A stretch of DNA of 41,246 nt from contig DASYTI010000173.1 in the NCBI GenBank assembly GCA_036002485.1, positions 1 to 41,246 of the forward strand. The letters run 5' to 3'. The translations under genes and the position numbers were made by a program. This DNA is from Candidatus Methylomirabilota bacterium (GTDB lineage Bacteria; Methylomirabilota; Methylomirabilia; Rokubacteriales; CSP1-6). Numbering within the stretch: position 1 is the stretch's first letter; every line of letters begins with the position of its first letter. The notes beneath the pieces are model-generated. The model was not told where the DNA came from, made no database searches, and saw nothing but the letters and a program-made list of their open reading frames with translations. Positions 1 through 41,246 of the stretch are shown in pieces.

Positions 1-141
1 GGCACACCCCAGCTCATCGTGGAGTTCACGGAAGCCCCTCTGGACGAATCTGCGCCGCCTCCCGGCCCGAGCTCCATCCGCTGGCTCACGCCCGGAGTCG
101 ACCGCGGCGATCCCTGCGCGCAGCTGAGAAGACCACGCTAG
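1..141 (+). CDS. 3' end of an unidentified protein (partial)
   Basis: Frame 1 is open from the window edge to a TAG at 139-141, giving 46 residues that begin GTPQLIVEFTEAP and end in an arginine-rich tail (CAQLRRPR). The beginning of the gene lies outside the window. Hydrophobic-acidic alternation at the start (LIVEF) looks like a beta strand of a folded domain, but there is too little sequence to name a family. It could also be a chance open frame in GC-rich DNA. The gene would end directly before the repeat array. Confidence 0.35.
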   Translation, partial: GTPQLIVEFTEAPLDESAPPPGPSSIRWLTPGVDRGDPCAQLRRPR

Positions 142-180
142 CGCGAACCATTCATGAGCACTGGTTGCCGGGACCTGACC

Positions 181-505
181 CCCTCACCCTGCCCTCTCCC
201 CCTTCGGGGGCGAGGGATGGAAAAGAATCCCTCAGCCTGCCTCGCTCTCCCTACGCGAGCCAGGGATGGAAAAGAATCCCTCAGCCTGCCTCGCTCTCCC
301 TACGTGAGCCAGGGATGAAAGAGAATCCCTCAGCCTGTCTCGCTCTCCCTACGTGAGCCAGGGATGAAAGAGAATCCCTCAGCCTGCCTCGCTCTCCCTA
401 CGTGAGCCAGGGATGAAAGAGAATCCCTCAGCGTGTCCCTCTCTACTGGGGCGAGGGATCAAAAAGAATCCCTCTCCCTCGGAGAGGGAGAGGGTGGGGT
501 GAGGG
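181..505. repeat. Inverted repeats bracketing the tandem array
   Basis: The 20 bases at 181-200 (CCCTCACCCTGCCCTCTCCC) are the reverse complement of 486-505 at 18 of 20 positions, with the two mismatches adjacent in the middle. The array of 49-bp units sits between the arms. The whole non-genic stretch 142-532 is therefore one composite repeat element. It could be a miniature mobile element that expanded internally, or a palindromic intergenic repeat. No transposase is linked to it. Nothing else is visible in this 391-base gap. Confidence 0.7.
214..458. repeat. 49-bp tandem repeat array, about five copies
   Basis: The GGGATG(G/A)AA landmark recurs at 214, 263, 312, 361 and 410, a strict 49-bp period, and then at 455 in a diverged last unit (45-bp step). 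Each unit reads roughly GGGATGAAAGAGAATCCCTC, then AGCCTGCCTCGCTCTCCC, then TACGTGAGCCA. Units differ by a few substitutions: ATGG/ATGA, AAAAG/AAGAG, TGCCTC/TGTCTC and ACGC/ACGT. Within a unit, GGGAT and ATCCC can pair, so each copy can fold a small hairpin. There are no unique spacers between units, so this is not CRISPR. An apparent 63-codon reading frame across it is a by-product of the repeat. Confidence 0.9.
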
Positions 506-532
506 TGGCGTTGTATTCGCGGCTAGTTCGCG

Positions 533-1222
533 CTAGGCCGGCTCGGGGGCGGTATGGGCCTCGATGGCCGACATGCGGTTGTAGCTGATCCCCACCTTGC
601 TGCCATCGTCCTGGTCGATCATCACGCCATCATCGGTCACCTGCGCGAGCGTGCCCTTGATGGGATCGGCGGCATTGCGAACCGCCACCAGCACGCGTTT
701 GCCCAGGAGCGGCTGGGCCTCGGTCTTCCACATCGAATCGAGATCCCCAAGGCCTCCCGTGTTGGTGGGGGGCTTCAACTCGGTGATCCGTCCCATGCCG
801 GGGACCACGAGGCCGGCCCGGCCGCCCGTGCTCTTGGGTTTTCCCGCCGCGAAGGGGCTTGGCCGGTGGGCGGGTGGCGTGTTTCTGGGCACTCCGGGCG
901 CCGCCATCCCGGGCGTGGGCTCCACCGCCGCCGTCACCACGGTGCCGGCCGGCACCGCCGGCGGCGCGGGCTGCGCGTCGGCTTCTTCGAGTTCGCGGAG
1001 GATGGCGGAGAGCCGGGAGATCATGACCGAGTAGATATAGAAGCCGATCAGCGACATGACGAGCGCGGAGGCGAGGCCGATCTGGGCGACACTCTGGTGA
1101 AGCGCGTTGAGGGCGTACAGGGTATACACGAAGAGGAGCAGGGGGAGGATGGAGATCATGCAGAAGACGACGGACGAGGCCCGACGCAGGGTATACGTCC
1201 GCGCCTTCCCATTCTTGGCCAT
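533..1222 (-). CDS. Two-helix membrane protein with C-terminal beta-rich (Sm/SH3-like) domain
   Basis: This is a 229-residue protein that I do not recognise as a named family. After a basic N-terminus (MAKNGKARTYTLRR) there are two hydrophobic helices at about 16-38 and 48-68, then a short acidic coil (LRELEEADAQ). A proline/alanine-rich linker spans about 80-165. The C-terminal 55 residues are compact, with the pattern GKRVLVAVRNAADPIKGTLAQ. That resembles the small beta-barrel of Sm-like/RimP-C-type domains, in which a modifiable surface is set by 'gene expression at the loop' residues; this similarity is by eye only. The start ATG at 1222 is the natural one because the hydrophobic segment follows directly. 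Transcription is divergent from the HAD phosphatase. The function is unknown. Confidence 0.7.
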   Translation of the reverse strand: MAKNGKARTYTLRRASSVVFCMISILPLLLFVYTLYALNALHQSVAQIGLASALVMSLIGFYIYSVMISRLSAILRELEEADAQPAPPAVPAGTVVTAAVEPTPGMAAPGVPRNTPPAHRPSPFAAGKPKSTGGRAGLVVPGMGRITELKPPTNTGGLGDLDSMWKTEAQPLLGKRVLVAVRNAADPIKGTLAQVTDDGVMIDQDDGSKVGISYNRMSAIEAHTAPEPA

Positions 1223-1351
1223 AGATCGAATCTAGCGCGTCAAGCCCTTCCGGCCAGCGGATTTTCGCCGGCCCCGCCGCGGCCCGCCCCGGCCGTTCTG
1301 GGCGCATGGTACGATGCCGCCGTGACCCGAGCCCGGCGCGGGCTGCGCGAA

Positions 1352-2122
1352 ATGCGCGGCTTCATCTTCGATCTTGACGGCTGCGTGTGGACCGGCGACG
1401 TGCTCGTGCCCGGGGCCGCCGAGGTGCTGGCGCTCCTGCGCAGCCAGGGGCGCGCCCTGACCTTCCTCACCAACAACTCTCGCGCCCGTGCCGCGACCAT
1501 GCAGGCCAAGCTCGAGCGACTGGGCGTGCAGGCGGCCACGGATGAGGTGCTGACCCCGCTCGAGATCCTGGGCCGCGTGCTCGACGGCCACGTGGGGCCC
1601 GCCTCTCGCGTGCTCGCCATCGGCGGCCCCGAGCTCGAGGCGGCCCTGGTCGACGGTGGCCACACCCTCGTCTCTGTCGCGGCGTATCGCGAGGCGCAGG
1701 CCGTGGTCGTGGGCAATGACTTCGAGTTCTCCTACGAGCGCCTGACCGCGGCCTCGCGCGCGGTGGCCGGCGGCGCGGCCTTCGTCACGCCCAACCTCGA
1801 TCCGCGGCTACCCGTCGAAGGCGATTTTCTGCCCGGCTGCGGCGCCATCGTCGAGGCGGTGGCCGCGGCGGCGTGCGCTCGTCCGCTCGTGGTGGGCAAG
1901 CCGGAGCCGCCGCTCTTCGAGCTGGCGCTCGCCCGCATGCGGCTCGAGGCCTCGGAGGCCGCGATGGTGGGCGACAGCGTGGACTCGGATATCCGGGGCG
2001 CCCGCCGTGTCGGGCTGACCGCGGTGCTCCTGGCTCGCAAGGGCGCGCTCGACGGCGTCGCGCACTACATGGTCAAGTCCATGGCGCAGCTGAGGCGCCT
2101 CGTCGAGACGTACACGCCCTGA
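1352..2122 (+). CDS. HAD-superfamily phosphatase, NagD/PGP-like
   Basis: This 256-residue haloacid dehalogenase-type hydrolase belongs to the class IIA (NagD, 4-nitrophenylphosphatase, phosphoglycolate phosphatase) group. Motif I is FIFDLDG, with nucleophile Asp7 and general acid/base Asp9. TFLTNNS (motif II) follows, which is diagnostic of the NagD branch. The lysine motif is VGKPEPP and the acidic motif IV is VGDSVDSD. A cap domain lies between motifs II and III. The family dephosphorylates small phosphometabolites in the cytoplasm; the substrate cannot be read from sequence. I chose ATG 1352 because the family starts just before motif I. A GTG at 1322 would add ten residues. The frame is open much further upstream, but that part lies antisense to the neighbouring membrane protein. 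The stop overlaps the pepE start (TGATG), implying translational coupling. Confidence 0.85.
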   Translation: MRGFIFDLDGCVWTGDVLVPGAAEVLALLRSQGRALTFLTNNSRARAATMQAKLERLGVQAATDEVLTPLEILGRVLDGHVGPASRVLAIGGPELEAALVDGGHTLVSVAAYREAQAVVVGNDFEFSYERLTAASRAVAGGAAFVTPNLDPRLPVEGDFLPGCGAIVEAVAAAACARPLVVGKPEPPLFELALARMRLEASEAAMVGDSVDSDIRGARRVGLTAVLLARKGALDGVAHYMVKSMAQLRRLVETYTP

Positions 2123-2814
2123 TGCGCGTCCTGCTGCATTCGGGCGGACCGCTCGGCCCCGACGGTCGGGCGGGGCTATCGGCCTTCCTGGGCGAGCGCC
2201 GGCGCGTGGCCTTTGTCACCGCGGCCAGCCTTCACGATGAAGCGGCCTACTTCGCTCGGGTGAGCGCGATGCTGCAGCCGCCCCCGCCGGACGGGGCGGG
2301 GCTCGAGCTCATGCATCTCCGCTGGGATGACCGGCCGCTCGACGTGCTCGCCCGGACCGAGGCGCTCTTCATGGGTGGGGGCAATACCTATGCGCTCTTG
2401 AAGCGGCTCCGCGAGTCCGAGCTGCTGCCGGTTATCCGCGAGCGCGCGCGGGGCGGCATGCCTTATGTGGGCGCCAGCGCCGGCTCCAATGTGGCGGGGC
2501 CGACCATCCTGACCACCAATGACTGGAACGTGGTGGCCCTCGAGCGCTTCGACGCCCTAGGCCTCGTCGCCTTCAATATCAACCCGCACTACAAACAGAC
2601 CGATCCCGCCATGGCGCCCTACAGCGAGACGCGCGACGATCGGATCCGCGAGTATCACGTGGTCAACGGTAATCCGGTGGCGGGGCTCGAGGAAGGCGCG
2701 TGGCTGACTGTCGAGGGCGGGGTGGTGACCGCGCACGGGACGGCGCGCATCAAGATCTTTCGACCTGGCCAGGAGCCCACCTGGCACCAAGCCGGCGAGC
2801 GCCTGCCCCTCTAG
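2122..2814 (+). CDS. pepE: Dipeptidase E (alpha-aspartyl dipeptidase), peptidase family S51
   Basis: This 230-residue cytoplasmic serine peptidase is the usual length for PepE, which releases N-terminal Asp from dipeptides. The nucleophile elbow GASAGSN carries Ser119. NPHY provides His156. The strand-turn LFMGGGNTY at about 82-90 is the family's oxyanion/glycine-rich loop. The substrate region FNINPHYKQTD and the ETRDDRIREY stretch also match the family. The start ATG overlaps the stop of the HAD phosphatase by one base, so the two genes form a coupled pair. They could act together in small-metabolite clean-up, but that is inference. The gene ends just before an 84-bp palindrome. Confidence 0.88.
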   Translation: MRVLLHSGGPLGPDGRAGLSAFLGERRRVAFVTAASLHDEAAYFARVSAMLQPPPPDGAGLELMHLRWDDRPLDVLARTEALFMGGGNTYALLKRLRESELLPVIRERARGGMPYVGASAGSNVAGPTILTTNDWNVVALERFDALGLVAFNINPHYKQTDPAMAPYSETRDDRIREYHVVNGNPVAGLEEGAWLTVEGGVVTAHGTARIKIFRPGQEPTWHQAGERLPL

Positions 2815-2816
2815 CC

Positions 2817-2900
2817 GGGGTCAGGTCTTGCAATGCCACATGAGGTAGGCGACTTCTCTGCGAAAATTCTACCCGATGTAGGATTGCAAGACCTGACCCC
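2817..2900. repeat. 84-bp near-palindrome with perfect 18-bp terminal inverted repeats (MITE/REPIN-like)
   Basis: Bases 2817-2834 (GGGGTCAGGTCTTGCAAT) are the exact reverse complement of 2883-2900. The 48 bases between them continue the symmetry imperfectly: CACATGAGGTAG on the left mirrors CTACCCGATGTAG on the right. The whole element can fold into one long stem-loop. It fills the gap between the convergent pepE and pilV-like genes almost exactly, so it may serve as a bidirectional terminator. Its form (short, intergenic, palindromic, less GC-rich than its surroundings) fits a REPIN or IS200/IS605-type miniature element. No transposase is present nearby. Confidence 0.75.
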
Positions 2901-2902
2901 CG

Positions 2903-3289
2903 CTACTCGGCGCGCATGGTGGTCAGGGTGATGTTCTGGGCGCCCAGGGTGCCCGTCGCGCGATTGACCTGGACGATGACCTGAATGGTCACGAGGCGGT
3001 TCGGAGCCACCGTGGCGCCCGCCTGCACGACGGACCAGGCGCGGGTGATGCCCGGCTCGGGAGTGTCCGTGCCATTGAGCGGGCCGGGAGTGAAGGGCTG
3101 GTTGCGGAGCTGCTCCATCATCTGCCGGCCATAAGCGGTGGCCTTGGACTGGCCGCCGCCCGCGACCACGCTGACCGAGCCCTGCGTCAGCATGCTCAGC
3201 AAGGCCACCAGCGCCACCGCAAGGAAAGCCACGGCGAGCATGACCTCGATCAGGCTCATGCCCGCCTGCCCGCGCAGCCGACCACGCAT
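2903..3289 (-). CDS. Type IV minor prepilin, PilV-like
   Basis: This 128-residue prepilin starts with a short basic leader (MRGRLRGQAG) and a class III cleavage site. Cleavage by prepilin peptidase after the glycine leaves MSLIEVMLAVAFLAVALV, with the conserved Glu at mature position 5 and a 20-residue hydrophobic helix. The rest is a small periplasmic head rich in beta residues (LVTIQVIVQVN). It is the last gene of the pilin operon, 11 bases after the PilX-like gene. ATG 3289 is preceded by AGGGGT at good spacing; a GTG nine bases upstream is also possible. It probably sits in the tip or priming complex of a type IV pilus or type II-like pseudopilus. Confidence 0.8.
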   Translation of the reverse strand: MRGRLRGQAGMSLIEVMLAVAFLAVALVALLSMLTQGSVSVVAGGGQSKATAYGRQMMEQLRNQPFTPGPLNGTDTPEPGITRAWSVVQAGATVAPNRLVTIQVIVQVNRATGTLGAQNITLTTMRAE

Positions 3290-3300
3290 TGCCGTCACCC

Positions 3301-5019
3301 CTATTGCTGGGACCAGGCGCCGCGCAGGAGGAGCACCCCCTGAGGCGTGCCGGGCGGCGGATTGGTGTTGAAGAGCGTGTCGTAGCTCCAGATCCGCTGA
3401 GGTGGGGTGTAGTACTGGGTGCCGCCGGAGCCGCAGCACTGCCACTGCCCGACGGCTTGGTGGCTATGCCAGAGGTCTACGATGGAGCCGCGGTAGGTGA
3501 ACGCGTTGCCGTTCCAGTCCTCGAGGAAGCGGATATCGTTCTCGAGCTGGCCATTGCCCTGGTTGAGCACGGACTCCGCGGAGGGCCCCAGCGCGAAGCC
3601 CGCGTTCACTGTGGTCGCCGTGGCCTGCCGAGTATCGGTCGCGAGATTGCCCTTGCTGTCGCTATTGTTCGGCGCCCAGTTGTTCGAGAGCACGGTGATG
3701 GCATCGGCCAGCACCGCCGCGGGCACCTTGGCCACCGTGTTGTAGTCGCCCCTGATGTACATCGGGTTCTCGCTCACCACCGTGAGTCCCTGTGAGGGCA
3801 ACTGTGAGCCATTGATCAGCCTCACCGCAGCTCCCGGCGTGCCCGTGGTCGCCACGTAGAGCACCCCGTTGGCGGGGGCGGCGCTCGCCGAGCGCAGGAG
3901 CCCGATGTTGACATCGGTTACGCTCATGGTCCGCTGCTCGCGCATGTCATAGAAGGTGTTGGTGGTAATCACGCCCGCAGGCAGGGTGACGGGACTACCG
4001 CCCATGTCGGTGGCCCCCCCGTTGACGATGCGCAGGCCGGACTTGGAATACATCTTGGCTGCCGCCAGGTCCGGGGCATCGCCGACGTTGGCGACCTCGA
4101 TGAGCTGGTGCGAGACCACGTCAGGACTGGCCGGATTGTAGAAGAGCTGGGGGATGGGCGGGATGATCTGGCCCACGCCCATGGCGTTGTCGCGGACTGT
4201 GCCGCCGAAGGTGGCCATGGCCCGCGCCTGCCAGGCGGCCGCCGTCCAGCCGCTGCCGAACCCGGGCTGGAGCGCGCTGTCGAAGTTGAGCGGCTGATAG
4301 GTGCCGCCGGAGTCCTTGATGCGCGGGTTGTTGCCCCAGGGGATCGAGGTATCGCGCTTGATGCGGCGGAAGATGCTGCCGGCTGTCGTGATGGTCGAGT
4401 CGAAGTCGAGCGAGGAGCCGGCGCCCACATAGATATTGCTGTTCGAGTGCACGCGGCCATTGAAGGTCATGTTCGGGCCCGGCGCGATCTCGAGGTCGAC
4501 GCCGGCGCCGTAGAAGACGCCGAACTGGAAGAGCGGCACCTGGACCTGACGGAGAATCTGGGTCAGGCGGGCGCGGGTGCCATTGTCGCCTCGGACCTCT
4601 GAGGTGATGAGGTAGTCTGTGACCTGGCCGCTGAAGCCCGCGTAGGGTCCGGTCGTGAACGTGGTCGCGTAGGAGTTGGGAGGCGTTGGCACGACCCAGG
4701 CCACCGAATAGGTGACGAAGGAGAGCTTGGGATCGCTGAGGGCGGGCGCCGTGATGCCGGCGAGCTGGGTGGCACTCGGGGTCTGGGTGCTGGCGAGGAT
4801 GGTCCGCAGCGCGACCACACCAGACTCGATGCCGCCCTCGGCCGCGTAGAAGGCCGCGCTGTACTGCTTCCAGCTGCCGGAGATCTGCATCTCGGTCATG
4901 CCCATGGCGACCAGGGTGAAGCCCAGAATGGAGCAGAGCAGCATGACGATCATGGCCAGGGGCAGGGCCGAGCCGCGCTCGGACCGGCACGCGACACCAA
5001 ATCCTTTGCGAATATTCAT
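3301..5019 (-). CDS. Large PilX-type pilus assembly protein with long C-terminal domain
   Basis: This 572-residue protein is about three times the length of classical PilX. The leader MNIRKGFGVACRSERG is followed by a hydrophobic segment (SALPLAMIVMLLCSILGFTL) without Glu at position 5, as is usual for PilX. The signature AAFYAAEGGIESGV at about 54-67 is typical of the PilX N-terminal domain. The region from about 180 contains GPNMTFNGRVHSNSNIYVG and a further run of alternating Gly/Asn strands, which suggests a beta-helix or DUF4900-like exported domain. Two adjacent cysteines (QWQCCGSGG) occur near the end. GAGGAGGA precedes ATG 5019. It lies 19 bases after the PilW-like gene. The likely role is a tip-associated minor pilin with an adhesive head; that last point is inference. 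Confidence 0.8.
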   Translation of the reverse strand: MNIRKGFGVACRSERGSALPLAMIVMLLCSILGFTLVAMGMTEMQISGSWKQYSAAFYAAEGGIESGVVALRTILASTQTPSATQLAGITAPALSDPKLSFVTYSVAWVVPTPPNSYATTFTTGPYAGFSGQVTDYLITSEVRGDNGTRARLTQILRQVQVPLFQFGVFYGAGVDLEIAPGPNMTFNGRVHSNSNIYVGAGSSLDFDSTITTAGSIFRRIKRDTSIPWGNNPRIKDSGGTYQPLNFDSALQPGFGSGWTAAAWQARAMATFGGTVRDNAMGVGQIIPPIPQLFYNPASPDVVSHQLIEVANVGDAPDLAAAKMYSKSGLRIVNGGATDMGGSPVTLPAGVITTNTFYDMREQRTMSVTDVNIGLLRSASAAPANGVLYVATTGTPGAAVRLINGSQLPSQGLTVVSENPMYIRGDYNTVAKVPAAVLADAITVLSNNWAPNNSDSKGNLATDTRQATATTVNAGFALGPSAESVLNQGNGQLENDIRFLEDWNGNAFTYRGSIVDLWHSHQAVGQWQCCGSGGTQYYTPPQRIWSYDTLFNTNPPPGTPQGVLLLRGAWSQQ

Positions 5020-5038
5020 GGACGGGTCCTCCTCGCCC

Positions 5039-5824
5039 TCAGAGATTCCGCGGGCGGACGGACGACGTCAGCGTGAAGGAGCGGACCTCGTCGGTCCCGG
5101 CCGACTGGGCCGTTAGCGTGATCACGACGCGACGGATGATCCCGAGGCTCGCGGCCAGGCTGGCTACAGGAATCGCCACGTCGTTCGTGTCGAAGTAAGT
5201 GAGCTGAAACCCGGTGACGCCCGTGGCGAGCGGCTGGAAGCCGAGTCCCGTGCTCGTGTCCTTGAACAGCGTGCTGATCCCGTCCCACTGATAGCGGATC
5301 TGCTTGGGCCGCCCCACCTGGACGCCCTGGGGCAGGGCCACCGGGATCCCGGGGGTGGGGATGAGGATGGTGGTGGCCGAGGCGGAGGAGACGGTGACCG
5401 TCCAGAACTGGTCGGTGTTCATCAGATAGATCACATCGCCCGCCGTGAAACCCGCGCCGCTGGCGACGTTCAAGAGCGTGTCGCCCGCGTTGGCGTTGGC
5501 GGTGATCCGGGTGGAGGCATTGGTCAGGTCCGCCCAGAACGTGATGCCGGTCGGCGAGGCGGCCAGGATCTTCGGCTGGGCGGTGGGGAAGCCATAGCCC
5601 GCGAGCCGGAGCTCCTCCTCGACGATCATGGCCGCGCGCGCGGTCTGCTGAGCCTGAGCGCGGTTGTCACCCTCCACGCTGACCTGTCCGCCTGTGGAGA
5701 GCACGCCCGCCACCCCGGCCATCACGAGGCCGAGCACGCCGCACGAGACCAGCAGCTCGGGCAAGCTGAAGCCGCGCCGGTCACTCATGACTCGCGCAAG
5801 CCTCCACGCGGCCGGCCGCGACAT
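5039..5824 (-). CDS. Type IV minor prepilin, PilW-like
   Basis: This is a 261-residue prepilin. The leader ends in MSDRRG and the mature protein begins FSLPELLVSCGVLGLVMAG, with Glu at mature position 5 and a hydrophobic helix. AQQTARAAMIVEEELRLAGYGF follows, the ARxAMxxxxxELRxAGY pattern characteristic of PilW. The head domain of about 200 residues is Thr/Ala/Val rich. I chose the ATG at 5824-5822, which overlaps the stop of the FimT-like gene (TGATG) and implies coupled translation. An internal ATG at 5788 would give a shorter, more typical leader. A GTG immediately upstream is also in frame. It forms the central part of the minor pilin set. Confidence 0.82.
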   Translation of the reverse strand: MSRPAAWRLARVMSDRRGFSLPELLVSCGVLGLVMAGVAGVLSTGGQVSVEGDNRAQAQQTARAAMIVEEELRLAGYGFPTAQPKILAASPTGITFWADLTNASTRITANANAGDTLLNVASGAGFTAGDVIYLMNTDQFWTVTVSSASATTILIPTPGIPVALPQGVQVGRPKQIRYQWDGISTLFKDTSTGLGFQPLATGVTGFQLTYFDTNDVAIPVASLAASLGIIRRVVITLTAQSAGTDEVRSFTLTSSVRPRNL

Positions 5825-6288
5825 CACGGGATGGTCACCTGTCCTGACGGCTGCACCGTGACGGTCAGGGTCTGGGCGCCGTGGCTCACGCTGATCACGC
5901 TGGGGACGCTCGCGGTGCCGAAGGGCGTGAAGACGGGGGCGGGCCCGCTCGCGATCACGTCATTCGAGACCATCGCGATGCCCGAGGCATTGGTGCTGGC
6001 ACCGATCCAGGCGACGCCGCCGCAGCCGCCCTGGAGGTACTGATACCCACCCGTGACGGGCTGAGCGCAGATCGGCTGACGGGTGCTGATCGCCACCATC
6101 CGTGCCTGCATCAGCACCGCCTGGATCTCGCGCGCGCCGCTTCTCGCCTGGGCCGCGGGCAGGTAGTTGAGGCCCATGGGCAAGGCCACCGTAGCGAGGA
6201 CACCGATGAGACCGGCGCTGGCCACGAGCTCCGGCATGGAGAAGCCGCCGGTCCAGCGGGCATGGGGGCTCGGACGCGGCCTACTCAT
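5824..6288 (-). CDS. Minor pseudopilin, GspH/FimT-like
   Basis: This 154-residue prepilin is the first gene of the pilin operon. The leader ends RWTGG, and the mature N-terminus is FSMPELVASAGLIGVLATVALP, with Glu at mature position 5 and the hydrophobic helix. The region ARSGAREIQAVLMQARMVAISTRQPICA matches the GspH/FimT family pattern, in which the 'AR..A....QPV' segment follows the helix. The C-terminus ends QTLTVTVQPSGQVTIP, the usual final beta strand. In characterised systems this subunit belongs to the minor pilin complex that primes pilus assembly. The operon order here is FimT-like, PilW-like, PilX-like, PilV-like, with no PilY1 in the window. Confidence 0.82.
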   Translation of the reverse strand: MSRPRPSPHARWTGGFSMPELVASAGLIGVLATVALPMGLNYLPAAQARSGAREIQAVLMQARMVAISTRQPICAQPVTGGYQYLQGGCGGVAWIGASTNASGIAMVSNDVIASGPAPVFTPFGTASVPSVISVSHGAQTLTVTVQPSGQVTIP

Positions 6289-6425
6289 GGGGCCCGCCTA
6301 GAGAGCAACTTCCCTGCCACCCGATGGCCTCCCGGGTGACTGACAAGGACCGATTAAGTCAGACGAAGTCGCGGTGTCCGCCCAGGGCAGCGGGGGCGGG
6401 CTGTCACGGGCGTTGTCAGACCCCT

Positions 6426-6438
6426 TGACACTGTGTCA
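6426..6438. promoter_or_regulatory. Short perfect palindrome, possible operator
   Basis: TGACACTGTGTCA is a 13-base dyad (six-base arms around a central T). It lies in the 186-base gap between the start of the pilin operon and the end of the convergently placed LLM gene on the same strand. A second GTTGTCAGAC stands 10 bases to its left. It is a plausible regulator site for the pilin operon. No convincing -10/-35 pair is visible beside it. Confidence 0.3.
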
Positions 6439-6474
6439 GACGCCGGACAGACACGGCCGATGGCCAGCCAGGAG

Positions 6475-7416
6475 TCAAACCACTTTCGGCAGGACCTCGC
6501 GCGCGAACAGCTCGAGAGCGGAGATGTCCTCCTGATCGAGCATCTGGAGGAGCACCCGCTGAACCCCCACCTTTTCCCAGGCCTTGAGGTCCGCGACGAT
6601 GCGCTCCGGCGAGCCCGCGAGAAAGGACGCCGCGTGCCAGGCCGCCTCGTCCGCAGGCAGGGCGGGGAAGAAGGCCCGGGCGGCCGCGATGCGCTTGGCC
6701 ACATCATCCGCGTCGCGCCCGATGGCGAGCGGAATCATCAGGGAGCGGGCCATGGCCTCCGGATCGCGGCCGAAGGCGCGGCAATGCTCGGCCAGGATCT
6801 GGCGCTTCTGGGTGAAGGTCGCGTGGTCCACTCGCGTGACATTCCACTCGTCAGCGAACTCGGCCACGATCTTGAGCGTGCGCTTCTCGCCGCGCCCGCC
6901 GATGACGATGCGGTAGCGGCCCGAGGGCGGGCGCGGATAGCTCTCCGCGCTCTTGAGCGGGAAGAGCGGCTGCGGGAGCGTCACCGGCTGGCCTTTCTCG
7001 AGAGCGCGGATCACGCGCGCGCCCGCCTCGAGCCGATCGAGCCGCTCCTTGACGCTTCCGAACGGGATGCCAAACATCGCGTGCTCGTGCTCGTTCCAGC
7101 CCGCGCCCAGGCCCAGGTCGAGGCGGCCTCCGGACAGATTGTCCACGGCCGCCGCCATCTTGGCGAGCAGCGCGGGATGATAGAAGGTGAGGGGCGAGAC
7201 CATGGGACCGAAGCGGATGCGCTTCGTCCGCGTGGCGAGCGCCGTGAGCGATGTCCAGGTCTCGAGAGAGGCCCGCTTCGAGTCTCCGCCGAGCCCCGTC
7301 AAGTGATCCGAGCGGCACAGCGAATGGTAGCCGAGGTCCTCGGCCGCCTGGGCCAGCCGGAGCCAGCGCTCCCACGTGAGGCCTTCCTGCGCTTCGATCA
7401 TGATGCCCGCGTTCAT
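6475..7416 (-). CDS. LLM-class (luciferase-like) F420/flavin-dependent oxidoreductase
   Basis: This 313-residue TIM-barrel protein of the bacterial luciferase family starts MNAGIMIEAQEGLTWERWLRLAQAAEDLGY, the standard first strand and helix. It continues with SLCRSDHL, the WTSLTALATRTKRIRFGPMV block and GRLDLGLGAGWNEHEH, all typical of the F420-dependent branch. The end, ERIVADLKAWEKVGVQRVLLQML, is the usual C-terminal helix-strand. Cofactor (F420 or FMN) and substrate cannot be fixed by eye. ATG 7416 is chosen because GGAGGGA lies seven bases upstream and the barrel begins there; an in-frame ATG 60 bases upstream adds only non-conserved residues. The gene is divergent from the alpha/beta-hydrolase. 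Confidence 0.87.
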   Translation of the reverse strand: MNAGIMIEAQEGLTWERWLRLAQAAEDLGYHSLCRSDHLTGLGGDSKRASLETWTSLTALATRTKRIRFGPMVSPLTFYHPALLAKMAAAVDNLSGGRLDLGLGAGWNEHEHAMFGIPFGSVKERLDRLEAGARVIRALEKGQPVTLPQPLFPLKSAESYPRPPSGRYRIVIGGRGEKRTLKIVAEFADEWNVTRVDHATFTQKRQILAEHCRAFGRDPEAMARSLMIPLAIGRDADDVAKRIAAARAFFPALPADEAAWHAASFLAGSPERIVADLKAWEKVGVQRVLLQMLDQEDISALELFAREVLPKVV

Positions 7417-7518
7417 GGATTCCCTCCCATTCAGCCCTCGCCTCACCGTGCTCCTCGCCTGCGGCTCGTCGGCCACGTTTCGGCTCGAAACTCAGTCGGT
7501 CGTCGAAGAGGCATTGGC

Positions 7519-7547
7519 TTGACACCTTACCGCATCGCGGGCCAAAT
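7519..7547 (+). promoter_or_regulatory. Possible sigma70-like promoter for the hydrolase gene
   Basis: A consensus -35 hexamer TTGACA at 7519-7524 is followed, after 17 bases, by a poor -10 (CCAAAT, 7542-7547). Transcription would start close to the ATG at 7557, giving an almost leaderless message. The -35 is strong but the -10 is weak, so this is tentative. Confidence 0.3.
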
Positions 7548-7556
7548 GAGACGGCC

Positions 7557-8396
7557 ATGTACCGCGACGAATGGATGAGCGTCAATGGCGTGCGGCTTCA
7601 CTGGCAGGACTGGGGCGCGAAGGAGGCGCCGGCCATCCTGATGCTGCACGGGCTGACTCAGCAGAGCCACACCTTCGACCAGGTCGCCGCGCGCTTGGCC
7701 GGGCGCTACCGCTGCATCGCGCTGGATTTTCGCGGGCGGGGCGAGAGCGAGTGGGCCGCGCCCGAGACCTACGCGATCCCTCACTACGTGCGCGACGTCG
7801 TGACGCTCCTCGATGAGCTCGGGCAGCCGGCCGTGCATGTCCTCGGCACCTCGCTGGGAGGGCTCTGCGGACTGTCGCTCGGCGCTTTCGACCCGAAGCG
7901 CGTCCTGAGCCTGGTCCTCAATGACATCGGCCCCGAGATCGACAGGGCCGGGAGCACCCGCATCGCGGCCTATACGGCGACGGTGCCCGAGAGCTTTCCG
8001 AGCTTCGACGCCATCGTGGATTGGGCGCTCCAGCGTTATCTCTGGCTGCGCCGGCTGCCGCGCGCGGACGTGGATGAGGGACTGCGCGGGGCCGTCCGTG
8101 CGAATGCGGGCGCCTGGCGATTCAAGTTCGATCCGGCCATCGGCAAGCTGCCCCCGCCGACCGCGGCGGTGATGAAGGCGGCGGGCGAGCTATGGTGGCA
8201 GACGCTGGGATCGCTCCGTTGCGCGATGCTGCTCATCCGCGGCGCGGAGAGCGATGTCCTCAGCCGGGTCACCGCGGATGAGATGGCGCGCCGCCAGCCC
8301 GCCCTCGTGCGCGTCGAGGTGCCGGACATGGGACATGCGCCGACGCTCTCCGAGCCGGTCGCCGTGGAGGCGCTCGCCCGCTTCTACAAGGGCTGA
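7557..8396 (+). CDS. Alpha/beta-hydrolase
   Basis: This 279-residue cytoplasmic hydrolase has the classic fold order. LMLHGLTQQSHTF (oxyanion HG at 31-32) comes first, then DFRGRGES at about 57-64. The nucleophile elbow GTSLGG has Ser99, the acid Asp233 lies in GAESDVLS, and His260 lies in DMGHAPT. It is closest in appearance to the esterase/epoxide-hydrolase-like and meta-cleavage-product hydrolase groups; the cap region (about 130-200) contains WALQRYLWLRRLPRADVDEG. The next gene starts two bases after its stop, so the two proteins are probably made together. The substrate is unknown. Confidence 0.86.
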   Translation: MYRDEWMSVNGVRLHWQDWGAKEAPAILMLHGLTQQSHTFDQVAARLAGRYRCIALDFRGRGESEWAAPETYAIPHYVRDVVTLLDELGQPAVHVLGTSLGGLCGLSLGAFDPKRVLSLVLNDIGPEIDRAGSTRIAAYTATVPESFPSFDAIVDWALQRYLWLRRLPRADVDEGLRGAVRANAGAWRFKFDPAIGKLPPPTAAVMKAAGELWWQTLGSLRCAMLLIRGAESDVLSRVTADEMARRQPALVRVEVPDMGHAPTLSEPVAVEALARFYKG

Positions 8397-8398
8397 CC

Positions 8399-9637
8399 GT
8401 GGCGAGGCCGCGCCTCCTCCTGCTCGTGCCCACCACCACGTATCGAACGGAGGACTTCGTCGAAGCGGCGGGACGGCTCGACGTCGACCTCGTGGTGGCC
8501 GCCGAGAAGCCCAATGCGCTGGCCGAGGCCGTGCCGGAGCGGCTGCTCACCCTCCCCTTCAAGGACCCGGCGGCCAGCGTGCGGCAGGTCAGCGACTATG
8601 CGCGGAGATATCCCATCGCCGCCGTGGTGCCCGTCGACGACGCCACCACCGTGGTGGGCGCCGCCATCGGTCAGGCCCTCGGGTTGCGCGCGAATCCCAT
8701 CGCCGCCGTGAGCGCCACGCGGAACAAGCTTGCCATGCGCGAGGCGCTCGGGCGCGTGGGCGTGCCCCAGCCTGGCTTCGCGGCCTTCGGAGTGGAGGAG
8801 GATCCGGCAGGGGTGGCCATGGGCGTGAGCTATCCATGCGTGCTCAAGCCCCTGGTCCTCTCGGCGAGCCGCGGCGTCGTTCGGGCAGACACGCCGGCCG
8901 AGCTCGCCGCCGCCTGGGCGCGGATCGCGGCCATTTTGCTTTTGCCGGAAATCCGCGAGATGGGCGAAGGCGCTTCGAAGATCCTGGTGGAGAGCTTCGT
9001 GCCCGGCATCGAAGTCGCCCTCGAAGGGATGCTGACCGCGGGACAGCTCCAGACGCTGGCCCTCTTCGACAAGCCCGATCCCCTGGACGGGCCCTACTTC
9101 GAGGAGACGATCTACGTGACGCCCTCGCGGCTCCCGGAGGCGAGGCAGGCCGCCGTCGCCGACTGCGCGGCCCGGGCCGCCCGGGCTCTTGGCCTCACCG
9201 ACGGCCCCATTCACGCGGAGCTGCGAATCAATGACGCGGGCCCGTGGCTCATCGAGCTGGCCGCGCGCTCCATCGGAGGGCTCTGCGCGCGGACCTTGCG
9301 CTTCGGCACGGGCATGACGCTCGAGGAGATCATCCTGCGTCACGCGCTCGGCTGGCCCATCGCCTCGCTCGAGCGCGAGCGCCCGGCCGCCGGCGTCATG
9401 ATGATTCCCATTCCCCGGGGCGGTATCCTGCGCGGTGTCGACGGGCTCGATCAGGCGCGCGCGGTACCCGGCATCGAGGACATCACCATCTCGATGCATG
9501 CGGGCCAGCGGATCGTGCCGCTGCCCGAGGGCTCCGAGTATCTCGGCTTCATCTTCTCCCGTGCCGCTTCACCCAACGAGGCCGAGGCCTCGCTCCGGCG
9601 CGCCCACGAGCTGTTGCGATTCCAGATCGGTAGCTAG
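8399..9637 (+). CDS. ATP-grasp domain carboxylate-amine ligase
   Basis: This 412-residue protein begins at GTG 8399, two bases after the hydrolase stop. The N-terminal Rossmann-like part (RLLLLVPTTTYRTEDFVEAA; AAVVPVDDATTVVGAAIGQA) precedes NPIAAVSATRNKLAMREALG, the standard ATP-grasp entry helix. The ATP-binding strands include YPCVLKPLVLSASRGVVRA (lysine and glycine-rich loop), ILVESFVPGIEVALEGML and HAELRINDAGPWLIELAARS (Mg-binding Glu/Asn region). The C-terminal block GVMMIPIPRGGIL matches the ATP-grasp ligases near BacD and carnosine synthase. Such enzymes join a carboxylate to an amine through an acylphosphate. Paired with the hydrolase, it may act in a small amide or peptide pathway; this is inference. 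Confidence 0.85.
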   Translation: MARPRLLLLVPTTTYRTEDFVEAAGRLDVDLVVAAEKPNALAEAVPERLLTLPFKDPAASVRQVSDYARRYPIAAVVPVDDATTVVGAAIGQALGLRANPIAAVSATRNKLAMREALGRVGVPQPGFAAFGVEEDPAGVAMGVSYPCVLKPLVLSASRGVVRADTPAELAAAWARIAAILLLPEIREMGEGASKILVESFVPGIEVALEGMLTAGQLQTLALFDKPDPLDGPYFEETIYVTPSRLPEARQAAVADCAARAARALGLTDGPIHAELRINDAGPWLIELAARSIGGLCARTLRFGTGMTLEEIILRHALGWPIASLERERPAAGVMMIPIPRGGILRGVDGLDQARAVPGIEDITISMHAGQRIVPLPEGSEYLGFIFSRAASPNEAEASLRRAHELLRFQIGS

Positions 9638-9666
9638 CTCGGAGGGGGCTCCGCCCCCCTTCCGAA
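9638..9666 (+). terminator. Post-stop hairpin element, copy 1 (first hairpin only)
   Basis: The sequence begins on the base after the ATP-grasp stop with CTCGGAGGGGGCTCCG and continues CCCCCTTCCGA. It folds as a 9-10 bp stem with a TCC loop. Compared with the other three copies the stem is one G shorter on the left and one C shorter on the right, a compensatory change. It probably acts as a terminator or 3'-end stabiliser. The second hairpin of the family is absent here. Confidence 0.7.
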
Positions 9667-9672
9667 ACCGGA

Positions 9673-9993
9673 TCAGGCGTGCGCGTAGGCGAGGCCGCCG
9701 GGGGCCTCGAGACAGAAGACCGACCCCAGACCAAGCTCGGCGATCTCCGCCTCGGTGAGCCAGACCCCGTCCAGACAAAAGGCCCCGTTGCGGAAGAGCG
9801 CGTTCAGCGCGCTGCGCACGTCCTGGGGGCAGATGTGCAGCGGCCCCTGGAGGAAGGCCACGAGGTGCTGCCAGCCCTTGAAGCGGCGCGGGGGCCGGCC
9901 GAGGTGAGTCACCCCGATCGGCGCATAGGTGACCACGTAGTTGGCATTGGCGTCCCGCTCGATGTTGACCGTCCCGTTGAGCCTCATGTCCAT
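9673..9993 (-). CDS. Hypothetical protein
   Basis: This 106-residue protein is not one I can assign to a family. It starts MDMRLNGTVNIERDANANYVV and includes a GWQHLVAFLQGPLHICPQDV segment and GAFCLDGVWLTEAEIAELGL. It is soluble in appearance, with no signal peptide or membrane helix, and has three cysteines (CPQD, AFCLDG, VFCLEA). AAGGGAGAA directly precedes ATG 9993, which is why I prefer this start over an ATG 138 bases upstream. It converges on the ATP-grasp gene and is divergent from the small membrane peptide gene. Confidence 0.6.
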   Translation of the reverse strand: MDMRLNGTVNIERDANANYVVTYAPIGVTHLGRPPRRFKGWQHLVAFLQGPLHICPQDVRSALNALFRNGAFCLDGVWLTEAEIAELGLGSVFCLEAPGGLAYAHA

Positions 9994-10054
9994 TTCTCCC
10001 TTGGGCGCCCTCACGCGCCTCTCCTGATTGACCAGACGGGCGACAGGCCTCCGG

Positions 10055-10080
10055 TGTTTACGGCCGGTGGGCTGTAAACA
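10055..10080. promoter_or_regulatory. Inverted repeat in divergent intergenic region
   Basis: TGTTTAC at 10055-10061 is exactly repeated in inverse as GTAAACA at 10074-10080, with a 12-base centre. It lies between two divergently transcribed genes, a usual position for an operator that serves both. No matching regulator is seen in the window. Confidence 0.3.
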
Positions 10081-10106
10081 AAGACGGACGGCCGCCAGTC
10101 TTACGG

Positions 10107-10136
10107 GCAGCAACAAGGAGAGCAGCAACAAGGAGA
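10107..10136 (+). repeat. Perfect 15-bp tandem duplication carrying a Shine-Dalgarno sequence
   Basis: GCAGCAACAAGGAGA occurs twice back to back (10107-10121 and 10122-10136). Each copy contains AAGGAG, and a further GGAGAGAG follows. The small gene's ATG is at 10151, so three purine-rich ribosome-binding candidates lie within 40 bases. Confidence 0.75.
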
Positions 10137-10150
10137 AAGGAGAGAGAGCG

Positions 10151-10348
10151 ATGGTGCGGACGCCCCTGAAGACGATGCTGAACTTCGTGGTGGTCGTGTA
10201 CCTGGTGACGCACGGGGTGTCGGTTCCGGCCGAGGGCCAGGCGGACCTAGTGAGCGGCTTCTGTTGTGCGACTCGCGCCTGGCTCGAGTCCCGCCTGGTC
10301 GACCTCAGCGCTCTCCTCGATTCCCGCGCGACCCTCGCCGGAGCCTAG
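10151..10348 (+). CDS. Small secreted or membrane-anchored peptide, unknown function
   Basis: This is a 65-residue product of unknown function. A basic start (MVRTPLKTML) is followed by a hydrophobic stretch (NFVVVVYLVTHGVSV) that could be a signal peptide or a single helix. GFCCATRAW carries two adjacent cysteines, and the C-terminus is amphipathic (LESRLVDLSALLDS). Very strong purine-rich ribosome-binding sequence precedes ATG 10151, which is the main reason to accept so short a gene. It lies 180 bases upstream of the hybrid kinase gene on the same strand. Whether the peptide is connected with signalling through that kinase is open. Confidence 0.5.
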   Translation: MVRTPLKTMLNFVVVVYLVTHGVSVPAEGQADLVSGFCCATRAWLESRLVDLSALLDSRATLAGA

Positions 10349-10471
10349 CTCACCCGTCCTCTCGCTACCACTGCCGGTCGCGTTGTCAGAGGCCGGCCTC
10401 CCTCTCCTGTTGTGCGAGAGCGCCGCGGCCCGTCCGTGACTCCGCATGCGGGGGCTTCCCTACCCAGAGGA

Positions 10472-10477
10472 TATGAT
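10472..10477 (+). promoter_or_regulatory. Possible -10 element for the hybrid kinase gene
   Basis: TATGAT (five of six to the sigma70 -10 consensus) lies 54 bases before the chosen kinase start. The region 17 bases upstream (CGGGGG) is not a recognisable -35 hexamer. Confidence 0.3.
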
Positions 10478-10530
10478 GGCCAGGTACGGATGATTTCATG
10501 CACATCACCCCAATCCGTCACGGAGTCTTG

Positions 10531-13500
10531 ATGGCTCGCGCCAAGGCTGGGAGCAGCGTCGCTCAACGCGGTGATTCGCGAGACGATCAGCGGTCCGCGC
10601 GCGCCCGGCCTCGTGGAGGAGCGAAGGTCAAGGGCCGCGTGCGACTCAGCCCGGCCGCGAAGCCCTGCCTCCGCGTGCTCCTCATCCAGTCCGACCCCGT
10701 GGCCACCCGCTCGCTCCTGGCTGCCTTCGGGCGGAGCCGGACTCCCGTCGTCGAGGTCCAGCAGGTGAGCAAGCTCGCCGAGGCTATCGAGCGCCTGGGG
10801 GGAGGAGACATCGAAGTCGCCCTGCTGGACCTGGGACTGCCCGAGATGTCGGAGGCCGATGCCCTCCACCAGATCCACGCGGCTGACCCCGGCGTGACCC
10901 TCATCGGCCTGGCCAGGCGTGACGATCCGAGCCTTTCCCGCCGCGCCTATCACGAGGGCGCCGACGATTGCCGGGTGATGAGCCGGGGCTGGGCAGGCCG
11001 GCTCGCCGTCGCTTTGCCCCACATCGTCGAGCGACACCGTATCCTGGCTGGGCTCCGCCTCCAGAGCGAGCAGCATACGGCCATCGTGGAAGGCTCGCTC
11101 CAGGGCATCGTCATCCACGAGGGTGGCGTGATCCGCTACGCCAACCCATCCATCGCGCGCCTCCTCGGCCACGAGAGCCCCGCCGACCTGCTCGGCCAGA
11201 GCGTGTTGGCCTTGGTGGCGCCGCATGACCGCGAGCGGGTCCTCGCCATGGCGCGGGCGCGCGAGCGGGGCGAGAGCGTCCCCGCCCGCTACGAGTTTCA
11301 GGCCTCGCGATCCGATGCCACCCTGGTGTCGCTCGAGTGCCTCGTCACCCCCATCACGTGGCGAGGCCGCTCGGCCATGGTGGCCGTGATGCTGGACATC
11401 ACGGAGCGCAAGCGAACGGAAAGCGCCATGCGCGCCCTCGCCCACCGAGCGGCATGGCGCGCGGAGAACCTCGCCGTGCTCGCGCGGGTGTCCAGCGTCA
11501 TCGCCGCCGCCACGGACAGCCAGCGCGTCTTCGAAGCGGTCGCGGGGGCGGCCGTTTCCCTTCTGGGCGCGAAGGTCGCGGGGGTGCTCGTCGACGATCC
11601 CGCCACCAAGGCCCTTCGCGTCGGGCAACACTACACGAGCGGCCCCGCGGCGTCGCCCGTGATGGTCGAGATCGCCGAGGTTCCCTACGGCCGGGGCGTG
11701 GCGGCGGTCGTGTACGACTCACGCCGCCCCATCTTCGTCGAAGATATCGACCACGAGCCGCGGTGGCTCAACCCCCACCTCGTCCAGGAGGCGGGTCTCC
11801 ACGCCTACGCGGGGCTCCCGTTGATCGCGCGGGATCGAGTGATCGGCGTGCTGTCCATCTTCTTCGGCGAGCATCGGAAGTTCGCCGACGAGGAGCGGGA
11901 GCTGATGGGCTTCCTCGCGAGCCAGGCCGCCGTGGCCATCGACAACGCGTGCCTCCTCCAGGAGACGGAGCGGCGGCGGCGCACCGCCGAGGCCCACGCC
12001 GCCGTCGGCCGCCTGCTCGGCCAGTCGCTCGACCTCGCCGACGTCTCGGATCGCATCGTGGAGAGCGTCCGCACCCTCCTCGGCGTCGCGAACGCGGCCC
12101 TCTTTCGCCTGCGGCCGGAGACGGAGGATCTCGAGGCGCTGAGCCTCCGCGGCGACCACGGCGTGGTCGAGGGCAGCCGGCTCGTTTACCCGCTCGGCCA
12201 GGGCGCCATCGGCCTCGCCGCGCGCTCACGCCGCCCCGTGGTCACCTCGGATTTGCTGGCCGATCCGCGGATACCCCAGCCCCCCGACCATCAGGCGCGG
12301 ATGAAGCGGGCGGGATTCGGGGCGGTGGTGGCGGTACCGCTCGTCGTCCAGGACCGGGTCATCGGCGCCCTGTCGCTTGGCGATTCCGTGGGCCGGCAAT
12401 TCACGGATGAGGAAGTGCAGGTCGTCGAGGCCTTTGCGGACCGGGCGGCCATCGCGCTGGAGACGGCGCGGCTCTACCAGGAGGTCCGGGATGCGCGCGA
12501 CTTCCTCCAGTCGATCGCGGAAAGCTCGGCGGACGCCATCGTCACCACCGACGTCCACGGCCGGATCACGTACTGGAGCCCGGGAGCCGAGGAGATGTTC
12601 GGCTACGCGGCGGGAGAGGCGTTTGGCCGCACGGCCGCCGAATTCTATGCCGGCGGTCCGGAGGAAGCGCGCGCCATCATGGCCCGCCTGCTCGCCGAAG
12701 GCCGGCTGCGGGACTACGAGGCGGTCGTCCGCGGCAAAGATGGTCGCACGCTGGCGGGCTCCGCCTCCATCTCCCTGCTCCGGGACGCGAGCGGAGCGCT
12801 CACGGGGACGGTCGGGGTGCTCAAGGACGTCACGGGGCGCCGGATGCTCGAGGAGAGCCTGCGCCAGTCACAGAAGATGGAGGCGGTGGGTCGCCTCGCC
12901 GGCGGCATCGCGCACGACTTCAACAACCTCATGACCGTCGTGCTCGGGCGGAGCGACCTCTTGCTCAGGCGGCTCCGTCCCGAGGACCCCATGCGCCGCG
13001 ACATCGAGCTCTTCCGGAAGACGGCCATGCGGGCCACCGAGCTGACCCGACAGCTCCTGGCTTTCAGCCGCAAGCAGGTGCTGCAGCCCAAGGTTCTCGA
13101 CCTCAATGCCGTCGTGGAGAACATGGAATCCATGCTGCGCCGTCTGATCGGCGAGGACGTCGCCCTGCGCACCGACCTCGCGCCGGCCCTCGGGCGAGTC
13201 AAGGCCGATCCGGGCCAGATCGAGCAGGTCATCGTGAACCTGGTCGTGAATGCCCGCGACGCGATGCCGCAGGGGGGCAAGCTCACCATCGAGACCACCG
13301 AGGTCGAGCTGACGGAAGGCGATGCCCAGCAGCACGCGGGGCTGCGCCCCGGCCCCACCGTGGTGCTCGCGGTGTCCGATACCGGCACCGGCATGGACGA
13401 AGCGACCCGGGCGCGGATCTTCGAGCCGTTCTTCACCACCAAGGAGCAGGGCAAGGGGACGGGACTCGGCCTCAGCACCGTGTACGGCATCGTCCAGCAG

Positions 13501-14001
13501 AGCGACGGCGGCATCTCTGTCCACAGTGCCGCCGGCAGGGGGACGACCTTCAGGATCTACCTCCCGCGTGTCGAGGAGAGCGTGGAGATCGCCCCCACCC
13601 CCGAAGCTCCCATGCGAGCAGGGGGTGGAACGGAGACCGTCCTGCTCGTGGAAGACGAGGACGAGCTGCGGGCCGTCGTGCTGGAGACCCTCCAGTTGTA
13701 CGGCTACACGGTGCTCGAGGCGGGTCACGGTGGCGAGGCCATGCTGATGGCCGAGCGCTACCCGGGCCCCATCCATCTCCTCCTCACCGACGTGGTCATG
13801 CCGACGATGAGCGGGGCGGATCTCGCGCGCCGGCTCGCCGCCGTCCGGCTCGAGATGAAGGTCCTGTTCGTCTCGGGCTACACCGACGACGCCATCGTCC
13901 ACCACGGCGTGCTCGAGCCGGGCACGGCCTTTCTCGAGAAGCCCTTCAACCCCGAGCAGCTCGTGCGTCGCGTTCGCGAGGTGCTGAGCGGCCGAGACTA
14001 G
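10531..14001 (+). CDS. Hybrid sensor histidine kinase (REC-PAS-GAF-GAF-PAS-HisKA-HATPase-REC)
   Basis: This is a 1156-residue, apparently soluble signalling protein. Domains in order: an N-terminal receiver at about 45-165 with LLDLGLPEM (Asp100); PAS at about 175-300; GAF at about 315-475 (VSSVIAAATDSQRVFEAV); a second GAF at about 485-645; PAS at about 650-775 (ESSADAIVTTDVHGRITYWS); HisKA with GRLAGGIAHDFNNLM (His795). HATPase_c follows with NLVVNARDAM, DTGTGM and GTGLGLS. The C-terminal receiver has LLLTDVVMP (Asp1087). The HDFNN box places it with kinases whose receiver feeds back on itself. No membrane helix is seen, so it senses a cytoplasmic cue. ATG 10531 has GGAG six bases upstream; an ATG at 10498 adds 11 residues. 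No separate response regulator is adjacent. The 3' end overlaps the convergent LLM gene by four bases. Confidence 0.92.
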   Translation: MARAKAGSSVAQRGDSRDDQRSARARPRGGAKVKGRVRLSPAAKPCLRVLLIQSDPVATRSLLAAFGRSRTPVVEVQQVSKLAEAIERLGGGDIEVALLDLGLPEMSEADALHQIHAADPGVTLIGLARRDDPSLSRRAYHEGADDCRVMSRGWAGRLAVALPHIVERHRILAGLRLQSEQHTAIVEGSLQGIVIHEGGVIRYANPSIARLLGHESPADLLGQSVLALVAPHDRERVLAMARARERGESVPARYEFQASRSDATLVSLECLVTPITWRGRSAMVAVMLDITERKRTESAMRALAHRAAWRAENLAVLARVSSVIAAATDSQRVFEAVAGAAVSLLGAKVAGVLVDDPATKALRVGQHYTSGPAASPVMVEIAEVPYGRGVAAVVYDSRRPIFVEDIDHEPRWLNPHLVQEAGLHAYAGLPLIARDRVIGVLSIFFGEHRKFADEERELMGFLASQAAVAIDNACLLQETERRRRTAEAHAAVGRLLGQSLDLADVSDRIVESVRTLLGVANAALFRLRPETEDLEALSLRGDHGVVEGSRLVYPLGQGAIGLAARSRRPVVTSDLLADPRIPQPPDHQARMKRAGFGAVVAVPLVVQDRVIGALSLGDSVGRQFTDEEVQVVEAFADRAAIALETARLYQEVRDARDFLQSIAESSADAIVTTDVHGRITYWSPGAEEMFGYAAGEAFGRTAAEFYAGGPEEARAIMARLLAEGRLRDYEAVVRGKDGRTLAGSASISLLRDASGALTGTVGVLKDVTGRRMLEESLRQSQKMEAVGRLAGGIAHDFNNLMTVVLGRSDLLLRRLRPEDPMRRDIELFRKTAMRATELTRQLLAFSRKQVLQPKVLDLNAVVENMESMLRRLIGEDVALRTDLAPALGRVKADPGQIEQVIVNLVVNARDAMPQGGKLTIETTEVELTEGDAQQHAGLRPGPTVVLAVSDTGTGMDEATRARIFEPFFTTKEQGKGTGLGLSTVYGIVQQSDGGISVHSAAGRGTTFRIYLPRVEESVEIAPTPEAPMRAGGGTETVLLVEDEDELRAVVLETLQLYGYTVLEAGHGGEAMLMAERYPGPIHLLLTDVVMPTMSGADLARRLAAVRLEMKVLFVSGYTDDAIVHHGVLEPGTAFLEKPFNPEQLVRRVREVLSGRD

Positions 14002-14921
14002 AGCCGGGGGGCGACGTCGCTCGCGAGCTGCTCGAGGTGCTCCGCGTGGTCGAAGACGGGATTGAGCAGGAGCGACTGGGCGCCGGCGGCGATGATGGCG
14101 CGAAGACCCTCGGCGCATTCCTCCGCGCTGCCCCAGACCGAGACCTGCTCGGCCATCTCCCCTCGCCGATAATAGGCGGCGAACCACTCCGTGAGCCGCC
14201 GGCCGGCCCGCCCCTTGTCCCGATCTACCGCGATGTAGACACGCTTGCCGATGGGGAAGGAGGTGGGATCGCGTCGGGCGGCCTCCAGGAGCTTCCGGAC
14301 CACCGAGACCTCATCCTTAAATACCGGCGTGGGAGAGGATCCCGCGCCCATGAAGCCCTGCCCCAGATCGACGGCGCGCTTGAGGGCGTCGGGATGGTGA
14401 GCGCCGAACCAGAGCGGCGGGTGCGGCTTCTGGATGGGCTTGGGCTCCATGGCGGCATGGTCGAGCTTGTAGAACTCGCCGTCGAACGTTACCTGCGGCT
14501 CGGTCCAGAGCCGGATCATGAGCTTGAGACCCTCCGTGAAGCGCGCGGCGCGGCGCATCGCCGTCATGCCGAAGGCGGGATAGAGCTTCTGCGCGGCGCC
14601 GAGCCCGACGCCGACGATGAGCCGGCCCTGCGACAGGTGATCGAGCGTGGCCAGGCTCTTGGCGGTGTGCACGGGGCTGCGGAGCGCGGTGAGCAGCACG
14701 GCTGCGCCCAGTCGCAGGCGTGTCGTGCAGGCCGCGGCAAAGGTCAGGAGCTCGATGGGCTCGTAGGTCTTGGCCGAGCCCAGGATCTGCTCCTGGACCC
14801 AGCCGCTCTCATAGCCGAGGGATTCCGCGCGGAGGAGAAAGTTCCGAATGCCGTCGGGGCCGACCGGCTCGTCCTGGAAGATCTGCGGAATCGCGATCCC
14901 CAACGCCACCCGCGACTTCAT
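13998..14921 (-). CDS. LLM-class (luciferase-like) F420/flavin-dependent oxidoreductase
   Basis: This 307-residue TIM-barrel protein is of the luciferase superfamily. The first strand and helix read VALGIAIPQIF ... FLLRAESLGYESGWVQEQ. TRLRLGAAVLLTALRSPVHTAKSLATLDHLSQGRLIVGVGLG is the conserved middle block, and IQKPHPPLWFGAHHPDALKRAVDLGQGFMGAG is the substrate-face segment. It resembles the F420-dependent members (TIGR03619-type) but cofactor use is unproven. GAGGT lies upstream of ATG 14921. It follows the thiolase gene on the same strand with 25 bases between, so the two may be co-transcribed, though no pathway link is obvious. Confidence 0.86.
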   Translation of the reverse strand: MKSRVALGIAIPQIFQDEPVGPDGIRNFLLRAESLGYESGWVQEQILGSAKTYEPIELLTFAAACTTRLRLGAAVLLTALRSPVHTAKSLATLDHLSQGRLIVGVGLGAAQKLYPAFGMTAMRRAARFTEGLKLMIRLWTEPQVTFDGEFYKLDHAAMEPKPIQKPHPPLWFGAHHPDALKRAVDLGQGFMGAGSSPTPVFKDEVSVVRKLLEAARRDPTSFPIGKRVYIAVDRDKGRAGRRLTEWFAAYYRRGEMAEQVSVWGSAEECAEGLRAIIAAGAQSLLLNPVFDHAEHLEQLASDVAPRL

Positions 14922-14946
14922 GCAATGACCTCATGCATTCGCAGCC

Positions 14947-16134
14947 TCAGTTGCAAGCTTCAAAAAGTCCTGCCGCTCCTTGGCCCCCGCCGATGCACAT
15001 GGTGACCACGCCGTAGCGCGCCTTGCGCCGCAGCATCTCGTTGGCGATGGTGCCGACCATGCGCGAGCCCGTCATGCCGAAGGGATGGCCGATGGAGATC
15101 GACCCGCCGTTGAGATTGAGCTTCTCCATGGGGATGCCGAGCTTGTCGCGGCAGTACACCACCTGGGAGGCGAAGGCCTCGTTCAGCTCCCACACGTCGA
15201 TATCGTCCATCTTGAGCCCCTGGCGCTTGAGGAGCTTGGGGATCGCGTAGATGGGGCCGATGCCCATCTCGTCCGGCTCGCAGCCGGCCACGGCGAAGCC
15301 GCGGAAGATGAGCTTGGGCTTGACGCCCAGGGCCTTGGCGCGGTCCATGGACATGAGGAGGGTGGCGGAGGCGCCGTCGGAGAGCTGGGAGGAGTTGCCG
15401 GCCGTCACCGTGCCCTGACCACTGTCCTTGTCGAAGTGCGGGGGCAGCTTGAGGAGCGCTTCCAGCGTGGTGTCCGGACGGTTGCACTCGTCCTTGTCCA
15501 CGTAGTAGTCCTCCTTGCCCGCGATCTCGCCCGTCTTCTTGTCGACGATGCCGCGCACGACCTGAAGCGGGGCCAGCTCTTCCTTGAAGAAGCCTTCCTC
15601 CTGGGCGCGCGCCGTGCGCTGCTGGCTCACCAGAGAATACTGGTCCTGCATCTCGCGGGTGATCTTGTAGCGCTTGGCCACCACCTCGGCCGTGTCGCCC
15701 ATGACCATGTAAATGCCGGGCTTCTTCTCCTTGACCCAGGGGTTCGGATCGCCGTCGCGCTTCATCATGCTGATGCTCTCGAGCCCGCCGCCGATGGCGG
15801 CCTCAGCCCCACCCAGCATGATCTGGTTCGCGGCCATGGCGATGGCCTGCAGCCCGGACGAGCAGAAGCGGTTGACGGTGGTGCCGGCCACGGAGGCGGG
15901 CAGCCCGGCCCGGATCAACGCCACGCGCGCCACGTTGCTGCCCTGGGGGCCGTTGGGCTGGGCGCAGCCGAGAATGACATCCTCGATCTCGGAGGAATCG
16001 AGACCGGGAACCTTGCCCAGCACGTCCTTGATGCAGTGAGCGGCGAGATCGTCCGGTCGGGTCATGTTGAACGACCCGCGGAAGGACTTGGCGAGCGGGG
16101 TGCGCGAGCTGGCGACGACGACAGCCTCTCTCAT
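14947..16134 (-). CDS. Thiolase (acetyl-CoA C-acyltransferase)
   Basis: This 395-residue protein is the normal length for a thiolase II family member. The nucleophile is Cys91 in VNRFCSSGLQAIAMA. WELNEAFASQ carries the NEAF motif. GHPFGMTGSR gives His350, and MCIGGGQGAAGLFE gives the second acid/base Cys380. The internal GTVTAGNSSQLSDGA block is also typical. It acts in the cytoplasm on acyl-CoA, either breaking 3-ketoacyl-CoA in beta-oxidation or condensing acetyl-CoA; sequence favours the FadA/FadI-like degradative type. AAAGGAG precedes ATG 16134. The SDR gene lies upstream on the same strand, separated by a post-stop hairpin element and a promoter, so it probably belongs to a separate transcription unit. 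Confidence 0.92.
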   Translation of the reverse strand: MREAVVVASSRTPLAKSFRGSFNMTRPDDLAAHCIKDVLGKVPGLDSSEIEDVILGCAQPNGPQGSNVARVALIRAGLPASVAGTTVNRFCSSGLQAIAMAANQIMLGGAEAAIGGGLESISMMKRDGDPNPWVKEKKPGIYMVMGDTAEVVAKRYKITREMQDQYSLVSQQRTARAQEEGFFKEELAPLQVVRGIVDKKTGEIAGKEDYYVDKDECNRPDTTLEALLKLPPHFDKDSGQGTVTAGNSSQLSDGASATLLMSMDRAKALGVKPKLIFRGFAVAGCEPDEMGIGPIYAIPKLLKRQGLKMDDIDVWELNEAFASQVVYCRDKLGIPMEKLNLNGGSISIGHPFGMTGSRMVGTIANEMLRRKARYGVVTMCIGGGQGAAGLFEACN

Positions 16135-16183
16135 GGCGGCTCCTTTCTGAATCCGATGGTTCTGAATGCGATCGGTTGACGGG

Positions 16184-16189
16184 AGTATA
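16184..16189 (-). promoter_or_regulatory. -10 element of a probable promoter for the thiolase gene
   Basis: On the minus strand this reads TATACT (five of six to consensus), 50 bases before the thiolase ATG. The -35 region at proper spacing (TGCCGG) is poor. The position, after the SDR terminator-like element, makes it plausible. Confidence 0.4.
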
Positions 16190-16265
16190 CGCCATTTTGC
16201 GGAAGCCGGCAGTTACAGGCTACGAGTCTGTCTCAGTAATCTGATGTCCTCGCGTGCACGATCGT

Positions 16266-16342
16266 TCCACTTCGAGCGCCGGCTTCGCCGGCGCAATCGG
16301 TTGGGGGGAGGCTTCGGAAGGGGGGCGAAGCCCCCCTCCGAG
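16266..16342 (-). repeat. Post-stop two-hairpin element, copy 2
   Basis: Read on the minus strand it begins five bases after the SDR stop with CTCGGAGGGGGGCTTCG and then CCCCCCTTCCGA, a 10-bp stem with loop TTC. AGCCTCCCCCC and a short AACCGATT linker follow. The second hairpin is GCGCCGGC-GAA-GCCGGCGC, then TCGAAG. This is the shortest complete copy and gives the clearest view of the consensus. It probably ends SDR transcripts. Confidence 0.75.
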
Positions 16343-16347
16343 TTTGT

Positions 16348-17151
16348 CTAGGAGGCCTCGTCGCCCTCCCGAGCGCTCGGGCCGCCGTCGACCACGATGG
16401 TGGCGCCGTTCATGAAAGCCGAGGCGTCGGAAGCGAGAAAGATGCACGGGTAGGCGATCTCGTGGACCTTGCCCCAGCGCCCCATGCCCACGCGGCTCGC
16501 CACCGCATCGTAGGCCTTCTTGGCCACGGCCGGATCCTGCTTGGTCAGCACGCCCAGGTAGCCCTCCGTCTCGATCGGCCCCGGCGCGATGCAGTTGACG
16601 CGGATGCCCTGGCGTCCCCAGGCCATGCCGAGCGCGCGCGTGAAGTTGATCACGGCGGCCTTGGCCGCGCCGTAGTGGGACATCATGGTCGAGCCGTAGA
16701 CGCCCGCGATGGAGGACACATTGATGATGACCCCGCCTCCGCCCTGGGCCATCATCTGCTTGCCCGCCCACTTGCAGCCGAAGAAGACGCCGTTGACGTT
16801 GATGCCGATCACCGCGTTCCAGCCGTTGGCGCTGATGTCCTCGACCTTGGAGCGGAAGGAGGCGCCGGCATTGTTGACCATGATGTCGAGGCGGCCCATC
16901 TCCTTCGCGGTGCGCTCGACGAGGGCCTTGACGGCGTCCTCCTGGCGCACGTCCACCGCCTCGCAGAAGGAGCGCCGCCCGAGCTTCTTGATCTCGTCCA
17001 CCACGGGGTCGAGGTTTTCCTTCTTGCGGCTGCAGATGACGACATCGGCGCCGGCCTTGGCGAACTCGACGGCGATGGAGCGGCCGATGCCCACGCCGCC
17101 TCCGGTGACGATGGCGACCTTTTTCTCCAGCGAAAACGGCGACGCGGCCAT
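16348..17151 (-). CDS. Short-chain dehydrogenase/reductase (SDR)
   Basis: This 267-residue classical SDR binds NAD(P)H with TGGGVGIG (16-23). It has the structural NNAG motif at 93-96, and the catalytic Ser146/147, Tyr160 and Lys164 in NVSSIAG and SHYGAAKAAV. The C-terminal DGGP end is usual. An Arg/Ser pair after the second strand (CSRKKENL, 40-47) would favour NADP(H), but that is a rule of thumb. It fits the 2,4-dienoyl-CoA reductase or 3-oxoacyl reductase groups, and its position upstream of a thiolase is consistent with acyl-CoA metabolism. CGGGAGGCACC precedes ATG 17151. A post-stop hairpin element follows its stop. Confidence 0.9.
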   Translation of the reverse strand: MAASPFSLEKKVAIVTGGGVGIGRSIAVEFAKAGADVVICSRKKENLDPVVDEIKKLGRRSFCEAVDVRQEDAVKALVERTAKEMGRLDIMVNNAGASFRSKVEDISANGWNAVIGINVNGVFFGCKWAGKQMMAQGGGGVIINVSSIAGVYGSTMMSHYGAAKAAVINFTRALGMAWGRQGIRVNCIAPGPIETEGYLGVLTKQDPAVAKKAYDAVASRVGMGRWGKVHEIAYPCIFLASDASAFMNGATIVVDGGPSAREGDEAS

Positions 17152-17212
17152 GGTGCCTCCCGTGGGGACTTAGAGGTCTCCCGCTCCCTGAGGGGTTCGT
17201 GGAACGCGCGGA

Positions 17213-18037
17213 TTATACCCAAGCGGCCGGCGCCGCGCTCTCGAAGCGCATGGCCAGACCGGTGTCCGGGTGACGGAAGCCGAGCCGCGTGGCATGCAGG
17301 CAGAGACGGCGAAAGGGGCCGGCCGGGCCTCCATGCTCGCGATCGCCGACTATGGGATGCTCCATGCTGGCAAGCTGGACCCGGATCTGCCGTCGCCGCC
17401 CCGTCCCGAGAGACAGCTCCAGGAGCGTGGTGGCGGATCCACGCGCGAGCACCCGATAGCGCGTGATGGCGGTCTTCCCCGCCGCGCCCGACGTGGCGCG
17501 AACCCGGAGACTCCTATCCTCCACGAGGCGACTCTCGAGCGTGCCGGACTCGCGGCGCACGTGCCCCTTCACGAGAGCGCGATACACGCGCTCCACCGTG
17601 CGCGCCTCGAACTGGGCCTGCAGGTGCTCCTTGGCCGCGGGCGACTTGGCGAAGACGAGCAGACCGGAGGTCTCGCGGTCGAGACGATGGACGATGAAGG
17701 GTCTCCCCCGCGGCCGGCCGCCCTCGAGATAGTCGCGGAGCAGTCGGTAGGCGGTGCGCGCACGCTCACGCTCGGTGGCCATGCTGAGCATTCCGGGCGG
17801 CTTGTCCACCACGATGATGGCCGCGTCTTCGTGGACGAGCTTGAGCTCGCGGGGGAATCGGAGGCCTCCGTGCCCGGCGAGCTCGACCTTGTCGACGTCG
17901 GCGATGGTCGCGCGGCCGTCGCGGCACACGCGGCCATTGACGTGGACCCGGCCGGACTCGAGCCACTGCTTGAGGCTCCGACCCGAGGCATCGGGGAACA
18001 GCGCGCGGAGCCGATCCGACAGCGTGGGCGAGGTCAT
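17213..18037 (-). CDS. RluA-family pseudouridine synthase
   Basis: This 274-residue RNA-modifying enzyme has an S4-like RNA-binding segment at the N-terminus (SLKQWLESGRVHVNGRV, about 21-37). The catalytic domain follows: VVDKPPGMLSM at 77-86 and HRLDRETSGLLVFAKS with the nucleophile Asp120. It also has TVERVYRALVKG and TGRRRQIRVQLASMEHPIVGD, the standard RluA order. It isomerises uridine to pseudouridine in rRNA or tRNA; the exact site is not readable from sequence. Its ATG overlaps the stop of the ABC permease by four bases (ATGA), an unexpected coupling of an exporter to an RNA-modifying enzyme. Confidence 0.9.
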   Translation of the reverse strand: MTSPTLSDRLRALFPDASGRSLKQWLESGRVHVNGRVCRDGRATIADVDKVELAGHGGLRFPRELKLVHEDAAIIVVDKPPGMLSMATERERARTAYRLLRDYLEGGRPRGRPFIVHRLDRETSGLLVFAKSPAAKEHLQAQFEARTVERVYRALVKGHVRRESGTLESRLVEDRSLRVRATSGAAGKTAITRYRVLARGSATTLLELSLGTGRRRQIRVQLASMEHPIVGDREHGGPAGPFRRLCLHATRLGFRHPDTGLAMRFESAAPAAWV

Positions 18038-20538
18038 TCCCCGCGAAGAACGCCGAGAGGTTTCCTCCCGAGGAGTCTCCAGGTGCCGAGGAAGCCCACG
18101 CCGAGGGCGAGAAGCGTTGCCCCGACCATGCCGGCGGCGACGATCAGCGGCGAGCCCGCTCCCACGCGGACGTCGAGGGCCCAGTGGAGGACGCCCCAGG
18201 CGAGGGCGGCCGCGAAGAGGGACCCGCAGAGCCCCGCCGCCATGCCGAGAAGCGCGTACTCCACGGCGAAGAGGCGCGCCACGAACCCGCGGGTGGCGCC
18301 CAGGGCCTTGAGGAGCACGCTCTGATAGAGCCGCTGATAGCGGCTGACGCCGAGCGCCCCCGCCGTGACGATCACGCCCGTGGCGACGCTGACCCCGGCC
18401 AGGAGCCGGATGGCCAGCGCGATCTGGTCGAGCACCCCGGAGAGGCGCTCGAGGACTTCGCGGACGGGGATGACCGTGATGTTCGGAAAGGCCGCGATCA
18501 CGGCTGACTGGATGGCGCCTTCCTCCTCCGGCCTCGCGCGCGCCGTGGCCAGATAGGTGGCGGGCGCGGCGTCCAGGGCCCCCGGGGAGAAGATCACGAA
18601 GAAATTGGTATTGAAGCTCTGCCAGTCCACCTGCCGGAGATTGGCGACTCGCGCCTGCACCGTCACCCCCTGGATGTCGAAGCCGAGGGTGCCGCCTATC
18701 GTGATGCCGAGGCTCTTGGCGATCTCCTCCTCTACGGAGATCAGGGGCTCACGCCTGGCTTCCTCCTCGGTCCACCAGCGACCCGTCACGACCGTATTGT
18801 GCTCGGGCGGCCGGGCGCCCCAGGTCAGCACGTACTCGCGCGAGAGATACCAGGTTTCCTCGCGCAGGTGCCGGGGGGCATGGGCGACGGGCCTGCCATT
18901 GATCATGGCCAGGCGCGAGCGGACGACGGGGGTGAGGTCGGGCGGGCGGCCGGTTCGATCGGTGACGAGCTTCCGGAAGGGCTCGGCCTGATCGGGCTGG
19001 ATGTCGAGGAAGAAGAAAGCCGGAGACCGTTCCGGTCCACGGTCGACCAGGTCAGCGCGCAGGCTTTGCTCGAGAAGGGCCACCGTCACGATGAGCATCA
19101 CGGCCAGACCCAGGGAAACCAGCACCACGCCCGTGTGGGAATCGGGACGGTGGAGATTGCCCACGGCCTGACGCCAGGCGAGCGATCGGGCGCGCGGGAG
19201 CCGGCGGGCGGCATGGATCATGAGCCGCGCCGTGGCCCCGAGCAGGACCAGCGCGCCAGCCAGCCCACCCACGAAGAGCGCGCCGATCTTCAACGATCCC
19301 GCCTGCCAGAAGGCGAGAGCGGCCAGGCCCGCCACCATAGGTACCGCGGCCAGCCAAGGTCGCCGCCCTGGCAGCCGCGCCTCGACGTCGCGACGCAGGA
19401 TCAAGGCCGGCGGTACGCGACGGATATCGAGCAGCGGCCACAGCGCGAAGAGCAGCGTGAGCCCCGTGCCCATGGCTAGCCCGGCCGCTACGGAACGAAG
19501 CGAGAGAGAGGCTTCGAGAGGAAAGGGGAGGAGCGGTGAGAGCGCGGGCACCAGGGCCCGCTGGAGCCCGGTGCCCAGCGCGGCGCCCAGCAGGCTGCCC
19601 GCGAATCCCAGGAGCACGGTCTGGAGGAGATAGGCAGCGAGGATCTGGCGCCACCCGGCGCCCAGGGACTTGAGCACGGCAATGGTGTCGAGCTTGCCGC
19701 GGACGAAAGTGCGCACGCTCGTGGCCACGCCGATGCCGCCCACCATGAGAGCGACCAGGCCGGTGAGGCCGAGGTAGACGGTGAGCTGGTCCCAGAAGCG
19801 GCGCATTCCCGGTTGCGCCTGCCCGTACGTGATGATCCGCACGGAGGGATCCGGCAGCCTCTCGGCGAGCGCCTCCTTGAAGGCCTCCGCGCTCGTGCCC
19901 ATGGGAAGGCGGAAGAGCATCCGGTGACGGACGCGGCTGCCGGGCCGCACGAGGTGCGTGAGCGCGAGATCCTCGGGGGCGATCATCACGCGCGGCCCGA
20001 GCGAGAAGACACCCACGGCGCGGTCCGGCTCCTGGCGGATGACGCCGCTGATGAGAAAGTCGCCCTCGCCTATCCTCATGGCATCGCCCACGGAGAGCCC
20101 GAGCTTCTGCAGCAGAGACGGGTGAACGAGGGCCCGGCCATTGCCGACGAGCATGGCCAGCGGCCCTGCGGGCTCCGTCAAGAGCTCGCCGTAGAGCGGG
20201 TAGCCCGGCCTCACGGTCTTGAGCTCGACAACCTGGCTGCGTCCGGCCACGCTCGACATGGCGACCAGCTCGTGGAGACCGAGCGTCTCGACCCCGCCCC
20301 GCGCGAGCTCGCTCACCGCGGCTTCCGCGGGGACCGACAGCGGCTGGCTGCTTCGTATCTCGACGTCACCGCCCATGAGCGCGCGAGCCGAGCGGCCCAC
20401 CGTGCGCTCGAGGCTCGCCGCGAAGCTCCCCACGGCGACGAGGGCGGCCACGCCCAGGGTGATGCAGGCGATGAGATACGAGAACTGGCGCGAGGCTCCC
20501 CGCGTCTCCCGCCAGGCCAGCCTCAGCGTGAACTTCAC
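18034..20538 (-). CDS. FtsX/MacB-type ABC exporter permease (YbbP-like)
   Basis: This is an 834-residue inner-membrane permease. It opens MKFTLRLAWRETRGASRQFSYLIACITLGVAALVAVGSF, the YbbP-type first helix. A periplasmic domain follows, then a first FtsX block at about 240-370 (GLVALMVGGIGVATSVRTFVR). A pair of central helices lies at about 395-440. A second periplasmic domain and a second FtsX block (about 715-830, AIRLLAGVSVATGVIVTAGAL) complete the duplicated arrangement of the LolCDE-like/YbbP family. With the adjacent ATPase it should move or extract a hydrophobic or lipid-like substrate. The gene starts 114 bases after the ATPase stop. That gap contains a short GC hairpin. Its stop is fused by an ATGA overlap to the pseudouridine synthase gene. 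Confidence 0.9.
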   Translation of the reverse strand: MKFTLRLAWRETRGASRQFSYLIACITLGVAALVAVGSFAASLERTVGRSARALMGGDVEIRSSQPLSVPAEAAVSELARGGVETLGLHELVAMSSVAGRSQVVELKTVRPGYPLYGELLTEPAGPLAMLVGNGRALVHPSLLQKLGLSVGDAMRIGEGDFLISGVIRQEPDRAVGVFSLGPRVMIAPEDLALTHLVRPGSRVRHRMLFRLPMGTSAEAFKEALAERLPDPSVRIITYGQAQPGMRRFWDQLTVYLGLTGLVALMVGGIGVATSVRTFVRGKLDTIAVLKSLGAGWRQILAAYLLQTVLLGFAGSLLGAALGTGLQRALVPALSPLLPFPLEASLSLRSVAAGLAMGTGLTLLFALWPLLDIRRVPPALILRRDVEARLPGRRPWLAAVPMVAGLAALAFWQAGSLKIGALFVGGLAGALVLLGATARLMIHAARRLPRARSLAWRQAVGNLHRPDSHTGVVLVSLGLAVMLIVTVALLEQSLRADLVDRGPERSPAFFFLDIQPDQAEPFRKLVTDRTGRPPDLTPVVRSRLAMINGRPVAHAPRHLREETWYLSREYVLTWGARPPEHNTVVTGRWWTEEEARREPLISVEEEIAKSLGITIGGTLGFDIQGVTVQARVANLRQVDWQSFNTNFFVIFSPGALDAAPATYLATARARPEEEGAIQSAVIAAFPNITVIPVREVLERLSGVLDQIALAIRLLAGVSVATGVIVTAGALGVSRYQRLYQSVLLKALGATRGFVARLFAVEYALLGMAAGLCGSLFAAALAWGVLHWALDVRVGAGSPLIVAAGMVGATLLALGVGFLGTWRLLGRKPLGVLRGE

Positions 20539-20548
20539 CTCTCAAGAT

Positions 20549-20571
20549 CCCTCTCCCCTCTGGGGGGAGGG
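20549..20571. other. GC-rich inverted repeat between ATPase and permease genes
   Basis: CCCTCTCCCCTCTGGGGGGA followed by GGG folds as an imperfect stem around TCT. It lies 10 bases before the permease start on the minus strand, inside a presumed operon. It could adjust permease expression or simply be a short intergenic repeat; it resembles the outer arms of the repeat at 471-505. Confidence 0.45.
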
Positions 20572-20652
20572 CCGCCATTCGAGCCGAGACACGGCCGAGC
20601 TGCCGCAGGTACGAGCGTGGCGAGGCGAGGACCGGTCAGTGAGGGGCCGTAG

Positions 20653-21348
20653 TCATCCCGCGCCATTGCTCATCTCGTCGCTGACGATGCGACCGTCGCG
20701 CAGGGTGATGACACGGGCGGCGAGCGCGGCCAGGGCTGGGTCGTGGGTCACCAGCACGAGCGTGCTGCCGAGATTGCGGTTGAGCGCGACGATCAGGTCG
20801 ATGATCTGCTTGCCCGTGGCGGAGTCCAGATTGCCGGTGGGCTCGTCGGCCAGGAGCAGGGACGGTCGCCGTGCCACCGCGCGGGCCACGGCCACCCGTT
20901 GCTGCTCTCCCCCGGAAAGCTGGACGGGATAGTGATGCCCGCGCTCGGCGAGCCCCACCTCGTCGAGGAGAGAGCGGGCCCGGTCCATGGCGCCGGCCTC
21001 GCCGCTGAGCTCGAGAGGCACGGCCACGTTCTCGAGGGCGGTCAGGGTCGGAATGAGGTGAAAGGACTGGAACACATAGCCGATGGTGTCGCGACGGAAG
21101 CGGGCCAGCTCGTCTTCACCGAGCGAGGTGATCTCGACGCCCCGCACGGTGACGTGGCCGGTGGTGGGGCGGTCGAGGCCCGCCATGAGTCCGAGCAGGG
21201 TCGACTTCCCGCTGCCCGAAGGGCCGGCGATGGCCACAAACTGCCGGGCGGGCACCTCCAGCGTGATGTCGGTCAGCACGTCCACGGGCCGGCCGCCGCT
21301 TTCGAGGCGCATGCTGAGCCCGCGCACCGTGATCATGATGACAGCCAT
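20653..21348 (-). CDS. ABC transporter ATP-binding protein (YbbA/LolD-like)
   Basis: This is a 231-residue nucleotide-binding subunit. Walker A is GPSGSGKST, the Q-loop is YVFQSFHLIPTLTALENV, the signature is LSGGEQQRVAVARA, Walker B is LLLADEPTGNLD, and the H-loop is LVTHD. The AGLDRPTTGHV and EPTGNLDSATG wording places it in the MacB/LolD/YbbA branch that works with FtsX-type permeases, which is the next gene. ATG 21348 is used; an ATG at 21336 (MITVRGLSM) is equally close to the family start, and a GTG at 21357 is also in frame. It is divergent from the di-haem cytochrome gene. Confidence 0.92.
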   Translation of the reverse strand: MAVIMITVRGLSMRLESGGRPVDVLTDITLEVPARQFVAIAGPSGSGKSTLLGLMAGLDRPTTGHVTVRGVEITSLGEDELARFRRDTIGYVFQSFHLIPTLTALENVAVPLELSGEAGAMDRARSLLDEVGLAERGHHYPVQLSGGEQQRVAVARAVARRPSLLLADEPTGNLDSATGKQIIDLIVALNRNLGSTLVLVTHDPALAALAARVITLRDGRIVSDEMSNGAG

Positions 21349-21513
21349 ACTACACACGCAGAGGATCGGCTGCAGCCGGAACAGACGGCGGAGTGCGTCG
21401 GGCAGATAGGGCGGGCACCTCGGGGTGCTGCTGCCGAACCAGGGGCACCCAGCTCGGGCTTGAGAACCCGGGAGTCGTTGGTTATGTTACCGTCGTGCGG
21501 TGCCCCGGTCGAC

Positions 21514-21519
21514 TACCAT
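21514..21519 (+). promoter_or_regulatory. Possible -10 element (TACCAT) for the cytochrome gene
   Basis: TACCAT inside CGACTACCATCG stands 25 bases before the ATG. The same GACTACCAT string precedes the enolase-superfamily gene and the IOR gene, each with a better -35. Here the -35 position (CGTCGT) is weak. Confidence 0.3.
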
Positions 21520-21544
21520 CGCGGCAGCATCTGAGGAGGATCCC

Positions 21545-22300
21545 ATGCTGAGACGATTGCCCCTGGGCGCTGTTTTGCTCGTCTGCCTCCTCGCGCTCAT
21601 CATCCAGGCCCCGGCCGGCTCGGCCCAGGACCTCGTGGCCAAGGGCCGGGCGCTGTTCAACGACACCAAGCTCTCGGCTGACGGCAAGTATTCGTGCGCG
21701 TCCTGCCACCCCGACAACGGCCACACCGACAACAGGACGTACATCGGCGTGGAAGTCGTGAAGGACGGCGATCCCAAGGGCCGGAGCACGCCGACGCTCT
21801 GGGGCGTCGGCACTCGCGCGGCCTACTCGTGGGCCGGCACCGCGCCGAGTCTGTCGGCGAACATCCGCGGTATCATCGTGAACCGCATGAAGGGGGCCGA
21901 GCCCTCCCCGGAGACGCTGGAGGCGCTGGTCGCCTACGTGCGGTCGCTCGACTACCCCGCGAATCCCTATCTCAAGGCGGACGGTTCCCCGACCGACGCG
22001 GCGCCCGCGGCCGCCAAGCGCGGATACCAGATCTTCACCGTGAAGGCCGGGTGCAAGGCGTGCCACCTGCCGCCCGTCTACGACAAGAAGGATCTCGAGG
22101 ACGTGGAGTCGGGCGGGAAGTTCAAGGCGCCGTCGCTACGGGTGGTCTCCCGCACCGCCCCCTACTTCCACGACGGGCGGTTCGCGACCCTCGAAGAGAC
22201 GGTGCGCTTCATGTGGAGCTACATGCAGAAGGCCGGCACGACCGAGAAGCTGACAGACGGCGACCTGCGCGACCTCGTGGAGTTCCTGAAGATCCTCTGA
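21545..22300 (+). CDS. Periplasmic di-haem c-type cytochrome, CcpA/MauG-like
   Basis: This 251-residue exported protein has a signal peptide (MLRRLPLGAVLLVCLLALIIQAPAGSAQ, cut near 27). Two haem c sites follow: CASCH at 51-55 and CKACH at 170-174. The C-terminal FKAPSLRVVSRTAPYFHDGRFATLEETV is the hallmark of the bacterial di-haem cytochrome c peroxidase/MauG family, including the distal loop and the FHDGR block. It is shorter than the usual 320-380 residues, mainly because the first-haem domain and the linker are compact. It could detoxify H2O2 or oxidise an organic substrate in the periplasm. GAGGAGGA precedes ATG 21545. The mature protein needs the cell's cytochrome c maturation system, not present in the window. 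Confidence 0.87.
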   Translation: MLRRLPLGAVLLVCLLALIIQAPAGSAQDLVAKGRALFNDTKLSADGKYSCASCHPDNGHTDNRTYIGVEVVKDGDPKGRSTPTLWGVGTRAAYSWAGTAPSLSANIRGIIVNRMKGAEPSPETLEALVAYVRSLDYPANPYLKADGSPTDAAPAAAKRGYQIFTVKAGCKACHLPPVYDKKDLEDVESGGKFKAPSLRVVSRTAPYFHDGRFATLEETVRFMWSYMQKAGTTEKLTDGDLRDLVEFLKIL

Positions 22301-22308
22301 CGCCGGGA

Positions 22309-22572
22309 TTAGCGGAACGCCGGGGCGATCTCCGTGATGAAGCGGTCGAGGTCGCGGCGCAGCTCGGGTAGCGGCCGGAACATGCTCGGGATGAACAGCA
22401 CGCCGCAGCCGGCGGCCTTGGCCTGCTGGAGCTGCTCGCGGATCTGCTCCGGCGTCCCGGCCAGGCAGGTGTCGCGCGCGTCGGCAGCGTGACGGCCCAT
22501 GCGCGTCTCGATCGTCTTTGCGAGCGCCTCGACCTCTTCCTTCTTGTCGGTGATCGAGCAGCGGACAAAAAG
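22309..22572 (-). pseudogene. Truncated LLM-class oxidoreductase (C-terminal remnant)
   Basis: Minus-strand translation into this stretch reads RCSITDKKEEVEALAKTI, then ETRMGRHAADARDTCLAGTP, then EQIREQLQQAKAAGCGVLFI. It ends ITEIAPAFR before the stop. This is the C-terminal helix-strand end of a luciferase-like oxidoreductase (the AGTPEQIREQL turn is characteristic). Upstream in the same frame a stop codon occurs about 35 bases before the recognisable homology, and the 200-plus residues of barrel are missing. The gene is therefore broken, with roughly 85 codons left. An ATG at 22500 could still allow a 63-residue peptide, but a function is unlikely. Confidence 0.7.
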
Positions 22573-22680
22573 CTGACAACGAGCAGGGACGCGCGCTCAG
22601 GCTGCTGCACAGAGCCCTAAAATTGCTGCGGTTCGCAGCCCGCGCCGGAGCAGGTGAGTTGTCCATACTACACTAGCGAT

Positions 22681-23304
22681 ATGCGCCGACTCTGGGCGGT
22701 GGTCCTGCTCGCCGTCTCCGTGGTCTCTCTGTCCGCCGCTCCGCTCGCCGCCGAGCCGCACGTCATCGTCGCCTTCGGCGACAGCCTCACGGCCGGCCTC
22801 GGCGTCAAGCCCGAGGATTCCTATCCCTCGCGTCTCGAAGCGCGCCTGCGCGCCGCGGGCTATGACTATCGCGTCGTCAATGCCGGCGTCTCGGGGGACA
22901 CCACGGCGGGCGGCCTGCGCCGCGTGGACTGGGCGCTCCGGAGCAGGCCCGAGATCGTCATCGTGGCCCTCGGCGCGAATGACGGCCTCCGGGGCCAGGA
23001 GCTCAAGAGCGTGCGGGTCAATCTCGAGGCCATCGTGGCGCGTTTCCAGAAAGCCGGGGCGCACGTGCTGCTGGCCGGGATGGAGATGCCGCCCAACTAC
23101 GGGGCCCGCTACACGGCCGACTTCCGCGCCCTCTTCGCGGAGGTGGCGCGCAAGCGCGGCGCGACCTTCATGCCCTTTCTCCTCGACGGCGTCGCCGGCA
23201 ATCCGCAGCTCAATCAGGTCGACGGCATCCATCCCACGGCCGAGGGCTACGCCGCGGTCAGCGATCGCCTCTGGCCGTATCTCCAGCCCCTGCTCAAGCG
23301 GTAG
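22681..23304 (+). CDS. tesA: SGNH-family arylesterase / lysophospholipase, TesA-like
   Basis: This 207-residue exported esterase has a signal peptide to about residue 24 (MRRLWAVVLLAVSVVSLSAAP). All four SGNH blocks are present: FGDSLTAGLG with Ser35, NAGVSGDTTAGG, ALGANDGLRG, and DGIHPTAEGY with the catalytic Asp/His pair. The order, spacing and length match TesA (acyl-CoA thioesterase I/protease I/lysophospholipase L1), which works in the periplasm on esters and thioesters. ATG 22681 is used because it starts the signal peptide; an ATG 27 bases upstream only adds polar residues. The CATACTACACT just upstream may hold a -10 site. A post-stop element begins four bases after the TAG. Confidence 0.9.
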   Translation: MRRLWAVVLLAVSVVSLSAAPLAAEPHVIVAFGDSLTAGLGVKPEDSYPSRLEARLRAAGYDYRVVNAGVSGDTTAGGLRRVDWALRSRPEIVIVALGANDGLRGQELKSVRVNLEAIVARFQKAGAHVLLAGMEMPPNYGARYTADFRALFAEVARKRGATFMPFLLDGVAGNPQLNQVDGIHPTAEGYAAVSDRLWPYLQPLLKR

Positions 23305-23308
23305 ATGG

Positions 23309-23450
23309 CTCGGAGGGGGGCTCCGCCCCCCTTCCGAAGCCTCCCCCCGACGCAGTGCGAGCCGCAGGACGTCGCGGGGCTGGGGCCCCGCCCTCCGAGG
23401 CGAGCAATCCGAGAACTGCGCCGGCAAAGCCGGCGCTCGAAGCGGACCAT
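23309..23450 (+). repeat. Post-stop two-hairpin element, copy 3 (long form)
   Basis: It begins four bases after the tesA stop with CTCGGAGGGGGGCTCCG and CCCCCCTTCCGA (stem with loop TCC), then AGCCTCCCCCC. A roughly 70-base linker includes GGGGCTGGGGCCCCG. The second hairpin is GCGCCGGC-AAA-GCCGGCGC, then TCGAAGCGGA. The first hairpin should end tesA transcripts. The rest of the gap, 23451-23499, shows nothing else recognisable. Confidence 0.75.
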
Positions 23451-23499
23451 TCCTGCTCGCCAGACCTGTGAAATGCTTTGACAAGCCCCTGCTCGGACG

Positions 23500-24330
23500 T
23501 CAGGCGAGCTTGGGGTAGCCGGCGGCCTCCGCCGCGCGCTGGCGCTCCAGGAAGACTTCGAGGTCGGCGGGGTTCACGCGTACGAAGCGCGTGAGGAGGA
23601 GCTCATCGAGGGTGGCGGCAATCTCGGGAGCGGCGTGAGCGTCCAGCAAGGCCCTGGTCATTCGCTCCCGCGCGTCCGCGTCCACCATGGGCGAGGCGAC
23701 GAGGGGCGCGCTGGGCGCGGTGATGGTGGTGGCCACCACCCTCACGCGCTCCGCCCGCTCCGAGCGGTGGCGCCGCAGTAGGTCGAGCGCGTATCCGTCG
23801 ACGGGCCCGACGTCCGCTCGGCCCTCGATCACCGCGTCGATGACGGGCACCTGGCGATGGAGGGGACCGAGCAAGCGCCCGTAGAGCGTGGGCCGCGACG
23901 GGCTGCGGTACGGGAGGAGGTGGAAGCGCGCGGCGTTGTAGCCGGAGTGCGAGTGCTCGGCAGAATACGCGAGGCAGCCGCCGAAGGTGTCTTCGATGGT
24001 TCGGTAGGCGCTCTCCGCCCGTACGATGAAGTCGGTGACATAGACGGGCTGGCCCCCATAGCGCGGCGGCGAGGGCACCGGCGCCGCCAGCAGGTGAGGT
24101 CGGTCGCTCCGCAGCGCCCATGGATATCCGCACATGAACACGCAGCCGAGGTCCTCGCGCGCCCACAGGTCGTCGAGCGAGACAGGGTCGGCGAGGTTGA
24201 GCACCTCGAGCGATACCCTCGCGCGGGCCGACACCCACTCGAGCAGCCTCTGCCAGGCCGCGGTCAGCGAGGGCGACCACGAGTACATGCGTGCCGAGGC
24301 GACGGGGAAGGTCTGCACGGCGGGGCTCAT
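23500..24330 (-). CDS. PhnD/SsuA-like substrate-binding-domain protein without signal peptide
   Basis: This 276-residue protein has the periplasmic-binding fold pattern of the phosphate/phosphonate-binding (PhnD, PF12974-like) group. Visible segments are DLWAREDLGCVFMCGYPWAL; YVTDFIVRAESAYRTIEDTFGG; ARFHLLPYRSPSRPTLYGRL; VIDAVIEGRADVGPVDGYALDLL; and a C-terminal helical end (VNPADLEVFLERQRAAEAAGY). No signal peptide or lipobox is seen (MSPAVQTFPVASARMYSW), so it may be cytoplasmic or exported by other means. Its ATG overlaps the stop of the preceding SBP gene by four bases (ATGA), hence the choice of this start. It is the last gene of the probable operon. The ligand is unknown. Confidence 0.72.
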   Translation of the reverse strand: MSPAVQTFPVASARMYSWSPSLTAAWQRLLEWVSARARVSLEVLNLADPVSLDDLWAREDLGCVFMCGYPWALRSDRPHLLAAPVPSPPRYGGQPVYVTDFIVRAESAYRTIEDTFGGCLAYSAEHSHSGYNAARFHLLPYRSPSRPTLYGRLLGPLHRQVPVIDAVIEGRADVGPVDGYALDLLRRHRSERAERVRVVATTITAPSAPLVASPMVDADARERMTRALLDAHAAPEIAATLDELLLTRFVRVNPADLEVFLERQRAAEAAGYPKLA

Positions 24331-25400
24331 CGGTACTCCCGGGCCTGGCGAATCACCGCCGGCTGGTCGAAGCGATTGATCTCGTCGACGAGCGCGTTCG
24401 TGAAGACCTCGCTCGCGTCCACATTGCCCTGGATGAGCCCCTGCTCCTGGTAGATGGCCTTGAGACGGTTCCACTGCGCGGTCGAGGAAGATCCCCAGCG
24501 CTTGTCGTCGCGGTTGTCCACGCGCTGGGTCTCGAAGCGGGCATTGAACACGTGGATGGATTCGCGAAGGGCGCGCGCCTCGTCGGCGATCTGGGGCCGC
24601 GTCTGCGGATACATCTTCCAGTGCATGCGGACGGCCGCGGGGGGATTGGTGAGCCCGAAGAGCGTGGCCTTGGCCATGCCCCGGCCGAAGGCCACCGCCA
24701 CGTCGGGATGCTGGGCGAGGTAGTCGTCGCGGGCGATGACGACCTGACCGAGGAGATCCTTGAGGAAGGGCGCGGTGATCTCGCGGAACTGGAGCCCGAG
24801 ATTCTCCAGACCCGCCTGGAAGTCACCCCAGAGAGCCATGGCATCGATGTTCTTCTGACCGAGGGCGAGGGCGGCGGGCGCCCCGATGCCCACGGCCAGC
24901 CACTTGACGTCGCGGTCGGGGTTGAGCCCGCCCGAGGCCACGATGGCTCGGGCCACCGGGACGGCACCCGAGCTCAACGCGGAGACACCGATCGTCTTGC
25001 CTCGAAGATCCGCCGCCGTCTGGATCGGGCTGTCCTTGGGGACGACGACGCGGAAGATGGTGACGCTGTTCACCACGTAGAACGACTTCACCTTCACGCC
25101 CTTTTCGCGAGCCATCAGCGCGACCTCCGGACCCACCGTGACGAACTGGACATTGCCGGCGGCGAGCTGCTGGAGACCGGCGGTGGAGCCTTCCAGCGAG
25201 GTCACTTCCATGTCCACGCCTTCAGTGGTCCAGTAGCCGAGCGTCAACGGGATCGAGGTGTGGGCGGAGAGGGCGACCGAGATGTTCTTGGTGGTGACGG
25301 TATAGATGGCCTTCTGCCGGGGCTTGTCCTGACCGAGCGAGCCCGTCACCAGGCCCGCCACGGCCAGCACACCGAGCGTGAGGATCGATAGTCGTTTCAT
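24327..25400 (-). CDS. ABC-type substrate-binding protein, NMT1/SsuA-like (NitT/TauT group)
   Basis: This is a 357-residue secreted binding protein. A signal peptide (MKRLSILTLGVLAVAGLVTGSLG) precedes the mature domain. The order is typical of NitT/TauT receptors: SIPLTLGYWTTEGVDMEVTS; GLQQLAAGNVQFVTVGPE; DLRGKTIGVSALSSGAVPVA; NIDAMALWGDFQAGLENLG; QVVIARDDYLAQHPDVAVAF. The ligand is unknown, perhaps a sulfonate, nitrile or thiamine-precursor-like compound. It begins four bases after the TPR gene stop and lacks a clear ribosome-binding site, so translation is probably coupled. No permease or ATPase is encoded in this operon. Confidence 0.83.
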   Translation of the reverse strand: MKRLSILTLGVLAVAGLVTGSLGQDKPRQKAIYTVTTKNISVALSAHTSIPLTLGYWTTEGVDMEVTSLEGSTAGLQQLAAGNVQFVTVGPEVALMAREKGVKVKSFYVVNSVTIFRVVVPKDSPIQTAADLRGKTIGVSALSSGAVPVARAIVASGGLNPDRDVKWLAVGIGAPAALALGQKNIDAMALWGDFQAGLENLGLQFREITAPFLKDLLGQVVIARDDYLAQHPDVAVAFGRGMAKATLFGLTNPPAAVRMHWKMYPQTRPQIADEARALRESIHVFNARFETQRVDNRDDKRWGSSSTAQWNRLKAIYQEQGLIQGNVDASEVFTNALVDEINRFDQPAVIRQAREYR

Positions 25401-25404
25401 TTAC

Positions 25405-27012
25405 TTACTTGCTCGCGGCGAGGAAGGTCTTGGCCTGCTTGAGCTCGGGACGCTCCGAGTCGGCGGGGCGGGCCAGAGCCAGGAGCCTGGTGTAGAAGGT
25501 CCGCGCCTTGGCGCGGTCGCCGGAGAGCTCGGCGGCTCGCGCCACCCCGGCGATGGTCTTGAAGCGGTTCGGCGCGCGCTCGAGCGAGGCCTCGTACTCG
25601 CGCACGGCGGCCCCCGGCTGGCCGAGCTCGATCAGGAGATCTCCCAGGAGCTCGCGCGCGGTGGCGATCGGCCCCGGCGTGATGTTGTGCTTCTCGGTGG
25701 CGTCCTCGGTCTCGGCGGCCGAGCGCGCGAGCCCAAGGGCCGCCTCGTTCTGCCCTTCGGCGCGCGCCACCCAGGCCGCGGCGGCCCGGCGCTGGATCTC
25801 GACCTGCTCGGCCCAGTAGGGATCTTTCAAGGCGTCCCGGAGGGTGGCGAGCTTCTCCACGTCCGCGCGCGCCTGCGCGGCCTGACCGCTGCGGGCGGCT
25901 CCGATCGCGCGGGCGAAGTAGATCATGGACTCGGTGTGGGGGAAGCGGTTCGGCCGAGGCTCGATGGCCGCGGCCTCCGCCCAGCGTCCTCGCTCCATGG
26001 TCCAGCGCGCCTCGATGGCGGCCATGGCAAAGTGCGCGGTGGGCCGCCCCGAATCGTACTGCTTGGCCGCGAGGTCGCTCACGATGCCGCGCGCCTCGTC
26101 GACGACGCGCTTGGCCTCGGCGTCCTGCGCCTGCTGCAGGTAGGCGTACACGAGGTAATCGAGCGCGTGCATGCGGTCATCGGGATTGCCGCGGGCCTTC
26201 TCCGCCGCGGCGGCGGCGATGTTACCCTGGATGGTCTCGGGCCACATGCCGAGGAGCACGTAGGTGTGCGACGGCATGTGGAGAGCGTGCGGCACCGAGG
26301 GCGCGAACTTCGCATAGCGCCCCGCCGCCGGCACGGCCCGCTGCGCGAGCGAGGGGTAGTCGTAGGCGTGGATGATGTAGTGCGCGGCGCCGGGATGATC
26401 CGGCTGCACGGCAAAGATCTTCTCGGCGATCTCCGCGGATCGCTTCTGCTTGGCGTAGGTGCGATCGTGGGGATCGGCGGTGGCCTGAAGGGCGAGGGCG
26501 TAGAAGGCCTGCGCCTCCCGATCTTGAGGATAGCGGGTGAACACCAGCTCCATCGCCTTCTCGTAGGCGGCGGCGCGCGTGCGGTGATCGAGGCGATCCG
26601 AATCCTTGAAGAAGGCGTCCGCGGCCGCGATGTAGTCTCGCTCGCGCGGCGTGGGGTTTCCGACCGTCTTGGCCTTCTCCATCGCTTCGACGCCTCGCTT
26701 GAGGGCGGCGGGGGCCGGAGGAGACCATATCTGGTACCACTGGCTCATGGCGATGCCCCAGTAGGCGATGGCGCAGTCCGGGTCGGCCTGGGTCACGGCG
26801 GTGAAGGCCCTCGCGGACTCCAGGTACCAGAAGGAGTGCAAGATCGCCACCGCCTGATCGAAAGCCTTCTGCACCGCCGGCTTGCACGAGACCGGGAAGC
26901 TCACCTTTCCGATCCGGTCCGACGGGTCGATCCCTTGCTGTGACCATGTCGTGGGCACCGTCAGCGCCAGGACGGCCACGATCGCGACAAGCCCCACCGC
27001 AGTCTTTTTCAT
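25405..27012 (-). CDS. Secreted TPR-repeat protein
   Basis: This 535-residue protein has a signal peptide (MKKTAVGLVAIVAVLALTVPTTWSQ). An array of helical repeats follows. Recognisable helices include AVAILHSFWYLESARAFTAV, ADPDCAIAYWGIAMS and QPDHPGAAHYIIHAYDYP. The C-terminal TPR units are LLGDLLIELGQPGAAVREYE, ASLERAPNRFKTIAG and RAKARTFYTRLLALA. The HAYDYP/HMPSHTYVLLG region is conserved in a common but uncharacterised secreted TPR family of soil bacteria. It probably acts as a protein-protein scaffold in the periplasm. AAGGAGG nine bases before ATG 27012 is a strong ribosome-binding site. The two binding-protein genes follow directly. Confidence 0.82.
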   Translation of the reverse strand: MKKTAVGLVAIVAVLALTVPTTWSQQGIDPSDRIGKVSFPVSCKPAVQKAFDQAVAILHSFWYLESARAFTAVTQADPDCAIAYWGIAMSQWYQIWSPPAPAALKRGVEAMEKAKTVGNPTPRERDYIAAADAFFKDSDRLDHRTRAAAYEKAMELVFTRYPQDREAQAFYALALQATADPHDRTYAKQKRSAEIAEKIFAVQPDHPGAAHYIIHAYDYPSLAQRAVPAAGRYAKFAPSVPHALHMPSHTYVLLGMWPETIQGNIAAAAAEKARGNPDDRMHALDYLVYAYLQQAQDAEAKRVVDEARGIVSDLAAKQYDSGRPTAHFAMAAIEARWTMERGRWAEAAAIEPRPNRFPHTESMIYFARAIGAARSGQAAQARADVEKLATLRDALKDPYWAEQVEIQRRAAAAWVARAEGQNEAALGLARSAAETEDATEKHNITPGPIATARELLGDLLIELGQPGAAVREYEASLERAPNRFKTIAGVARAAELSGDRAKARTFYTRLLALARPADSERPELKQAKTFLAASK

Positions 27013-27093
27013 TCGGGTCAGCCTCCTTGGACCAAGCTCGTTGACGCGATCTTAGTGACGGCGACGACCGAAGGCAAGGCTACTCCGAGTTTC

Positions 27094-28209
27094 CTAGACG
27101 CGGAAGGAGGCGTGCTCCACTGTCCATTGCTTGAGCAGATCCGCGTCGGGCTCCTGGGCGATGCCCGGCACGCGCGAGGTGGCGACCTCGCCGCGGCCGC
27201 TCAGGACGATCTCGGGCTTGCCGATGTCGTTCTTGTAGAAGTACGACGAGGGGAAGATGTCGCCGGGATAGGTGAAGTTGGGGAGGGTGGCGAGCTCGGC
27301 GCAGATGGCGCCGCCGATGGCGCTCTCGAGCATGCCGCCGATCCAGCAGGGGATCCCGTGCTCGGCGCAGAGAGCCTGGATGTCCCTCGATGCCGTCAGA
27401 CCGCCCACGCGGGCCATCTTGATGTTGACGACCTTGCAGCTTCCTAGTCGGATGGCCGCCTGGACATGGGTCAGGCTGAGCGCGCTCTCGTCGAGGCACA
27501 CAGGCGTCTCGATCCGCTTCTGCAGGTCGGCGTGGTTGATGAGGCTCATCCCATCGTCGGCGAGGGGCTGCTCGATCATGGCCAGGCGATGGCGGTCGAG
27601 CTTGCGAAAGAGCTCGGTGTCCGCCGGCGTGTAGGCGGCGTTGCAGTCGATGTGGAAGGTGAAGTCGGGGAAGGTGGAGCGGACGGCCTCGACCATGTTC
27701 AGATCCCAGCCCGGCCGGAACTTCAGCTTGATCCGCGGGAAGCCTGCGTCGATGGCGCCCTGGATCTTCTCCATCAGGATGTCGAGGGAGTCCTGGACGC
27801 CGAAGTCCGCCCCCACCGCGACACGATCGCGGGAGCCGCCGAGGGCGCGGTGCAGGGGCAACCCGCGCCGCTTGGCGTCCAGTACCCACCACGTGATTTC
27901 CAGGGCGGCCCGGGCGAACTGGTTGCCCTTGATGAAGCCAAGGCGATCCAGGAGGTCCTGGACGGAGGCGATCTCCTGCCCGATGATGCGCGGGGCCATC
28001 AGCGCGCGGAGGGTGTGGAAGGTGCCCGTGGTGTGCTCCGCGGAGTAGGAGGGGACATACGGCGGGCAGCTTTCGCCCCACGCGTACTGCCCCTCGCTCT
28101 CCATGCGCACGAGCATGGTCTCCGTGTAGAGCTGGTCGCCGTAGGACGTGCGAAAGTTGAAGGCGAGCGGGAGCTTCACCCAGTAGATGTCGAGGCCGTC
28201 GATCTTCAT
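27094..28209 (-). CDS. Enolase-superfamily enzyme (o-succinylbenzoate synthase / N-acylamino acid racemase / muconate cycloisomerase group)
   Basis: This is a 371-residue protein. The barrel motif RIKLKF gives the Lys161-x-Lys163 base pair. Metal ligands are Asp188 (FHIDCN), Glu213 (MIEQPL) and Asp240 (CLDES). The second-side base is Lys264 in NIKMARVGG. This layout is that of the MLE subgroup, in which both Lys bases are present. The PYVPSYSAEHTTGTFH stretch of the capping domain sets substrate choice, but I cannot decide between MenC and racemase activity. No men genes lie nearby, so an N-acylamino acid or dipeptide racemase is as likely. It may head the four-gene operon to 23500 (81-base gap to the TPR gene). 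The divergent FAD oxidase gene starts 101 bases away. Confidence 0.86.
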   Translation of the reverse strand: MKIDGLDIYWVKLPLAFNFRTSYGDQLYTETMLVRMESEGQYAWGESCPPYVPSYSAEHTTGTFHTLRALMAPRIIGQEIASVQDLLDRLGFIKGNQFARAALEITWWVLDAKRRGLPLHRALGGSRDRVAVGADFGVQDSLDILMEKIQGAIDAGFPRIKLKFRPGWDLNMVEAVRSTFPDFTFHIDCNAAYTPADTELFRKLDRHRLAMIEQPLADDGMSLINHADLQKRIETPVCLDESALSLTHVQAAIRLGSCKVVNIKMARVGGLTASRDIQALCAEHGIPCWIGGMLESAIGGAICAELATLPNFTYPGDIFPSSYFYKNDIGKPEIVLSGRGEVATSRVPGIAQEPDADLLKQWTVEHASFRV

Positions 28210-28218
28210 GTGCCTGCG

Positions 28219-28247
28219 ATGGTAGTCAGAGCGCCCGTCAAATTCAA
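28219..28247 (-). promoter_or_regulatory. Probable promoter of the enolase-superfamily gene
   Basis: On the minus strand, TTGAAT (28242-28247) and TACCAT (28219-28224) are separated by exactly 17 bases, each with four of six consensus bases. The start codon lies 10 bases after the -10, so the leader would be very short. GACTACCATC is the same string seen before the IOR and cytochrome genes. Confidence 0.4.
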
Positions 28248-28310
28248 GCGGTCCCGGTTGACGGTGTGGAGGGGCTCTGGCACGATGGCGGCCACTCGAC
28301 GGAGCCACTC

Positions 28311-29459
28311 ATGACTTCCCAGAGCTTCGATCTCATCGTGATCGGCGGAGGTGTGTTCGGGCTCAGCGCGGCCTTGGCGGGCGCGCGTCGCCGCCGGCGC
28401 ACGCTCGTCGTGGATCGCCGCGTCGTGCCGAATCCGATCGCCGCCTCCTACGGCCCCTCGCGAAAGATCCGCTCCACCTATCTCGACGCCCACTACACGC
28501 GCCTGGCGCTCGAGGCCATGGCGGGCTGGCGGCGCATCGAAGCCGAGACGGGCCGGGAGCTCTATGTCGCCGTGGGCAACCTGAACGTGAGCGACGGCGG
28601 GGCGGAGGCGCACCTCGAGGAGCTCGAGCGCAACGCCCGGCGCGCCGGCGCCAAGGTCCGCTGGCTCGAGGCCGCCGACCTCCGGCGTGAGTTCCCACAG
28701 TTCCGCCCGGGGAAGCGCGCGCTCCTGGAGGAAGAGGCGGGCTTTCTCCGCGCCACGGACTGCGTGGCCGCCCTCCGGGCCCTCGGCGAGAAGGCGGGCG
28801 TCCAGTTCGCCACCGAGCGGGAGGCGGGCATCGAATCGAGCGGTGGAGGCGTCGAAGTGCGCGCAGGCGGCGCGACGTACCGCGCGCCACAGATCGTGGT
28901 CGCCGCCGGCGGCTGGTCGAAGCGGCTTTTTCCCGAGCTTGGGCGCGCCCTCTGGCAGTGCCAGCAGGGCATCATGTATCTGGAAGGCGTGCCCGCGCCG
29001 TTCTGCCGGCCCGCCTTCGTGCCCTACTCGGCCGCCGACACGGGCTTCTATGGCTTCCCCGCCGAGCCGGGCCGCGTCGGCCTCAAGCTGGCCCGGCATC
29101 TCGTCACCGATCCCATCGACGATCCCGACTTCGACCGCCGGACGACCCCATCAGGCTTTGTCGAAGCCGCCACCGAGTTCGTCGGGAGCTGGTTCGGCCT
29201 CGATCCGAAGGACTACCGGGTCAGCTGCGATAGCTGCATGTACAACCTGTCCACGAGCAATGACTTCCTCCTCGACTTCCATCCGCAGTGGCCAGGCGTG
29301 TTTCTCGCCACCGCGGGATCCGGCCACGGGTTCAAGTTCGGCTCGATCCTCGGCGAGATCGTCCTCGATCGTCTGGACGGCCTCGCGAACGACCGGTGGT
29401 CGCCCCAGTTCTCCTACGCGTCTTTCCTCGCGGCGGGCTCGCGGCCCCGACTGCTCTGA
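28311..29459 (+). CDS. FAD-dependent amine oxidase, sarcosine oxidase (MSOX/MTOX)-like
   Basis: This 382-residue flavoprotein starts with the dinucleotide fold LIVIGGGVFGLSAALAGA and TLVVDRR at the end of strand two. The family landmarks SYGPSRKIRSTYLD, QIVVAAGGWSKRLFP, QQGIMYLEG, GFYGFPAEPGRVGLKLARH and LATAGSGHGFKFGSILGEI are all present. Cys309 in DSCMYNLSTSNDFLLD occupies the place of the covalent FAD cysteine of monomeric sarcosine oxidase, so the flavin is probably covalently bound. It oxidises a secondary amine or N-methyl amino acid with O2, giving H2O2. GGAG six bases before ATG 28311 decides the start. It is divergent from the enolase-superfamily gene and convergent with the CoA transferase gene. 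Confidence 0.9.
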   Translation: MTSQSFDLIVIGGGVFGLSAALAGARRRRRTLVVDRRVVPNPIAASYGPSRKIRSTYLDAHYTRLALEAMAGWRRIEAETGRELYVAVGNLNVSDGGAEAHLEELERNARRAGAKVRWLEAADLRREFPQFRPGKRALLEEEAGFLRATDCVAALRALGEKAGVQFATEREAGIESSGGGVEVRAGGATYRAPQIVVAAGGWSKRLFPELGRALWQCQQGIMYLEGVPAPFCRPAFVPYSAADTGFYGFPAEPGRVGLKLARHLVTDPIDDPDFDRRTTPSGFVEAATEFVGSWFGLDPKDYRVSCDSCMYNLSTSNDFLLDFHPQWPGVFLATAGSGHGFKFGSILGEIVLDRLDGLANDRWSPQFSYASFLAAGSRPRLL

Positions 29460-29468
29460 CCGCCGGCG

Positions 29469-30662
29469 TCACACCACGCGCGCGGCTCTGAGCTCCGCGA
29501 TCTCCGCCGGCGACATGGCGAGAAGGCCCTCGAGCACCTCGTCGGTGTGCTGGCCGAGGGGCGGTCCCGCGTGCGTGACACGGCCCGGGGTGGCGGAGAG
29601 TCGCGGAATGACCGCGGGCTGCGCGAGCGGTCCCACCTTGGACGGCACCTCGATGATGGTCTGCCGCTCTCGATAGTGCGGGTCCGCGAAGATGTCGGCC
29701 ATGCTCATGATCGGGGAATGAGGGATGTCGTGGCCCTTGAGCCCTTTGATGGCCTCGTCGAGGCGCCGCGCCTTGAACCACGCCTCGACCATTCCGAGAA
29801 TCTCCCCCATGTTGGACGCGCGCCCTTCGTGGCTCGCGTACCGCGGGTCTTTCGGCAGATCCGGCTGCCCGAGCATGACACAGAGCCGCTCGAAGAGGTG
29901 CTGGGCCGGCGTCGTGAAGACTATCCACCGCCCGTCCGACGTGGCGAAGGCGCCGCCCGGCCAGCCAGAATGCTGGATGCCGCCGCGCTCGCGCACCACG
30001 CCCTGACGGCCATAGAAAGTGGGCGTGTATTCGAGGATGCGGAAAACCGACTCGTAGAGGGCGGCATCGATCCACTGGCCTTCGCCCGTATGGTCCCGGT
30101 GGCGGAGGGCCGCCATGACGCCGAAAGCCGTGAAGAGCCCCGTCAGATAGTCGGGATAGACGGGCGTGGGTCGCGACGGCGGCCGGTCGGCGGGGCCATT
30201 GAGAAACCACGTGCCTCCGAACGCCGAGGCGATGGCGGCAAAACCGGGGCCCTGGCGGAGTGGTCCCGTCTGCCCGAAGGCCGTGATGCGCGCCATGATC
30301 AGCGACGGGCGGAGCCGGTGGAGTTCCTCCCAGCCCAGCCCCCACGATTCCAGCACACCCGGCCGGAAATTCTCGAGCACGACGTCACAGAGCGGCACGA
30401 GGCGCCGCACGATGCCCTGCCCTTGCGGCGTGCGCAGGTCGAGGGTGACGACCTTCTTTCCGCGATTGTCGACGGCATACCAGTAGTTGACTCCGTCCTC
30501 GGTGGGCCCAAGCCGGCGGAGGTCGTCACCCTTGCCCGGCAGCTCGGTCTTGATGACCTCGGCGCCGAACTCCGCCATGAGGGCGCCGCAGAAAGGGCCG
30601 GCCACGATCTGGGCCAGCTCGAGGACGCGGATGCCGGTCAGGGGCAGGGGGCCGTCGGTCAT
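29469..30662 (-). CDS. Class III CoA transferase (CaiB/BaiF/Frc family)
   Basis: This 397-residue cytoplasmic enzyme transfers CoA between acids. It starts PLTGIRVLELAQIVAGPFCGALMAEFGAEVIK, the standard first strand. LDLRTPQGQGIVRRLVPLCDVVLENFRPGVLE follows. The catalytic aspartate is Asp171 in VYPDYLTGLFTAFGVMAAL, and GEGQWIDAALYESV is the next block. The length is typical. The donor-acceptor pair is not readable; formyl-, succinyl- and mesaconyl-CoA transferases all look alike at this level. It probably activates an organic acid for the catabolic genes around it. A good -10 stands upstream (30677-30682). Confidence 0.9.
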   Translation of the reverse strand: MTDGPLPLTGIRVLELAQIVAGPFCGALMAEFGAEVIKTELPGKGDDLRRLGPTEDGVNYWYAVDNRGKKVVTLDLRTPQGQGIVRRLVPLCDVVLENFRPGVLESWGLGWEELHRLRPSLIMARITAFGQTGPLRQGPGFAAIASAFGGTWFLNGPADRPPSRPTPVYPDYLTGLFTAFGVMAALRHRDHTGEGQWIDAALYESVFRILEYTPTFYGRQGVVRERGGIQHSGWPGGAFATSDGRWIVFTTPAQHLFERLCVMLGQPDLPKDPRYASHEGRASNMGEILGMVEAWFKARRLDEAIKGLKGHDIPHSPIMSMADIFADPHYRERQTIIEVPSKVGPLAQPAVIPRLSATPGRVTHAGPPLGQHTDEVLEGLLAMSPAEIAELRAARVV

Positions 30663-30676
30663 GGCGAACGGGCGGC

Positions 30677-30682
30677 ATTGTA
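30677..30682 (-). promoter_or_regulatory. -10 element for the CoA transferase gene
   Basis: On the minus strand it reads TACAAT (five of six to consensus), 14 bases before the ATG at 30662. The matching -35 is not convincing (ACCTTG at 17-base spacing). Confidence 0.4.
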
Positions 30683-30746
30683 GCAGAACCTACGGGTGGC
30701 AAGGTCCGAGCCTGTTTCCAGACCAGGCCCTGCGAACGGCGGGACC

Positions 30747-32087
30747 TCAGCCGTTCGCGAGATGGTCCACGAGCCAGCGCGCGGTGCGCAGAAGGCGCGC
30801 GTCGCCGTGGCGCGGGCCGACCATCTGGACGCCGAGAGGAAGCTCGTTCGCGCCCTGCATGAGGGGCACGCTGATGGCGGGCATGCCGCAGAGCGTCCAC
30901 AGCGAGCAAAAGGCCGGATCTCCCGTGGAGTCGAGCCCCGCCGGCGCGGTGCCGGTGGAAGCGGGAGTCAGGATGGCGTCATAGCGCTGAGAGAAGAGCT
31001 CGGCGAATCCCTCGTGGAGCTCGGGCAGGTGGGAGAGGGCGGCCAGATAGTCGAGGGCGCGCGTCGCGCGGCCGCGCTCGATCCGCGGCCGAATCGACGC
31101 GGACAGGTGAGCGCGACCTTCGTTCCACTCCCGGGTCAGGTTCGCCGCCAGCTCGACTTCCATGATCGTCCGATGCCAGTCGAGCGCCGCGTCCACCCCG
31201 CTGGACAGCTCGATCTCTTCCACGCGATCGCCCAGGCGATCCGTCAGCTCCGCGAAGGCTTCCTGGGCATCGCCGGCCACGCGATCCCAGCGAGCGGTCT
31301 TGACGAAGGCGAACATGGGCGGCAGGGGAGGCTCCTCGGCCGCCACCTCCGCGAAGGGAATGCGCGCGCGCGGTCGTGTATCCGGATCGCGCTCGTCGTA
31401 GCCCACGAGCAGCGAAGCGAGCAGCGCGATGTCCTCGATCGTGCGCGCGAAGAGCCCGACGTGATCGAGCGTGCGAGAGATCATGAACATGCCGTGGCGC
31501 GGGATGAGGCCATGGGTCGGCTTGAAGCCATACACGCCGCAGAACGACGCCGGCCGGATGGTGGAGCCGCCCGTCTGGCTCCCCAGGGCGAGCGGCACCA
31601 TGCCGGCGGCCACGGCCGCGGCCGAGCCGCTGGAGGAGCCGCCCGGCGTGTGCGCGGGATTGTGCGGATTTCGCGTCTTGTTGGGGAAGGCGCCGGCAAA
31701 CTCCGTGGTCACCGTCTTGCCTATGATGACGGCACCCGCCCCGCGCAGCATGGACACCACCGGCGCGTCGCGCGATGGCGTGCGACCCGCGTGGAGCGGA
31801 GAGCCGTTCTCGGTCGGCATGTCCGCGGTATCGATGATGTCCTTCAGGCCCACGGGAATGCCGTGTAGCGGGCCAAGGGGCCGACCCCCGAGCCGCCATT
31901 CGTCCGCCGCGCGCGCCTGCCCGAGCGCGTACTCCGGATCCAGAAAGGCCCACGCCTCGATCCGCCCATCGGTCTCACGCACTCGGGCCAGACAAGCCTC
32001 GACCAGTTGCTCCGACGAGATCACGCCATCCCGGATCAACCGCGCCCCATCCGTAGCCGACAGCGCATACAGGTTACTCAGATCCAT
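30747..32087 (-). CDS. Amidase (amidase signature family)
   Basis: This 446-residue enzyme has the Ser-cisSer-Lys triad of the amidase signature family. Lys82 lies in GIPVGLKD, the cis-Ser (about Ser152) in TPGGSSSGSAAAVAAG, and the nucleophile Ser176 in GSQTGGSTIRPASFCG. The preceding IGKTVTTEF and the following VYGFKPTHGLIPRHGMF are canonical. It resembles AtzF/malonamidase-type and GatA-like amidases but no gatB/gatC is adjacent, so it is a catabolic amidase rather than a tRNA amidotransferase. It is cytoplasmic (no signal). It is transcribed after the TRAP genes, separated by a post-stop element, and faces the CoA transferase gene in the same direction, which suggests one degradation gene set. 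Confidence 0.9.
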   Translation of the reverse strand: MDLSNLYALSATDGARLIRDGVISSEQLVEACLARVRETDGRIEAWAFLDPEYALGQARAADEWRLGGRPLGPLHGIPVGLKDIIDTADMPTENGSPLHAGRTPSRDAPVVSMLRGAGAVIIGKTVTTEFAGAFPNKTRNPHNPAHTPGGSSSGSAAAVAAGMVPLALGSQTGGSTIRPASFCGVYGFKPTHGLIPRHGMFMISRTLDHVGLFARTIEDIALLASLLVGYDERDPDTRPRARIPFAEVAAEEPPLPPMFAFVKTARWDRVAGDAQEAFAELTDRLGDRVEEIELSSGVDAALDWHRTIMEVELAANLTREWNEGRAHLSASIRPRIERGRATRALDYLAALSHLPELHEGFAELFSQRYDAILTPASTGTAPAGLDSTGDPAFCSLWTLCGMPAISVPLMQGANELPLGVQMVGPRHGDARLLRTARWLVDHLANG

Positions 32088-32118
32088 CGAGCTTTCTCCT
32101 TCAGCGACTGAATTCTAC

Positions 32119-32228
32119 GCTCCGAGCGGCGGCTTTGCCGCCGCAATCGAAGAATTGGGGGGAGGCACGGAGGAGCGCGCCGCAGGCGCGCGACGACGGT
32201 CGGAAGGGGGGCAAAGCCCCCCTCCGAG
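32119..32228 (-). repeat. Post-stop two-hairpin element, copy 4
   Basis: Read on the minus strand it begins 27 bases after the dctM stop with CTCGGAGGGGGGCTTTG and CCCCCCTTCCGA (loop TTT). A CCGTCGTCGCGCGCCTGCGG linker with its own GCGCGC hairpin follows, then GCCTCCCCCC. The second hairpin is GCGGCGGC-AAA-GCCGCCGC. Against copies 2 and 3 (GCGCCGGC/GCCGGCGC) both arms have changed together, so pairing is preserved. It lies between dctM and the amidase gene and should separate their transcription. Confidence 0.75.
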
Positions 32229-32255
32229 TCATCGACGAAAGTCCCCCTCCGGGGA

Positions 32256-34274
32256 TTACTTCCCATACAGGAACTCCGGCAGCCAGAGGCTCATGCCCGG
32301 CCAGATGTACATGAACACGAGGCAGATGCACACGATGATCATGTACGGCATCATGCCCGCGAAGATCTGGTTGAGCGTCACGTGCTTCGGCGCCACCCCC
32401 TTGAGATAGAACGCCGACATCGCCACCGGCGGCGAGAGGAACGCGGCCTGGAGATTGACCGCGACCATGGTGCCGAACAGGATGGGATCGATCTTGAAGT
32501 GGCTCAGCAGCGGGATGAAGATCGGGCAGAAGATGATGATGATCTCCGTCCACTCGAGCGGCCAGCCGAGAAGGAAGATGATCACTTGGGCCACGAACAT
32601 GAACCCGAGCGGCGAAAGGTTCATGCCCAGCACCCACCGCTCGATCAGCGACTGGCCGCCGTGCAAGGCGAACACGGCGGAGAACAGCGCCGAGCCCACG
32701 AACAGCCAGCACACCATCGCCGTCGTCTTGGCGGTCAGGAAGGTCGCCTGCCTCAGGTTCTCGCGGAGCTCCGCGGAGGTCCTGAGATACCAGAGCCCGG
32801 GCACGACGGTCCCCACGAGCGTCCCGCCGATCGAGCCCGCCACGACCAGGGATGCCCAGTCCTCGCCCTGCCACCACCCGAGGGCAACGCCGATGATGAA
32901 TCCGACCAGGCTCCACCACAAGACCTGCCGCAGATACTTCGCCATCACGGCAAGGTACATCGCGCCGAGGGCCCCGATCGCCGCCGACTCCGTGGCGGTA
33001 CAGATGCCGAACAGGATCACCGCAAGGACCACCACGGTGAGCACCCCGAGCGGCACCACCGATGCGCACAGCTCCTTCAGGATCTCGAGCTGCTCGCCGT
33101 CCATGCGCCAGAAGTAGAAGAGGAGCAGGAACCCCGAGACCGCCGCCAGTCCCCAGAACCAGGCGTAGAAGTGCTCCGGGATCCTCCCCGCTCCCGACGC
33201 CAACGTAGGGTCCCTGAGTGACGTCATCTCCTCGGGCGGTCCCTCGGCCTTCGGTCGGTTCTCCGCCGGCTCCGCCGCGGATTCCGCGGTGCCAAGCTCC
33301 TGCGGTTTCTCCTCGGCCGGTGCCCCCTTCGCGGCGGGCGCCGCGGGGACGGCCTTGGCCGGCTCCGCCGGCGCGGCGGCTATCGCCACCTCGGGCGCGT
33401 TGTAGATGACCACGTACCACCACCCCGCGACGAAGGTGCCGACGGTCAACAGCAGCGGCACCGACAGCACGAGCAGGTTCTTGGCAATCACGTCGTAACC
33501 GGCCGCGCCCTTCAGCAGGGCCGGACGAAACACGCTCGCCACGAGGCCCGGGACGACGCTCCGCGACCGGCCGCGCTCGAGTCCTTGAAGCCAGTCCGGC
33601 ACCGCCACGCGGTACTGGTCGGGCCGGAGCTTCGGGGCGATCTTGGAGTTGATGATCGCCCAGCCGAGGATGTAGACGAGGTAGAGGGAGGTCAGGAAGA
33701 ACCCCGGCAGCATCGCGGCCGCGTAGAGCTTGACGATGGACTGCCCGGCCACCGCGGCATAGACGATGATCATCACGGAGGGCGGGATCAGGATGCCCAG
33801 CGTGCCGCCCGCGGTGATGACGCCCGAGGCGAGCTTCACGTCGTAGCCTGCGTTGAGCATCGGGCGCAGGGAGATGACGCCCATGAGGACGACCACGGCG
33901 CCGACGATGCCGGAGGCGATCCCCCAGAACGCGGACACCAGCATGGTGGTCACGGCGAGCGAGGCGGGAACGCGCCGGAAGGCGAGCTGGACGCTGTGGA
34001 ACATCTTGTCCACCAGCGCCGCCCGCTCCATGACATAGCCCATGAAGACGAACAACGGGATCGACAGCAGGACGTCGTTGGTCATCACGCCGTACGTCCG
34101 CTGCGCGATGAGATCGAAGATGCGGTTGTCGTACCAGTGCGCGCCCGGGATCCAGAACGCGATATAGCCGAAGACCATCCCGAGGCCCATCAGGGTGAAG
34201 GCGGTGGGAAAGCCCATCATGATCGCGATCACGATGAGCCCCAGCATGGTCAGGCCGAGCGACGGGTCGCTCAT
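32256..34274 (-). CDS. dctM: TRAP transporter large permease DctM with long inserts
   Basis: This 672-residue membrane protein is much longer than usual DctM (about 430). The N-terminal half is regular: MSDPSLGLTMLGLIVIAIMMGFPTAF, DVLLSIPLFVFMGYVMERA, TAGGTLGILIPPSVMIIVYA. The expected ICTATESAAIGALGAMYLAV also occurs, but at 423-442. An insert of about 160 residues (240-400) precedes it: an extra helix, an Ala/Pro/Glu-rich loop at 292-365, and another helix. A second insert with two more helices lies at about 452-500. The C-terminal half (SPLGFMFVAQVIIFLLGWPLEW, PILFGTMVAVNLQAAFLSPP) is again regular. It is the ion-coupled translocation subunit. It starts by ATGA overlap with dctQ. The inserts have no obvious function. 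Confidence 0.88.
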   Translation of the reverse strand: MSDPSLGLTMLGLIVIAIMMGFPTAFTLMGLGMVFGYIAFWIPGAHWYDNRIFDLIAQRTYGVMTNDVLLSIPLFVFMGYVMERAALVDKMFHSVQLAFRRVPASLAVTTMLVSAFWGIASGIVGAVVVLMGVISLRPMLNAGYDVKLASGVITAGGTLGILIPPSVMIIVYAAVAGQSIVKLYAAAMLPGFFLTSLYLVYILGWAIINSKIAPKLRPDQYRVAVPDWLQGLERGRSRSVVPGLVASVFRPALLKGAAGYDVIAKNLLVLSVPLLLTVGTFVAGWWYVVIYNAPEVAIAAAPAEPAKAVPAAPAAKGAPAEEKPQELGTAESAAEPAENRPKAEGPPEEMTSLRDPTLASGAGRIPEHFYAWFWGLAAVSGFLLLFYFWRMDGEQLEILKELCASVVPLGVLTVVVLAVILFGICTATESAAIGALGAMYLAVMAKYLRQVLWWSLVGFIIGVALGWWQGEDWASLVVAGSIGGTLVGTVVPGLWYLRTSAELRENLRQATFLTAKTTAMVCWLFVGSALFSAVFALHGGQSLIERWVLGMNLSPLGFMFVAQVIIFLLGWPLEWTEIIIIFCPIFIPLLSHFKIDPILFGTMVAVNLQAAFLSPPVAMSAFYLKGVAPKHVTLNQIFAGMMPYMIIVCICLVFMYIWPGMSLWLPEFLYGK

Positions 34275-34978
34275 GAATCCTTCCGCTCGTCCTCTTTGAC
34301 CGCCCGCTCGTGGATCACGCCCTCTTCCATCACGCTGCGGTGGCGGGCGGCCTCGTCGATGGCGTGCGCCGTCTCCAGGGCCGCCCGCCGCGACTCCTCG
34401 TCCACGTACTCGCTGCGCCCGAGCTGGGTCTCCACGACATCGATCTCTTCCACGTCCTCGAGCCGCACGGGCCAGGCCCCCGTGCGCAGGCACATGATGC
34501 AGCGGGCGATCTCAGCCAGCCCCTGGAGCATGACCAGGGCGCCCGCGACAGGGATCACCGTCTTGAACTGGTAGACGGGCGGCCCCTCCGCGGTCACGGT
34601 GGAATGCTCGTGGATGCGCCAGGAGTCGGCCGCGAAGCCGCCCCCCGCGTAGATCAGCCCGATCATGCAGGGGACGAAGAAGAGCAGGTAGAGGGCCAGA
34701 TCGAGAGCCGCCTGGCCGCGCGGCTTCATGTAGATGTAGACGAAGTCGGCGCGCACGTGACCCGCCGCGGCCAGAGTGTAGGCGCCGCACATCATGAACA
34801 GCGTGCCGTACAGCATGCTGTTCAAGTCGAAGATCCAGGCCGTCGGAGCGTTCAGGATGTAGCGCTTGAAGACTTCGAGCGATACCACGAAGGTCAGGGC
34901 CACGATGAGCCAGGCGAAGGCCTTACCCGACCAGTAGCTGACGTGGTCGATGGCCCCGAGCAGGCGCTGGGCGTTCAT
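34271..34978 (-). CDS. dctQ: TRAP transporter small permease DctQ
   Basis: This 235-residue membrane protein has the four helices of DctQ: about 17-37 (GKAFAWLIVALTFVVSLEVF), 53-73 (LYGTLFMMCGAYTLAAAG), 93-113 (LALYLLFFVPCMIGLIYAGG) and 140-160 (KTVIPVAGALVMLQGLAEIA). WIFDLNSMLYGTLFM is typical of the family. The tail after about 170 is unusually long and charged (EDVEEIDVVETQLGRSEYVDEESRRAA) and should be cytoplasmic. It pairs with DctM, whose start it overlaps, to form the membrane unit of a sodium-driven organic acid importer. Confidence 0.9.
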   Translation of the reverse strand: MNAQRLLGAIDHVSYWSGKAFAWLIVALTFVVSLEVFKRYILNAPTAWIFDLNSMLYGTLFMMCGAYTLAAAGHVRADFVYIYMKPRGQAALDLALYLLFFVPCMIGLIYAGGGFAADSWRIHEHSTVTAEGPPVYQFKTVIPVAGALVMLQGLAEIARCIMCLRTGAWPVRLEDVEEIDVVETQLGRSEYVDEESRRAALETAHAIDEAARHRSVMEEGVIHERAVKEDERKDS

Positions 34979-34992
34979 GCGAGCAGAAGCGA

Positions 34993-35026
34993 GGCCAGCC
35001 GTCCGGCGTGCACCGGACGGCTGGCC
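34993..35026. terminator. Perfect hairpin between dctP and dctQ
   Basis: GGCCAGCCGTCCGG at 34993-35006 and CCGGACGGCTGGCC at 35013-35026 form a perfect 14-bp stem with a CGTGCA loop. It sits in the 71-base gap between dctP and dctQ. No long T-run follows on the minus strand, so partial termination or 3'-end protection is more likely than full stop. This would give more binding protein than permease, as in many binding-protein-dependent systems. Confidence 0.7.
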
Positions 35027-35049
35027 TTCCCTGAAGACGTCACGGAAAG

Positions 35050-36216
35050 TCAGCTCTTCTTGTCAGCGGGCTTGGCGGCCGGCTTTGCAGCAGCCTTGGC
35101 GAAGTAGTGGTTGTAGGCCATGCGGCGGCTGACGTTGGTGTCGAGGTCCCACTTCACCGCCCGTGCGGCGAACCCCTTCTGCGACTCGGCGATTTCCTTG
35201 AACATCGGGTTCTGAGCCGCATACTTGGTCTCGACCTGGTCGAAGATGTCGAGCTGCTTCTGCAGCACCGAGTCCGGGGTCTTGTAGAACCTGACCTTGT
35301 CCTTGGTCTGCAGCTCGATGTAGTCCTTCGAGTAGCGGTCGATCGACTTCCAGGCCATGTCGGCCGAGGCGGCTTCGACGGCGTTCTCGATGATCGCCTT
35401 CATCTTGTCCGGCAGGGCGTCGAACTTGGTCTTGTTGAACGTGATCTCGAGCTGCTCGGCGTTCTGGTGGTAGCTCTGCAGCATGCACACCTTGGAAACG
35501 TCGGCGAAGCCGAGGATGCGGTCGGAGGTCGCGTTGTTGAACTCGGCGGCATCGAGGAGCCCCCGGTCCATGGCCGGCACGATCTCGGCGCCGGGCAGCG
35601 CGTTCACCGCTGCGCCCAGGCCCTGGAAGAGATCAATGGAGATGCCCACGGTGCGGAACTTGAGCCCCTTGAAGTCGTCTGGCTTGGTGATCGGCTTCTT
35701 GTACCAGCCGAGAGGCTGGGTGAACATCGGGCCGTAGGGGAAGGACACGACGTTGATGCCGATCGACTGGTAGAGCTTCTGCAGCAGCTGCTTGCCGCCG
35801 CCGTACTTGTGCCAGGAGAGCAGCATGTTGGCGTCCATGCCGTAGGCGGGACTGGACCCCCACAGAGCCAGCGCCGTCTGCTTGCCGTAGTGGTACACGA
35901 GCACCCCGTGACCGCCGTCGAGCGTGCCCTTCGACACCGCGTCGATGAGGCCGAAGGCCGGCACCACGGCGCCCGCCGGCAGCACGTCGATCTTGAGGTC
36001 GCCGCCGGTCATGTCGTTGACCTTCTTGGCGAAGTCGTTCGCGTACTCGTGGAAGATGTCCTTTTGCGGCCAGGTGCTCTGCCATCGCATCGTGATGGGC
36101 CCCTGCGCCTTGACGACCGTCGGGAAGCCGAGGGCGGCCGTCCCCGCCGCGGCCATGGCCGCACCTTTCAGGAACCTGCGACGTGGCGATTCGGTCGTGG
36201 TCTGCGGATCGCTCAT
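35050..36216 (-). CDS. dctP: TRAP transporter substrate-binding protein DctP (Tat-exported)
   Basis: This 388-residue periplasmic binding protein has a twin-arginine signal: SPRRRFLKGAAMAAAGTAAL, cut near VVKAQG. The mature part shows the DctP pattern PITMRWQSTWPQKDIFHEYANDF, GLKFRTVGISIDLFQGLGAAVNALPGAEIVPAMDRGLLDAAEF, and QLEITFNKTKFDALPDKMKA. The Arg in LKFRTVG is the family's ligand carboxylate anchor, so an organic acid ligand is likely. The C-terminus ends in a Lys/Ala/Pro-rich tail (AKAAAKPAAKPADKKS), which is unusual and may be disordered. It is the first gene of the dctPQM unit and is followed by a perfect hairpin. Confidence 0.9.
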   Translation of the reverse strand: MSDPQTTTESPRRRFLKGAAMAAAGTAALGFPTVVKAQGPITMRWQSTWPQKDIFHEYANDFAKKVNDMTGGDLKIDVLPAGAVVPAFGLIDAVSKGTLDGGHGVLVYHYGKQTALALWGSSPAYGMDANMLLSWHKYGGGKQLLQKLYQSIGINVVSFPYGPMFTQPLGWYKKPITKPDDFKGLKFRTVGISIDLFQGLGAAVNALPGAEIVPAMDRGLLDAAEFNNATSDRILGFADVSKVCMLQSYHQNAEQLEITFNKTKFDALPDKMKAIIENAVEAASADMAWKSIDRYSKDYIELQTKDKVRFYKTPDSVLQKQLDIFDQVETKYAAQNPMFKEIAESQKGFAARAVKWDLDTNVSRRMAYNHYFAKAAAKPAAKPADKKS

Positions 36217-36430
36217 GCGGCACCTCCTCGTGCGCGGAACGTGGTGTGAGCGGTCGTCATCACCGACAAAGTATGCGTCCAGCCTAACTCAGGCTTCCCG
36301 GGTTGCCTCCCCGCCGGCCCTGCGAGCCGCGGGTATTCTAGCCGCCGCCCCCGCCCCCGTAAAGCAACTTCCGGCGGGCATTCCGGTTCCCGAGAGTGTC
36401 TGGTGGAGCCTCGGAGGCCGGCCAGGATAG

Positions 36431-36459
36431 TTGCCTCAGGACGGCTTCCCGACTACCAT
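36431..36459 (+). promoter_or_regulatory. Probable promoter of the IOR gene
   Basis: TTGCCT (36431-36436) and TACCAT (36454-36459) are separated by 17 bases, each four of six to consensus. The ATG follows 46 bases later with GAGGGGGGTT as ribosome-binding site. The remaining 289-base gap between dctP and this gene shows only GC-rich sequence (a C-run near 36341-36360). Confidence 0.45.
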
Positions 36460-36505
36460 GTGACGCGTCATCCAAGCTGACACCGCCATCCCCTGAGGGG
36501 GGTTC

Positions 36506-39500
36506 ATGACCACCACGACTCACGTATTCTCGCTGGACGCCAAGTACACCCAGGAGGAAGGGCGCGTCTTCCTCTCGGGCATCCAGGCGCTGGTCAGGCT
36601 GCCCCTGGACCAGCATCGTGCCGACCAACGCCGGGGGCTCCGCACCGCCACCTTCATCTCCGGCTACCGCGGCTCGCCGCTCGGCGGCTTCGACCAGACG
36701 CTCGAGCGCGAGCGGAAGCTCCTGGACGCGCATCACGTGGTGTTCTCTTCCGGCCTGAATGAAGACCTCGGCGCGACGGCCATCTTCGGCAGCCAGATGG
36801 CCGGGCTCTTCCCGCGCCCGAAGTACGACGGCGTGCTCGGGATGTGGTACGGCAAGGCCCCGGGCGTCGACCGGACGGGGGACGCCTTCAAGCATGCCAA
36901 CTACGCCGGCGTCGGCAAGAACGGCGGCGTGCTCGCTCTGGCCGGCGACGACCCGGTGTCGAAGTCCTCCACACTGCCCAGCGCCTCCGAGGTGGCGCTC
37001 TACGACGCGCTCATGCCGACCATCTTCCCGGGGAGCGCCCAGGAGATCCTCGACCTCGGCCTGCACGGCTTCATGCTCTCGCGGACCTCCGGCCTCTGGG
37101 TCGGGATGAAGATCGTGACCAATGTCGCCGACGAGGTGACCACGGCCGAGGTCGGTCCCTCTCGGGTGAGCCCCATCATCCCTGTGGTGGAGCTCGACGG
37201 CCGGCCCTTCGAGCACCACATCAACGTCAATCTCATCCCGCCCTACGGTCTCGACATGGAGCGCACGCTCTACCATGCCCGCCTGGAGCTCGCCCGCCGC
37301 TACGCGTGGGAGAACAAGCTGAACCGGATCGCCGTGCCCACGCCGGATGCGTGGCTCGGCATCATGACCTCGGGCAAGACCTACTACGACGTCCGCCAGG
37401 CGCTCCGCGAGCTCGGGCTCGACGACGAGGCGCTGCGCCACCACGGTATCCGGATTCTCAAGATGGCCATGCTCTTCCCCCTGGAGCCTCGGATCGTCCG
37501 GGAGTTCGCCCGCGGGCTCGAGGAGATCCTCGTCGTCGAGGAGAAGCGCGCGTTCATCGAGATGTTCGCCAAGGATGTGCTCTACGGTATGCCCGACCGC
37601 CCGCGCGTGGTGGGCAAGCAGGACGAAGAGGAGCGGATGCTCCTGCCCATCGTCGGTGAGCTCGACCCCGACACCATCGCGCGCGCCATCGCGAAGCGGC
37701 TCGCCCGGAAGATGCGGGTCGAATCGGCCGAGGCGCGCGTCCGTCACCTGGACGAGCTCAAGGCCAGGCCGAAATTGCTGACCCTGGCCCGCACGGCCTA
37801 CTTCTGCTCGGGCTGCCCCCACAATCGCTCCACCGTCGTGCCCGAGGGCGCGGTGGCCGCGGCGGGCATCGGCTGCCACGGCATGGCCATGGGCATGGAC
37901 CGCGGCATCATCGGCGTCACCCACATGGGGGCCGAGGGCGCGCAGTGGGTGGGCATCGCGCCCTTCACCGAGACGCCGCATCTCTTCCAGAACATCGGCG
38001 ACGGTACCCTCTTTCACTCGGGCAGCCTGGCCATCAACTACGCCATCGCCGCCGGCGTCAACATCACCTACAAGATTCTCTACAACTCCGCGGTGGCCAT
38101 GACGGGCGGCCAGGACGCCGTGGGCGCCTTGCCGATTCCCGCCCTGACCCGGCGGCTGGAAGCCGACGGCGTCAAGCGCATCATCATCACCACGGATCAT
38201 GTGGAGAACTACAAGAGCGTGTCCCTCGCCGGCCACTGCGAGGTGTGGCACCGTGACCGGCTCCTCGAGGCCCAGTCGGTGCTGGCGGCCACCCCGGGGG
38301 TGACCGCCCTCATCCACGACCAGCAGTGTGCGGCCGAGAAGCGCCGGCTCCGCAAGCGCGGCAAGCAGGCGGAGCCTCAGATGCGCGTCTTCATCAACGA
38401 GGCCGTCTGCGAGGGGTGCGGGGACTGTGGCCGGAAGTCCAACTGTCTCTCCGTCCAGCCCGTCCAGACGGAGTTCGGCCGCAAGACCCAGATCCACCAG
38501 TCCTCCTGCAACAAGGACTACTCGTGCTTGCTCGGCGATTGCCCCTCCTTCCTCACCATCGAGCCCATCGGTGAGCCGAAGAAGCGGCAGAAGCGTCTGA
38601 CGCCTCTGGAGGCCGAGCTCCCCGAGCCCGAGCTCCGCGTGCCGCGCGACGGCTTCGCCCTGCACATGATGGGCATCGGCGGCACGGGCGTGGTCACCGT
38701 CAACCAGATTCTGGGCACGGCGGCCATGCTCGACGGCCGCCACGTGCGTGGCCTCGATCAGACGGGGCTCAGTCAGAAGGGCGGGCCGGTCGTGTCTGAC
38801 CTCCGGCTCGCCTCCTCGCCGATAGAGATCTCCAACAAAGTCTCGGCGGGCGGCGCCGATCTCTATCTCGGCTTTGATCTCCTCGTCGCCACTGACCCCG
38901 TCAATCTCGACAAGGCGGAGGCCGGGCGCACCGTCGCCGTGGTCTCGACCAGCCAGATTCCCACGGGCCAGATGGTCGCGGATACGAGCGTCCAGTTCCC
39001 GGAGCTAGCCAGCGCCCTCATGAGCCTCGATCGCGTCACCCGCAAGGACGCCAATGTCTATGTCGACGCCCTGGGCATGGCCGAGGCCCTCTTCAACGAC
39101 CACATGGCGGCCAATTTCATCCTGGTGGGTGCGGCGTATCAGGCAGGGGCGCTGCCCATCTCGGCCGGCTCCGTCGAGGCCGCCATCCGTCTCAACGGCG
39201 TGAGCGTGGACATGAATCTCCTCGCCTTCCGCTGGGGCCGCATGGCCGTGTTGGACGCCCGGCGCGTCGAGTCGGCGGTCCAGACGGCTACCGGCAAGGT
39301 CGAGACGAGGCGGGCACTCTCCGCCGAGGCCGCGGCGCTCGTGGAGGCTTCGGGGGCACAGGGGGAGCTCCGACGGCTCCTCGAGGTACGCGTGCCCGAG
39401 CTGATCGCGTACCAGGATGCCGCCTATGCCAGGTCCTACGTGGATTTCATCACCCGCGTGGCGCGGGAAGAGGCTCGAAAGACGCCCGGCCGTACCGGGC

Positions 39501-39982
39501 TCTCTGAGTCGGTGGCCCGCCACCTCTTCAAGCTCATGGCCTACAAGGACGAGTACGAGGTGGCGCGACTCCATCTCTCAGCCGCCCTCGAGGCCGAGCT
39601 CTCCGCGCGTTTTGGGCAGGAGATCCGCTACTACTGGCACCTGCACCCGCCGATCTTCCGCGCGCTGGGTCTCACGAAGAAGATCCGGCTCGGCTCCTGG
39701 TTCCGCCCCGTGTTCGGTGCCCTCCGGGCCATGCGGGGGCTCCGGGGCACCGCCTTCGATCCCTTCGGCTACGCGCGCGTGCGCCGCGAGGAGCGGGCGT
39801 TGGTAGACGAATACCGCGCCCTCGTCGTGCGAGTGCTCGAGACGCTCGGCCCCAATTCCCACGACGCGGCGGTGGCCCTGGCCGACCTGCCGGACATGAT
39901 CCGCGGCTACGAGGAGATCAAGCTCGGCAATATCACGCAGTTCCGCCGGCGAGTGGCGGAGCTTTCGGCCCAGCTCGGTTGA
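36506..39982 (+). CDS. Indolepyruvate ferredoxin oxidoreductase family protein, fused
   Basis: This is a 1158-residue multidomain oxidoreductase. An alpha-type pyrimidine/TPP-partner domain fills about 1-420 (SGYRGSPLGGFDQTL, KTYYDVRQALRELGLDDE). Cys434 and Cys437 (YFCSGCPHNRST) follow. The TPP-binding domain lies at about 450-620 with NIGDGTLFHSGSLAINYAI (Asp499). The Fe-S segment has Cys635, 638, 641 and 647 (CEGCGDCGRKSNC) and Cys668, 674 and 679. The gamma-type domain spans about 710-920 (MGIGGTGVVTVNQILGTAAM, GLSQKGGPVVSDLRL). The final 230 residues match the extra C-terminal domain (DUF6537 type) found in fused IORs. It oxidatively decarboxylates arylpyruvates from aromatic amino acids to aryl-CoA, reducing ferredoxin. 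The promoter lies at 36431. A long antisense open frame here is an artefact. Confidence 0.93.
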   Translation: MTTTTHVFSLDAKYTQEEGRVFLSGIQALVRLPLDQHRADQRRGLRTATFISGYRGSPLGGFDQTLERERKLLDAHHVVFSSGLNEDLGATAIFGSQMAGLFPRPKYDGVLGMWYGKAPGVDRTGDAFKHANYAGVGKNGGVLALAGDDPVSKSSTLPSASEVALYDALMPTIFPGSAQEILDLGLHGFMLSRTSGLWVGMKIVTNVADEVTTAEVGPSRVSPIIPVVELDGRPFEHHINVNLIPPYGLDMERTLYHARLELARRYAWENKLNRIAVPTPDAWLGIMTSGKTYYDVRQALRELGLDDEALRHHGIRILKMAMLFPLEPRIVREFARGLEEILVVEEKRAFIEMFAKDVLYGMPDRPRVVGKQDEEERMLLPIVGELDPDTIARAIAKRLARKMRVESAEARVRHLDELKARPKLLTLARTAYFCSGCPHNRSTVVPEGAVAAAGIGCHGMAMGMDRGIIGVTHMGAEGAQWVGIAPFTETPHLFQNIGDGTLFHSGSLAINYAIAAGVNITYKILYNSAVAMTGGQDAVGALPIPALTRRLEADGVKRIIITTDHVENYKSVSLAGHCEVWHRDRLLEAQSVLAATPGVTALIHDQQCAAEKRRLRKRGKQAEPQMRVFINEAVCEGCGDCGRKSNCLSVQPVQTEFGRKTQIHQSSCNKDYSCLLGDCPSFLTIEPIGEPKKRQKRLTPLEAELPEPELRVPRDGFALHMMGIGGTGVVTVNQILGTAAMLDGRHVRGLDQTGLSQKGGPVVSDLRLASSPIEISNKVSAGGADLYLGFDLLVATDPVNLDKAEAGRTVAVVSTSQIPTGQMVADTSVQFPELASALMSLDRVTRKDANVYVDALGMAEALFNDHMAANFILVGAAYQAGALPISAGSVEAAIRLNGVSVDMNLLAFRWGRMAVLDARRVESAVQTATGKVETRRALSAEAAALVEASGAQGELRRLLEVRVPELIAYQDAAYARSYVDFITRVAREEARKTPGRTGLSESVARHLFKLMAYKDEYEVARLHLSAALEAELSARFGQEIRYYWHLHPPIFRALGLTKKIRLGSWFRPVFGALRAMRGLRGTAFDPFGYARVRREERALVDEYRALVVRVLETLGPNSHDAAVALADLPDMIRGYEEIKLGNITQFRRRVAELSAQLG

Positions 39983-40007
39983 GGCCGGCGGGCTCAAGAG
40001 GAAGACG

Positions 40008-40754
40008 GTGACCGAGCGCGAAGAGGAGATGCCGTCGCCGGCGGCGCCCATCGAGGCTCCCGGGGGGCGGGGACGGGGGCTCACCCTGGGGCTGCTGATC
40101 GGCCTCGTGGTGTGCGCGATCCTGGCCGTGAGCGTGGCGCTCTATGCTCAGAAGCAGATCGGCTCGCTCGAGCAGCAGCGGGACGCCGCGCAGCGCGACA
40201 ATACGCGGCTCATGGCGTCGAGCGCGGCGGCGGCCGCCAATGCCTCGAAGGTCGAGCAGGCCCTCGCGGCGGCACGCGCCGAGCGCGACGAGCTCGCGCA
40301 GATGGTCGTGGCGATTCGCCAGAACCCCAATACGGGGAAAGACATCAAGGACCCCAAGCTGCCACCCTCGATCGACGGCAAGCGACGCGAGGCGCTCCTG
40401 GCGGCTTTCTCCCTCAAGGAGGAGAAGGTGCCCTTCAAGTGGGGCGGCCGGACGAAAGAGGAGGGGCTCGATTCCGCCGGCTTCGCCGCCCTCGCCTTGG
40501 CCCAGGTGGGCGCGCTCGAGAAGGTCGAGGGGGCCACGGCCAAGATCCTGCAGGCGCAGCTCGCCCTTTCGACCGAGGGCGAGCCCCAGCCGGGCGATCT
40601 TCTTTTCTTCGACGGCGGCAATGTCCTGCTGTATCTCGGCGGCGACAGTGCCGTCGGCATGCTGCCCGAGGGTCCGGTGACGAAGAACGGCGTCATCAAG
40701 GGCAAGGGGATCGGCTTCAAGTACCTCGGCTTCGGTTCCGTAAAGTACGACTAG
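40008..40754 (+). CDS. Membrane-anchored NlpC/P60-like protein with substituted catalytic residues
   Basis: This 248-residue protein starts at GTG 40008, 25 bases after the IOR stop; AAGAGGAAGACG provides the ribosome-binding site. One membrane helix lies at about 26-46 (LTLGLLIGLVVCAILAVSVALYA). A coiled coil follows at about 50-103 (QIGSLEQQRDAAQRDNTRLM). The C-terminal domain has the outline of NlpC/P60: VPFKWGGRTKEEGLDSAGFAALAL (145-163) and PGDLLFFDGGNVLLYLGG (195-212). In active enzymes the DCSG motif carries the nucleophile Cys and HVGIYLG carries the His. Here Ser156 replaces the Cys and Asn205 replaces the His, so it is probably a pseudo-enzyme or carries a changed activity. The domain faces the periplasm if the helix is a signal anchor. 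I am confident of the fold, less of the role. Confidence 0.75.
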   Translation: MTEREEEMPSPAAPIEAPGGRGRGLTLGLLIGLVVCAILAVSVALYAQKQIGSLEQQRDAAQRDNTRLMASSAAAAANASKVEQALAAARAERDELAQMVVAIRQNPNTGKDIKDPKLPPSIDGKRREALLAAFSLKEEKVPFKWGGRTKEEGLDSAGFAALALAQVGALEKVEGATAKILQAQLALSTEGEPQPGDLLFFDGGNVLLYLGGDSAVGMLPEGPVTKNGVIKGKGIGFKYLGFGSVKYD

Positions 40755-40780
40755 CCAGTCGCTACTTTTGGACAGGCGGC

Positions 40781-41246
40781 TCACTGCTCCGGGAGCGGGC
40801 GTCCCGCCTTGATGGCGGACTCACGAGCTGCTTCAGAAAAAATACCACGCGTCATCAGCGCCTCAGAGTTTTGCGCGCGGGCGAGATAGACATCGGCACG
40901 AACGTCGTGGACCGCCCAGTTTTTGGGCGCCGCGGCGGCCGCCCAGTCCACGAGGTGACTGGCCAGCTCGAGCCGTCCTTCGGCGGCGAGGGCTCGGGCC
41001 CGGGCCAGGAGCGCATCGATCCCCCCTGCGAGATTCGCCACTTCCAGGCCGATCTCCGCTTCACGAGCGGGCTTCAGATGGGCCGGCCGACCATCCCACC
41101 AGCCGCCGTAGAGCCGCCAGATGTTCCGGATGACGTAGTCGGGCTCATCGTAGACGGCCTGGAGGTACGGCCGCTCGCTCAGATGCGCGGGAGGCTTGAC
41201 CTCGGCCAGGATGTCCTCGAGCGTGAGTCCGGCATTCATCCGCGCC
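40781..41246 (-). CDS. Alkylsulfatase, C-terminal dimerisation domain (partial)
   Basis: The minus strand is open from the window edge (41246) to the stop at 40781, about 155 residues. It contains LTLEDILAEVKPPAHLSERPYL, PDYVIRNIWRLYGGWWDGRPAHLKP and a helical-repeat end (ASHLVDWAAAAAPKNWAVHDVRADVYLARAQNSE). This matches the alkyl-sulfatase dimerisation domain of SdsA1/YjcS-type metallo-beta-lactamase-fold sulfatases. In those, the catalytic MBL domain comes first and would lie outside the window. An internal ATG at 41239 is unlikely to be the true start. The enzyme would hydrolyse alkyl sulfates such as surfactants, releasing the alcohol and sulfate. Confidence 0.8.
   Translation of the reverse strand, partial: ARMNAGLTLEDILAEVKPPAHLSERPYLQAVYDEPDYVIRNIWRLYGGWWDGRPAHLKPAREAEIGLEVANLAGGIDALLARARALAAEGRLELASHLVDWAAAAAPKNWAVHDVRADVYLARAQNSEALMTRGIFSEAARESAIKAGRPLPEQ

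Follow-up and report, generated by a model that had tools for sequence, protein, structure and literature searches.

The DNA analysed here, referred to as the window, is a stretch of 41,246 nucleotides from a Candidatus Methylomirabilota bacterium of the order Rokubacteriales (contig DASYTI010000173.1). Close to its end a gene on the forward strand (40008..40754, stop codon included) codes for a protein of 248 residues from a GTG start codon. This gene, which we call the pseudo-NlpC/P60 gene, is supported by orthologues and by dN/dS ratios. Its upstream neighbour on the same strand (36506..39982, 1158 residues) has Pfam matches to POR and DUF6537, a domain make-up which we take to be that of an indolepyruvate ferredoxin oxidoreductase (IOR). 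The GTG codon sits 25 bp past the stop of the IOR-type gene, and between the two a possible ribosome-binding site, AAGAGGAAG, was picked out by eye (39996..40004, forward strand). The downstream neighbour converges on the pseudo-NlpC/P60 gene (40781..41239, reverse strand); it lies at the contig end and codes for 152 residues with an alkyl-sulfatase dimerisation domain (PF14863, E 1.2e-33).

The encoded protein begins with a short N-terminal tail which closes with GGRGRG, directly ahead of a membrane helix at approximately residues 25-47 (40080..40148, forward strand, as for all features of this protein). The highest hydropathy over 19 residues is 2.89, reached at residues 27-45. A long helix with a heptad pattern, coiled-coil-like, follows at approximately residues 48-105 (40149..40322), and the excess of hydrophobic residues at its a and d positions was matched by only 11 of 5000 shuffles. 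Residues 119-248 (40362..40751) form an NlpC/P60-type domain, as indicated by PF00877, by alignment and by the predicted fold. The Pfam profile matches residues 141-215 (E 2.9e-7, 30.9 bits against a cut-off of 23), and a profile-profile comparison of the domain with 16 canonical domains by hhalign gave a probability of 94.8 and an E of 5.2e-8. Nothing is encoded beyond this C-terminal domain, and no pentapeptide repeats come after it. By the positive-inside rule the protein would have its N-terminus inside and its C-terminus outside. The original prediction had read the membrane helix and the coiled coil as an anchored form, and the hydropathy and the shuffle test agree with it. The motifs that it had quoted (WGG, LDSAGF, PGDLLFF, YLGG) are all present in the 248-residue frame, and the interval 40473-40634, where it had placed the substituted domain, extends exactly from the first base of the Ser156 codon to the last base of that of Tyr209. 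An identity of the N-terminal half as an Rz-spanin or as an FtsL-like protein was considered and rejected, the matches being as weak as a membrane helix with a coiled coil would give.

Rokubacteria are known chiefly from metagenomes. The pseudo-NlpC/P60 gene is present in four of the five genomes of its genus, the window's own included, while the fifth genome is 78% complete; this corresponds to 4 of 57 genomes of the family and 4 of 95 of the phylum. At E <= 0.01, matches occur in 10 of the 95 phylum genomes. The four full-length members score 498-508 bits and are followed at a large distance by eight weak rows of 17-20 bits, seven of them on contigs with other PF00877 genes and the eighth on G052:C95. 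One orthologue, on QHSC01000082.1 (Candidatus Rokuibacteriota), is 87% identical. In each of the four member genomes, which are drafts of 96-99% estimated completeness, the gene is the sole PF00877 match at E <= 0.01. The family sample thus consists of four members from draft genomes, two of which are close to each other. Outside the phylum, 291 genomes of another phylum gave three weak matches, all with a Cys (DCSG or DCSA) and a His. Viral contigs searched with the profile of the members gave no match, and two weak matches from plasmids and seven from phages did not exceed 38% identity. A pattern search of the genome contigs returned one locus, but with two short patterns that would miss distant relatives. 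Other genera of the same Rokubacteria family have genes of the same Pfam family, several with lipoprotein-like starts as judged by eye. Three of these match the pseudo-NlpC/P60 protein, with 29-35% identity over part of the domain, but Cys, His and His are found at the catalytic positions in all 20 family loci that were read.

The catalytic positions were assessed in two alignments. In the first, 35 PF00877 matches had been obtained from 99 genomes with the Pfam profile, and 30 loci were aligned, 26 from outside the genus and four from its members. The second comprised 35 NlpC domains from viral contigs which had been fetched by patterns including DCSG or GIYxG, so that the counts for the Cys, the Ser and the Tyr209 side are there partly given by construction; the Pfam-profile count of the 30 loci is independent of this choice of patterns. 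Ser156 (40473..40475) takes the place of the catalytic Cys, a residue found without exception in the 26 loci from outside the genus and in the 35 viral-contig domains; all four members have Ser there. Asn205 (40620..40622) replaces the catalytic His (25 of 26 loci outside the genus, with a gap in L031, and 35 of 35 viral-contig domains), and all members carry Asn. At the third catalytic position the members have Gly217 (40656..40658), where His (23 of 26) or Glu (3 of 26) is found outside the genus. This third position varies in active-looking domains too: among those listed for the 35 viral-contig domains there are 24 His, 4 Ala, 3 Glu, 1 Gly and 1 Asn. The replacement of Cys by Ser and of His by Asn, as originally proposed, is thus borne out, and a third substitution has to be added. 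The set Ser156, Asn205, Gly217, Phe143, Lys179 and Leu181 is common to all four members.

It had been pointed out that another Cys/His pair might occupy the active site, or that orthologues might have intact DCSG and HVG motifs. A relocated pair is impossible, since the protein contains no histidine at all and its single cysteine lies within the membrane helix, which is the same in all four members. The three orthologues found all carry Ser/Asn/Gly, and no orthologue with intact motifs was detected among the 5 genomes of the genus, the 57 of the family and the 95 of the phylum. A Cys to Ser exchange alone (C179S) is reported to inactivate the Trichomonas NlpC/P60 enzyme NlpC_A1 (PMC6299479), and about 1% of 2599 NlpC/P60 sequences are stated to be devoid of the Cys/His dyad (PMC2954226). 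With Ser, Asn and Gly in the catalytic columns of every member, it is well supported that the domain is non-catalytic.

The substitutions are not restricted to the catalytic residues. The report on the crystal structure of YkfC assigns a Tyr, a Trp, an Asp, two Ser and two His to the active site and to the pockets for gamma-D-Glu and L-Ala (PMC2954226). Phe143 (40434..40436) occupies the column of the conserved Tyr, Tyr226 in YkfC, which is Tyr in all 25 outside-genus loci that reach this column and in all 35 viral-contig domains; the four members have Phe. Ala157 (40476..40478), next to the former nucleophile, takes the position of the Ser that binds glutamate, and the members show Ala, Ala, Val and Ala where Ser is found in 25 of 26 loci outside the genus (Ala in L035) and in all 35 viral-contig domains. 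Lys179 and Leu181 replace Arg (33 of 35 viral-contig domains) and Thr/Ser/Ala (34 of 35), but these two columns adjoin a gap and are less certain. Trp145 and Asp155 are retained in all four members; the viral-contig domains have Trp in 32 and Asp before the Cys in 35 of 35 cases. Among Tyr226, Asp237 and Ser239 of YkfC (the conserved Tyr and the gamma-D-Glu contacts), whose counterparts are Phe143, Asp155 and Ala/Val157, only one in three is kept, and the equivalents of Tyr226, Ser239, Arg255 and Ser257 are all replaced. As three catalytic positions and pocket residues are altered, the loss covers catalysis and extends to substrate recognition. A binding role had been suggested from the conserved surroundings. 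These surroundings are indeed conserved, but the contacts to the peptidoglycan stem are mostly replaced, and so binding of stem peptides does not follow from them.

Six pairwise comparisons of the four members (Nei-Gojobori, own script) gave a whole-gene dN/dS of 0.14-0.37. Values for the domain are 0.11-0.27, and residues 190-245 are under the strongest constraint (0.06-0.15), which includes two of the former catalytic positions. Segment borders are alignment columns, and short segments are noisy; in one pair of close members, for example, the membrane helix reaches 0.93. The domain ratio is below that of the whole gene in five of the six pairs, in one of them by 0.01 only, and 0.001 above it in the sixth. 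In the pairs G000-G001 and G000-G002 constraint on the domain as a whole does not exceed that on the gene, and it is the stalk that has the lower ratio. GC contents at the three codon positions are 0.71/0.46/0.90, compared to 0.68/0.45/0.91 for the IOR gene. From the dN/dS ratios and the codon-position GC, the frame at 40008-40754 is a real gene, and it is under purifying selection.

An AlphaFold2 model computed from an alignment of 37 rows has a mean pLDDT of 79.8 and a pTM of 0.52, with block pLDDT values of 71-94 over residues 121-248. A helix is predicted for residues 25-105. Ser156 opens a helix (156-166), Asn205 opens a strand (205-211), and Gly217 is located in another strand (214-219). 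The best Foldseek match was 8i2d (LytE), with an E of 1.1e-4 and a TM-score by target of 0.73. VIA-align was run against Foldseek's matches, and its best 36 rows, mostly NlpC/P60 by title, have Z 11.8-14.0 and rmsd 2.2-4.7 over 107-134 aligned residues; these include 7cfl (Z 14.0, rmsd 2.5, 114 aligned), 8i2d (Z 13.5, rmsd 2.7, 112 aligned) and RipD, 4jxb (Z 12.9, rmsd 2.8, 112 aligned). A prediction with only the window protein and one orthologue reached a mean pLDDT of 34.8 and gave no usable model. As this run was made without canonical homologues, the good model leans on its alignment. With this dependence, the structure prediction that had been proposed as a check recovers the NlpC/P60 fold with Z up to 14.0, and an NlpC/P60 fold, a membrane helix and a stalk are supported by prediction. 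The C40 DL-endopeptidases LytE, CwlO, MepS/Spr and SagA share with the pseudo-NlpC/P60 protein the fold (Z 12.1-13.7), the motifs WGG, PGDLLFF and YLG and the PF00877 match, but the latter has none of the catalytic Cys, the His, the third residue and the conserved Tyr, and its stem-peptide pocket is eroded.

The position beside an IOR gene had been part of the original prediction, and this adjacency is real. In all four genomes with the gene, the IOR gene is followed by the pseudo-NlpC/P60 gene (the IOR gene of G001 being truncated where its contig stops), and a relative of the alkyl-sulfatase dimerisation protein is likewise encoded near each of the three orthologues. However, the adjacency appears to be genus-specific and suggests no functional link. 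An IOR was found in 51 of the 56 family genomes searched. Of the 27 IOR loci returned, 11 from outside the genus were examined by eye, and in none of these did a pseudo-NlpC/P60 gene adjoin the IOR gene. Because IOR is widespread and these loci are without the gene, we consider the adjacency a genus trait that has no evident functional meaning, and on the same grounds a functional link to IOR is not supported. The pseudo-NlpC/P60 gene seems to have entered the slot next to IOR in the ancestor of the genus. In the four loci with the most similar IOR (L130-L133, from four genomes of two related genera) the next gene is Cu/Zn superoxide dismutase-like. It has a lipoprotein-like start and was seen in the first ~550 bases past IOR; a PF00080 match was obtained in the one locus that was run. 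The same slot after IOR is thus occupied by a superoxide dismutase-like gene in related genera and by the pseudo-NlpC/P60 gene in the window's genus.

What the protein does has to be judged against several possibilities. Some papain-fold proteins are reported to carry serine in place of cysteine (PMC10318531), and the invariance of Ser156 and Asp155 in all four members would be compatible with an enzyme that uses Ser156 as nucleophile or has another new site. This is very unlikely: there is no histidine anywhere in the protein that could act as the base, Asn and Gly fill the other two catalytic positions, and the inactivation of a homologue by the Cys to Ser exchange (PMC6299479) also speaks against it. 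It is more unlikely still that the gene is decaying, or is a chance frame, even though all catalytic residues are changed and the gene was found in one genus only, one genome of which (the 78% complete one) does not have it. The frame is open in all four genomes with dN/dS ratios well below 1, the domain ratio is below that of the whole gene in nearly all pairs, the residue pattern is identical in the four members instead of being scattered, and the genomic place is the same each time.

Division hydrolases and activators of the RipC/CwlO/PcsB type consist of a helical stalk and a C-terminal wall-hydrolase-type domain, and EnvC likewise. The pseudo-NlpC/P60 protein has this architecture too, and it could be a divisome regulator in which FtsEX moves the stalk and the dead domain switches on a real hydrolase. 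The layout corresponds to that of RipC-FtsEX as described in PMC12067865, the genome encodes an FtsX with an extracellular domain as well as an Amidase_3, and the N-terminal half has a weak FtsL-like match (18.6 bits against a cut-off of 42.45). We nevertheless regard this role as improbable. RipC is active, and a membrane helix seems to take the place of a cleaved signal here. The ftsEX genes are on contig C119, the pseudo-NlpC/P60 gene is on C173, although linkage is not required of every such regulator, and a search of the 95 phylum genomes turned the gene up in this genus alone. An M23 gene adjoins ftsEX, with genes for an S41 protease and then a polysaccharide deacetylase coming after it. 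It seems, therefore, that FtsEX is already supplied with a partner, and given this cluster elsewhere in the genome the pseudo-NlpC/P60 protein is less likely to be that partner. A role like that of RipD (Rv1566c) of Mycobacterium tuberculosis is possible, though less likely than not: the dead domain would still bind wall peptide or glycan and would link the inner membrane to the wall. RipD (PDB 4jxb/4lj1) also has an NlpC/P60 fold with replaced catalytic residues, Ala83-Ser132-Glu144 instead of Ser-Asn-Gly; it is reported to have no hydrolase activity (PMC12067865, PMC6628586) and to bind peptidoglycan (PMC12067865). The similar fold, the retention of the pocket Trp and Asp in all members and the membrane-anchored stalk, which would fit such a tether, argue for it. 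The replacement of the four YkfC contact residues argues against it, and so does the layout, as RipD has an N-terminal domain with C-terminal pentapeptide repeats, whereas here the domain closes the protein on a membrane helix and stalk.

As the catalytic residues are lost and this loss is kept by selection, the protein probably serves for docking or as a scaffold and not as an enzyme. The reading that we prefer, although we consider the chances about even, is that it is a membrane-anchored, non-catalytic NlpC/P60 relative, fixed in one genus of Rokubacteria, which serves mainly as a protein-docking surface in the envelope. The N-terminal helix would anchor it in the inner membrane, and the heptad helix would form a periplasmic stalk, probably as a dimer, which would end in an NlpC/P60 fold that no longer cuts. 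The former active-site cleft could then dock an envelope partner protein, possibly a wall hydrolase or synthase. A docking surface is proposed because the cleft is without the three catalytic residues and most of the stem-peptide contacts, and it is preferred over wall binding because the pocket is eroded while the surrounding residues 190-245 are the most conserved. The preference is a modest one: Trp145 and Asp155, two of the stem-peptide contacts, remain, which counts against docking and would suit peptidoglycan binding, and RipD demonstrates that dead domains can bind peptidoglycan. Orientation, dimer, docking role and partner are all inferred. The genomic context points to no partner, as the neighbours are metabolic genes, but the genome does encode further wall hydrolases that are candidates for a partner: an Amidase_3, seven M23 matches scoring above the threshold and the ftsE-ftsX-M23-S41 cluster. 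We further suggest, tentatively and with more doubt than conviction, that the genus gave up its NlpC/P60 endopeptidases and kept only the anchored pseudo-peptidase, with a cleft rebuilt for protein docking; it would then be a type of stalked adaptor in the envelope that has no described precedent in the superfamily.

Inactive relatives of wall hydrolases are uncommon in the NlpC/P60 superfamily. Non-catalytic NlpC/P60 domains are already known, RipD being the only natural dead NlpC/P60 protein that was found described in the literature searched, and what is new here is an anchored and more eroded variant. That search, with subscription papers outside its coverage, returned no description of the present family; an inactive NlpC that it did bring up was an engineered mutant, and among the titles listed for Rokubacteria and peptidoglycan none concerned a protein of this sort. 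A natural loss of catalysis and of most substrate contacts under selection would separate the scaffold role of the fold from its role as an enzyme, and the protein marks a genus-specific envelope protein in Rokubacteria.

A few further observations concern other regions. In G000:C119:4500-11500, genes for FtsE, FtsX, an M23 peptidase, an S41 protease and a divergent polysaccharide deacetylase occur in a row on one strand. In the window itself, a hybrid signalling protein of 1167 residues with GAF, PAS, HATPase_c and response-regulator domains is encoded at 10498-14001 on the forward strand. On the reverse strand, two frames of 572 and 535 residues (3301-5019 and 25405-27012) have no Pfam match at E 1e-10 and could be spurious high-GC frames.
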